Positions 1 to 41,895 of a stretch of DNA of 41,895 nucleotides are shown here, one piece after another. Every line of letters starts with the position of its first letter. Position 1 is the first letter of the stretch. Position numbers and translations under genes: made by a program. The DNA comes from Firmicutes bacterium HGW-Firmicutes-14 (GTDB lineage: Bacteria > Bacillota > Thermincolia > Thermincolales > UBA2595). Below the pieces are notes generated by a model, which saw nothing but the letters and a program-made list of their open reading frames with translations, made no database searches and was not told the DNA's origin. The DNA is taken from the NCBI GenBank assembly GCA_002840275.1, contig PHAB01000031.1, positions 1 to 41,895 on the forward strand, read 5' to 3'.

Positions 1-385
1 CATTTGATTGTATACAAACCGTACACAGCCAAAGGTTTTATTTATTAGAACAGCTTGTTCTTTGTTTGGATAAAGGCGATATTTATATGCTTTATTCACA
101 GCTTTTCACCCTGGCTTTCAACGTGGAATACGAACTTACGTTCCCATTTTACCATGATTTGAGCTATTTATCAATGTTTATTTGGAGGAAAATGGTTATT
201 TCGGAAAAAGGCGGTAATTCATCTCCCGCCTACGCTCTCACTAGTGTGAGCAAGGTAGCTAAGAGGCGGGAGACTTCTTGCCGCACGTGGTTAAAAATTC
301 TTGGGACTGTGTTAGAGGAGATGAGAGTTTTCTCTTGAATACAAAGTAATGTACCATATATCACAAGTTAAAGAGAGGGATTTCT
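1..385. other. Intergenic stretch without a convincing gene
   Basis: I see no credible coding region here. The longest open frame (66-338) has no family resemblance and runs across a strong inverted repeat at 222-273. The stretch ends with an AGAGAGGGA ribosome binding site (371-379) for the flavoprotein gene. It may be the debris or non-coding end of an element lying to the left of the window. Confidence 0.5.
222..273. repeat. Nested inverted repeat (52 bp)
   Basis: The outer arms TCTCCCGCCT (222-231) and AGGCGGGAGA (264-273) are perfect inverted copies. Between them lies a second, almost perfect hairpin built from GCTCTCAC and GTGTGAGC around 234-251. No T-run follows, so a simple terminator is unlikely. 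A structured RNA or the end of a mobile element (for example an IS200/IS605-type end) would fit, but I cannot decide between them. Confidence 0.5.
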
Positions 386-1054
386 GTGAAGGTATATGCA
401 ATTAACGGGAGTTTCAGGAAAGAAGGTAATACGGATATTATTATTGATAAGGTTCTGGAGGGCGCCGGAAGCAGGGGAGCGGAAACAGAAAAGGTTTTTG
501 TGGATGAACTTGGCATTAACTCCTGTCAGGGATGCCTGGAATGCCGGCAGGAGGGGATATGCCGGCAGGAAGATAACCTTCATGAAATTGTCAGAAAAAT
601 AGAGGAGGCCGATGCTGTTGTTATCGGTTCACCCATATACGGCAATTATATGACCGGCCAGCTGAAAATTCTCCTGGACCGGCTCATGGGAGTGATAAGC
701 AGGATTACCTATGTCCCGGGTGGAGGGATAAAGTCTATAACAAGACTTAACCCTAAAAAACGCCATATTGTCAGTATCCTGACTGCCGGGGCACCCACCC
801 CCGAATGTGCCGATGATGCGCTGAAATTACTCCGCAGGATGCTTGGGTCCCTGGCGAATGGCGGTTCAATGGAGGAAATCGTTGCTGTCGGAATAAATGC
901 AAAAGGGGCTATTGTGTTTCCGCGGGAGGAATGGATTAAGGTGGCGGCCAAATACGGGGTCCAGGACCGGGAGGCATATGCTGAAAAAAGCATGGCCCGG
1001 AACCGCGAGGTTCTTAAATGGGCCTTCGAATTGGGACAAAAACTGGCAGACTAA
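386..1054 (+). CDS. Iron-sulfur flavoprotein / NAD(P)H-dependent FMN reductase family
   Basis: A 222-residue flavodoxin-fold protein expected to bind FMN and move electrons in the cytoplasm. The N-terminal GSFRKEGNTD (residues 8-17) is the phosphate-binding loop of the NADPH-dependent FMN reductase family, and SPIYGNYMTGQLK near residue 84 is the second flavin loop. Cysteines 47, 50, 53 and 59 form CX2CX2CX5C, the compact motif that holds a 4Fe-4S cluster in archaeal and clostridial iron-sulfur flavoproteins. The GTG start at 386 has an AGAGAGGGA RBS. The physiological electron donor and acceptor cannot be read from the sequence. The next gene lies about 55 bases downstream and may be cotranscribed. 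Confidence 0.85.
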   Translation: MKVYAINGSFRKEGNTDIIIDKVLEGAGSRGAETEKVFVDELGINSCQGCLECRQEGICRQEDNLHEIVRKIEEADAVVIGSPIYGNYMTGQLKILLDRLMGVISRITYVPGGGIKSITRLNPKKRHIVSILTAGAPTPECADDALKLLRRMLGSLANGGSMEEIVAVGINAKGAIVFPREEWIKVAAKYGVQDREAYAEKSMARNREVLKWAFELGQKLAD

Positions 1055-1108
1055 TCCCCGGGATACTCCAATAAAAAACGGGAAATGATATGGGCAGGAG
1101 GTGATACT

Positions 1109-1357
1109 GTGAACCAGGAAATCTACTGCTCAGTGAGTTCATGCCATTACTGGGATTCGGGGAACCACTGCAAGGCTAACAAAATTTTCGTTGTTTCCGA
1201 TGACCTGGGAGTCCAGGAGCCTGATACCTATGATGTAATGCAGGCATCCACTGCTCCCCAGACACCGACAAACAACTGTATGGAGACATGCTGCAAAACC
1301 TTTGTCCTGAAAGGCAAACCCGAAGTTAAGGTGGACGGAGCCTATAAACAGTCCTGA
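1109..1357 (+). CDS. DUF1540 domain protein
   Basis: A short protein of 82 residues with the DUF1540 cysteine layout: CSVSSCHYW and a following HCKANKI segment near the N terminus, then a C-terminal NNCMETCC block. The function of DUF1540 is not known; the conserved cysteines suggest metal binding. I chose the GTG at 1109 because CAGGAGGTGA (1095-1104) sits at ideal distance; an earlier in-frame start at 1085 has no RBS. It is followed directly by a strong bidirectional terminator, so it is the last gene of its transcript. Confidence 0.8.
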   Translation: MNQEIYCSVSSCHYWDSGNHCKANKIFVVSDDLGVQEPDTYDVMQASTAPQTPTNNCMETCCKTFVLKGKPEVKVDGAYKQS

Positions 1358-1360
1358 GAG

Positions 1361-1400
1361 AAAAGTGCCGGTACAGTTAATTATAACTGTCCGGCATTTT
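1361..1400. terminator. Bidirectional rho-independent terminator
   Basis: Arms AGTGCCGGTACAGTT and AACTGTCCGGCATTTT form a long hairpin flanked by an A-run on the left and a T-run on the right. It lies between the stop of the DUF1540 gene and the convergent end of glgP, so it can stop both transcripts. Confidence 0.85.
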
Positions 1401-1420
1401 CTGTCTCAAGTAAGTTCCCT

Positions 1421-3181
1421 TTATTGGAGCCTTTGCTGCCCGGCATATTCTTCAGGCATTTTTTCAAAAGGCTGGATACATACGTTCTTGTCCCGGCATA
1501 AAAGGGTTTTTTGATAAATGACATCATAGTATTCTCTCAGCATGCGATGGGAAGAAAATTGGTAATGGGCCATATCGATACTGGCCCTGATCATTTTATT
1601 CCACCTGGATCTGTCGTCATAATATGTGGGAATGACTTCTGTCAAGAGGACATTATAGAGGGCCTGGAGGTCCTGTTCGTCCTGGTTTTCCGCCCGGTGG
1701 GCAGTCCTTCCGCAGACTGTGCACATGAGCCAGCCGCTCAGGCCGTGCTGCAGGCCTTCGGCAACCCACCCGTCAACCACACTCAGGTTAAGGACCCCAT
1801 TGACGGCGGCCTTCATTCCCGATGTCCCGCTGGCTTCCAGGGGTCTTCTCGGATTGTTAAGCCATACATCACATCCCCTGACCATCAGGCGGGCAACTTC
1901 CATGTTGTAATTTTCCAGGAAAACCACTGAATCCCGGTATTTCCTGTCCATCCTTACAAGCTTTTGGATAATGTCTTTCCCCAGGGTATCATTGGGGTGA
2001 GCCTTACCTGAAAACACCAGCTGGATTTTTCCTTCCTTCAGAAGAGGGTGAACAACTTCCAGGTCCCTGAATATCAATTCACTTCTTTTATATGGTGCAG
2101 CCCTGCGGGCAAAACCGATGAGCAGGGCATCAGGGTTCAGGGAGGCACCTGTGTGCTTGCCGATAAAGTCAATCAGTTCTTTTTTGCACGCCATATGGGG
2201 TTCCCAAAGGTCTTCCCCTTTTTCAAAAGCTTCCCCGATCCGCTTGTCCTGCCAAGTGCCTACATGAACACCATTGGTTACCGAAATGATGGGAGCGGTT
2301 TCCCAGACATCCCCCCACATGTTGCGCGCCGTCTGGCCGTGAAGTTTTGACACGGCATTGGCGATATTGGACAGTCTAAGAGCTGCTATCGTCATATTAA
2401 ACGGATCTCCGCCCAAATCGTGCATCTGCTCGTGTGTGAGCCCGTTATATGCTTCCATATGCTGCAGAAGTTCGTGGTCCCAGGTTTCATTGCCTGCTTC
2501 CACCGGGGTATGGGTGGTAAAGACAACCTCCTTTTGGGTAGCTTTCCACGCATCTTCAAAAGACATGTTTTCATTAAACATTTTCTCGCGTATTAATTCA
2601 ACCCCGGCGAAGACTGCGTGCCCCTCGTTAAAATGATAGATGTCAACTTCAATACCAAGGGCCCTTAGGGCCCTCACACCGGCTATGCCAAGGATCATTT
2701 CGGCGGCTACCCTGTCCTGTTCCACTCCGCCATACAGCCGGTTAGTCATCCAGCCGTGGTCACTGCCCGGGAAGTTGGTATCCAGGAGATAAACCGGGGC
2801 ATTGCCGAAGCTGTCTACCTTATGGACTTTGCAGGTCACATCCGCACCGCGGACCCGTACTGAAACTGTAATACCTGTATCTTTAACGGATGAAAAATCA
2901 TAGTTGGGGTATATGTCGTAAGGATAACCGTCTTCACCTATGAATTGTTCAGTATAATCCTGGTTCCACAGAATGCCTATACCCACGAGGGGAGCATCAA
3001 GGTCTTTGGCTGCCTTCAGGTAATCCCCGGCAAGCACGCCAAGGCCTCCGGCATAAATCGGAAGTTTATGGTCCAGTCCGTATTCCATGCAAAAATATGC
3101 GATGCGCGGTGAAACGATTTTATCAAATAATCTCAACTTATTTGCGGCAGACCCAGTGAATTGAACAAGTCTGCCGAGCAC
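1421..3181 (-). CDS. glgP: Alpha-glucan (glycogen/maltodextrin) phosphorylase, short form
   Basis: Releases glucose-1-phosphate from glycogen or maltodextrin using pyridoxal phosphate. IAYFCMEYGL near residue 28 and YAGGLGVLAGD near 43 are typical of the N-terminal domain, HFNEGHA near 183 is a conserved substrate-site motif, and EASGTSGMKAAVNG near 463 holds the PLP-binding lysine. At 586 residues it belongs to the shorter phosphorylase group rather than the ~800-residue E. coli type. The start is uncertain: the GTG at 3181 directly abuts a GGGGAG element, and a TTG 15 codons later is possible; homologs usually begin close to the IAYF motif. No other glycogen gene is in the window. The upstream leader is structured. 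Confidence 0.92.
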   Translation of the reverse strand: MLGRLVQFTGSAANKLRLFDKIVSPRIAYFCMEYGLDHKLPIYAGGLGVLAGDYLKAAKDLDAPLVGIGILWNQDYTEQFIGEDGYPYDIYPNYDFSSVKDTGITVSVRVRGADVTCKVHKVDSFGNAPVYLLDTNFPGSDHGWMTNRLYGGVEQDRVAAEMILGIAGVRALRALGIEVDIYHFNEGHAVFAGVELIREKMFNENMSFEDAWKATQKEVVFTTHTPVEAGNETWDHELLQHMEAYNGLTHEQMHDLGGDPFNMTIAALRLSNIANAVSKLHGQTARNMWGDVWETAPIISVTNGVHVGTWQDKRIGEAFEKGEDLWEPHMACKKELIDFIGKHTGASLNPDALLIGFARRAAPYKRSELIFRDLEVVHPLLKEGKIQLVFSGKAHPNDTLGKDIIQKLVRMDRKYRDSVVFLENYNMEVARLMVRGCDVWLNNPRRPLEASGTSGMKAAVNGVLNLSVVDGWVAEGLQHGLSGWLMCTVCGRTAHRAENQDEQDLQALYNVLLTEVIPTYYDDRSRWNKMIRASIDMAHYQFSSHRMLREYYDVIYQKTLLCRDKNVCIQPFEKMPEEYAGQQRLQ

Positions 3182-3183
3182 CT

Positions 3184-3229
3184 CCCCTCGGATATGACTA
3201 TTCCGCTTTTTTAGTCTTTTATCCCGGGG
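3184..3229 (-). promoter_or_regulatory. Leader hairpin immediately upstream of glgP
   Basis: On the minus strand CCCC-GGGATA pairs with TATCC-GAGGGG, with an inner GACTA/TAGTC pairing. The 3' arm runs into the purine-rich segment that would serve as the glgP RBS, so the hairpin could limit translation initiation. This is structure read from the sequence; no ligand or regulator can be named. Confidence 0.4.
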
Positions 3230-3602
3230 GTTAAATTATGCATCCCGGCATCCGGATTTGCTTCTTTAATATTTCCTAAAAAAAGGAGGATACCTGCCGG
3301 GGCAGGCGGCAGGTATCTCGCTGGAAGTATGGGTGAGCTTTAAAAGCAGCTCTTTATATTTACATGATACTATATTACCGGGCAGTTTCCAAACAAACCC
3401 GGCTATCTTGCGGTTTTCGCAGGTTAAAATGCGGGATTTGGGGCATGAAACAAGGGTGTTTTATGTATCTGTCTGATAGTATAAACAGAGATGCCATAAG
3501 AAGAAGTTCTCATTATTAAAATATCTATAAAAAAATTGTATAGATGTAATAAAGGAAATCGATGGAACAATATAGTATTAAATAATGAAAAATTTTCTAA
3601 CC
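3230..3602. other. Divergent intergenic region between glgP and yedE
   Basis: About 370 bases with no gene, AT-rich towards the yedE side. It holds the minus-strand hairpin/T-run at 3278-3317 and room for divergent promoters. A possible minus-strand promoter reads TTGGAA, 17 bases, TATCAT around 3364-3392, but it is weak. Together with the hairpins at both ends, both flanking genes appear to have structured leaders. Confidence 0.4.
3278..3317 (-). terminator. Terminator or attenuator in the glgP leader
   Basis: On the minus strand GATACCTGCC and GGCAGGTATC form a perfect 10-bp stem, followed after CCTC by a run of seven T. No minus-strand gene lies between 3317 and the right-hand neighbour, so it would terminate RNA started within the 3320-3660 region. 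It may be a leader attenuator about 100 bases before glgP. Confidence 0.55.
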
Positions 3603-3638
3603 AGTGCGCCTCCAGGCAACGTTGCCGGTTGGAGCACT
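3603..3638 (+). promoter_or_regulatory. Compact hairpin before yedE
   Basis: AGTG/CACT, CTCCA/TGGAG and GGCA-ACGT-TGCC nest into one hairpin of 36 bases that ends about 12 bases before the RBS region of yedE. No T-run follows, so it is not a terminator. It could be an operator dyad or a small RNA leader. I do not recognise it as a known riboswitch. Confidence 0.45.
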
Positions 3639-3667
3639 AGATTATATGTGGAAAGGATTGATTAAAA

Positions 3668-4750
3668 ATGGGCAGCAGAATAGGAGTATTGATAACTGGA
3701 CTGGTTGTGGGAATCCTGGCCCTGGCCCTGACGGCGCTGGGCAATCCGGCAAACATGGGGGTCTGTATCGCGTGTTTTCTGAGAGATGTTGCCGGAGGGC
3801 TTGGGCTGCACCAGGTTAATACGGTGCAGTACCTTCGCCCTGAAATCCTGGGTATCATCCTCGGGGCATCCGTGATGTCCCTGGGAGCACAGGAATTCAG
3901 GCCATCCGGGGGTTCTGGCAAGGTAATGAGATTTATCCTCGGTATTATTATGATGATTGGTATGCTGGTATTTCTCGGGTGCCCCCTGCGGGTGGCCCTG
4001 AGGCTCGGGGCCGGGGACCTGAATGCCCTGGTTGGTTTTGCAGGATTATTTGCAGGTGTGGCAGTGGGGACATTCTTTTTAAAATCCGGATTCAGTCTCG
4101 GGAGGGCAGTTCCCCAGCCTAAGTGGGCCGGAGCGCTTTTCCCGCTGGCCGCTGCCGCTGCATTGCTGCTGCTCTTCTTAAGGCCGGCATTTATATATTT
4201 CAGTTTGGAAGGACCGGGTTCCATGCATGCCCCTGTACTTATTTCCCTGGCTGCGGGACTGTTGTTCGGTATTCTCTCTCAGAGGTCGCGGTTTTGTATG
4301 GCCGGGGGCATCAGGGACCTTATCCTTTTCAGGAACTTTAACCTGATTTCAGGGTTTCTGGTGATAATCCTGGTTACCTTTGCCGGCAGCCTGGCAATGG
4401 GAAAATTTAAGCTGGGTTTTGCAGCCCAGCCCATAGCCCATACAGAAGCAATATGGAATTTTCTTGGCCTGGCAGCTGCCGGCTGGGCTGCAGCCCTCCT
4501 TGGCGGATGCCCCCTGAGACAGCTGGTCCTGGCAGGACAGGGGAATACTGATGCAGCTGTCACAATCCTTGGGTTGATTACCGGAGCAGCAATTGCCCAT
4601 AACTTTGGGCTGGCGGCAAGCCCCAAAGGTGTACCGGCAGCGGGACAGGCTGCGGTGGTCGCAGGGCTTATTATTCTCCTGGCAGTTAGTGTTGCCGTGT
4701 ATTTTGGAGTGGCAGCAGCAGAGAGGAGGAAGATCCATGTCAGTGGTTGA
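3668..4750 (+). CDS. yedE: YedE-family selenium-linked membrane transporter
   Basis: A 360-residue polytopic inner-membrane protein of the YeeE/YedE (sulfur transport) family, in the branch whose genes sit beside selenium-metabolism genes and which is proposed to import a selenium compound. Conserved cysteine motifs are visible: GVCIACFLRD near residue 30, LGCPLR near 103, SRFCMAGGIRD near 208 and LGGCPLRQLVLAG near 280. The two related halves each contain a GCPLR motif, matching the internal duplication of the family. The ATG at 3668 follows a GGAAAGG RBS. It overlaps the next gene by 14 bases, so the two are translationally linked. The substrate is inferred from family context, not shown here. 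Confidence 0.88.
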   Translation: MGSRIGVLITGLVVGILALALTALGNPANMGVCIACFLRDVAGGLGLHQVNTVQYLRPEILGIILGASVMSLGAQEFRPSGGSGKVMRFILGIIMMIGMLVFLGCPLRVALRLGAGDLNALVGFAGLFAGVAVGTFFLKSGFSLGRAVPQPKWAGALFPLAAAAALLLLFLRPAFIYFSLEGPGSMHAPVLISLAAGLLFGILSQRSRFCMAGGIRDLILFRNFNLISGFLVIILVTFAGSLAMGKFKLGFAAQPIAHTEAIWNFLGLAAAGWAAALLGGCPLRQLVLAGQGNTDAAVTILGLITGAAIAHNFGLAASPKGVPAAGQAAVVAGLIILLAVSVAVYFGVAAAERRKIHVSG

Positions 4751-4946
4751 TGCGCGGGGCTTGTCATGTCCCGAACCGGTCCTGCTTACTAAGAGGACCC
4801 TGGAGAAGTCGGATGGCGCCCCGGTAAAAGTCCTGGTAGATGAAATGGCAGCCGCTGAAAACGTTGCCGCTCTGGCCGGGTCTATGGGGTGGCAGGTGAC
4901 CCGGAAGGAAACGGGAACCCATATGGAACTGGTATTGAAAAAATAG
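4737..4946 (+). CDS. TusA/SirA-family sulfur (selenium) carrier protein
   Basis: A 69-residue TusA-like protein. The motif LSCPEP places the persulfide/perselenide-carrying cysteine at residue 11, and the whole length matches the single TusA fold. In YedE-YedF type clusters these proteins are thought to carry the sulfur or selenium atom delivered by YedE. The start is the ATG at 4737, with GAGAGGAGGA just upstream, inside the end of yedE. It is shorter than the two-domain YedF protein; the DUF3343 part is supplied by the next gene as a separate protein, i.e. a split YedF-like arrangement. Confidence 0.88.
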   Translation: MSVVDARGLSCPEPVLLTKRTLEKSDGAPVKVLVDEMAAAENVAALAGSMGWQVTRKETGTHMELVLKK

Positions 4947-4960
4947 AAGGGGATATTGCC

Positions 4961-5218
4961 TTGAGCGAAATTGAAGAACGGTGTTATATAACATTTCCGG
5001 CCATAAGTAAGGTCCTGCAGGCTGAAAAATGCCTGGCGGGTTTAAAAACGGAATTCATGGTTGTCCCTATTCCCCGGGAGATAAGTGCAGACTGCGGCAT
5101 GTGTATCATGTGTTATCCGGGTAATGTTGAGACAGTGGTTAAACTTCTTGCAGAAAATAAAATTGAATATGAGAATACCCATATACTGCGAAAAAAGAAA
5201 CTGAGGTTCTTTGGATAA
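4961..5218 (+). CDS. DUF3343 protein (putative Se/S carrier partner)
   Basis: An 85-residue protein beginning with the DUF3343 hallmark CYITFPAISKVLQAEK and containing VPIPREISADCGMCI around residues 40-54, whose two cysteines are candidates for sulfur/selenium chemistry. I chose the TTG at 4961 because AAGGGG ends 8 bases upstream and because the protein then starts just before the conserved CYITF. It follows the tusA-like gene by 14 bases and is the third gene of the yedE cassette. DUF3343 proteins recur beside YedE/YedF and selenium genes; no reaction has been shown for them. Confidence 0.8.
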   Translation: MSEIEERCYITFPAISKVLQAEKCLAGLKTEFMVVPIPREISADCGMCIMCYPGNVETVVKLLAENKIEYENTHILRKKKLRFFG

Positions 5219-5289
5219 AGTTAAAAGGTTTTTCTGCCATGACGGCGAATACAGGACATAATTTTATTTTTGCAATGGAGGTAACAGTC

Positions 5290-6474
5290 ATGGATTTTAC
5301 ACCGGCAGGTGAACTTCAAAACAGGATAAGCGGCTTTCAGGCTATGCTGGGTGAGAAACAGATTGATGGGGCCCTGATAATCCAGGCGGCAGACCTCTTT
5401 TATTTTTCCGGGACCGCCCAGAATGGCCATCTGTATATCCCCGCTCAGGGACAACCCGTCCTTATGGTCAGGAAAAGCTTTTCCAGGGCCTGTGAGGAAT
5501 CTGCCCTGGAAGATATAGTTCTTCTTACCAGTATAAAAAAACTGCCGGAACTTATTGCAGAAGCAGGACTTAGTGTACCCCGGGTGATAGGGCTGGAGAT
5601 GGATGTCCTGCCGGCCAATACGTACCTTTTTTACGGGAATATCTTTAAGGACACTAAAACTGTTGATATCTCCCCTCTTATAAGGCAGGCCAGGCAGGTT
5701 AAATCTCCATATGAAATTACCCTTCTGCGTGAATCAGGCCGTAAAATGGCACAAGTGTTCAGGGAAGTACCTTCAATGATCAGGGAAGGAATGAGTGAAG
5801 TTGAACTTGCCGCAAAAATTGAGGGGTTGGCCCGGTCCATGGGACACGTGGGTTACATCAGTATGCGTGCCTTTAATCAGGCCGTTTTCGGGCACCTGCT
5901 GTCCGGGTGGTCGGGTGCTGTACCGTCAGCCTTTGACGGTGCCACCGGCGGGATTGGCCTTACCCCGTTCTTTCCCCAGGGGTGCAGTCTCAAGACCATA
6001 GGCCGGAATGAATCAATCCTGGTCGACTATGTAGGCCTGTGGGACGGTTATATTACCGACCAGACCAGGTTTTTTTCCATAGGGCCGCTTCCGGCTAACC
6101 TTATGAATGCATTTGAGACAGCCCTGCGGATCCAGGATGCAATGATTGAAAGGCTGAAACCGGGAGTTAACGGCAGTGAAATCCATGAATTAGCACTGGA
6201 TATGGCGGCAGAGGCAGGACTGGCTGATAACTTCATGGGCTTCGGGGCCGACCGGGCCAGATTTGTCGGCCACGGGGTTGGACTGGAACTGGATGAACTG
6301 CCTGTCCTGGCAAAAGGCCTGGATGTCCAAATGCAGACAGGGATGGTGTTTGCCCTGGAACCGAAATTCATCTTTCCGGGCGAAGGGGCAGTGGGCATAG
6401 AAAACACCTTTGTTCTCACAGAGAAGGGAGCAGAGAAGATTACCACTGCTCCTGATGAGCTCATTATAATTTAG
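5290..6474 (+). CDS. M24-family metallopeptidase (Xaa-Pro peptidase-like)
   Basis: A 394-residue protein with an N-terminal creatinase-like domain (about residues 10-130) and a C-terminal pita-bread M24 domain. The five metal ligands are present: Asp246, Asp257, His328 (in VGHGVGLELDE), Glu357 and Glu371. Members cleave Xaa-Pro dipeptide bonds or related substrates in the cytoplasm with two divalent metals. The ATG at 5290 is preceded by GGAGGT; an upstream in-frame ATG at 5239 has no RBS and would add an unrelated tail. It may be read through from the yedE cassette, and ends at a terminator. Exact substrate is unknown; pseudo-enzyme loss is unlikely since all ligands are kept. Confidence 0.88.
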   Translation: MDFTPAGELQNRISGFQAMLGEKQIDGALIIQAADLFYFSGTAQNGHLYIPAQGQPVLMVRKSFSRACEESALEDIVLLTSIKKLPELIAEAGLSVPRVIGLEMDVLPANTYLFYGNIFKDTKTVDISPLIRQARQVKSPYEITLLRESGRKMAQVFREVPSMIREGMSEVELAAKIEGLARSMGHVGYISMRAFNQAVFGHLLSGWSGAVPSAFDGATGGIGLTPFFPQGCSLKTIGRNESILVDYVGLWDGYITDQTRFFSIGPLPANLMNAFETALRIQDAMIERLKPGVNGSEIHELALDMAAEAGLADNFMGFGADRARFVGHGVGLELDELPVLAKGLDVQMQTGMVFALEPKFIFPGEGAVGIENTFVLTEKGAEKITTAPDELIII

Positions 6475-6483
6475 CAAATGCAG

Positions 6484-6531
6484 GAAGGCCCATTCAGAAA
6501 GGTCTATTAAAAAAACGAGGCCTTCTTTCTT
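6484..6531 (+). terminator. Rho-independent terminator after the M24 gene
   Basis: GAAGGCC (6484-6490) pairs with GGCCTTC (6519-6525), followed by TTTCTTTT. The loop is long (28 bases) and contains an A-run, so a second short pairing may form inside it. Confidence 0.7.
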
Positions 6532-6540
6532 TTAGCTATG

Positions 6541-6724
6541 AAAGTACAGGGAGAGGCATATATGTTCCGGAACGACGAATGTCCGCTTGTCGGCCATGGC
6601 AGCTCTTGGCGCTTTAGCGCTTAGAGCTGGCGGTACCCTTGGGGTAGATCCGCATGGCGGGAGCCGGTAACAAGCTGAATTGCAGCCGTCGTGGAGGAAC
6701 ATATCTGCCTCTCCCCTGTACTTT
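6541..6724. repeat. 184-bp imperfect palindromic repeat, copy A
   Basis: The ends AAAGTACAGGGAGAGGCATA and the inverse complement reading GTACAGGGGAGAGGCAGATA on the other strand pair over more than 50 bases with small bulges, giving one giant hairpin around a GGTACC-containing centre. The minus-strand version of 6666-6712 matches the plus strand at 24441-24487 closely, and the arm at 6569-6591 matches the inverse of 24511-24540, so this is a dispersed repeat family and not a one-off hairpin. No protein is encoded. A miniature mobile element (MITE-like) or a folded RNA are both possible. Confidence 0.75.
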
Positions 6725-6903
6725 AGACAAAAATAAAAGCGCCCCATTATTTTGGTGAGCGGGCACGAAAAAAATCATTACCGGTTTTTGGATTGTAAGC
6801 AATAAGCAGGGAAATTGTCTGCTTATGCCGAAAACAGTATATTGGCGGCAGGTTTCAGGTTAATTTTCACCTGCCGGTAAAAACGCTATGGAGGAATGTA
6901 TAT
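6725..6903. other. Upstream region of the MoxR operon
   Basis: Holds no gene. It ends with TATGGAGGAATGTATAT, giving a GGAGGA ribosome binding site for the first gene of the 6.9-13.5 kb operon. I see no convincing -35/-10 pair. Confidence 0.4.
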
Positions 6904-7686
6904 ATGGAAAACCGCACTGAATTCGTACCCATGGGTCTCGGTGAACTGCTGGACAGGAGTCTTGAATTGTTCAAAAATAATTTTGTCAAATTTTATATTA
7001 TCACCCTTTTGGGCTACCTCCCTATTTTATTGATGATAATTATTGCAATCATTTCCGGGCTGCTCAGCGGGTCTTCTTCGGACGCGTTCCCGGCAATCCT
7101 GGGTATAACCACGGTTGTGTTGTTTATCCCCATGATCCTGGGTATTGTAATATCCAAAGGCGGCCTTATCAAAGCAGCTTCAGACGGCTTTTTAGGCCGG
7201 GAGATTATTCCCGGTGATTGTCTGAGACTGGGTTTGAAAAAATCCTTTGCTTACATGGTTGCGGGTTTCCTGGCAGGATTGGCTGCCACCTTCGGTTACC
7301 TGTTTTTCCTTATTCCCGGCATCATTTTTACTGCTTGGTTCCTGTTGATTGGTCCGGTGACTATACTTGAAGATTCGGGTTATGCCTCGGCCCTGGGCAG
7401 AAGCCGGCAACTGGTCAAAGGAAAATTTTGGCGTACATGGGGGTTTATAATTGTCATAGGGTTTTTGGGATATGCCCTTATCGGTGCTATTTCCCAGGTC
7501 TTGTCCTTTATCCCGGTAGTGGGCCAGCTGGCAGGCTTTTTTGTTCAGATAGCCATAGTGCCTTTTCAGACCATAGCGGCAACCCTGTATTATTATAATC
7601 AAAGGTCAATCATGGAAGGATATGACCTGGACCTCCGGGCGGGACAGATATATGCGCCTTCGGAAGGGGATGTACCAATTGGTTAA
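6904..7686 (+). CDS. Multi-pass membrane protein, first gene of the MoxR operon
   Basis: A 260-residue hydrophobic protein with about six membrane segments, for example residues 31-53, 66-86, 113-137 and 178-205. The N-terminal GLGELLDRSLELFKNNF and the middle PGIIFTAWFLLIGPVTILE resemble the glycerophosphodiester phosphodiesterase membrane-domain / YciC-like group, where similar sequences often sit next to MoxR-DUF58 operons. No catalytic residues are visible, so a structural or transport role in the envelope is inferred only. Its end overlaps the next gene by 8 bases. Confidence 0.65.
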   Translation: MENRTEFVPMGLGELLDRSLELFKNNFVKFYIITLLGYLPILLMIIIAIISGLLSGSSSDAFPAILGITTVVLFIPMILGIVISKGGLIKAASDGFLGREIIPGDCLRLGLKKSFAYMVAGFLAGLAATFGYLFFLIPGIIFTAWFLLIGPVTILEDSGYASALGRSRQLVKGKFWRTWGFIIVIGFLGYALIGAISQVLSFIPVVGQLAGFFVQIAIVPFQTIAATLYYYNQRSIMEGYDLDLRAGQIYAPSEGDVPIG

Positions 7687-8395
7687 AAAACTGTCGGCTA
7701 TGACTGTTTCTCTGGCTGCCGGCATTATTGTTTTGCTGGCTGCCGGAGGAATCTCTCATGGTATGACACCTGTCTCCAATGAAGAAGTAAGGGCCAAACT
7801 CAGGGAAATTCTGATGAGCCCGGAGTTTTTTTTCAGCCGGTGGTCTTCGTCCCTGTCTGACGGTATCGGTGCGTTTCTTGACCGGGTTCTGGGGAGTGTT
7901 GCTTCAGCAGTGGGGAGTATGGGCATTGCGGGTTACCTGTTCCTCTTCGTGTTATTTGCTGCTGTCTGTTTCCTGGTGTATTATGCCGGGTCCCGAATAA
8001 GCCGGGCATTTAACCCGGACAAGTCCGCTCCCGGGGAAAATTCCGGGGTGACAGCCGGGGCGGATGATACCCGGTTGAGGGAAATGGCTGTAAGGTTCGC
8101 GGAAGCCGGGGATTACAGGAACGCTGTCAGGCACCTGTACCTGTCTTTGCTGCTTTTTATGGATAAGAGAAGTTTAATCAGTTTCAGACAGTCCAAGACA
8201 AATGGGGAATATTTAAGGGAACTGCGGACCGTCTCAGGGGATACCGACGGTTTTGCTGTTATGAGCAATTTTTTTGAACGCAAGTGGTATGGTATGGAAC
8301 AGTGCGGTATTGATGACTACCAGGAGTTCACGACAATGTATATGGGCCTGGCCAGGGAGGGACAGTTATCAAAATCAGCAGCCGGAAATTATTAA
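7679..8395 (+). CDS. DUF4129 domain membrane protein
   Basis: About 238 residues with an N-terminal signal/anchor (MVKKLSAMTVSLAAGIIVLL), a second membrane segment (YLFLFVLFAAVCFLVYY), and a cytoplasmic C-terminal domain. The segment AGDYRNAVRHLYLSLLLFMD with a later TNGEYLRELR and FERKWYG is the DUF4129 signature. I prefer the TTG at 7679, since GGAAGGGG ends 8 bases before it and the protein then starts with a clean signal anchor; upstream ATG codons at 7652 and 7670 are alternatives. DUF4129 proteins recur with MoxR and DUF58 genes, and some homologs carry transglutaminase domains that are absent here. Confidence 0.78.
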   Translation: MVKKLSAMTVSLAAGIIVLLAAGGISHGMTPVSNEEVRAKLREILMSPEFFFSRWSSSLSDGIGAFLDRVLGSVASAVGSMGIAGYLFLFVLFAAVCFLVYYAGSRISRAFNPDKSAPGENSGVTAGADDTRLREMAVRFAEAGDYRNAVRHLYLSLLLFMDKRSLISFRQSKTNGEYLRELRTVSGDTDGFAVMSNFFERKWYGMEQCGIDDYQEFTTMYMGLAREGQLSKSAAGNY

Positions 8396-8430
8396 TAATT
8401 TTTGTTATAGCCAATATCTTTGGCCTGCTT

Positions 8431-9546
8431 TTGCTGCAGAGATACTTTGCCCGTACCCCGGATTACTCCTCATATAATGCGGGACCCATGGGAACAAAGG
8501 CCTTCTACCTCCTTTTGGAAGAACTGGGGGTCAGGACCGGGCGTGCGGAAGGTTCTATAGGCAGTTTTTTGCAGGGGACAGATTCCCAAAAAGGGATTGC
8601 CGGACAGCCGGGACTGGTTATCGGATTTGATTCTTCGGACAGTGACAGACGGGATATCATGGACAGCCGGGAAGAAGCGGAAGCGCTGGCAGCCTGGGTC
8701 AGGGACGGAGGCAGTCTCCTGTGGTTTACCGCCGGGGATTCACCTGTCACCGATGCTATGGGAATCAGGTTTGGGGGATTCTTTCCGGGAAATGAATTTG
8801 AAACAGAAACCTCTGTTTTTACCCGTGATGTAAAAAAAATTGACTGTTCAGCAGGCAGATACATGGAACCGGGTGCCGGCACGGAAGTCCTTGCCGGGGA
8901 CGGAGAAGGAGCCGCTGTGGTGGCCGGTGAACTGGGCAGCGGACGTGTGGTCGTGGTTTCGGCCCCTTCAATTATCACCAACTCCCGCATTGAAAAGGGT
9001 GATAACGTAGTTTTGCTGATAAATATCATTCGTGTCTTCAGACCCGCCGGGGTTTGGTTCCATGAACCGGAGGCGGTTGCCTCAGGAGGGAAAACAGCTG
9101 CTGTTCCCAGGATAACCACTGCGGACATCACTGTCTTCGCCCAGGCCGGCTTAGCCCTCATCCTGCTGTTTTTATTCTGGGGGAGGCGTTTTGGCAGGCC
9201 CGTACCCCTTCCTGTTGGGGAAGAGGGTGTTTCTGCCGAATATGTAAATACCATGGCCAATATATTCAGGCAGGGACAGGCACGGGAGATTGCCCTGGAC
9301 AACATTTTCTCCGGTTTTTGGCAGCGCCTGACCAGGAGTTTCGGCGTTCCTGCCGGTATCAGCCGGGAAGAAATGGTCAGACTCTGCCGTCAGAGGACAG
9401 GAATGGACAGTGAGGGGTTGGAACGGATATTTAATTCGGTGAAAAAAATACAGGAAAAGGGACATCTGTCTGAAACAGGGCTGTTTACCCTGGTGAGGGA
9501 CATGGAAATATGGCGAAGGGAGAATCTGAAGAATGCAGGCAATTAA
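8431..9546 (+). CDS. DUF4350 domain membrane protein
   Basis: About 371 residues from the TTG at 8431. GPMGTKAFYLLLEELG near residue 19 is the DUF4350 opening motif; LAAWVRDGGSLLWF follows near residue 88; a membrane segment (FAQAGLALILLFLFWG, near 236) precedes the cytoplasmic C-terminal tail. The frame stays open upstream of 8431 and encodes SSRKLLIIFVIANIFGLLLL, an N-terminal membrane anchor normal for the family. No ATG, GTG or TTG precedes it, but an AGGGAGGG RBS (8354-8361) sits 6 bases before an ATC at 8368, so the true start may be that rare codon. The end overlaps moxR by 14 bases. Confidence 0.78.
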   Translation: MLQRYFARTPDYSSYNAGPMGTKAFYLLLEELGVRTGRAEGSIGSFLQGTDSQKGIAGQPGLVIGFDSSDSDRRDIMDSREEAEALAAWVRDGGSLLWFTAGDSPVTDAMGIRFGGFFPGNEFETETSVFTRDVKKIDCSAGRYMEPGAGTEVLAGDGEGAAVVAGELGSGRVVVVSAPSIITNSRIEKGDNVVLLINIIRVFRPAGVWFHEPEAVASGGKTAAVPRITTADITVFAQAGLALILLFLFWGRRFGRPVPLPVGEEGVSAEYVNTMANIFRQGQAREIALDNIFSGFWQRLTRSFGVPAGISREEMVRLCRQRTGMDSEGLERIFNSVKKIQEKGHLSETGLFTLVRDMEIWRRENLKNAGN

Positions 9547-10486
9547 GGAAGCAGTATCGGGAATCAGGCAGGAGATAGCCAAGGTTATTGCCGGACAGGA
9601 AGAAGTAGTGGAAGAAATAATTATCGGGTTATTGATGAATAACGGGCATATCCTTCTGGAGGGGGTCCCCGGTACGGGCAAGACTCTCCTGGTTAAGACC
9701 CTGGCCCAGGCGGTTGGCTGTGATTTTAAAAGGGTCCAGTTTACTCCTGACCTTATGCCGTCAGATATTATCGGAACCAATGTCTATAATTTTTCCACAG
9801 GCGCCTTTTCCCTGAAGAAAGGCCCGGTTTTTACAAACTTTGTCCTGGCAGATGAAATCAACCGGACTCCTCCCAAGACCCAGGCCGCCCTGCTGGAAGC
9901 CATGGAGGAAAAACAGGTCACCATTGACGGGAACTCTTACCGGCTGGAGGAACCTTTTTTCGTTATCGCGACCCAGAATCCCATTGAACATGAAGGGACA
10001 TATCCCCTTCCCGAGGCCCAGCTCGATCGTTTCCTGATGAAGGTTCTGGTCGGCTACCCGCTGCCCGGTGATGAGAAGGCTGTCCTGCTCAGCTATCACG
10101 GCGGGTTTCGGGCTGACCGGCTGAAAGAGGCCGGGGTGAATGCCGTTCTGTCCAGGGAAGATATAGTGAATACCAGGGAAAAAATCCGGTCGGTTGTTGT
10201 GGAAGATGCTGTTATCAACTACATTCTGGAACTGGTCCAGGGGACCAGAAATAATTTCAACCTCATGGTCGGGGCCAGTCCCAGGGCATCAATAAACCTG
10301 CTCCTGGCGGGCAAGGTATTTGCTGCCATGGAAGGGCGGGCCTATGTTGTCCCTGATGATATAAAACGGATAGCAAAACCGGTGTTGAGGCACAGGCTGG
10401 TCCTTAAACCCGAAGCAGAGATAGAAGGCCTGGCAGCCGATGATATCATCCAGCTGATCCTGGACAGTGTGAAAGTGCCGAGGTGA
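9533..10486 (+). CDS. moxR: MoxR-family AAA+ ATPase
   Basis: A 317-residue cytoplasmic AAA+ ATPase. Walker A is GVPGTGKT (residues 44-51), Walker B is VLADEINR (Asp107, Glu108), and ATQNPIEHEGTYPLPEAQLDRF around residues 145-166 holds sensor 1 and the arginine finger region. MoxR ATPases act as chaperone-like remodelers for partner proteins, often ones with von Willebrand A domains; the partner here is most likely the DUF58 protein whose gene directly follows. The start lies inside the end of the DUF4350 gene and the stop overlaps the DUF58 gene region, so translation is coupled. Confidence 0.92.
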   Translation: MQAIKEAVSGIRQEIAKVIAGQEEVVEEIIIGLLMNNGHILLEGVPGTGKTLLVKTLAQAVGCDFKRVQFTPDLMPSDIIGTNVYNFSTGAFSLKKGPVFTNFVLADEINRTPPKTQAALLEAMEEKQVTIDGNSYRLEEPFFVIATQNPIEHEGTYPLPEAQLDRFLMKVLVGYPLPGDEKAVLLSYHGGFRADRLKEAGVNAVLSREDIVNTREKIRSVVVEDAVINYILELVQGTRNNFNLMVGASPRASINLLLAGKVFAAMEGRAYVVPDDIKRIAKPVLRHRLVLKPEAEIEGLAADDIIQLILDSVKVPR

Positions 10487-10491
10487 TAGTT

Positions 10492-11808
10492 ATGGTGCCT
10501 TCCATAAGACTGTTCATCCTGGTGCTCTTAGGAGCTGTCCCTGTTCTGCTGGCAGGCGGGGATAAAGCTGCCCTGTATACGTCGCTGGTATATAACGGAG
10601 TTTTGGCAGTCCTCCTGGCGGCGGACCTGGTTATAACCGCCGGCCCGGGGGTATTCAGGGTGGACAGGGAGTATGATTATAAGATGTCCCTGGGGGCTGA
10701 GAACTCTGTGACAATAAGGATAAAGAACATGAGCGGACACCCTTACAGGGTAATCGTAAAAGACGAACCCCCGGTGACCAACTTTCAGGCTGGAACCCGG
10801 GAAAGTCATCTCCGATTGGCCTCCGGGGAGGAGAAGGAATTTGTCTACAGGGTAATCCCCGGAAAACGGGGTGATTACAGTTTTGGCGCGATTAACATAA
10901 GATACCTCAGCTGCCTGGGATTGTTTTACCGCCAGTCAAGGGCCGATGTCCCTGCCGGGGAAATAAAGGTTTATCCCAATATCCAGGATATCAGGCGCCA
11001 TGCCCTCAGAGCCCAGAAAGGCTACCTGCAGGAGGGCGGGATAAAGCCCGCGACAGTGAAAGGCCTGGGGACAGACTTTGAGGGACTAAGGGACTACGTA
11101 CCTGATGATGAATACAGGAGGGTGAACTGGACTGCATCAGCCCGCAGGGGAAAGTTGGTCAGCAATGAATACCAGGACGAGAAAAGCCAGAATATCCTGG
11201 TTGTGCTGGACAGCGGCAGGATGATGACGGCCCGGGTGGACAAACTGTCCAAGTTTGACCTGGCGGTTAATGCGGGACTGCTTCTGGGTTATGTGGGGAT
11301 AACAAAGGATGACAGGGTGGGCCTGGCGGTTTTTGATGACCGGGTAGGGCTGTTTATGCCTCCCAAGAAAGGCCGGGTCCAGTTGCAGAAAATAGTTTCA
11401 TTCCTATATAACATTCAGCCCCGGGTGGTGGAATCCGATTATCGCAGGGCCAGCAGTTACCTGATGGAATATGTTAATAAAAGGAGCCTAATCTGTGTTT
11501 TTACGGACCTGGTGGACAGTGAGGCCTCAAAACAGCTGATTAACTACGTTTCCGTGCTGGCGAAACGGCACCTGGTTGTCTGTATAACTCTCATAGATAC
11601 TAAGGTGGTACGGACTTCCCGGGTTATTCCGGAGAGTTCCCGGGAACTTTACGAAAAGGCCGTGGCTGAAGGTGTGCTCAGGGAGAGGGAGCGGGCAACA
11701 GCCATTTTAAGAAACCTTGGGGTGGTTGTCGTAAACGTACCACCGGAAGAACTTTCGGTTGCAACTATTAACCAGTACCTGGAGCTTAAGGCCAGGGGGA
11801 GGATATAG
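10492..11808 (+). CDS. DUF58 domain protein (VWA-like, MoxR partner)
   Basis: A 438-residue protein with two N-terminal membrane segments (LFILVLLGAVPVLLAGG and a second hydrophobic stretch ending near residue 50), a beta-rich region, then the DUF58 motif FEGLRDYVPDDEYRRVNWTA near residue 200, followed by a von Willebrand A-like fold with ILVVLDSGRMM carrying a partial metal-site DxS. The ATG at 10492 lies 5 bases after GAGGTGAT; a GTG at 10483 is less likely. These proteins form a pair with MoxR and are tied to envelope or metal-centre assembly in other bacteria, but the specific client is not known. Confidence 0.88.
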   Translation: MVPSIRLFILVLLGAVPVLLAGGDKAALYTSLVYNGVLAVLLAADLVITAGPGVFRVDREYDYKMSLGAENSVTIRIKNMSGHPYRVIVKDEPPVTNFQAGTRESHLRLASGEEKEFVYRVIPGKRGDYSFGAINIRYLSCLGLFYRQSRADVPAGEIKVYPNIQDIRRHALRAQKGYLQEGGIKPATVKGLGTDFEGLRDYVPDDEYRRVNWTASARRGKLVSNEYQDEKSQNILVVLDSGRMMTARVDKLSKFDLAVNAGLLLGYVGITKDDRVGLAVFDDRVGLFMPPKKGRVQLQKIVSFLYNIQPRVVESDYRRASSYLMEYVNKRSLICVFTDLVDSEASKQLINYVSVLAKRHLVVCITLIDTKVVRTSRVIPESSRELYEKAVAEGVLRERERATAILRNLGVVVVNVPPEELSVATINQYLELKARGRI

Positions 11809-11811
11809 GAC

Positions 11812-12807
11812 ATGAATTCCCAGAAATTCATTGAAATAAACAGGGAAACATGGGACAGGCTGCAGAATATCCTGGACCGGATTGAGCGCAGGGGTGTATC
11901 CGGGCTTAGCCGCGAGGAACTTGAGAGTGTAGGGCCCCTGTTCCGCAGGACTGCTTCACACCTGGCCCAGGCCCAGGGGAACTTCCCGGATGTGGCTGAT
12001 TACCTTAACCGGCTGGTCGCCAGGGCCCACAGCCACCTGTACAGGACAGAGTCTTTCTCCTGGCGGAATATATTTTATTTCTATACGCGGGGGTTCCCTA
12101 AACTGGTCCGTGTTTACCGGTATTATTTCCTGGCAGCAGCCGCAGTCCTTGTCGCAAGTGCGGTCTGGGGGGCCGCCCTGAACCATTACGGAAGCGGCCT
12201 GGCCGGCCTGGCCCTCCCGGAAGAAATCAGGGAAGCAGTCAATCAGAACTTTGCCCGGGGCGAAACAGGTGTGAAGATAGACAATTCTCTTAAACCCCTG
12301 TTTTCCAGTGCAATAATGGTCAATAACATTATGGTGTCTTTTTACTGCCTGGTGCTGGGGATTACCTGGGGGACCGGCACGGTTTTCATACTGGTCAGAA
12401 ACGGCCTTCTCCTGGGGGCCCTGGCTGAAATATTCGCCGGAGCGGGACTAAGCCTGGAATTCTGGTCACTGATACTGCCCCATGGGATCCTGGAACTCTT
12501 CGCCGTAACCCTGTGCGGGGGTGCGGGGCTCCTGATTGCCAGTGCAGTAGTCAGGCCGGGGGAGTATACCCGGATGGATGCCCTCAGGCTGAAGGCCAGA
12601 GAGGCGATGAAGATAGCCATGGGCAGTATACCGATTCTTGTTATTGCCGGCATCATTGAGGGTTTTATCACCCCGGCAGGAATTTCTCCGGGGGCAAAAC
12701 TTATCTTTGCCGGGTTTACTGCCGCCGCCGCAGCCTTATATGTCATGAGCGGCAGGCAGGAAGAAAAGAAGGGGGATAGCAGAAATGCAGGACCTGTCTC
12801 TGTATAG
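11812..12807 (+). CDS. Stage II sporulation protein M domain membrane protein
   Basis: A 331-residue protein. Residues 1-75 are a soluble, charged helical region (NRETWDRLQNILDRIE), and residues 105-320 carry about five membrane segments typical of the SpoIIM/DUF95 family, including LVLGITWGTGTVFILVRNGLLLGALAE and LPHGILELFAVTLCGGAGL. True SpoIIM takes part in the DMP engulfment machine, but this long, MoxR-linked form with an N-terminal extension is a paralog class found also in non-sporulating bacteria, so a sporulation role should not be assumed. It starts 3 bases after the DUF58 stop and overlaps the RDD gene by 23 bases. Confidence 0.85.
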   Translation: MNSQKFIEINRETWDRLQNILDRIERRGVSGLSREELESVGPLFRRTASHLAQAQGNFPDVADYLNRLVARAHSHLYRTESFSWRNIFYFYTRGFPKLVRVYRYYFLAAAAVLVASAVWGAALNHYGSGLAGLALPEEIREAVNQNFARGETGVKIDNSLKPLFSSAIMVNNIMVSFYCLVLGITWGTGTVFILVRNGLLLGALAEIFAGAGLSLEFWSLILPHGILELFAVTLCGGAGLLIASAVVRPGEYTRMDALRLKAREAMKIAMGSIPILVIAGIIEGFITPAGISPGAKLIFAGFTAAAAALYVMSGRQEEKKGDSRNAGPVSV

Positions 12808-13534
12808 TTCGGAAAAAATATATTACAGCTACAAGTTAGCAGGCCTGGGATCGCGTTTTATCGGCTTTTTTCTGGACACCCTCATCCTGATAGGTATTTA
12901 TGCAGTTCTCGCAGGTTTTGGCGCCGCTGTATTTGGAATTCTCGGTGATGTTTCCCAGACAGTCACTTTTATCACTATCGCTGTTCTAATTATCTTTTAT
13001 TTGCTGGTCAGTTTCGGGTACTTCATTTTCTTTGAAACCATTTGGAATGGGCAGACACCGGGGAAAAAGGCCGCAGGGCTGCGGGTGGTGCGAAAAACAG
13101 GAGAGGCGGTTACGTTTAGCAGCATACTGGTCAGGAATCTGATGAGGATCGTCGATGCCCTTCCTGCGGGCAACTTTGTCGGCATAGCAGCCATATCTTT
13201 TTCCCGGAACCACCAGCGGGTTGGGGATATGGTAGCTGATACAGTGGTTATCAGAGATGATCAAACAGGACAGCCTATCCTTTTCGAGGCCGGGGACACA
13301 GACCCGGAACTGGCGGAAAAAATCAGGCCCAGACTTTTTATGGTAGATGAGAAAGACTTTTCGCTGATCAGGGAGTTTTTTACCAGGATGCCATACATGA
13401 AACCCTATCATGCAGCCGGGGTTGCAGAGAAAATCGCCGGTGGACTTGCATCTAAACTGGAATTTCAGCCGGGTGAAATAAAAAGCCCCATTGTGTTTCT
13501 TAAGACCGTGGGCGCTCTTTTCAGGGAAAAGTGA
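12785..13534 (+). CDS. RDD family membrane protein
   Basis: A 249-residue protein with the RDD domain at residues 14-160: the name-giving R and D residues appear in LGSRFIGFFLDTLIL, and GKKAAGLRVVRKTGEAV plus NHQRVGDMVADTVVI are the family's conserved soluble loops. Three membrane segments are visible. The last 90 residues form a soluble tail. RDD-SpoIIM-DUF58-MoxR is a recurring gene order, so this is taken as the last gene of the operon. Some RDD proteins have been described as ion antiporters, which cannot be judged here. Confidence 0.88.
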   Translation: MQDLSLYSSEKIYYSYKLAGLGSRFIGFFLDTLILIGIYAVLAGFGAAVFGILGDVSQTVTFITIAVLIIFYLLVSFGYFIFFETIWNGQTPGKKAAGLRVVRKTGEAVTFSSILVRNLMRIVDALPAGNFVGIAAISFSRNHQRVGDMVADTVVIRDDQTGQPILFEAGDTDPELAEKIRPRLFMVDEKDFSLIREFFTRMPYMKPYHAAGVAEKIAGGLASKLEFQPGEIKSPIVFLKTVGALFREK

Positions 13535-13598
13535 TGCCTGGCATCACCTTCGGTCCGGAGCAGTTCTAAGACAGTGTATTTCAGGGTGGCGTTAGACT

Positions 13599-14096
13599 AT
13601 GCAAAAGAAACAACTGGTATTATTCCTAATCGTATTGATCGCTGTCAGTTCGGGGTTTTCCCTGCTTGGTATCAGTGTGGCCGGGAAGGCTTTGGGCTTG
13701 CGCGGGATTGGGGCCGGGGAAGAAAAAACGGGAGAGGCTGTTTATGAGAAATCAGTCCCGGGGGAAGAGCCGCCACAGGTAAAGCCCGATTATATACTCA
13801 CAGCCACAGCTTATTCCGACAGGGGAGAAACCAAGTCCCGCATACATGCCGGGGTGGGCTCTGTGGCAGTTGACACAAGGCTGATCCCCCATGGCACACT
13901 TCTATATATTGAAGATTACGGCCTGGCAGTGGCAACAGATACAGGAAGACTGATAAAGGGGGAAATGATTGACCTTTGGTTCAGTGACACGGAAAAGGCA
14001 AAGAACTGGGGGCGAAAAACTGTTAAGGTCTGGAAGGTGGGACAGGCAGACCTGAAAAAGATTCTTTCTACAGGGGGGAAATATATAAAATACTAG
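13599..14096 (+). CDS. Secreted 3D-domain protein (MltA-like barrel)
   Basis: A 165-residue protein with an N-terminal signal or anchor (residues 1-30) and a 3D (three-aspartate) domain from about residue 65 to the end. The aspartates are visible in AVDTRLIPHGTLLYIEDYG, ATDTGRLIKG and MIDLWF. This double-psi barrel is found in peptidoglycan-cleaving lytic transglycosylases and in resuscitation or germination factors, so cell-wall remodelling outside the membrane is likely. It lacks the extra LysM or G5 domains of many homologs. It is preceded by a short gap and followed by a terminator. Confidence 0.82.
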   Translation: MQKKQLVLFLIVLIAVSSGFSLLGISVAGKALGLRGIGAGEEKTGEAVYEKSVPGEEPPQVKPDYILTATAYSDRGETKSRIHAGVGSVAVDTRLIPHGTLLYIEDYGLAVATDTGRLIKGEMIDLWFSDTEKAKNWGRKTVKVWKVGQADLKKILSTGGKYIKY

Positions 14097-14132
14097 GCCG
14101 GTGGCTTCACGCCAGTTCCGGCCTTTTAAATT
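14095..14132 (+). terminator. Rho-independent terminator after the 3D gene
   Basis: GGCCGGTGGC pairs with GCCAGTTCCGGCC around a TTCAC loop and is followed by TTTT and AAATTT. The stem begins inside the stop codon. Confidence 0.8.
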
Positions 14133-14156
14133 TCCGTCACCTTAAATTATATTGTT

Positions 14157-14912
14157 TCACCGCAGTTTTTTCCCTTCGGGTACCCATGACCAGCATTTTT
14201 GGGGGAGATGCTTCCTGGCCAGGGAAAGATTCTTTCTCCCCTCAATAAACTGGGAGTCATAATAGGCTTCCCAAAATTCAGAAAAGCCGCCATCCGGCAG
14301 GTCAAACGGCAGGTCCCGGACATGGCATGATGCTGTCTTCCGCCCTGACAGGAAATAGGCGGTGTCCTTTTCGACCAGGTAAACCGGCGCGTTTTTGCTG
14401 CGCCTGGACAGCTTTCTCAGCACAATGTCACTTATATCGTTTGTAAACTCAACCCTGCCTGCCATGACACACCCGGCAGGGCATTCGGCAGGCTCCAGCC
14501 TGATAAAACCACAGGCCCTTGAAATCTCGATACATACCCTCCGGGCCCTGTTAAAAAATGTCCGGGCTTCCCGGGATACCCTGCCCAACACGTAATCAGG
14601 CCCATAAACAAGGGCCTGTTTCATAATATTAATGACAAGATGATAGCGGTCCCGTGCGATGTACCTGGAGGAATACAGGGAGGCTTTGGCCAGGCTCCGG
14701 GCCTTGGGGCCATCCAGCCAGCCGACGGTTCCGAAGACCTTTTCGTAGTCCCTTCTGACATCATCCATATTCAGGTTGTCAACATCAATTACCCCATCAT
14801 TCAGGATGGATTCCGACAATTCGTCTTCGTGCAGGCAACAGCCTTTACGGAGCCTGGACAGCATGGCTGCCTTCATAAAGGATGAGGGGGTTGTCCGGTA
14901 AAGGATAATCAT
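14157..14912 (-). CDS. DUF4130 protein, partner of a DNA-repair radical SAM enzyme
   Basis: A 251-residue protein of the group annotated as probable DNA metabolism protein (DUF4130, TIGR03915-type). The core contains ARTFFNRARRVCIEISRACGFIRLEP around residues 110-140, which resembles the uracil-DNA-glycosylase-linked region of such proteins, and the WEAYYDSQFIEGRKN segment near the C terminus is conserved. The ATG at 14912 follows GGAGGGAATCCC. It overlaps the end of the upstream radical SAM gene by 68 bases in another frame, so the two products must be made together. A role in handling damaged or modified bases is inferred from the family pairing. Confidence 0.78.
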   Translation of the reverse strand: MIILYRTTPSSFMKAAMLSRLRKGCCLHEDELSESILNDGVIDVDNLNMDDVRRDYEKVFGTVGWLDGPKARSLAKASLYSSRYIARDRYHLVINIMKQALVYGPDYVLGRVSREARTFFNRARRVCIEISRACGFIRLEPAECPAGCVMAGRVEFTNDISDIVLRKLSRRSKNAPVYLVEKDTAYFLSGRKTASCHVRDLPFDLPDGGFSEFWEAYYDSQFIEGRKNLSLARKHLPQKCWSWVPEGKKLR

Positions 14913-16080
14913 GGGATTCCCTCCATAATTCCAATTGTTGTACCAGTTTGTAAGAGTCCCGGTATTTGCCGTTAACCTGAATGAACGGGACCGCTCTTTT
15001 GACTACAACACCGATATTTTTCAGTTCATCAAGGCTTGTGATCCTGAAGTTCCTCCGGGCATTTACTATACGCCTGGCGGATGTGGGACCTATGCCGGGG
15101 ACCTTTAGAAGCTCTTTGTAAGATGCCCGGTTAATCTCCATGGGGAAGAGATGCAAATTATGGACTGCGAAATTAACCTTGGGGTCGATATCCAGCGGGA
15201 GATTGCCCCCGGTGTCAAAAGATAAATCTGAGAGGCTGAACCCATAGCTCCGGAGGAGGAAATCACTCTGGTACAGCCTGTGTTCCCTGAGTACGGGGGT
15301 AGGAGCCCGCTCTTCAAGGGGAGTGCCGGCAACAGGCTGAAAAGCGCTGAAATAGACCCTGCGCATTCCGATCTCTCTATACAGGCTTACGGTTGTCTTC
15401 ATGATTTGGGAATCACTTTCTCCGGCGGCTCCGACAATGAACTGGGTTGTCTGCCCGGCGGGAAGGCTTCCGCCCTGCTGGAGGCCGTGTACCCATTTCA
15501 TGCGGCCGATAATCTCTTCCCGGAAATTCTTCAGCCTGCTCAGTTTCTGCAGGTGTTCTGTGGTGGGGGCCTCAATATTGACAGAAACCCTGCTGGCCAG
15601 CCTGACTGCCTGTTCCACATATTCGAAGCCTGCTCCCGGCAGTATTTTAAGGTGGATATACCCGGTATAACTGTGCTTGTACCGCAGTATTTCGGCAGTT
15701 TTTATTATTTGCTCCATGGTATGGGACGGGTTCCGGGAGATTCCGGAACTGAGAAAGAGACCTTCGACATAGTTCCGGCGGTAAAATTCCATGAACAGGC
15801 CTGCCAGTTCATCAGGGGTAAATGCGGTCCGCGGCCCATCTCTCTGGATACGGTTGGGGCAGTAAAAACAGTCCTTCAGGCATTCATTTGTCTGTAAAAC
15901 CTTAAAGAGGGATACACATCTCCCGTCTGGCAGGAAACTATGGCATACCCCGCTCGGGGCCGGTACGGCCGCCCTTCCGGAACCTCCCGGCCCGCAGCCT
16001 GTTGCAGCACATACATCGTATTTTGCCGCGGCCCCAAGAATTTTGAGCTTATCCAAAAGTTCCAACCGCTGCACCTCCAT
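14845..16080 (-). CDS. Putative DNA modification/repair radical SAM protein
   Basis: A 411-residue enzyme (TIGR03916-type). The radical SAM cluster motif is NECLKDCFYCPNR with Cys67, Cys71 and Cys74 (CX3CX2C). Additional cysteines at 24, 29, 46 and 55 may hold another metal site. LLKVPGIGPTSARRIVNARR near residue 330 is a helix-hairpin-helix DNA-binding motif, which supports action on DNA. I chose the ATG at 16080 because AAAGGAAC precedes it; earlier in-frame starts have no RBS. Its fixed partner is the overlapping DUF4130 gene. The chemical reaction is unknown. Confidence 0.85.
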   Translation of the reverse strand: MEVQRLELLDKLKILGAAAKYDVCAATGCGPGGSGRAAVPAPSGVCHSFLPDGRCVSLFKVLQTNECLKDCFYCPNRIQRDGPRTAFTPDELAGLFMEFYRRNYVEGLFLSSGISRNPSHTMEQIIKTAEILRYKHSYTGYIHLKILPGAGFEYVEQAVRLASRVSVNIEAPTTEHLQKLSRLKNFREEIIGRMKWVHGLQQGGSLPAGQTTQFIVGAAGESDSQIMKTTVSLYREIGMRRVYFSAFQPVAGTPLEERAPTPVLREHRLYQSDFLLRSYGFSLSDLSFDTGGNLPLDIDPKVNFAVHNLHLFPMEINRASYKELLKVPGIGPTSARRIVNARRNFRITSLDELKNIGVVVKRAVPFIQVNGKYRDSYKLVQQLELWRESHDYPLPDNPLILYEGSHAVQAP

Positions 16081-16423
16081 AGCAGTTCCTTTACTTTCCA
16101 TTATACCGAACAGGAGTTCGGGAGTCAATAGCAGGCAGCCGCAGGACAAAAAATAGTGCAGGACAATAAATATAGTGATAAATTAATCAGAATATATTTC
16201 GGGGGACCTTTATAAGAATAGTATTGACCGGTTGAAAGACCGAAACATGATTAATATTATTTGTCAGTTGGATAAAATTTTTTTATATAATCATTACCAA
16301 TTACAAGCTGTAACAGCAATACGCAAGGGTAAAAAAAGATTCAATTTTATACTAATTCCTTGCAGGGAAAAGAGGGTTTTTGTCAAATACCTTTAGTAAA
16401 CAAAATACAAAGGAGTGGTTCTA
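16081..16423 (+). promoter_or_regulatory. Intergenic region with a possible promoter
   Basis: No gene. A TTGTCA (16261-16266) and TATAAT (16286-16291) pair is spaced by 19 bases, slightly long, and points at the DUF4177-like gene. The AT-rich stretch upstream could act as an UP element. The divergent radical SAM gene must also start its transcript here. Confidence 0.35.
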
Positions 16424-16606
16424 TTGGCCGAGTACAAGGTAGTCGAGGTCACCCAGTTTTTTGCCGGGATTGATTCCGCGGAGTTGGAACCTGAAAGACT
16501 GAGTTCCAGTCTCAGGGAATTTTGCCCGGCGGGATGGGAAATCGTTTCTACCAGGCTGATGGCGGACCAGGACACCCGGAGAGCGCTGGTGGTCCTGTCG
16601 AGGTAA
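16424..16606 (+). CDS. DUF4177-like small protein
   Basis: A 60-residue protein starting MAEYKVVEVTQFF and containing FCPAGWEIVS, the tryptophan-centred motif of DUF4177-type proteins (YKVVEV ... GWELVS). AAAGGAG ends 8 bases before the TTG at 16424; a GTG at 16415 overlaps the RBS and is unlikely. Function unknown. It stands alone between a long leader and a repeat-containing region. Confidence 0.7.
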   Translation: MAEYKVVEVTQFFAGIDSAELEPERLSSSLREFCPAGWEIVSTRLMADQDTRRALVVLSR

Positions 16607-16724
16607 ACTACCGTTACTGTTACTCCAGGCTTGATTATCATCAACACTCCTGAAACATTTTTTGTTTATAAGTACCAGGTTTTTTGCCAGGGTAAATACT
16701 ACTCAGACGGCTCCGACTTGGGAA

Positions 16725-16800
16725 AACTGAATATCAGCGTCAAATAACTGAATGTATCAGCAGCAGACAACTGAATATCAGGAATTTGCCAACTGAATAA
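16725..16800. repeat. Four degenerate AACTGAAT(A/G)TATCAG-type direct repeats
   Basis: AACTGAATATCAG occurs at 16725 and 16769, AACTGAATGTATCAG at 16745, and a shortened AACTGAATAA at 16791, giving spacings of 20, 24 and 22 bases. Such phased repeats may bind a protein. Multiple terminal repeats of this kind are also a mark of IS21-family element ends. Confidence 0.6.
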
Positions 16801-16802
16801 AC

Positions 16803-16836
16803 AAAAAACCAAAGAGCACTGCCTCTTTGGTTTTTT
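16803..16836. terminator. Strong, near-symmetric terminator
   Basis: AAAAACCAAAGAG and CTCTTTGGTTTTTT form a hairpin with a short loop, flanked by A- and T-runs, so it can stop RNA from both sides. Confidence 0.8.
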
Positions 16837-16906
16837 ATCCGATAGCTTAGCGCCAGATGGAGTCCAAACTCCACCTGACGCCAAGAACTCTGTTGATGAA
16901 TTGACA

Positions 16907-16930
16907 AAGGTTGGGCTAATGCCCAACCTT
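16907..16930. terminator. Terminator after the subtilase gene
   Basis: AAGGTTGGGC-TAAT-GCCCAACCTT is a perfect hairpin with flanking T-rich sequence (TTTTGTTT on the right). It lies 20 bases past the stop of the minus-strand subtilase gene. Confidence 0.75.
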
Positions 16931-16949
16931 TTGTTTGACGAATTTCAGG

Positions 16950-19370
16950 TTATCTCAGGCTGACCAGGGATGCTGCTATATATCCCATGGTCCCGTCAGC
17001 CAGCCTGACTCTCAGCCATCTTCCTTCAGTGGCCAGGACAGTAACCTCTGTGCCCATGGGCACTGCTTTTATGATAGTATAGGAAATACCTGGTCCGGTG
17101 CGGATATTGGCCCAATAAGGTGTAGTCGTGCCTTTCGGATAAGAATTGTTCCCGGGATCCTGGCCGGCTGCCGGTCTTATTTCTATCAGGGAACCGGCGA
17201 TAAATCCTTCTCTTCCGTCTGCCAGTCTGACCTTGTACCAGGTACCGGATTTACCGATAACAGTCAGGTTATCAGCCTGTCTGACCACACTCATGATATT
17301 GTAGGAAGTTGAGGGGCCTGTCCTGACATTGGCCATGTAAACCGTTACCGTCCCGGTTTCTTCCAGGAACCTGAGCAGTGAAGTGGCAATATATCCGCGG
17401 CGGGAATCAGAAAGCCGTACCCGCGACCACCGGCCCTCATTTCCGTACACTGTGAGCACATCACCGGGATATAGTACTGTGATGACAGAGTTGTTTGTCC
17501 CCGGTCCGCTGCGGATGTTTGAACCGGTGACCACCGTGGCTTTTTGTTCGAGAGGTATGGGGCCGGGATCCGGTGTTGGAACGGGATCTGGTGTTGGACC
17601 GGGATTTGGTGCCGGGTCAGGAATTGGCGCTGGATTAGGAATTGGCGCGGGAGGAGGGGATGCCTTCCCTGTATGTTCAATTTTCAGGGTGTAGTTTTTA
17701 CCGGACATTCCACCATTGTAGTTGTATACCCTGACATAGAATGTTCCGGCCTGGGGGACGGTCAATTCTGTTTTTTCCGTAAACCCTGCACCGCCGTTAT
17801 CGGCGATAAGGACGGGTTTGGCAAAGTTTCCCCCAAAGATTTCTATCACACCATCCGCATTTGTACCGGTGGACAGGGAAATCTTAAGAAGGTCTCCCGG
17901 CATGGCGTCAAGCCTGAACCAGTCTGCATCTGACTCGGGATCGAAACTCCCGCTGAAGGTTGTGGCCTTGTTAACAGGGATTACCGTACCCCCTGCAGGG
18001 TCATCATTCACTTCATTACTGTCATTTCCCTTGTAAACGGGACCGGGAGATGCCGGAACTCCCAGTGACCGGCTGAGATTTGCCAGCCCTGAACCATAGA
18101 ATGTGTCAGGACCGCTTGGCCCTATATCCACAGTTCCGGACTTGATTACCTGTTCCACCCGGTCAGGAGCCAGAGAGGGGTCCTGGGCCAGTACAAGGGC
18201 TGCCAGCCCGGATACGAAGGGAGAGGCCATAGATGTCCCGCTCATCATCCCATAATTCCTGGGGAAACCCTCGTTAGCTGACTCCGTATCATAAGTGGGG
18301 AGGGTTGAAATGATACCGGCGCCGGGTGCCGTAACGTCAAGGCCCGGGCCGAAACTGGAAAAGAAGGCCAGGCCGTTGGCCCTGTTGGATGCAGCAACAC
18401 TGATTACCCCGTTAAGGGCAGCGGGATATTCAACCGTTCCCAGTCCTGAATTCCCTGCTGCAGCTACTATAACCACCCCTTTACTGCGGGCATAGGAGAC
18501 AGCATCACGGATTACATACCCCGTTTCCGGACCGCCGAAACTAAGGTTTATAATATCTGCCCCGTTATCAGCTGCCCAGCGGATCCCGTCGGCGATGCCG
18601 GCTTCATCTCCCAGTCCGTTTTTATCAAGGACTTTCACGGGAATAATCGTTGCTTCAGGAGCCACTCCAGTCACTCCCTGGCCGTTGGCCGGTGCCGCAG
18701 CAATACCTGCCACATGGGTACCGTGTCCATTAAGGTCCCTGGGCAGGGGGTCGGTTTCGTAATACGGGTCCCTGACAGGATAATTGGCAGTGTTATGAAA
18801 GGCATTATAACCGTTCACAGATCCATCTGCCTTCCGGTCTATGTTTGGGGCCAGGTCCGGGTGTTTTGTGTCAATACCGGAATCGATAATGGCAATCCTG
18901 ACCCCTTTTCCCCGTGCCCTGTCCCACGCCTCCGGGGCCTGCGAATTATGCAGACTCCACTGTTCTGAATATTTAGGGTCAGAGGGTGTGAAACTGGCCT
19001 TATATACATGGTTGCGCTGGATAAAAGCAACTGCGGGGTTTTTTGCCAGGGTCTGAAGGAGGTATTCTAACTGAGCCGGGTCCAGATGCAGTTTTGTAAT
19101 ACCCAGGTGCTTCAGCTCCTGTTTCCCTTTAAGGCTGAAGCTGCTGAGAACTTTATCGGGAGCAGCTCCCGGTTTGAACCTGACCAGTACTTCTCCGGCC
19201 CTGTCTCTGACCTTGTCTCCGTCCCAGTCCCGGAGCAGGGTTTCCTGTTGCCCGGCGGCAGCGCCCCGGATAGTTTCTGCTGAGACATATACGGGGAAAA
19301 GAATACCGGCGGAGACAAGTATCAGGAAAGCAAAGATGGCACTAAAGTTTCGGGGAAAAAGGCTTTTCAA
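16950..19370 (-). CDS. Secreted S8 subtilisin-like protease with PPC and three SH3 domains
   Basis: About 806 residues, exported and then probably wall-bound. From the TTG at 19370 (after GGAGG) the protein begins with a basic, hydrophobic signal peptide ending near SAE. A propeptide domain (GEVLVRFKPGAAPDKV) precedes the S8 catalytic domain with Asp163 (IIDSGID), His216 (NGHGTHVAG), the oxyanion Asn307 (AAAGNSG) and Ser380 (SGTSMASP). A pre-peptidase C-terminal beta domain (DADWFRLD ... YNGGMSGKNYTLKIEH) follows, then a Pro/Asp/Asn-rich linker of PxP repeats, then three bacterial SH3 repeats, each with RTGPS/RSGPG and RGYIA-type motifs. All catalytic residues are intact. An upstream ATG at 19409 is an alternative start. 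Confidence 0.93.
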   Translation of the reverse strand: MKSLFPRNFSAIFAFLILVSAGILFPVYVSAETIRGAAAGQQETLLRDWDGDKVRDRAGEVLVRFKPGAAPDKVLSSFSLKGKQELKHLGITKLHLDPAQLEYLLQTLAKNPAVAFIQRNHVYKASFTPSDPKYSEQWSLHNSQAPEAWDRARGKGVRIAIIDSGIDTKHPDLAPNIDRKADGSVNGYNAFHNTANYPVRDPYYETDPLPRDLNGHGTHVAGIAAAPANGQGVTGVAPEATIIPVKVLDKNGLGDEAGIADGIRWAADNGADIINLSFGGPETGYVIRDAVSYARSKGVVIVAAAGNSGLGTVEYPAALNGVISVAASNRANGLAFFSSFGPGLDVTAPGAGIISTLPTYDTESANEGFPRNYGMMSGTSMASPFVSGLAALVLAQDPSLAPDRVEQVIKSGTVDIGPSGPDTFYGSGLANLSRSLGVPASPGPVYKGNDSNEVNDDPAGGTVIPVNKATTFSGSFDPESDADWFRLDAMPGDLLKISLSTGTNADGVIEIFGGNFAKPVLIADNGGAGFTEKTELTVPQAGTFYVRVYNYNGGMSGKNYTLKIEHTGKASPPPAPIPNPAPIPDPAPNPGPTPDPVPTPDPGPIPLEQKATVVTGSNIRSGPGTNNSVITVLYPGDVLTVYGNEGRWSRVRLSDSRRGYIATSLLRFLEETGTVTVYMANVRTGPSTSYNIMSVVRQADNLTVIGKSGTWYKVRLADGREGFIAGSLIEIRPAAGQDPGNNSYPKGTTTPYWANIRTGPGISYTIIKAVPMGTEVTVLATEGRWLRVRLADGTMGYIAASLVSLR

Positions 19371-19490
19371 ACCGTAATTCGCCTCCAAACATAAGTAAAT
19401 TTTAACCAATGGTTAGGGATTCTTGTAAAAACAGTATTTCCCTTTATGTAAATAGTGGGTAAAAGTGCAGGCCCTGGAGGGGGGGAACCC

Positions 19491-19955
19491 TCACAGGGCC
19501 TGTTCTTTAACTGCTTTTGCTTTTAAATATATAGTGATCTTCTCTGACACGAGAGCGGCTGTTACCGATAAAGTATACCTGCCTTCTTCTGTTTCGACTG
19601 TCCTGCCTTCAATTATGTTGGCCACGATCAACGGGTCAAGGGAACTGACTTCCTTGCCCTTTAAGTCTTTAAGCATCTTTTTTACTGTTGATTCTAATTC
19701 AATTTTCTCATATTCGTTGTCAAAATTGACATATACATTAATTTCTGTAACGGTTGTGGCTTTTTCCCTGGCAGCCAGTTTTTCTTCCGCATTTTCCAGT
19801 TCCCCGGTCAGGTCTTCTATTTCCGACCGGAGCCTGCGGACCTCCAGTTCGGCGCTGTCAAGGTGGCTGCCGAGTACCAGGCTGAGCCCCGCCGCACCTA
19901 CCAGGGTCCCCAGAATAAAACCCGCGATTACAGCCTTCAACCTGATCACGATCAT
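19491..19955 (-). CDS. Membrane protein with coiled coil, YtrI-like
   Basis: A 154-residue protein with one N-terminal membrane segment (VIAGFILGTLVGAAGLSLVLG), a coiled coil of heptads at about residues 35-65 (LEVRRLRSEIEDLTGELENA), and a soluble C-terminal domain. Size, topology and its place directly behind a ytrH-like gene match YtrI, a sporulation membrane protein of Bacillus. Direct sequence similarity is not obvious by eye, so the name is by context. Its ATG overlaps the ytrH stop by four bases (ATGA). Confidence 0.6.
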   Translation of the reverse strand: MIVIRLKAVIAGFILGTLVGAAGLSLVLGSHLDSAELEVRRLRSEIEDLTGELENAEEKLAAREKATTVTEINVYVNFDNEYEKIELESTVKKMLKDLKGKEVSSLDPLIVANIIEGRTVETEEGRYTLSVTAALVSEKITIYLKAKAVKEQAL

Positions 19956-20278
19956 CTCTTACCTCCGGCAACGGTTAAGACCAGCATATAACCTAAATGG
20001 GCCCCGGCAAAGGCGCTGAAGAGAAAAGCCAGCTGTTTCGCCACGGTTGAAACCTGTCCTTCCAGGAGTCCTGATTCCAGGGCCTGTAGAGACGTAAAGG
20101 TTCCCCCTATAGCTGCCACGGCAGCCCAGATTTTCAGGTCCTGGGCAAGGTTCTGCATGGTTCTGAAAGGTCCCTGCCCGGTAAGAACGGCTGATATTGA
20201 CCCGATCATTGTGCCGCCGACAATCATCCCCAGGGAGGTAAAAAAGATAAACAACAGTTTTGCTGCAAAACGTTCCAT
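19952..20278 (-). CDS. ytrH: YtrH-family sporulation membrane protein
   Basis: A 108-residue protein with three membrane segments and the family features TSLGMIVGGTMIGSISAVLTG and AAIGGTFTSLQALESGLLEG. YtrH is made in the mother cell under sigma-E control in Bacillus and is needed for efficient sporulation; its biochemical role is unknown. The GAGGTGATTTT RBS supports the ATG at 20278. It is followed without a gap by the ytrI-like gene. Presence of this pair argues for an endospore former. Confidence 0.85.
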   Translation of the reverse strand: MERFAAKLLFIFFTSLGMIVGGTMIGSISAVLTGQGPFRTMQNLAQDLKIWAAVAAIGGTFTSLQALESGLLEGQVSTVAKQLAFLFSAFAGAHLGYMLVLTVAGGKR

Positions 20279-20485
20279 AAAATCACCTCAAAAGCCTCGG
20301 GTCTTCCTAGGATATTTATATTTAAACGGCAGGCAAACATTCCAATGAAAAGACGATTAATGTGAAAAGACTCATTTTGGCATTGAGAGAAGGAAATCCC
20401 AAGAATTTGTCTAATTAAATAAATAACATGGGCGCTGTTTTGGACTGCAGGTCAGCGGGAGCAATCCCGGAAAGGGGGGAAGCGG

Positions 20486-20671
20486 GTGTCCAATCTCAGG
20501 AAACTTATTGTAATCCTCGCTGTTATTGTCGGGATGCTGGTCGTCTTTGCCGCCATCAAGACCTTTGAACGGAAAGATGATTCCATGCTTAAGATTTATA
20601 ATGAATATAAGGAAAAGGGCAAGGAATCCCAGTTTACCCCGGAAGATGTCCGTAAAAGTTTTGGCAGGTAA
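20486..20671 (+). CDS. Small single-pass membrane protein
   Basis: A 61-residue protein with one membrane segment (KLIVILAVIVGMLVVFAAI, residues 6-24) followed by a charged soluble tail (KTFERKDDSMLKIYNEYKEK). The GTG at 20486 has a strong AAAGGGGGGA RBS and a clear terminator follows, which together support a real gene. I do not recognise the family. Confidence 0.6.
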   Translation: MSNLRKLIVILAVIVGMLVVFAAIKTFERKDDSMLKIYNEYKEKGKESQFTPEDVRKSFGR

Positions 20672-20674
20672 CAT

Positions 20675-20707
20675 TACCGGACTGACGTGTTGGTCAGCCG
20701 GTTTTTT
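20675..20707 (+). terminator. Rho-independent terminator
   Basis: ACCGGACTGAC and GTCAGCCGGT pair around GTGTTG and are followed by TTTTTT. Confidence 0.85.
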
Positions 20708-20777
20708 CTTCCGGCAGTTAACCGCCGTCTGAACCAGGAATATGTTTCGGGTATATTTTGTAAAATGAAGAGAGAAT

Positions 20778-21449
20778 ATGACTATGGATATGATGAAACT
20801 GCTTGAAATTAACAGCCTGTCATATTTGACGGGAAATTCCAGACGAATAACTGTTTCCGCCGTCCTGGAAGAAGGAGGGGTCCTGAATGTCCGCGGCCCT
20901 TCAGGAGTGGGGAAAACGACATTACTGCGGACCCTGGCCCGGCTGAGGGAACCCCTGGAAGGTACAGTGCTGTTGAAGGGTAAACCATGGACCGGGTATC
21001 CCCCTGTCCAATGGCGGAGAATGGTCCATTATGCGGCCCAGAAACCGGTCGTTTTTGACGGCACCGTAGAGGAAAACCTGAGGAAACCTTTTGAGCTGGC
21101 GGCGGTAAAATCTGACCTGGAATATAACCGGGAGAAGGCTTACCGCCTGATGGAACAGTTGCTGCTGCCGCGGGGTATGGCTGAACAGGACGCCCGCACC
21201 CTGTCCGGGGGGGAATCCTCAAGAATGGGACTTATCAGGGCAGTGATGGTGGACCCGGTAATTCTTCTTCTTGATGAGCCCTTGGCAGCCCTGGACAACA
21301 GGGCGGCGTTGGCTGTGCTTGAGTTTATCTCCGCATGGCTGGGAGAGGTGCCCGGCAGGGGGGTTGTGCTTGTATCCCACGCGGGTGAAACCGGCGGGAT
21401 GCCGCGCCTTACAACAGTTGAACTCGAACCGGTGGAGGAGGGGATTTGA
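20778..21449 (+). CDS. fetA: ABC transporter ATP-binding protein, FetA/YbbL type
   Basis: A 223-residue ABC ATPase: Walker A GPSGVGKTT (residues 40-48), Q-loop AQKPVVFDGT near 98, signature LSGGESSRMG near 143, Walker B VILLLDEPLAALD near 160, and the H-loop VSHAGE. It pairs with the next gene, a UPF0014 permease, as in the E. coli FetAB exporter that lowers cytoplasmic iron under oxidative stress. Stop and start of the two genes overlap in TGATG, so they are coupled. The metal exported here is inferred from the E. coli system. Confidence 0.88.
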   Translation: MTMDMMKLLEINSLSYLTGNSRRITVSAVLEEGGVLNVRGPSGVGKTTLLRTLARLREPLEGTVLLKGKPWTGYPPVQWRRMVHYAAQKPVVFDGTVEENLRKPFELAAVKSDLEYNREKAYRLMEQLLLPRGMAEQDARTLSGGESSRMGLIRAVMVDPVILLLDEPLAALDNRAALAVLEFISAWLGEVPGRGVVLVSHAGETGGMPRLTTVELEPVEEGI

Positions 21450-22258
21450 TGGACAGCGGGATTGTGCCGATATCGGGTTTTCAGCTGGCCCTCAGTGTTT
21501 TTCTGGTTGTCATTGCCGGTGCGGTTTCGGCCCTTTTAAGGCTGGGACTGTTGAAATCCCTGGCCTGGGGGACCGTCAGGACCTTTGTCCAGCTGACCTT
21601 CATCGGATATGTGTTAAAATATGTTTTCAGTGAAAACCGGCTCTGGCTAATATCTCTAATAATAGTACTGATGTGCTTTATTGCCGCCAGGGCTTCGGTC
21701 AGCAGGACCCCCAATGTCCCGCATTACCCGGTTGTACCGGCCTTTTGGTCCCTGCTGGCCAGCACGGTCCTGGTGGGTTTCCTGGTAGTCAGGGTCATCA
21801 TCAGCCCGGAACCCTGGTATTCGGCCAGGATAGTAATCCCCATTTTCGGGATGATCCTGGGGAATTCAATGAACGGAATAGCCCTGTCCCTTGACAGGCT
21901 GTACGGGGAGGCCAAGGCGAGAACAGGGGAGGTGGAAGGGCTCCTGGCTTTCGGCGCCACTCCCTGGGAAGCGATCAGGGGTTGTGTCAGGGAGGCTGTT
22001 AGAGCCGGGATGACTCCAATAATTAATTCCCTCATGGTAGTGGGGGTTGTCAGCCTGCCTGGCATGATGACCGGTCAGATACTGGGAGGGGCTGACCCCC
22101 ATGAAGCGGTCAGGTACCAGATTGTGGTCATGCTGATGATTGCGGCGGCAGTGGCTATCGGGTGCCTGCTTCTGGTGGGCTTTTCTTATAAGAAATTATT
22201 TACACCGGAAGGGGCCCTGAAGGATGAAATATTTCACAGCAGGCGCCAGGGAAGCTGA
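21449..22258 (+). CDS. fetB: UPF0014 permease, FetB/YbbM type metal exporter
   Basis: A 269-residue membrane protein with about seven segments. Conserved family motifs are visible: WGTVRTFVQLTFIGYVL near residue 31, FGMILGNSMNGIALSLDRL near 133, GATPWEAIRGCVREAVRAGMTPIINSLMVVGVVSLPGMMTGQILGG near 170-215. The ATG at 21449 is used because GGAGGAGGGG lies just upstream; the preceding TTG is less likely. Works with FetA as an exporter of iron or a similar metal. The following gene starts about 60 bases downstream. Confidence 0.9.
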   Translation: MDSGIVPISGFQLALSVFLVVIAGAVSALLRLGLLKSLAWGTVRTFVQLTFIGYVLKYVFSENRLWLISLIIVLMCFIAARASVSRTPNVPHYPVVPAFWSLLASTVLVGFLVVRVIISPEPWYSARIVIPIFGMILGNSMNGIALSLDRLYGEAKARTGEVEGLLAFGATPWEAIRGCVREAVRAGMTPIINSLMVVGVVSLPGMMTGQILGGADPHEAVRYQIVVMLMIAAAVAIGCLLLVGFSYKKLFTPEGALKDEIFHSRRQGS

Positions 22259-22319
22259 GTCCTGCCCTGGGGAAGCCGAGCTGGATAAACTGTCCGGACG
22301 GAGAAAGGTGGTGTCATGA

Positions 22320-22700
22320 TTGTACGAGATATCAGCATACGGCCATTTCGATGCAGCCCATTTCCTGCGCGGTTACCGGGGGAAGTGTGCCAATATCCAC
22401 GGGCACCGCTGGAAAGTGGAAATAATCCTGCAGGGATCAGAACTTAACGAACTTGGTATCATGATAGATTTTATGGATGTAAAAAGACTCCTCAAGGAGG
22501 TTACCGGCAGGTTTGACCATAAACTGATCAATGAAGTGCTGCCTTTTGACAGGGTAAATCCCACAGCTGAAAACATGGCCAAAGAAATATTCGGGCTGAT
22601 GGAAGAAGCGCTGAAGGATTTCCTGGGCACAGGGGTGACAATAAGCAGGGTTACGGTATGGGAATCGGAGGCTGCAGCCGCAGCCTATTTCAAAAAGTGA
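22320..22700 (+). CDS. queD: 6-carboxytetrahydropterin synthase QueD
   Basis: A 126-residue enzyme of queuosine/7-deazapurine synthesis that turns dihydroneopterin triphosphate into 6-carboxytetrahydropterin. Zinc ligands His14 (HFDAAHFL), His27 and His29 (NIHGHRW) and the catalytic Cys23 are present, and PTAENMAKEI and VTVWES are typical C-terminal motifs. The TTG at 22320 follows AAAGGTGGTG. Together with queC 33 bases downstream it forms part of the preQ0 pathway; queE and queF are not in the window. Confidence 0.92.
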   Translation: MYEISAYGHFDAAHFLRGYRGKCANIHGHRWKVEIILQGSELNELGIMIDFMDVKRLLKEVTGRFDHKLINEVLPFDRVNPTAENMAKEIFGLMEEALKDFLGTGVTISRVTVWESEAAAAAYFKK

Positions 22701-22733
22701 AAAAACATACGGGATACGGAGGCGGGATGGGAA

Positions 22734-23423
22734 ATGAAAGCCGTAGTACTTTTATCGGGAGGCCTTGATTCGACGGTCTGTATGAGTATTGCCCATAAGG
22801 CGGGATTTGAGCTTTATCCCATAAGTTTTGCGTACGGGCAGAGACACAGCCGTGAGATCAGGTGTGCCGGACAAATCGCCGGTTATTATGGAGTGAAAAG
22901 ACACCTGGTCATCACAACCAATATGGATGCTATCGGGGGCAGCGCCCTGACGGACAATATAGAAATCCCTGACGGGGATGAAACCAGGAAGGATATCCCG
23001 GTCACCTATGTCCCGGCCCGTAACTTAATTTTTCTCAGCTATGCCCTGGGATATGCAGAGGTGCTTGGCGCCGGGAAGATATTCATCGGGGTTAATGCCG
23101 TGGATTATTCAGGTTATCCGGATTGCCGGCCGGAATTCATTGAACGGTTCCAGCAGGTTGCCGATTACTCTACCAGGGCAGCTGCCCAGGATGGGAAGGA
23201 GATAGCGGTGGAAACACCCCTGATTAACCTGACTAAAGCCGGGATAATCAGGCTGGGAATAGAAAACAGGGCCCCGCTGCACCTTACCACCAGCTGTTAC
23301 CGGGGCGCTGAAAAGGCATGCGGTACCTGTGACAGCTGCCTGCTCAGGCTCCGGGGCTTCCGGGAAGCGGGGTATGAAGATCCTGTCCCATATGAAAAGG
23401 ACTGTGCCAAAGGGGGTTTATAA
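22734..23423 (+). CDS. queC: 7-cyano-7-deazaguanine synthase QueC
   Basis: A 229-residue ATP-dependent enzyme that makes preQ0 from 7-carboxy-7-deazaguanine and ammonia. The PP-loop LLSGGLDST is at residues 6-14 and the C-terminal zinc site CYRGAEKACGTCDSC gives four cysteines, as expected. NAVDYSGYPDCRPEF around residue 121 is conserved in the family. It directly abuts the next gene: the TAA at 23421 is followed at once by a GTG start, so the small redox gene is probably cotranscribed and coupled. Confidence 0.95.
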   Translation: MKAVVLLSGGLDSTVCMSIAHKAGFELYPISFAYGQRHSREIRCAGQIAGYYGVKRHLVITTNMDAIGGSALTDNIEIPDGDETRKDIPVTYVPARNLIFLSYALGYAEVLGAGKIFIGVNAVDYSGYPDCRPEFIERFQQVADYSTRAAAQDGKEIAVETPLINLTKAGIIRLGIENRAPLHLTTSCYRGAEKACGTCDSCLLRLRGFREAGYEDPVPYEKDCAKGGL

Positions 23424-23753
23424 GTGTCAGCTCAGATTGAATTGCTTGTTTTCGGGTCACGCATAATTGACAACTGCAGCCGCCGGAGTTGAGGTCCTGT
23501 TCAGTCTCAGGCTGAGACTGTGCGGGTACTTGGTGAGATACTGGAAAGGGATTTCGGGGACCGGGTCACTACCAAACATATCGATGTAGTTGATGACAAT
23601 ATGGATCAGTATCCGGAGGTGGAGGATTACCTCAGGAGAGCGGGAATGCAGCTGCCGCTGCTGGTTATTAACGGAAAGATAATCAGGCCGGGTACCGGGC
23701 TTAATTATAAGGAAATTGTGGAAGAGCTTGAAGCGATGGGCTTTAAGAAATGA
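23424..23753 (+). CDS. Candidate selenoprotein: thioredoxin-fold redox protein with in-frame TGA
   Basis: Read from the GTG at 23424, right after queC and behind AAAGGGGG, the frame encodes IELLVFGSRIIDNCSRRS, then TGA (23490-23492, codon 23), then GPVQSQAETVRVLGEIL and a complete domain ending at 23753: 109 residues if TGA is read. The layout beta-strand, Cys18, residue 23, Gly-Pro, helix, and later LPLLVINGKIIRPG is that of a small thioredoxin/glutaredoxin-like protein, and residue 23 is where a redox Cys or Sec is expected. A hairpin starts a few bases after the TGA. A conventional call would begin at the GTG at 23520, but that codon has no RBS and would discard the active site. The alternative is a nonsense mutation of a Cys codon. 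Confidence 0.7.
23499..23523 (+). promoter_or_regulatory. Candidate bacterial SECIS hairpin
   Basis: CAGTCTC (23502-23508) and GAGACTG (23514-23520) form a perfect stem with loop AGGCT, extended below a T-T mismatch by T-G and G-C pairs. The loop begins 16 bases after the TGA and has a G at its second position, within the usual bacterial SECIS limits. It lies inside the coding sequence as bacterial SECIS elements do. Confidence 0.6.
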
Positions 23754-23771
23754 CCCGGAGTTATTTGGTAC

Positions 23772-23800
23772 TTGATTTTTTCAGGGGGGCAATTTATAAT
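23772..23800 (+). promoter_or_regulatory. Sigma-A type promoter of the OsmC gene
   Basis: TTGATT (23772-23777), a 17-base spacer, and a perfect TATAAT (23795-23800). The start of transcription would fall in or next to the dyad at 23807-23826. Confidence 0.75.
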
Positions 23801-23806
23801 CAAAAG

Positions 23807-23826
23807 TACTACATGATATAGTAGTA
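23807..23826. promoter_or_regulatory. TACTAC-N8-GTAGTA dyad (operator candidate)
   Basis: The half sites TACTAC and GTAGTA are exact inverses and lie 6 bases downstream of the -10 box, the position of a repressor operator. The same half sites occur at the same place in the promoter region before lgt (28983-28999). The regulator is unknown. Confidence 0.5.
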
Positions 23827-23875
23827 TGTCATGAAAGTTTAGTGTTAAAACAATGACAAAGGAGTGTGGTATTTA

Positions 23876-24397
23876 ATGGCAGTGCTGAACGGTATCGACC
23901 TGGAAATCGGCCAGAAAATTATTGAGACTGTAAAAAACAATCCGGAATTCGGGAAAACCATGTGGCGTGCCCGGACATCCTGGAAGGGGGGCACCAAGTG
24001 TGAATCTGATATAAGGGGATTTAAGGTGACCATGGATGAGCCTCCTGATCTGGGTGGGACAGATACAGCCCCCAACCCGGTGGAAATGGTCCTGGCATCC
24101 CTGGGCAGCTGCCTGGTAATAGGATATACCCTGAATGCTTCTATGCTTGGAATTGAACTGCAAAAAATTGAAATAGAATTGGAAGGGGACATTGACCTCC
24201 CCGGCTTTTTCGGCCTTCCTTCAGATGTCCTGCCGGGATATACCCAGGTCAGGGCCAAGGTGTTTCTCAAGAGCACAGCAAGCTTAGAGCAATTAGAAGA
24301 GGTTCATAAACGTGTGATTTCAACATCCCCTGTGGGCCTTACCCTGAGCAAGGCTGTGAACCTTGATGTGGAACTTGTAAAGCGCAGGACTGCGTAA
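23876..24397 (+). CDS. OsmC-family protein
   Basis: A 173-residue OsmC/Ohr-type protein. DTAPNPVEMVLASLGSCLVIGYTL around residues 60-85 carries the first redox cysteine. The second, usually in a CPV context near residue 150, is replaced by Ser in STSPVGLTLSKA. A two-Cys peroxidase mechanism like that of Ohr is therefore unlikely; a one-Cys or binding role is possible. The ATG at 23876 is used with the upstream AAAGGAG; an in-frame GTG at 23864 overlaps that RBS. It has its own promoter with an operator-like dyad, which suggests stress-responsive control. Confidence 0.87.
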   Translation: MAVLNGIDLEIGQKIIETVKNNPEFGKTMWRARTSWKGGTKCESDIRGFKVTMDEPPDLGGTDTAPNPVEMVLASLGSCLVIGYTLNASMLGIELQKIEIELEGDIDLPGFFGLPSDVLPGYTQVRAKVFLKSTASLEQLEEVHKRVISTSPVGLTLSKAVNLDVELVKRRTA

Positions 24398-24440
24398 AAA
24401 AACAAGGGGCAGTTTCCTGTTGATCACCAAGGAAAGCGGA

Positions 24441-24540
24441 AGAGGCAGATATATTCCTCCAGAAACGGCTACAACTCAGTTTGTTACCAAATCGCGAAAA
24501 CCGCGCGATTTGACAAACGGACGTCAGACTCGTTTCTTCC
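24441..24540. repeat. Palindromic repeat family, partial copy B
   Basis: The block 24441-24487 matches the minus strand of copy A (6666-6712) at most positions, with a few base changes, and 24511-24540 matches the inverse of 6569-6591. The centre is different: here a small AAATCGCG/CGCGATTT hairpin replaces the GGTACC-containing core. The outer right arm is missing, and a terminator takes its place. Confidence 0.65.
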
Positions 24541-24562
24541 AAAAAAGAAGGTCCCATGGGAC
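24541..24562 (-). terminator. Terminator of the 24.6-25.0 kb minus-strand gene
   Basis: On the minus strand GTCCCATGGGAC is followed by CTTCTTTTTT. It lies about 20 bases past the stop codon of the minus-strand gene. Confidence 0.7.
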
Positions 24563-24584
24563 ACTTCCTGTTTTTATCCGGCCT

Positions 24585-25034
24585 TCATCTCGGGCCTTCG
24601 TTCCTCCAGCGCTGCATCAGTCTTTCCCTGTACATGGAATCCTCTGAAGCACTGCTTTCAACCTGGGCCATTGCTTCAATGATGTGGTCTACGGCGTCGG
24701 GAATGGTTTGTTTGAAAAATCCTGTTCGTCTTTCCTTCCATGCGCTCAGCCAGTTTTCAAATCCATCCTGTTCTTCCGGGCTCACCTCAGCGTTGCCTAT
24801 TGCCGTACACTCCGATGCTTCTATGGCTGGAAGTAGCATCGGCATGTGAAGAACCATGGGTTTTAGTTCTTCGGCGGGGTCGAATTTTTCGGGAGGGGAA
24901 TCATAGGAATTCGAATATGTAACAATACTGATGATGGGTTCTTTCCTGGTTTCAGTGATACCAGTTACTTTACATACTCCGTAAGATTCGGTATCCCACC
25001 TGAAGGCCAGAATCATACCGGGCTCATATTTCAT
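24585..25034 (-). CDS. Hypothetical protein with N-terminal beta domain
   Basis: A 149-residue soluble acidic protein I do not recognise. The first 50 residues (PGMILAFRWDTESYGVCKVTGI) look like a small beta-barrel; the C-terminal half is helical and charged (GFENWLSAWKERRTGFFKQ). A loose resemblance to Imm26-type immunity proteins in the first part is too weak to name it. The ATG at 25034 has a clear AAAGGAGG RBS, and a terminator follows. Confidence 0.65.
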   Translation of the reverse strand: MKYEPGMILAFRWDTESYGVCKVTGITETRKEPIISIVTYSNSYDSPPEKFDPAEELKPMVLHMPMLLPAIEASECTAIGNAEVSPEEQDGFENWLSAWKERRTGFFKQTIPDAVDHIIEAMAQVESSASEDSMYRERLMQRWRNEGPR

Positions 25035-25135
25035 TATTAAAACTGCCTCCTTTGCCGTGATGTCTGAAACCTTATTCGCTGCTTCCAGTCTATTATCCTT
25101 CCCGGTTTTTCAAAAAAGCAAACAGAAATACTGCG

Positions 25136-25164
25136 TTGACGCTTTAGCGGGCCTTTGGTAAAAT
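25136..25164 (+). promoter_or_regulatory. Sigma-A type promoter of plsC
   Basis: TTGACG (25136-25141), a 17-base spacer and TAAAAT (25159-25164), about 57 bases before the plsC start. Confidence 0.75.
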
Positions 25165-25220
25165 TACCATGGGAGTACAAAAAATAAGCCGTTATGGCTT
25201 AGAAAACGGACGGTGAAGCA

Positions 25221-25937
25221 ATGTTCAGAACTTTTTTGTTCTTTTTCAGTTTCTTTATCCTCACCCTAATTACCGGCTTGCTGCTTCCGGTTTGGCATAT
25301 TCTGGGCCTGGCCGGTTTTAAGAAAGCCCAGAGGAAGTACAGTCATTATGTCAGCCATTACTGGGCCAGGGCGCTGGTACTGGCAGCCGGTATCAGAGTT
25401 ACCGTCAAAGGACTGGAAAACATACCGCGGGATGATGCCGTCCTGTTTGTGAGCAATCACCAGGGTAATTTCGATATACCCATACTCCTGGGATACATAA
25501 ATAAACCAAAGGGTTTTTTGGCCAAGATTGAACTGGTCAAACTCCCGGTCATCCACTCCTGGATGCAAAAGATGGGGTGTGTCTTTATTGACCGTAAAAA
25601 CCTGCGACAGTCGGTCAAAGCTGTTCAGAAATGTGTGGAAGTCCTCAAAGGCGGCCAGTCAATGGTGATTTTCCCTGAAGGCACCCGAAGCAAGGGGGCG
25701 GAGATGGGGGAATTCAAAAAAGGCAGCCTCCGCCTGGTGGAAAAGGTTGATGTCCCCATAGTACCTGTTTCTATTAACGGGACGTACAGGATTATGGAGG
25801 CCAACAACAACAGGATAAAACCGGGAGAAGTCACGGTGGCCGTTTCCCCTCCCATTTATCCCGGCGGGTTTTCCGGGGAGGAAACCGGGGACCTGAACTC
25901 CCTGGTCAGGGAAAGGATAGCAGCCGGTCTAAATTAA
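25221..25937 (+). CDS. plsC: 1-acyl-sn-glycerol-3-phosphate acyltransferase
   Basis: A 238-residue membrane-bound enzyme that adds the second acyl chain during phosphatidic acid synthesis. Residues 3-30 form a membrane anchor. The catalytic HX4D motif is present in SNHQGNFDIP (near residue 79), and FPEGTRSKG (near 152) is the glycerol-phosphate binding motif; VPIVPVSINGTYRI is also conserved. It has its own promoter and converges on the next gene, with the two ends overlapping by 9 bases. Confidence 0.92.
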   Translation: MFRTFLFFFSFFILTLITGLLLPVWHILGLAGFKKAQRKYSHYVSHYWARALVLAAGIRVTVKGLENIPRDDAVLFVSNHQGNFDIPILLGYINKPKGFLAKIELVKLPVIHSWMQKMGCVFIDRKNLRQSVKAVQKCVEVLKGGQSMVIFPEGTRSKGAEMGEFKKGSLRLVEKVDVPIVPVSINGTYRIMEANNNRIKPGEVTVAVSPPIYPGGFSGEETGDLNSLVRERIAAGLN

Positions 25938-27011
25938 TTTTTCGTAAACCCGAAAGGTCTTTACTGGTTCTACGCCAAATTTGCGTCTGGCCAGGTTGTT
26001 CATTGCGGTATTGTTTTCCAGGATAACAGAGAATTCTATGTTTTCATAACCCCGGGCAAAGGAATCATCCAGCATCTTAACTCCCATCAGGGTCTCCCAG
26101 CCTCTTCTCCTGTAGTTGGGCAGGACCCCCAGGATTGTGACCCTTAAATTGCTGCCCCCTGTTGAATGGGAATCACCCCCTGTTGAAGCGGACCCGGAAT
26201 AAAGGTCTGGAACTGTCAGGAGAAGGCCTGCAGGCTTGCGGCCTGAAAGAAGGATGTAGTTCAGGGCGGTATGCCCTAAAGATTTTAGGGTTTTATAGAG
26301 ATGGACGATTTCTTCGCCGGTAATCGGCACAAATCCCCAGTTATCGGCAAAACACCTGTTAAAAAGGTCCTTGAGAAGGGTAGTCTTATTACACCCTTTG
26401 ATGTTGTCCAGGGACACTATTTTCATTTCCGGGTATCTTTTACCAAGGATGCGAAAGGTCTTTTCCGAATCGACACGGATTGGGTTCTTCACATAGTTTA
26501 TATTATATGAATAAAGGTCCATACATTTTGTATAACCGGCAGATTCAGCCTGCCGGGGATAATATTTTTTATTATATGGGGTCATGACAGTCGGTTTTCC
26601 AAAACCGTCGACAAGGAACCCGGCCTGGTAGTTGGTCGAGAAATCTACCGGCCCGGTTACTTTTTTCATACCCTTGTTTTTGGCAAAGGATTCAACTGCC
26701 GAGAACAGTTCACCTGAGATCCGGTCATCATCCTCACATTCATAAAAGCCAAAAAACGCCGTTGCTTCCCGGTGAATTGAGTTATACATGCGGTCGGTAA
26801 AAGCCGCTGCCCGTCCCTTGATTTTTTCGCCGTCAAAGGCCAGGTACAGTTCTATTTCATGTTTACTGAGGGCCGGGTTTGTCCGGGGGCTGAATTCATT
26901 TATATGACGCCCCACCAGTGGCCTTACCCAATCGGGGTCATCCCTGTATAAATTTTCGGGATAGGATATAAATTCGCTTAACAGGCCCTTATCTTTTACA
27001 CTTTTAATCAC
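25929..27011 (-). CDS. GNAT-fold acyltransferase-like protein
   Basis: A 360-residue protein of the YghO-like group. Its start, FISYPENLYRDDPDWVRPLV, is the family hallmark; GPVDFSTNYQAGFLVDGF near residue 120 and RVTILGVLPNYRRRGWETLMG near 300 give an acetyl-CoA binding GNAT motif. Substrate unknown. I chose the GTG at 27011 behind GGAGGG; an earlier in-frame ATG at 27041 sits inside a terminator hairpin. A Ser/Gly/Thr-rich stretch (SGSASTGGDSHSTGGSN) interrupts the GNAT domain and is encoded by a short tandem duplication at about 26155-26190. Confidence 0.75.
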   Translation of the reverse strand: MIKSVKDKGLLSEFISYPENLYRDDPDWVRPLVGRHINEFSPRTNPALSKHEIELYLAFDGEKIKGRAAAFTDRMYNSIHREATAFFGFYECEDDDRISGELFSAVESFAKNKGMKKVTGPVDFSTNYQAGFLVDGFGKPTVMTPYNKKYYPRQAESAGYTKCMDLYSYNINYVKNPIRVDSEKTFRILGKRYPEMKIVSLDNIKGCNKTTLLKDLFNRCFADNWGFVPITGEEIVHLYKTLKSLGHTALNYILLSGRKPAGLLLTVPDLYSGSASTGGDSHSTGGSNLRVTILGVLPNYRRRGWETLMGVKMLDDSFARGYENIEFSVILENNTAMNNLARRKFGVEPVKTFRVYEKLI

Positions 27012-27037
27012 CGGTTTTCCCTCCTCCCCACAGATAA

Positions 27038-27070
27038 GCAAAAGGGGCTGTTTTCAACAGCCCTTTTGCC
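27038..27070 (-). terminator. Terminator between the YjcZ-type gene and the GNAT gene
   Basis: AAAAGGGCTGTT and AACAGCCCCTTTT pair around a short GAAA-like loop on the minus strand and end in TTTT. The flanks are symmetric, so it may work in both directions. Confidence 0.7.
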
Positions 27071-27095
27071 AAACCGGTTACCTGTTACTTTACTC

Positions 27096-27197
27096 TTAAG
27101 CGGGGTCATCGCCCAGGATTAACAGGATCAAAATGAGGAAGAGGATAAATGCCACATTTGCACTCCATCCGCCGCCAAGTCCTCCGATTCCACCCAT
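27096..27197 (-). CDS. YjcZ-family sporulation small protein
   Basis: A 33-codon gene: a glycine-rich start (MGGIGGLGGGW) followed by one hydrophobic helix (SANVAFILFLILILLILG) and a short acidic end (DDPA). This is the standard build of the YjcZ/YtfJ-neighbour small spore proteins, which insert in membranes and are made during sporulation. A strong AAAGGAGGAAT RBS precedes the ATG at 27197. It is easy to miss because of its size. Function of the family is not established. Confidence 0.8.
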   Translation of the reverse strand: MGGIGGLGGGWSANVAFILFLILILLILGDDPA

Positions 27198-27342
27198 TGA
27201 TATTCCTCCTTTTCTTAATTAACCGGCAGGCAGGGGACTCCCATGGTCCCGTTTGACTGCCTTGTTTTTGTGTAACCCTGCTATATACTACGAAGAAAAG
27301 GTTAAAAGTGTTACTGGGTAATCAGGCTGATGAATTAATAGC

Positions 27343-27370
27343 AAAAAAAAAGAAGCGGCACATATGCCAC
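27343..27370 (-). terminator. Terminator of the 27.4-28.1 kb gene
   Basis: On the minus strand GGCA-TATG-TGCC is followed by GCTTC and nine T. Confidence 0.7.
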
Positions 27371-27381
27371 CTCAGGGAAAA

Positions 27382-28140
27382 TCACGGGTTACGGTTTATT
27401 CTTAAATCAGACACCAGGTGCCCGACTTTGTCCTCACATCCCCGGATAAACTCCGGAAAGCTCCTGTCCACGATTTCCACTGCATCTTCTATAACGGCAG
27501 CGGCTCCGGGAACATCGATATCTATTCCATGTTTCCTGGCAGTCTGCTTCCCGTATTTTTTGGCCATTTCCGTGGGTGTTACTTCCCCAAGAAGGACAAA
27601 TTCACCGTAAACCGGGAAGCTCATGGCCAATTTACTTACCGAAATATTGTAAAATGGCGCCAGGACCTGGCTTATTGCCAGGATGAGGTCACGGCTATCC
27701 AGCGCCTGTTCCAGGCAGCTGCGAAATTCCCCGCGCCGGTTATAGAGCCAGACATCTGCAGCCATTTCGATGAAGTTATGGGCTTTCCATAACCCCATAC
27801 TTTCCGGCAGCCGGCAGCATTCTACCACCTTATCAACAAGGGGAACAGCCATTTCAAAGGCATAGCCGTGTTTATAGTTAAGGTATTTTTCGTCACAAAA
27901 ATAATCAAGCCCTTCCGGCATAGTACCGTGGGTTACCACTCCTTCGGCAAAGCCCGGAAACAAGCCAATGCGTTTCAGGTAATTATATATGGCGCCACTC
28001 TGCCTGTGGGTGTCTTTATGTTCGAGAAAACCTGCAATAACAGTATCGGGGAAGACTGCCCCAAGGATAATTTCACTGTTGAGTTCACCTAGGACATCGG
28101 CTGCAAAGCAGATATGGGTATACGGAAACAAATGAAACAC
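27382..28140 (-). CDS. Conserved hypothetical, zinc-dependent phospholipase-like
   Basis: A 252-residue soluble protein I cannot name with confidence. It begins with FPYTHICFA and has further conserved-looking histidines in FLEHKDTHRQSG, VTHGTMPEG and AHNFIEMAADVWLYN. This His/Asp/Glu pattern, at the start and along helices, resembles the all-helical zinc-dependent phospholipase C / HD-like fold, where such residues bind metal. No signal peptide is visible, so it probably acts in the cytoplasm. It has its own terminator and faces the FmdE gene across a divergent promoter region. Confidence 0.6.
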   Translation of the reverse strand: MFHLFPYTHICFAADVLGELNSEIILGAVFPDTVIAGFLEHKDTHRQSGAIYNYLKRIGLFPGFAEGVVTHGTMPEGLDYFCDEKYLNYKHGYAFEMAVPLVDKVVECCRLPESMGLWKAHNFIEMAADVWLYNRRGEFRSCLEQALDSRDLILAISQVLAPFYNISVSKLAMSFPVYGEFVLLGEVTPTEMAKKYGKQTARKHGIDIDVPGAAAVIEDAVEIVDRSFPEFIRGCEDKVGHLVSDLRINRNP

Positions 28141-28278
28141 TCCTCTTGCAAGTATTTGGGGCTAGACAACACTTCTACATCAAGGTAAAATTTCCTGTTT
28201 GTTTTATCTGCCAATTTCAGGCAGACGGTAAGGTTTTATCATTGACAACATGCAGGAAGAGGGATAACATATAGTTAG

Positions 28279-28295
28279 ATACCCCTGGGGGGTAG
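28279..28295. promoter_or_regulatory. CsoR/CstR-like G-tract dyad
   Basis: ATACCCCTGGGGGGTAG resembles the ATACCCC-TA-GGGGTAT type operators of the CsoR/CstR repressor family (copper or persulfide sensing). A further ACCCGGGGG follows at 28301. It lies about 40 bases before the start of the FmdE gene, where it could overlap the transcript start. No csoR-like gene is in the window. Confidence 0.45.
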
Positions 28296-28335
28296 ATTTT
28301 ACCCGGGGGAAATATATACTGGAGGAGGATATCCT

Positions 28336-28881
28336 ATGTGTATGGAAAAAACCCCCTGGGAACAGGCGGTTGACTTTCACGGCCACGCCTGCCCGGGGCT
28401 GGCTTTGGGTTTTAAGGCAGCAGAGGCCGCCATCAGGGCGCTTGGCCAGGTCAGGGATACCGATGAAGAGATAATTGCAATTGTGGAAAACGACAGTTGT
28501 GCTGTTGATGCTATTCAGCTCATCCTTGGATGTACTGCGGGAAAAGGGAACATGATTTTCCGGAATAACGGAAAACAGGTCTATACTGTGGGGAGAAGAA
28601 AAGATGACAAAGCGGTAAGAATATCCCTTAAGTATGAGACTATGTCTGCCGCTGGAACTGATGAAACCAGGGAAGAAAAAATGAGCCGGATACTTAATGC
28701 CGGTGTAGACGAATTATTTGACATAAAGGAAGTCAGCATTGATTTGCCCCGGAAAGCCGCTGTTTTTAAATCCCTTAAATGTGCCCGCTGCGGGGAGGGG
28801 GTCATGGAACCAAAGGCCCGTATCAGGGACGGGGAACCGGTATGTCCCGATTGTTTCGAGGACTATACCAGGGGCTGGTAG
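28336..28881 (+). CDS. FmdE family protein with C-terminal zinc finger
   Basis: A 181-residue protein. FHGHACPGLALGFKAA (residues 14-29) is the FmdE motif, and NDSCAVDAIQLILGCTAGKGN near residue 54 is its second conserved block. The C-terminal CARCGEGV...CPDC is a TraR-type zinc finger. FmdE was named for genes near formylmethanofuran dehydrogenase, but in bacteria such proteins are linked to molybdenum/tungsten enzymes or metal handling without a shown reaction. The RBS is GGAGGAGGAT. The CsoR-like dyad upstream hints at metal or sulfide control. A terminator follows. Confidence 0.85.
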   Translation: MCMEKTPWEQAVDFHGHACPGLALGFKAAEAAIRALGQVRDTDEEIIAIVENDSCAVDAIQLILGCTAGKGNMIFRNNGKQVYTVGRRKDDKAVRISLKYETMSAAGTDETREEKMSRILNAGVDELFDIKEVSIDLPRKAAVFKSLKCARCGEGVMEPKARIRDGEPVCPDCFEDYTRGW

Positions 28882-28910
28882 AAACGGAAAAACGAAAAAA
28901 GAGATACGGA

Positions 28911-28950
28911 AAAGCGTGCAGACTGGGAACGGAAATATGCACGCTTTTTT
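28911..28950 (+). terminator. Rho-independent terminator after the FmdE gene
   Basis: AAAGCGTGCA pairs with TGCACGCTTT, followed by a T-run. The loop is 17 bases long. Confidence 0.8.
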
Positions 28951-28975
28951 AGTGGATTTGCGGAGGGCATTATGT

Positions 28976-28999
28976 TATAATATACTACGTCTCGTAGTA
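28976..28999 (+). promoter_or_regulatory. -10 box and TACTACG-N3-CGTAGTA operator before lgt
   Basis: A perfect TATAAT (28976-28981) is followed after one base by TACTACG (28983-28989), TCT, and its exact inverse CGTAGTA (28993-28999). No good -35 box is visible. The half sites match those at 23807-23826 before the OsmC gene, so one regulator may act on both. The transcript would have a leader of about 90 bases before lgt. Confidence 0.55.
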
Positions 29000-29086
29000 A
29001 TATCTCGGATGATATATTTACTGCCCCTCAAGCAGCGTTGCGGATGGGGCGATATTGAAATTTTATTTGGAACAGGGGTGAATATT

Positions 29087-29869
29087 ATGTATCCGGTTTT
29101 GTTTACAATAGGAAGCTTTGAAATCAGAGCCTGGGGAATCATGGTTTCCCTCGGGGTATTGGCCGGAACCCTGGTTGCCTCAAAGCTGGCCGCGAAAAGG
29201 GGAATTTCCGCCGATACCATCTTCAACTATGTCTTATATGCCTTTATTTCCGGATTATTGGGTGCCCGTATCTGGGAGGTTGTGTTTTCATGGCAGAATT
29301 TCGCTGATAATCCCATGGCAGCCCTGAAGTTTTGGAGCGGCGGTCTTTCTATACAGGGGGCAGTTGCGGGGGGGCTGATCTTTACCCTCTGGTTTGTCAA
29401 AAGGAACAGGCTTGACTTCTGGACCTTTGCCGATATCCTGGCACCCGGTCTGGTTCTCGGCCAGGCTATCGGGAGACTGGGATGTTTCCTTAACGGGGAT
29501 GCATACGGCATTCCGACAGATTCATGGCTGGGTGTGGTCTATAAACCCGGGACACCTGCATATGATACCTATGGGGCGGTGCCCCTGGTACCGGCGGAAC
29601 TTTTGGAGGGAGCGGGGGACCTGCTGATATTCGCGCTCCTGCTGGTCTTGTTTATTAACAGAAGGCATTTTAACGGGTTGGTGGCCCTGGTGTATTTCGT
29701 GACCTATTCCCTGCTCAGGTTTATCCTGGAATTCTGGAGGGGTGACAGCCTGATGATCGGGGGGCTCTTAAAAGCTGCCCAGATATCCAGCCTGGTCATT
29801 GCGGCTGTTGCAGTGTGCCTTATATTGGTGCGGGCAAGATCCCAGAAACAAGTAAGAAAATACCCTTGA
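29087..29869 (+). CDS. lgt: Prolipoprotein diacylglyceryl transferase
   Basis: A 260-residue, seven-segment membrane enzyme that moves diacylglycerol from phosphatidylglycerol onto the lipobox cysteine of prelipoproteins. Motifs: WGIMVSLGVLAG (residue 17 on), GGLSIQGAVAGG near 87, and the Lgt signature GRLGCFLNGDAYG near 128, then FRGDS-like FWRGDSLMIGG near the end. The ATG at 29087 lies behind AACAGGGGTG; the open frame extends upstream but with no family similarity. Expressed from the operator-bearing promoter before it. Confidence 0.93.
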   Translation: MYPVLFTIGSFEIRAWGIMVSLGVLAGTLVASKLAAKRGISADTIFNYVLYAFISGLLGARIWEVVFSWQNFADNPMAALKFWSGGLSIQGAVAGGLIFTLWFVKRNRLDFWTFADILAPGLVLGQAIGRLGCFLNGDAYGIPTDSWLGVVYKPGTPAYDTYGAVPLVPAELLEGAGDLLIFALLLVLFINRRHFNGLVALVYFVTYSLLRFILEFWRGDSLMIGGLLKAAQISSLVIAAVAVCLILVRARSQKQVRKYP

Positions 29870-29955
29870 TTTTGGGTAGTGTTTCTGTTATAATCAATAT
29901 TGCTCTTGGCAGTTACGGCTGTACAGGGCAAGAAGCACAACAGCTTCCCGGAATT

Positions 29956-30039
29956 GCGGTCGTGGCGGAACTGGCAGACGCGCACGTTTGAGGGGCGTGT
30001 GGTTACACCGTGAGGGTTCAAGTCCCTCCGACCGCACCA
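29956..30039 (+). tRNA. tRNA-Leu (anticodon GAG)
   Basis: The acceptor arms GCGGTCG and CGACCGC pair fully and the CCA end is encoded. The anticodon stem CACGT/GCGTG encloses the loop TTGAGGG, giving anticodon GAG (codon CUC). A long variable arm, typical for tRNA-Leu, follows, then the T arm with GGTTCAAGTCC. Confidence 0.93.
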
Positions 30040-30055
30040 AAATGCTTATTATTGT

Positions 30056-30083
30056 AAGGCTGACGGGTTTGACCGGCAGCCTT
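30056..30083 (+). terminator. Hairpin after tRNA-Leu
   Basis: AAGGCTG and CAGCCTT pair around a 14-base loop, itself partly paired, with only a weak T-rich tail (AAATTT). A processing or termination signal for the tRNA transcript is likely. Confidence 0.5.
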
Positions 30084-30413
30084 AAATTTGTTGGCAATTT
30101 AGTCATAAGTGTTATAGTTGCAATAAAAATATTTTATGTCACTAATGTCGGTTATTATTGTCGAAAATAAAGGATTTTGCGCTGGGAATATAGTATTAGT
30201 AAAAGCAACAATTAGGAAATTAGCATATTAACTGGCAGACTTTGCGGATGCTGGAAGCGCAAAGGTCCAGTCTTAACCCAAAGGGGTCAGCCTGTTCAAT
30301 TTGCACCTGATTCAGATACCAAATTATTGTACTTTTTGCAGCAACGGCAATATTTGGACTACCTGTCCCTTACCGGGCAGGTATTTTTTGTTTGTTGGAG
30401 AGGATGATGAGTA
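30084..30413. other. Intergenic region between tRNA-Leu and the WYL regulator
   Basis: About 330 bases without a gene. The first part is AT-rich. From about 30230 to 30360 the base composition turns higher in GC and contains several short pairing segments (GCGGATGC/GCGCAAAG, ACCCAAAGGGGT), before a strong terminator. That order, structured segment then terminator, would fit a small RNA or a leader RNA for the regulator. I do not recognise a known RNA family. Confidence 0.4.
30360..30389 (+). terminator. Strong terminator 25 bases before the WYL gene
   Basis: TACCTG-TCCC and GGG-CAGGTA pair around TTACC and are followed by TTTTTTG. It either ends a small RNA made from the upstream region or acts as an attenuator for the regulator gene. 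Confidence 0.8.
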
Positions 30414-31424
30414 ATGGCTGATAAGGAATTATCCAGGTCGCTCAGACTGACCGGGCTGCAAAATTTTTTGTCGGTAAAAACAGCATCCGGAGGGGCCACT
30501 CTGGAAGAGATTATGAGGTTTTGTGATGTGACGGACAGGCAGGTATACAGGGACCTCAAAGATCTCGAAGAGATATTGAAACTGAAAGTTATCAGGCCGA
30601 AAAGGGGACAAAAGGGAGGGAGTGCCGGAAGATACCGCCTGGATGAGAGCACGCCCCTGAAGATCGGACCTGAGGATGCGGCTGCCATTTTTTTAAGTGT
30701 CCTTAGACAAAAAGGAAGCCCCCTGGCGCCAAAGATAAACGAGATTAAAGACATTATCCTGGCCGCATTGTATAAGAACCGGTTCAGCGGTTCCCGGAAG
30801 GACATTGAAAACCTCCAGGCCAGGGTACATATCGTGGAAGAGCAGTTATTGGATGCAGAAAGATCCGGAGTCAACCTGTTGAAGCTGATGGAGGCCATCA
30901 AGGATAACCGGGTTGTAAGTATAAAATATTTCAAACCCTCCGAGGGTGAATGGTCCAGGCGGGATGTGGAGCCTTACGGCCTGACCAGCAAGCACAATAG
31001 TTGGTACCTGGTTGGGTACTGCCGCAGGTCTGAAGGGCGGAGGACCTTCAGGATTGATTTGATTGACAGTGTACATGTCCTGGGCCAGAAGTTCGATTAC
31101 CCGGAAGACTTTTGCCTGCAAAGTTACTTCGGTGACAGCTGGGGGATTTTTTCGAGTGACGAATCCATGAGGATTGTGATAAAGGTTGATCCGGAGCTGG
31201 CGTACAGATTTAAGCTGATAGCATACCATCCGAGCCAGAAGGTTGAAGAGGAACTGGAGGACGGCTCGGTGGTTGTGTCTTACAAAACATGCGGTATATA
31301 TGAGTTTACAGGATGGCTGCTGCAGTGGGCGGATTTTGTGGAGGTGCTGGAGCCGGCCGAAGTGCGGCAGACGATGAAGGAGAAGCTGGGGAGGATGGCC
31401 GGGAAGTATGGGAAAGACGATTGA
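30414..31424 (+). CDS. WYL-domain transcription regulator
   Basis: A 336-residue DNA-binding protein. Residues 1-60 form a helix-turn-helix of the DeoR/HTH_11 type (GATLEEIMRFCDVTDRQVYRDLKDLEE). The WYL domain spans about residues 160-250 and includes VVSIKYFKPSEG, EPYGLTSKHNSWYLVGYC and FRIDLIDSVHVL, the ligand pocket; a WCX-type tail follows. WYL regulators often control phage defence loci by sensing a nucleic-acid or nucleotide ligand. It sits at the left edge of the restriction island, on the same strand, so control of that island is a reasonable guess. RBS GGAGAGGATGATG. Confidence 0.88.
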   Translation: MADKELSRSLRLTGLQNFLSVKTASGGATLEEIMRFCDVTDRQVYRDLKDLEEILKLKVIRPKRGQKGGSAGRYRLDESTPLKIGPEDAAAIFLSVLRQKGSPLAPKINEIKDIILAALYKNRFSGSRKDIENLQARVHIVEEQLLDAERSGVNLLKLMEAIKDNRVVSIKYFKPSEGEWSRRDVEPYGLTSKHNSWYLVGYCRRSEGRRTFRIDLIDSVHVLGQKFDYPEDFCLQSYFGDSWGIFSSDESMRIVIKVDPELAYRFKLIAYHPSQKVEEELEDGSVVVSYKTCGIYEFTGWLLQWADFVEVLEPAEVRQTMKEKLGRMAGKYGKDD

Positions 31425-31630
31425 CAACGGGGAATGGACAATTGACAACTGACAAGAAACAGGGCGGGAAAGCAAGAACAAGCGTTCGACAAATCGGTGT
31501 TAAAAGTGGTTTGATGGGAAGTTCGTTTAGGGAAAGATGAATTAGCAAATAATGAACCAAATCTATACTAAAAGTGACAGGCTACTGTCAGTTTTAGGTG
31601 ATAATATTGCGGAAAAAAGGGGGCGCAGCC
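31425..31630. other. Gap between the WYL gene and the defence genes
   Basis: About 200 bases with no gene. It contains the ATTGACAAC repeats, a short junk-like region of simple GACAA/TTGAC words, and the dyad at 31571-31595. It marks the left boundary at which the base composition becomes richer in AT. Confidence 0.4.
31571..31595. promoter_or_regulatory. TGACAG-N4-CTGTCA dyad
   Basis: TGACAG (31575-31580) and CTGTCA (31585-31590) are exact inverses, flanked by AAAG and GTTTT, giving a symmetric 25-base element upstream of the defence genes. It could be an operator for the WYL regulator or a weak terminator. Just before it (31422-31450) the word ATTGACAAC occurs twice. Confidence 0.4.
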
Positions 31631-31835
31631 ATGCCTTCATTTTTTGGTTGGGTTGATTTTTCAGAATCTGAACGGGAACCATGCGGAGTATAATAAAGCT
31701 CTTCGAACAAAGCTAAACCCTGCCTGGTGGTCAAATGAGGGACACAGTCATGCAGCTGCCTGGCTTGATGCCGGATGGAGAGTAGACGAAGTCAAATTTG
31801 GAGAGTACGTAAGATTTATCAAAGCGGTTGTGTAA
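31631..31835 (+). pseudogene. Truncated DUF6361-like gene fused to an unrelated gene fragment
   Basis: The ATG at 31631 opens with MPSFFGWVDFSESERE, which matches the N terminus of DUF6361 proteins, but a stop follows after 20 codons; intact homologs have several hundred residues. In another frame (31644-31835) a fragment reads NPAWWSNEGHSHAAAWLDAGWRVDEV and ends with a stop; this looks like the C-terminal end of a different gene. The two join near 31680, so I read this as a deletion junction that left the head of one gene and the tail of another. DUF6361 genes occur in defence islands. Confidence 0.6.
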
Positions 31836-31850
31836 CATGAGGTGAGGGAA

Positions 31851-32774
31851 ATGAAATTTTACGTAGGGGTCACAGATAACAAATGGTATAATTATCTATC
31901 TAATACCAATCCGGATGAAATAAATTTCTGGCGCCCTGGAGGCAGCCGGGTATTTAAAGTGTTAGAGCCTAATGATTTATTTTTGTTTAAATTGCACAGC
32001 CCGTTGAATTTTATTACCGGTGGCGGATTTTTTGTGCGATACTCGACTTTGCCTGTATCATTAGCCTGGGAAGCCTTTGGCAATAAAAACGGAGCCCCTG
32101 ATTTCCATAGTTTCCTGAATGCAATTTATACATACCGTAAAAGCAACAGAAAAAGTGAGCCTGACCCTGTTATTGGCTGTATTATACTTACATCTCCATT
32201 TTTCTTTAATGAAAGTGAGTGGATACCGGTGCCGGAAGATTGGAAACCAGGTATTCAGCAAGGGAAGTCTTACGATACAAGTACACTGGTGGGTAGAGGG
32301 CTTTATCAGGAGGTTCGGGATCGACTGAGTAGAATTATTTCAACAGACATTGGGCCTAGGGAGGATTCACCCAGATACGGTTCAAGCCAGATTGTTTATC
32401 CCAGGATTGGGCAGGGAGCATTTAAAATATTAGTGACTGAGGCTTACCACAGACGTTGCGCTATTACCGGTGAAAAAACGCTGCCGGTTCTGGAAGCAGC
32501 CCATATTAAGCCATATTCTCTGGAGGGGCCGCACAGCATAAGTAATGGTTTGCTGCTGAGAAGAGATATTCATGCTTTATTTGACAGAGGATATCTGACC
32601 ATTGATGGCACTTTACATATCAACGTAAGCAAACGGATAAAAGAGGATTACGGGAATGGCAGGGAGTATTATGCATATCATGGGAAGATACTGTCAGAAA
32701 TCCCCGACAATATGCAGGACAAGCCTGCGCAGCAGTTTTTGCGTTGGCATAATGAGAATGTGTTTTTGGCGTAG
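31851..32774 (+). CDS. HNH restriction endonuclease-like protein
   Basis: A 307-residue protein of the COG3440-type predicted restriction nucleases. The C-terminal HNH domain is visible as CAITGEKTLPVLEAAHIKPYS followed by ISNGLLLRRDIHALFDRG, giving the His, Asn and His residues of the motif. The N-terminal 140 residues (FYVGVTDNKWYNYLS, FFVRYSTLPVSLAWEAFG) resemble a PUA/EVE-like fold, the type used to sense modified bases, so a modification-dependent nuclease is possible. The ATG at 31851 follows GAGGTGAGGGAA. It is a separate unit about 75 bases before hsdM and belongs to the defence island. Confidence 0.8.
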   Translation: MKFYVGVTDNKWYNYLSNTNPDEINFWRPGGSRVFKVLEPNDLFLFKLHSPLNFITGGGFFVRYSTLPVSLAWEAFGNKNGAPDFHSFLNAIYTYRKSNRKSEPDPVIGCIILTSPFFFNESEWIPVPEDWKPGIQQGKSYDTSTLVGRGLYQEVRDRLSRIISTDIGPREDSPRYGSSQIVYPRIGQGAFKILVTEAYHRRCAITGEKTLPVLEAAHIKPYSLEGPHSISNGLLLRRDIHALFDRGYLTIDGTLHINVSKRIKEDYGNGREYYAYHGKILSEIPDNMQDKPAQQFLRWHNENVFLA

Positions 32775-32850
32775 CAGCTAATTATGTGTTGACAAACTAT
32801 ACAACAGGGAGCAGAAAAATTTGCTCTATAACAGTGAGGAGAGTATTTTC

Positions 32851-34422
32851 ATGGCAAAGACTACTACAAAAAAAGAAAAAAGATTTGAGGAAACCCTCTG
32901 GGAATCTGCCAATAAACTGCGGGGAAAAGTGGAGCCTTCTGAATACAAGCATGTTGTCCTCGGTTTGATATTCCTAAAATTTGCCAGTGATAAATTTGAG
33001 CAGAGAAAACGAAAGCTTATTGAGGAAGGGAAAAAACAATATATCGACATGGTGGAATTCTACACCATGAAAAATGTGTTTTACTTACCCAAAGAAGCCC
33101 GCTGGAGTTACCTGAAAAAGAACGCAAAACAAGACGATATAGCCCTCAAAATTGATACAGCCTTGGCAACAGTGGAAAAATCAAACCCCTCTTTGAAAGG
33201 GGCTCTTCCTGATAATTACTATTCCCGTCTTGACCTTGATGTAAGCAAACTTGCCTCACTGCTTGATACCATTAACAATATCGATACATTAAAAGATAAA
33301 GAACAGGATATTGTCGGGCGGGTATATGAGTATTTTTTAAGTAAGTTTGCTTTAGCCGAGGGAAAAGGGAAAGGTGAATTCTATACACCAAAATACATTG
33401 TCAACCTGATGGCTGAAATGATAGAGCCGTTTGAAGGGATAATTTATGACCCGTGCTGCGGTTCCGGCGGCATGTTTGTTCAATCTGTCAAGTTTATTGA
33501 AAGCCACCACGGAAATAAGAAAAAGCTTTCAATTTACGGTCAGGAGTATACTTCTACGACCTACAAACTGGCAAAAATGAACCTTGCCATTCGTGGAATT
33601 TCTGCCAATTTGGGTGAAGTTCCGGAAAATACTTTTTTCCGGGACCAGCATAAAGACCTGAAAGCTGATTTTATAATGGCAAATCCGCCTTTTAATCAAA
33701 AACAATGGCGGGCTGATAATGAACTGACAGATGATCATCGCTGGGACGGTTATGAAGTGCCGCCAACAGGAAATGCAAACTACGCCTGGATTTTACACAT
33801 GGTGTCCAAGCTTTCGGAAAATGGGGTGGCCGGTTTTATCCTTGCCAACGGCGCTCTTTCAAGTGGAGGAAATGAGTATAAAATCAGGCGGAAGCTGATA
33901 GAAAACAACCTTGTTGAAGCGATACTGATATTACCCCAGAATATGTTTTACACAACAAATATCAGTGTAACTATTTGGATTTTAAATAGAAATAAAAAAG
34001 CCAAAACTGTTCAACGCAATGGCACCATCAGGAAGTACCGTAACCGGGAGAGAGAGATTTTGTTTATGGATTTGCGGGAAATGGGCTCGCCATTTGAAAA
34101 AAAATACACACAGTTGACCGAAGAAGACATCAATAAGGTTGCGACAACCTATCATAACTGGCAGCAGGTTGGATTTGAAACCACCTACCAAGATATCCCT
34201 GAGTATTGTTACAGTGCCAGTTTTGAAGATGTTAAGAAAAAAGACTTTTCTCTGGTACCGAGCAAATACATAGAATTTGTTAATCGTGATGAGAACATAG
34301 ACTTTGATGAAAAAATTACCTCTTTGCAGGCGGAGTTTAAGGAGCTTTTGAAAGCAGAAGAAGAATCAAAAAGAGAATTGCTGAAGGTATTTAAGGAGCT
34401 GGGCTATGAAATCAAGTTATAA
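32851..34422 (+). CDS. hsdM: Type I restriction-modification methyltransferase subunit HsdM
   Basis: A 523-residue N6-adenine methyltransferase. The N-terminal helical domain begins FEETLWESANKLRGKVEPSEYKHVVLGLIFLK. The SAM-binding motif YDPCCGSGGMFV is near residue 205 and the catalytic motif NPPF near 282. It works with HsdS to methylate the host site and is also part of the restriction complex. The ATG at 32851 is chosen for GTGAGGAGAG; an upstream TTG at 32821 is less likely. Its end overlaps hsdS by 17 bases, so both are made together. Confidence 0.95.
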   Translation: MAKTTTKKEKRFEETLWESANKLRGKVEPSEYKHVVLGLIFLKFASDKFEQRKRKLIEEGKKQYIDMVEFYTMKNVFYLPKEARWSYLKKNAKQDDIALKIDTALATVEKSNPSLKGALPDNYYSRLDLDVSKLASLLDTINNIDTLKDKEQDIVGRVYEYFLSKFALAEGKGKGEFYTPKYIVNLMAEMIEPFEGIIYDPCCGSGGMFVQSVKFIESHHGNKKKLSIYGQEYTSTTYKLAKMNLAIRGISANLGEVPENTFFRDQHKDLKADFIMANPPFNQKQWRADNELTDDHRWDGYEVPPTGNANYAWILHMVSKLSENGVAGFILANGALSSGGNEYKIRRKLIENNLVEAILILPQNMFYTTNISVTIWILNRNKKAKTVQRNGTIRKYRNREREILFMDLREMGSPFEKKYTQLTEEDINKVATTYHNWQQVGFETTYQDIPEYCYSASFEDVKKKDFSLVPSKYIEFVNRDENIDFDEKITSLQAEFKELLKAEEESKRELLKVFKELGYEIKL

Positions 34423-35572
34423 GCCAATTGGCGATTTTATTCGCTTAGTTGACGAAAGAAATACGGGTTTAAAAGTTCAAACATTACTTGGTTTGAGTAT
34501 TGCAAAAGAGTTTATTCCTTCTGTGGCAAATATTGTGGGTTCTGATATGGACAATTACAAGATTATCCGTAAAAATCAGTTTGCCTGCAGTTTAATGCAG
34601 GTTAGGCGAGATAAAAAAATGCCGGTTGCTTTGCTTAAAGAAATAGACGAAGCCATCATTTCACAAGCTTATCCGGTATTTAAAATAGAAGACATAGAAA
34701 AACTCTTACCTGAATATTTAATGATGTGGTTTAGCCGAACTGAATTTGACAGGGAAGCTTGTTTTTACGCAGTTGGTGGGGTTCGTGGCAGTTTGGAATG
34801 GGAAGATTTCTGCAATATGCAACTCCCTGTTCCTTCAATAGAAAAGCAAAAAGAAATAGTCAAAGAATACAGTACCATAGTCAACCGCATAAAACTTAAC
34901 GAATTATTTAACCAAAAACTAGAAGAAACTGCTCAGGCAATTTTTAAGCGGTGGTTTATTGATTTTGAATTTCCCGACGAAAACGGAAAACCCTATAAAT
35001 CCAGTGGTGGGGAGATGGAGTATAATTCCGAGACGGATGGTGAGATACCGAAGGGGTGGGAAATTTCTACTTATGGTAAAGTAATAGACTTCAAAACAGG
35101 CAAATTAAACTCGAATGCGTCCGTAACCGATGGGAAATACCCGTTTTTTACCTGCTCAAATGAAACATTTAAAACAAATACATATTCTTTTGACACGGAG
35201 GCTGTCTTACTAGCTGGTAATAATGCTAGTGCAATTTATCCTCTTAAGTATTTTGCTGGTAAATTCGATGTTTACCAAAGAACATATGTACTTACATCTA
35301 AAGATAAGCGTTTGTCTAACAAGCAGATATTCTATTCAGTTAAGTCTGAACTAGAAAATTTTAAAGGAGTCTCATCTGGAACAGCAACGAAGTTTTTAAC
35401 TCTAACAATTTTGAACGATTTGAAGATTGTTATTGCAAATGAAACATCTGGAAAATTGTTTAAGAAGCTGATAGATCCAATTTTTAAACAAAAACTTGCT
35501 TTGGAACAGGAATTAGAGATGCTGCAAAAACTGAAAGACTTGATTTTGTCTAAAATGACAATGAATAGCTGA
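34406..35572 (+). CDS. hsdS: Type I restriction specificity subunit HsdS
   Basis: A 388-residue protein with two target recognition domains (about residues 1-150 and 215-355), each followed by a conserved helical spacer: QKEIVKEYSTIVNRIKLNELFNQKLEETAQAIFKRWF and, at the end, QELEMLQKLKDLILSKM. PKGWEISTYGKVIDF opens the second domain. It determines the two half-sites of the recognition sequence, which cannot be read from the protein. The N-terminal domain lacks the usual PxGW opening and is therefore of a different subtype. Codon use is AT-rich. Confidence 0.93.
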   Translation: MKSSYKPIGDFIRLVDERNTGLKVQTLLGLSIAKEFIPSVANIVGSDMDNYKIIRKNQFACSLMQVRRDKKMPVALLKEIDEAIISQAYPVFKIEDIEKLLPEYLMMWFSRTEFDREACFYAVGGVRGSLEWEDFCNMQLPVPSIEKQKEIVKEYSTIVNRIKLNELFNQKLEETAQAIFKRWFIDFEFPDENGKPYKSSGGEMEYNSETDGEIPKGWEISTYGKVIDFKTGKLNSNASVTDGKYPFFTCSNETFKTNTYSFDTEAVLLAGNNASAIYPLKYFAGKFDVYQRTYVLTSKDKRLSNKQIFYSVKSELENFKGVSSGTATKFLTLTILNDLKIVIANETSGKLFKKLIDPIFKQKLALEQELEMLQKLKDLILSKMTMNS

Positions 35573-35659
35573 TACTGGTACAAGAAATCCCCTTTGAGCA
35601 GTTTGAACTATTGAAAAGGAAAACGAAAAAGGATAAAAAGAACCATAGGAGGTGAAAAA

Positions 35660-37873
35660 ATGATTGAATCAATTACTTTAAAGAATGTTGCAACTTATGA
35701 TGAATCAGGTGTTGAAATTAATGATTTGAAAAAGATAAATTTTATATATGGTGCGAATGGAAGTGGAAAAACTACTATTTCAAAATTCGTAGATAATCAA
35801 ACTGAATCTTTATTTGCCGATTCCTTGTTAGTATGGAAAAACGGATTACCTATGAAAACGCTTGTCTATAACAAAGATTTTAGGGATAGAAATTTTGGGA
35901 AAGGCAGCATTGATGGGGTTTTCACTTTGGGACAAGCAACTAAGGAAGAAATCGAAGCCATTAAAGAAATGCAAGTAGAATTGGCTGAAATAAAAGAAAG
36001 AGGCATAAAAAAGAAAGATTCTTTAAAAAAGCTAAAAGATGAGAAACAGATTGTTGAGGACGAGTTCAGAGAAGCAGTATGGTCGGAAATTTACAAGAAA
36101 TATGAAACTGATTTCAAGGAAGCATTTATAGGATCTCAAAAGAAAGAAACTTTCAAAACAAAAATCCTTGACGAGTTTCAAAACAACACAGTAGCTTTTA
36201 AGACCTATGATGAATTAATAGATAAGGCAAAGACTATTTTTGGAAAAGTGCCTACAATAATGCCTTCGATTACTATAATTGACTTTGAACGGTTAATTGA
36301 AATTGAAAAGGACAAAATATGGCAGAAAAAGATTGTTGGTAAAGCTGATGTTGAAATAGGCAAACTGATTCAAAACCTAAATTTGAATGACTGGGTGAAT
36401 GAAGGTAGAAATTACTTACAGACAGATAATGATACTTGTCCTTTTTGTCAACAGCCAACTATTACAGATGGTTTCAGAAAGCAGTTAGAGGATTACTTTG
36501 ATGAAACATTTGCCACTGATTCAGAGCATGTAAAATTGAATGCAGAAGAATATAACCGATTGGCATCAAACTTAACAAACGTTTTACAAGAGATTGAAGC
36601 AACAGAAAAACTAAATAATGAAACCAAGCTTGATATTGAAACATTTTCTGCATATCTTAAAACTTTAACCAGTCAGTTTGTTTCAAATAGAGAAATGCTA
36701 AACAATAAAATTAAAGAGCCAAGTCGAAGCATTGATTTAGTATCGGTAAAAGAACAGTTAAATAGTATTAAGCAAGTGATTATAAAAGCAAATAAAGAAA
36801 TTGACGCACACAATAACATTGTTGCAAACTACGGAACTGAACGAGCTGAATTAATTAAGGCAATATGGAAATATCTCATAGAGGAAAATAAAACAAGAAT
36901 TGAAAATTTTAAGAAAAAAACCAAAGGTTTACAAACCGGAATTGATAATCTGGAAAAGCAGCGCAAAAAATTACTGGATGAGTATACCGAATTAAACAAG
37001 AAAATAGTTAAAGCGACTAAGAACATAACCAGTGTTCAGCCTACAGTAGATGAAATAAATCGAATCCTTAAATCATACGGGTTTTTAAATATTAAAATTG
37101 TTCCTTTAGAAACCGAAAAAAACCAGTATCAAATACAGCGGGAAGATGGGACAATTGCTGAATCAACTTTAAGTGAGGGAGAAATTACATTTATCACATT
37201 TCTTTATTTCCTGCAATTATCTAAAGGTAGCACTTCGGAAGATTCAATCACCGAAGAACGGGTTTTGGTAGTTGACGACCCAATTTCAAGTTTAGACAGT
37301 AATATTTTATTTGTTGCGAGTTCATTGCTTAAAGAGATAATTAAGTCAATTAAAAAGGATGAAGGATATATTAAGCAATTGATATTATTGACGCATAATG
37401 TTTATTTTCACAAAGAAGTTTCATTTATTGATGGGCGTACAAAAAAGAGCAACGATACATACTATTGGATTTTACGAAAGAACGATAATGTGTCTTCAAT
37501 TCAGAGCTTTGAATCAGAAAATCCTATTCAAAATTCCTATGAACTTCTATGGAAGGAATTAAAACACAGGGATAACAGTTCTGGCATAACAATCCAAAAT
37601 ACGATGCGGAGAATAATTGAAAACTACTTTAAAATTCTTGGTAAATATGGTGATGACGATTTAATTCAGAAATTTTCCAGCCATGAGGAACAAGAAATAT
37701 GCAGGTCATTGATTTGCTGGATTAATGATGGTTCGCATAGTATTCCTGATGATTTATTTATTGAACATTATGGTGATACAATTGATAAATACTTTGAAGT
37801 TTTCAAGAATATATTCGTTCATACCAATCACATTGAACATTATAAGATGATGATGGGAGAACGAGATGATTAG
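35660..37873 (+). CDS. rloC: RloC-like Zn-hook ATPase with putative anticodon-nuclease domain
   Basis: A 737-residue protein. The ABC-type ATPase head is split: Walker A GANGSGKTT near residue 32 at the N terminus, then signature LSEGE, Walker B VLVVDDPISSLDSN and H-loop LLTHN near 500-570. Between them run two long coiled coils around CPFC (Cys260, Cys263), a Rad50-like zinc hook. The C-terminal domain has MRRIIENYF (Arg650, Glu654) and NDGSHS (His693), spaced like the Arg-Glu-His triad of PrrC/RloC anticodon nucleases. RloC proteins cut tRNA and were first found as genes inside type I restriction loci, which is the position here (hsdS on the left, hsdR on the right). RBS AGGAGGTGAAAAA. Another AAA_13 ATPase with a HEPN-like tail is the alternative. 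Confidence 0.75.
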   Translation: MIESITLKNVATYDESGVEINDLKKINFIYGANGSGKTTISKFVDNQTESLFADSLLVWKNGLPMKTLVYNKDFRDRNFGKGSIDGVFTLGQATKEEIEAIKEMQVELAEIKERGIKKKDSLKKLKDEKQIVEDEFREAVWSEIYKKYETDFKEAFIGSQKKETFKTKILDEFQNNTVAFKTYDELIDKAKTIFGKVPTIMPSITIIDFERLIEIEKDKIWQKKIVGKADVEIGKLIQNLNLNDWVNEGRNYLQTDNDTCPFCQQPTITDGFRKQLEDYFDETFATDSEHVKLNAEEYNRLASNLTNVLQEIEATEKLNNETKLDIETFSAYLKTLTSQFVSNREMLNNKIKEPSRSIDLVSVKEQLNSIKQVIIKANKEIDAHNNIVANYGTERAELIKAIWKYLIEENKTRIENFKKKTKGLQTGIDNLEKQRKKLLDEYTELNKKIVKATKNITSVQPTVDEINRILKSYGFLNIKIVPLETEKNQYQIQREDGTIAESTLSEGEITFITFLYFLQLSKGSTSEDSITEERVLVVDDPISSLDSNILFVASSLLKEIIKSIKKDEGYIKQLILLTHNVYFHKEVSFIDGRTKKSNDTYYWILRKNDNVSSIQSFESENPIQNSYELLWKELKHRDNSSGITIQNTMRRIIENYFKILGKYGDDDLIQKFSSHEEQEICRSLICWINDGSHSIPDDLFIEHYGDTIDKYFEVFKNIFVHTNHIEHYKMMMGERDD

Positions 37874-37884
37874 GAGTTCACTTT

Positions 37885-40800
37885 ATGAAATTCACTGAAG
37901 AAAAACTTGAAAGGGCAGTAATTGAACTCTTCGAAGCTGAAAGATACAAACACTTTACTGGCGTGCAAATCCACAAAGAATTGCCTGAAGTGCTTCTTCG
38001 TGATGATCTGAAGCAATATTTGCTTAACAGGTATTCAGATGAAGATATCACCATGAATGAAATTAATTCTATTATTCGTAAGCTTGAGCTATATCCTGCG
38101 TCTGCTTTATATGAAAGCAATAAGGAAATAAACAAGCTTATGTCAGATGGCTTCCTTCTCAAACGCGAAGACCGCAGTAAAAAAGACCTTTACATTCAAT
38201 TAATTGACTTTGGCAGCTTGGCTGAGGCAAGGGAACCATGTGCCGGGGAAGTTGAGATAATTGTCGCAGAGAAAACTGCTGAATATAGGAAAAGCTATAA
38301 TATCTTTAAAATTGTAAACCAGCTTGAAATACAGGGCTACGAAAAACGGATACCTGATGCCATCGTTTACATCAATGGCCTGCCCCTTGTAGTGATTGAG
38401 TTTAAAAGCGCGGTTAAGGAAAACACAACCATAAAAAATGCCTATGACCAGCTAACGGTACGCTACCGCCGGGATATTCCCGAACTGCTCAAGTATAATG
38501 CTTTTTGTGTTATCAGTGACGGTGTGAATAATAAAGCAGGATCATTGTTTGCGCCATATGACTTTTTCTATGCATGGCGCAAGACAGATGGCAGCGAACC
38601 GGTAGAAGTGGATGGCATAAATTCTCTTTACACCATGGTAAAAGGCCTGTTTAACCAGGAACGGCTGGTTGATATTATCCGCAACTTTATCTTTTTCCCT
38701 GATACCTCAAAAGAAGATATCAAGATTGTCTGCCGGTATCCACAGTATTACGCTGCCCGCAAGCTTTTTAATTCCATTAAGGAGAATATGCGTCCCAGGG
38801 GAGATGGCAAGGGCGGCACTTACTTTGGAGCCACCGGCAGCGGGAAAAGTTTTACGATGCTTTACCTTACACGACTTCTGATGAAGAGTGTTCATTTTTC
38901 AAGTCCCACCATAGTGCTCATTACTGACCGCACCGATTTGGATGACCAGCTTTCAGCCCAGTTTACCAATGCCAAAAAGTTTATCGGTGATGATACCGTA
39001 ATCAGTGTTGAAAGCCGCGAAGAATTGCGGAATTACCTTCAAGGCAGAAACAGCGGCGGTGTTTTCCTTACAACCATTCAGAAATTTACCGAAGATTTAA
39101 AGCTTCTGACCGACAGGCCAAATGTTATCTGTATTTCTGATGAAGCCCATCGTTCCCAGGTTAACCTTGATCAGAAAGTTAAAGTAACGGCTAATGGAGT
39201 CAAAAAGAATTATGGTTTTGCAAAATACCTTCATGATTCCCTGCCTAACGCAACATATGTAGGATTTACCGGCACGCCCATTGATGCAACCCTTGATGTT
39301 TTTGGGAAAATAGTTGATGCATATACAATGAAGGAATCTGTGCAGGATAATATTACTGTGCGCATTGTTTATGAAGGCAGAGCTGCAAAAGTGCTTCTTG
39401 AAGAGAAAAAACTTCAGGAGATTGAAGAATACTATAAAAAATGCGCTGAAGAAGGCACAAACGAATACCAAATTGAAGAGAGCAAAAAAGCCATTACCAA
39501 TATGGAAGTTATTCTTGGAGACCCCGACCGTCTTGAAGCAGTTGCCAAAGATTTTGTTAAGCATTATGAAAAAAGGGTGTCCGAAGGAGCAAGTGTTCTC
39601 GGGAAAGTGATGTTTGTTTCGGCAAACAGGCAGATAGCCTATGACTTATATAAAAAGATTATAGCTATCCGTTCGGAATGGGCAGAAGTCAAAAAATGTG
39701 ATGACGGAGTTGCGCTCACTGAGAAAGAACGCAAGGAAATAAAGCCAATCGAAAAAATCAAGATGGTAATGACCAGGGGTCAGGATGACCCAAAAGAGCT
39801 TTGGGACTTGCTTGGTACAAAAGACTACCGCAAAGAACTGGACAGGCAGTTCAAAAATGCAAAATCAAACTTTAAGATTGCCATTGTTGTGGATATGTGG
39901 CTGACCGGTTTCGATGTGCCGTTTCTGGACGCCATTTACATTGATAAACCTATCCAACAGCATTCCCTCATTCAGACCATTTCCCGGGTAAACCGGGTAT
40001 ATGAAGGCAAGGAAGCCGGACTGGTAGTCGACTATATTGGAATTAAGAGCAACATGAACATCGCCCTTAAGAAATATTCACAGGTTGATGGCGAAGATTT
40101 TGAAGATATCTTTAAGGCTGTAACTATTGTGAAGGACCAGTTTGACTTACTCGGCAGACTATTTCATAAATTTAACCTTGCCCCGTATTTCCAAGGTACA
40201 CCGTTACAGCAATTGGAATGTTTGAACAAAGCAGCGGAATATGCACAACTGACAGAAAAAACAGAAAAGCGCTTTATGGGACTTGTTAAGAAGCTTCGTT
40301 CCGCATATAAACTTTGTGTATCAAGTGAACAGATATCACAGAAAGAACGTGACTATATCCATTTCTATTTGGCCTTATCTGCAATAATTCATAAACTCAA
40401 TAAAGGCGATGCCCCTGACACGGCACAAATGAACGAACGTGTCCGGGAAATGATAAAAGAAGCGCTCTTAAGTGATGGGGTGGAAGAAGTCTTTAAGCTT
40501 GGTGATAAAAAAGCAGGAAAAGACATTGATATTTTCAGTGATGAATACCTGGCGAAAATTGACAGAATCAAACTGCCCAATACTAAAATCAAGCTCCTGC
40601 AGCAGCTTTTGAAACAAGCAATAGATGAGTTTAAAAAAGTCAATAAAATAAAAGGGGTTGACTTTACAAAAAGGTTTAAAGCTTTACTTAAGAAATATAA
40701 CGAACGAAAAGAAAACCTGGCATTTGCTAATGATGTTCTCGATGACCTTGCCGGTCAGTTTGCTGATCTTTTTAAAGACCTACAGAAAGAGAAAAACTCA

Positions 40801-41106
40801 TTTGAGGAAATGGGGATAAACTTTGAGGAAAAAGCGTTTTATGACATATTAAAAGCAGTGGCAGAAAAACATCAATTTGAATATCCCCATGAAAAACTGA
40901 TAAAGTTATCTAAAGCTGTAAAAGTTGTTGTCGATGACAAAGCTAAATATACTGATTGGTCAAATCGGGAAGATATTAAAGCAGAATTAAAAGTTGATTT
41001 AATTCTAATACTTGCTGAACATGGTTACCCACCGGTACCCAGAGATGAGGTTTTCAAAGAAATATTTGAACAGGCTGAAAACTTTAAGAAGTACAGGGTT
41101 GTGTAG
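37885..41106 (+). CDS. hsdR: Type I restriction endonuclease subunit HsdR
   Basis: A 1073-residue motor and nuclease subunit. The N-terminal PD-ExK nuclease is seen in RIPDAIVYINGLPLVVIEFKSA near residue 155-175. The SF2 helicase has Walker A GATGSGKSFTML near 315, the DEAH-like SDEAHRSQ near 416, GFTGTPID near 457, and motif VI ISRVNRVYEG near 700. It cleaves unmodified DNA after translocation, together with HsdM and HsdS. It begins 11 bases after the RloC-like gene stop with a TTAGGAG RBS, so the gene is part of the same operon. It is complete. Confidence 0.95.
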   Translation: MKFTEEKLERAVIELFEAERYKHFTGVQIHKELPEVLLRDDLKQYLLNRYSDEDITMNEINSIIRKLELYPASALYESNKEINKLMSDGFLLKREDRSKKDLYIQLIDFGSLAEAREPCAGEVEIIVAEKTAEYRKSYNIFKIVNQLEIQGYEKRIPDAIVYINGLPLVVIEFKSAVKENTTIKNAYDQLTVRYRRDIPELLKYNAFCVISDGVNNKAGSLFAPYDFFYAWRKTDGSEPVEVDGINSLYTMVKGLFNQERLVDIIRNFIFFPDTSKEDIKIVCRYPQYYAARKLFNSIKENMRPRGDGKGGTYFGATGSGKSFTMLYLTRLLMKSVHFSSPTIVLITDRTDLDDQLSAQFTNAKKFIGDDTVISVESREELRNYLQGRNSGGVFLTTIQKFTEDLKLLTDRPNVICISDEAHRSQVNLDQKVKVTANGVKKNYGFAKYLHDSLPNATYVGFTGTPIDATLDVFGKIVDAYTMKESVQDNITVRIVYEGRAAKVLLEEKKLQEIEEYYKKCAEEGTNEYQIEESKKAITNMEVILGDPDRLEAVAKDFVKHYEKRVSEGASVLGKVMFVSANRQIAYDLYKKIIAIRSEWAEVKKCDDGVALTEKERKEIKPIEKIKMVMTRGQDDPKELWDLLGTKDYRKELDRQFKNAKSNFKIAIVVDMWLTGFDVPFLDAIYIDKPIQQHSLIQTISRVNRVYEGKEAGLVVDYIGIKSNMNIALKKYSQVDGEDFEDIFKAVTIVKDQFDLLGRLFHKFNLAPYFQGTPLQQLECLNKAAEYAQLTEKTEKRFMGLVKKLRSAYKLCVSSEQISQKERDYIHFYLALSAIIHKLNKGDAPDTAQMNERVREMIKEALLSDGVEEVFKLGDKKAGKDIDIFSDEYLAKIDRIKLPNTKIKLLQQLLKQAIDEFKKVNKIKGVDFTKRFKALLKKYNERKENLAFANDVLDDLAGQFADLFKDLQKEKNSFEEMGINFEEKAFYDILKAVAEKHQFEYPHEKLIKLSKAVKVVVDDKAKYTDWSNREDIKAELKVDLILILAEHGYPPVPRDEVFKEIFEQAENFKKYRVV

Positions 41107-41138
41107 CTAAATAACTTTATTTCTCAGGAGCACCCCTT

Positions 41139-41402
41139 ATGTCCCTAATCAACTGCCCGGAATGCAATAAACAAATTTCGGACAAGGCTGAAGCTTGTCC
41201 TTATTGTGGTTTGCCCGGCAGTTATTTTTCTACCCGTGGGGATGGCGCAAAAGAGGCCTGTGTGGCCGAAACCGGTGCATTTTATGTACATCCAGCACCC
41301 GATACTGCGGCTGACGAATTACCATCCACCTTACCAGACGTTGCACCTGGTGCCCAACCAGGCGCCTCACTTGATGCATCACCTGACACCGAGCCATCAT
41401 AA
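41139..41402 (+). CDS. Zinc-ribbon N-terminal fragment of a UvrD-type helicase
   Basis: An 87-residue frame starting with a zinc ribbon (INCPECNKQISDKAEACPYCG: Cys6, 9, 20, 23) and ending in a low-complexity Pro/Asp/Ala tail. This ribbon is the usual N terminus of a long UvrD-like helicase family, whose C terminus appears in the next frame (41405-41833). The helicase core between is missing, so I read both as the two ends of one gene that lost its middle. The Pro/Asp/Ala-rich tail is a set of short near-repeats (PGAQPGASLDASPDTEPS) and not helicase sequence. Confidence 0.6.
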   Translation: MSLINCPECNKQISDKAEACPYCGLPGSYFSTRGDGAKEACVAETGAFYVHPAPDTAADELPSTLPDVAPGAQPGASLDASPDTEPS

Positions 41403-41404
41403 AA

Positions 41405-41833
41405 ATGGTTACCTTTGAGGACAAAACCGTACCTTTTGCTGAAGAGAGACGGCTGTTTTATGTTGCCCTGACCCGGACCAAAAACCGGGTCTATATATTG
41501 GCGCCACAGAGTAAACCGTCCCGTTTCCTGGTGGAATTAATAAGGGAACATGACCTGCCCTGTGCCGAAAACCTTAACAAAAACATTGTGGACCATTTTA
41601 CTTTACGGTGCCCGGAATGCGGTTTCCCGCTTCAATACGAATTCAACAAGAATTACGGCCTTCGCTTATTTATGTGTACCAATGACCCTGAGGTATGTGA
41701 CTTTATGACCAATGACCGGATTGTTTTCGGGGATATATTCAAATGCCCCAAGTGTGATGTTGGATATATGATAGTCAAGAAAAGCAGAAATAATGATGTA
41801 TATTTCGTTTCAAAACGACCACTGAATCGCTAA
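41405..41833 (+). pseudogene. C-terminal remnant of a UvrD/Rep-type helicase with zinc ribbons
   Basis: A 142-residue frame. EERRLFYVALTRTKNRVYILAP is helicase motif VI of the UvrD/Rep group, which lies near the end of the motor. Two zinc ribbons follow (CPECGFPLQ ... CTNDPEVCDF and CPKCDVGYMIVKK). Motifs Ia to V are absent, so the protein cannot be an active helicase. Together with the zinc-ribbon fragment before it, it forms the remains of a single gene. It ends within the repeats at the right edge of the window. Confidence 0.75.
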
Positions 41834-41866
41834 AATAAGGCCACCTTCACAGTGAAATAAGGCCAC
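41833..41866. mobile_element. Tandem AAATAAGGCCAC repeats at the window edge (possible IS end)
   Basis: AAATAAGGCCAC occurs at 41833-41844 and again at 41855-41866, 22 bases apart. A further AGGCCA follows at 41881. Repeated short terminal motifs are typical of IS21-family ends. No transposase is visible within the 29 bases that remain in the window, so the call depends on the sequence to the right. Confidence 0.45.
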
Positions 41867-41895
41867 GGCTACGCTCCAGTAGGCCAGTCACCTTT

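Follow-up and report, generated by a model that had tools for sequence, protein, structure and literature searches.

Within the window, by which we mean the whole stretch of 41,895 nucleotides that was analysed, a frame for a protein of 109 residues lies directly downstream of queC, a gene identified by profile (TIGR00364, 209.9 bits, above the cut-off), with queD farther upstream (Table 1). The GTG start of the frame abuts the queC stop codon (23421–23423) and is preceded by AAAGGGGG; the TGA at codon 23 is the sole interruption of the frame up to its terminal TGA. The GTG start directly after queC, the ribosome binding site, and the single TGA at codon 23 had been pointed out in an initial annotation of this DNA and are confirmed by the sequence, as is its remark that a start at the GTG at 23520 would remove the active site, the loss being of codons 1–32. 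Scans for promoters and terminators did no better than scans of shuffled sequence, and no Rfam family reached its cut-off in the window.

Two further features of the window deserve mention. An OsmC-like gene downstream (23864–24397) scores 65 bits against the model of an OsmC-related (seleno)protein, NF041052, whose cut-off is 95, and carries no TGA; a second OsmC-like gene was seen by eye beside the relative L050 in genome G033. A yedE-tusA-DUF3343-like cassette, pointed out in the initial annotation, is visible as open reading frames at 3668–5218; it lies 18 kb off and is not needed for the argument on selenocysteine (Sec).

Table 1. Positions of the predicted selenoprotein gene, its parts and its upstream neighbors, and of the two host SelD genes
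Feature	Position	Strand	Basis
Predicted selenoprotein CDS, 109 residues, GTG start, stop TGA 23751–23753	23424..23753	+	Frame and homologs
Likely ribosome binding site AAAGGGGG	23409..23416	+	Read from sequence
Cys18 codon TGC, predicted partner cysteine of redox motif C-x4-U	23475..23477	+	Nearly invariant alignment column
TGA almost certainly read as selenocysteine, Sec23 (codon 23)	23490..23492	+	Frame and conservation among relatives
Predicted bSECIS hairpin	23493..23529	+	Core stem 23502–23508/23514–23520; loop 23509–23513; GG 23510–23511
Invariant Leu77-Pro78	23652..23657	+	Alignment of 20
queC, directly upstream of the selenoprotein gene	22734..23423	+	Same order in five related genomes
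queD, upstream of queC	22320..22700	+	ORF and profile
SelD genes L093, L094	C15:219296–220216, C4:9543–10460		In-frame TGA, then SECIS-like hairpin

A Covarying Hairpin Follows the TGA

The 7-bp stem (CAGTCTC/GAGACTG) encloses the loop AGGCT, which starts 16 nt past the TGA. Forty-one TGAs in the window could join open stretches (at least 18 open codons before and at least 60 after), and the one at codon 23 has the strongest downstream fold, at −20.8 kcal/mol compared with −16.9 kcal/mol for the next. Covariation was assessed in 22 distinct sequences, gap-free from the TGA, with the stem at positions 13–19/25–31; two TGA-bearing relatives that the stem does not fit, L031 and L032, were left out. 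The stem is paired in 91.6% of cells, as against 29–46% when the partner strand is slid, 21 cells are changed on both sides, and the covariation score is 0.346 compared with 0.140 ± 0.026 after shuffling. Pair 14–30 occurs as A-U, G-C, C-G, U-A, and G-U, pair 15–29 as A-U, G-C, and G-U, and pair 16–28 as U-A, A-U, and U-G.

The information comes from the four outer pairs, since the three inner ones are invariant and the stem at the same time codes for a conserved Ser-Gln-(Ala/Glu)-Glu; it was because of this coding constraint that a control by synonymous recoding was run. For 21 of the 22 sequences, 135 of 147 pairs are observed, compared with 79 ± 5 (maximum 99 in 2000) after recoding by pooled codon usage, a difference of approximately 11 SD. 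Homologs with cysteine retain three, one, two, and one of the seven pairs. Among five orthologs, pS is 0.34 in the hairpin codons 24–32 versus 0.67 downstream. The SECIS of the CxxU-type relatives L070, L082, and L083 is in the same register, and the hairpins of the host SelD genes have the same place after the TGA and carry GG at identical positions of the loop. The element has the form expected in a bacterial selenoprotein gene, a bSECIS with a G in the apical loop shortly after the UGA. Judged by its pattern of pairing, we take it to be a real bSECIS; the SECIS-like hairpin and its distance from the TGA had been put forward in the initial annotation, and covariation now supports the hairpin.

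The Host Genome Encodes the Selenocysteine Machinery

The host genome (3.65 Mb, 99.96% complete) contains all four of the genes that, according to the initial annotation, needed to be sought: tRNA-Sec (selC) on contig C36 (75.3 bits, above the cut-off), SelB on C6 (350.8 bits), SelA on C15 (639 bits), and two copies of SelD (399 and 353 bits), one adjoining selA on C15 and the other on C4. Since all are present, the host is equipped both to synthesize selenocysteine and to insert it. In each SelD gene a SECIS-like hairpin follows the one internal TGA, which makes SelD probably a selenoprotein as well.

Across the phylum, tRNA-Sec is found in 52 of the 56 genomes that bear a homolog versus 258 of 398 phylum genomes (Fisher p = 3e-7, without correction for kinship). 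It was not found in G025 (82% complete), G146, G235, and G391; the first two have SelB above the cut-off and TGA forms of the gene, and the last two have neither SelB above the cut-off nor a TGA form. Among homolog-bearing genomes, no TGA form was found in one lacking both tRNA-Sec and SelB.

The TGA Is Conserved and Has Cysteine Counterparts

The gene is single-copy in the host. Five other genomes of the family have orthologs, which share 65–74% identity, have TGA at codon 23 in every case, and, like the window gene, follow queC (a profile confirms QueC in three of these six genomes). The stretch carried by L009, on a Thermincola ferriacetica MAG contig, is the same as that of L011. A contig scan for near-exact peptides gave one relative, and a whole-genome search was used in its place, which located relatives in 56 of 398 phylum genomes with the single protein and in 74 of 398 with a profile; 74 relatives, a few of them near-duplicates, were read out.

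Two close subtypes together have TGA in 29 of 33 relatives and Cys in the other four. Subtype A (C-x4-U-G) has TGA in 20 of 21, the exception being L041, in which TGC stands in an otherwise equivalent SGG-C-GP; L021, of the same subtype, has a two-residue deletion. The CxxU/CxxC subtype has TGA in nine and Cys in three (L035, L071, and L067). A third and more distant set comprises 17 relatives with TGA elsewhere in the same loop and 24 with no TGA. Members of the GGU-x-C type (L017, L039, L051, and others) are omitted from the main counts because their Sec occupies a different column of the alignment and their hairpins are of another form.

Across 20 aligned proteins, the Sec column contains only C or U, and the in-frame UGA occurs where the homologs L041, L035, L071, and L067 carry Cys. 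The initial annotation had held that a cysteine at this position in bacteria that do not use selenium would favor Sec, and such a cysteine is found, including in homologs from genomes that have no Sec machinery. The closest relatives yielded no ortholog with Cys, the Cys forms found being limited to distant relatives (26–30% identity).

A TGA at another place in the active-site loop, such as GGU-x-C before CGP, was seen in L017, L039, L043, L044, L048, L051, L053, L057, L058, L064, L066, L073, L076, and L077. These distant, TGA-shifted relatives and their Cys-rich counterparts with no TGA may reflect migration of Sec within one fold.

The Protein Is Related to YuzD

The best Pfam match of the single protein is DUF1462 (YuzD, PF07315), at 21.3 bits (E = 3.3e-4). 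Since this is under the gathering cut-off of 25, we call the protein a remote relative of YuzD/DUF1462 and not a member by Pfam's rule; the CxxU relative L070 does pass (29 versus 25). A search of the PDB with the single protein gave no match, and a profile of 20 sequences matched 1xg8 (Staphylococcus aureus SA0798; E = 1.7e-9), aligning Sec with the second cysteine of the CASC (CxxC) motif. The AlphaFold2 model (pLDDT 82, pTM 0.73), which is least confident in the stretch of Cys18 and Sec23 (pLDDT about 61–64), has the thioredoxin-like fold of 1xg8. Among the Foldseek matches listed, 1xg8 has the best TM-score (0.67), followed by ArsD (~0.6), and thioredoxins are top by E-value. The CxxC/CxxU spacing is seen in L070, L082, and L083, and the window subtype has C-x4-U in its place. 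The invariant Leu77-Pro78 would correspond to the place of the thioredoxin cis-proline. In the alignment and in the predicted structure, one domain extends across the TGA, as first proposed, and its active-site Cys and first strand lie ahead of the TGA.

DUF1462 was assigned to the thioredoxin clan in 2010 (PMC3091736), and our literature search found no functional study of DUF1462 or YuzD. On the strength of the profile and the model, we consider the protein to be a thioredoxin-fold, remote relative of YuzD/DUF1462 with Sec at the position of YuzD's second CxxC cysteine. This kinship, the replacement of the second CxxC cysteine by Sec, and the existence of a wide Sec/Cys family go beyond the initial annotation.

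Neighbors of Related Genes

A TGA-bearing group of subtype-A paralogs is found beside trxB in G001, G005, G006, and G025 (confirmed by profile) and in G003 (by sequence), where a rhodanese-like gene intervenes between the paralog and the thioredoxin reductase gene. The paralogs that adjoin thioredoxin reductase are L103, L109, L114, L115, and L116, and a gene for an FmdB-type zinc ribbon is also near L109 (confirmed by profile), L114, and L115. By eye, L117 in G002, a distant and differently spaced relative, sits among an apparent arsR, arsenite transporter, arsD, two arsA, and an arsM-like methyltransferase, and the subtype-A gene L106 in G013 is near an apparent yedE, tusA, and a SAM methyltransferase-like gene.

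Discussion

We conclude from the sequence comparisons that the frame at 23424–23753 almost certainly encodes a selenoprotein in which the TGA at codon 23 is decoded as Sec. The initial annotation had read it in the same way, and every check that could be made by computation came out in its favor. Standard annotation would split such a gene at the TGA, and gene finders probably truncate or overlook the family.

A ribosome arriving at UGA codon 23 would, we suggest, insert Sec with the help of SelB, which would bind the downstream hairpin while carrying Sec-tRNA-Sec. The resulting C18-x4-Sec23-Gly-Pro redox site would be placed in the loop that follows the first strand of the thioredoxin/YuzD-like fold, and Sec23 and Cys18 could cycle via a selenenylsulfide that is reduced by an enzyme of the thioredoxin reductase type. 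Since TGA-bearing paralogs are found beside thioredoxin reductase, a role as a thiol/selenol-disulfide oxidoreductase seems reasonably likely. The trxB genes suggest an electron source, although they are not proof of one for the window gene, whose own neighbor is queC; the reductase partner and the substrate are guesses from the neighbors of the paralogs.

Three other explanations bear on these conclusions. An unlikely one, although it is the strongest of the three, is that the product does contain Sec and yet serves as an ArsD-type chaperone for selenium or a metal(loid), not as an oxidoreductase. The predicted model matches the ArsD structures 3kgk and 3mwh (TM about 0.6), and the surroundings of L117, in an apparent arsenic operon, and of L106 would suit such a role; against this, subtype-A paralogs adjoin thioredoxin reductase in five genomes, and the TM-score favors YuzD over ArsD. 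It is far less probable that the TGA is a true stop, closing a leader peptide of 22 residues ahead of a separate 77-residue protein that starts at GTG 23520. That GTG exists and gene finders may call it, but a single domain spans the TGA, the Cys homologs L041, L035, and L071 are continuous across the place, and a leader peptide gives no reason for the SECIS signature or for the agreement with the distribution of selC and selB. Finally, we give next to no credence to a nonsense mutation, or a misread TGC or TGT, in a Cys-type relative of YuzD, for although some relatives do carry Cys at this residue, TGA recurs at this codon in many assemblies that are independent of one another and come from many genera, the hairpin covaries, and non-synonymous differences are fewer than synonymous ones on both sides of the TGA (pN/pS 0.47 before and 0.23 after).

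A selenol oxidoreductase related to YuzD would offer the first functional lead for the uncharacterized YuzD/DUF1462 proteins, namely a redox function with thioredoxin reductase. Whether the relatives amount to a widespread, uncatalogued superfamily of YuzD-like selenoproteins in the phylum, in which Sec has shifted among CxxU, C-x4-U-G-P, and GGU-x-C before CGP, with Cys forms as well and with one branch a TrxB-coupled selenol redoxin, is to our minds an even question. With Sec and Cys naturally replacing each other and Sec found at several places of a single loop, the relatives make a clean set in which to ask why selenium is employed.

The family would stand beside about 119 catalogued families and subfamilies of prokaryotic selenoproteins, and occurs in many genera of one phylum. 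No entry for YuzD/DUF1462 or for C-x4-UGP was found in the accessible part of the May 2026 inventory of those 119 (PMC13188914), and no literature on DUF1462 or YuzD as a selenoprotein was found. With the NCBIfam selenoprotein models of June 2026, the window protein had no match at E ≤ 1 and eight relatives had none above the cut-off; the sole match among the relatives is one of the distant L039 to HUIPC, at 15.5 bits against a cut-off of 105. Identity with SaoT was rejected, there being no match to its model. Absent from NCBIfam and from what is accessible of the 2026 inventory, the family looks new.

Like the SELENOW-like, SaoT, and HUIPC proteins and Brachyspira Thioredoxin_3 Sec.1/Sec.2, the predicted protein is a small thioredoxin-fold protein whose Sec lies within the redox motif or close to it and whose gene has a bSECIS after the Sec codon. 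These known types, which are separate entries in the accessible part of the 2026 inventory (PMC13188914) and in PMC5330540, have the motifs CxxU, UxxC, UxC, or CxU. With the arsenic metallochaperone ArsD it shares the thioredoxin-like fold (TM ~0.6), but the Pfam match is weak (14.1 bits, under the family cut-off of 27) and the cysteine pattern differs. With YuzD/DUF1462 (PF07315, 1xg8) it shares the thioredoxin-like fold, a similar length, and a Cys-based motif after the first strand, and it differs in having Sec for Cys and a two-residue insert (C-x4-U). The CxxU-type relatives L070, L082, and L083 belong to the same family, with the CxxC spacing of YuzD and without the insert.
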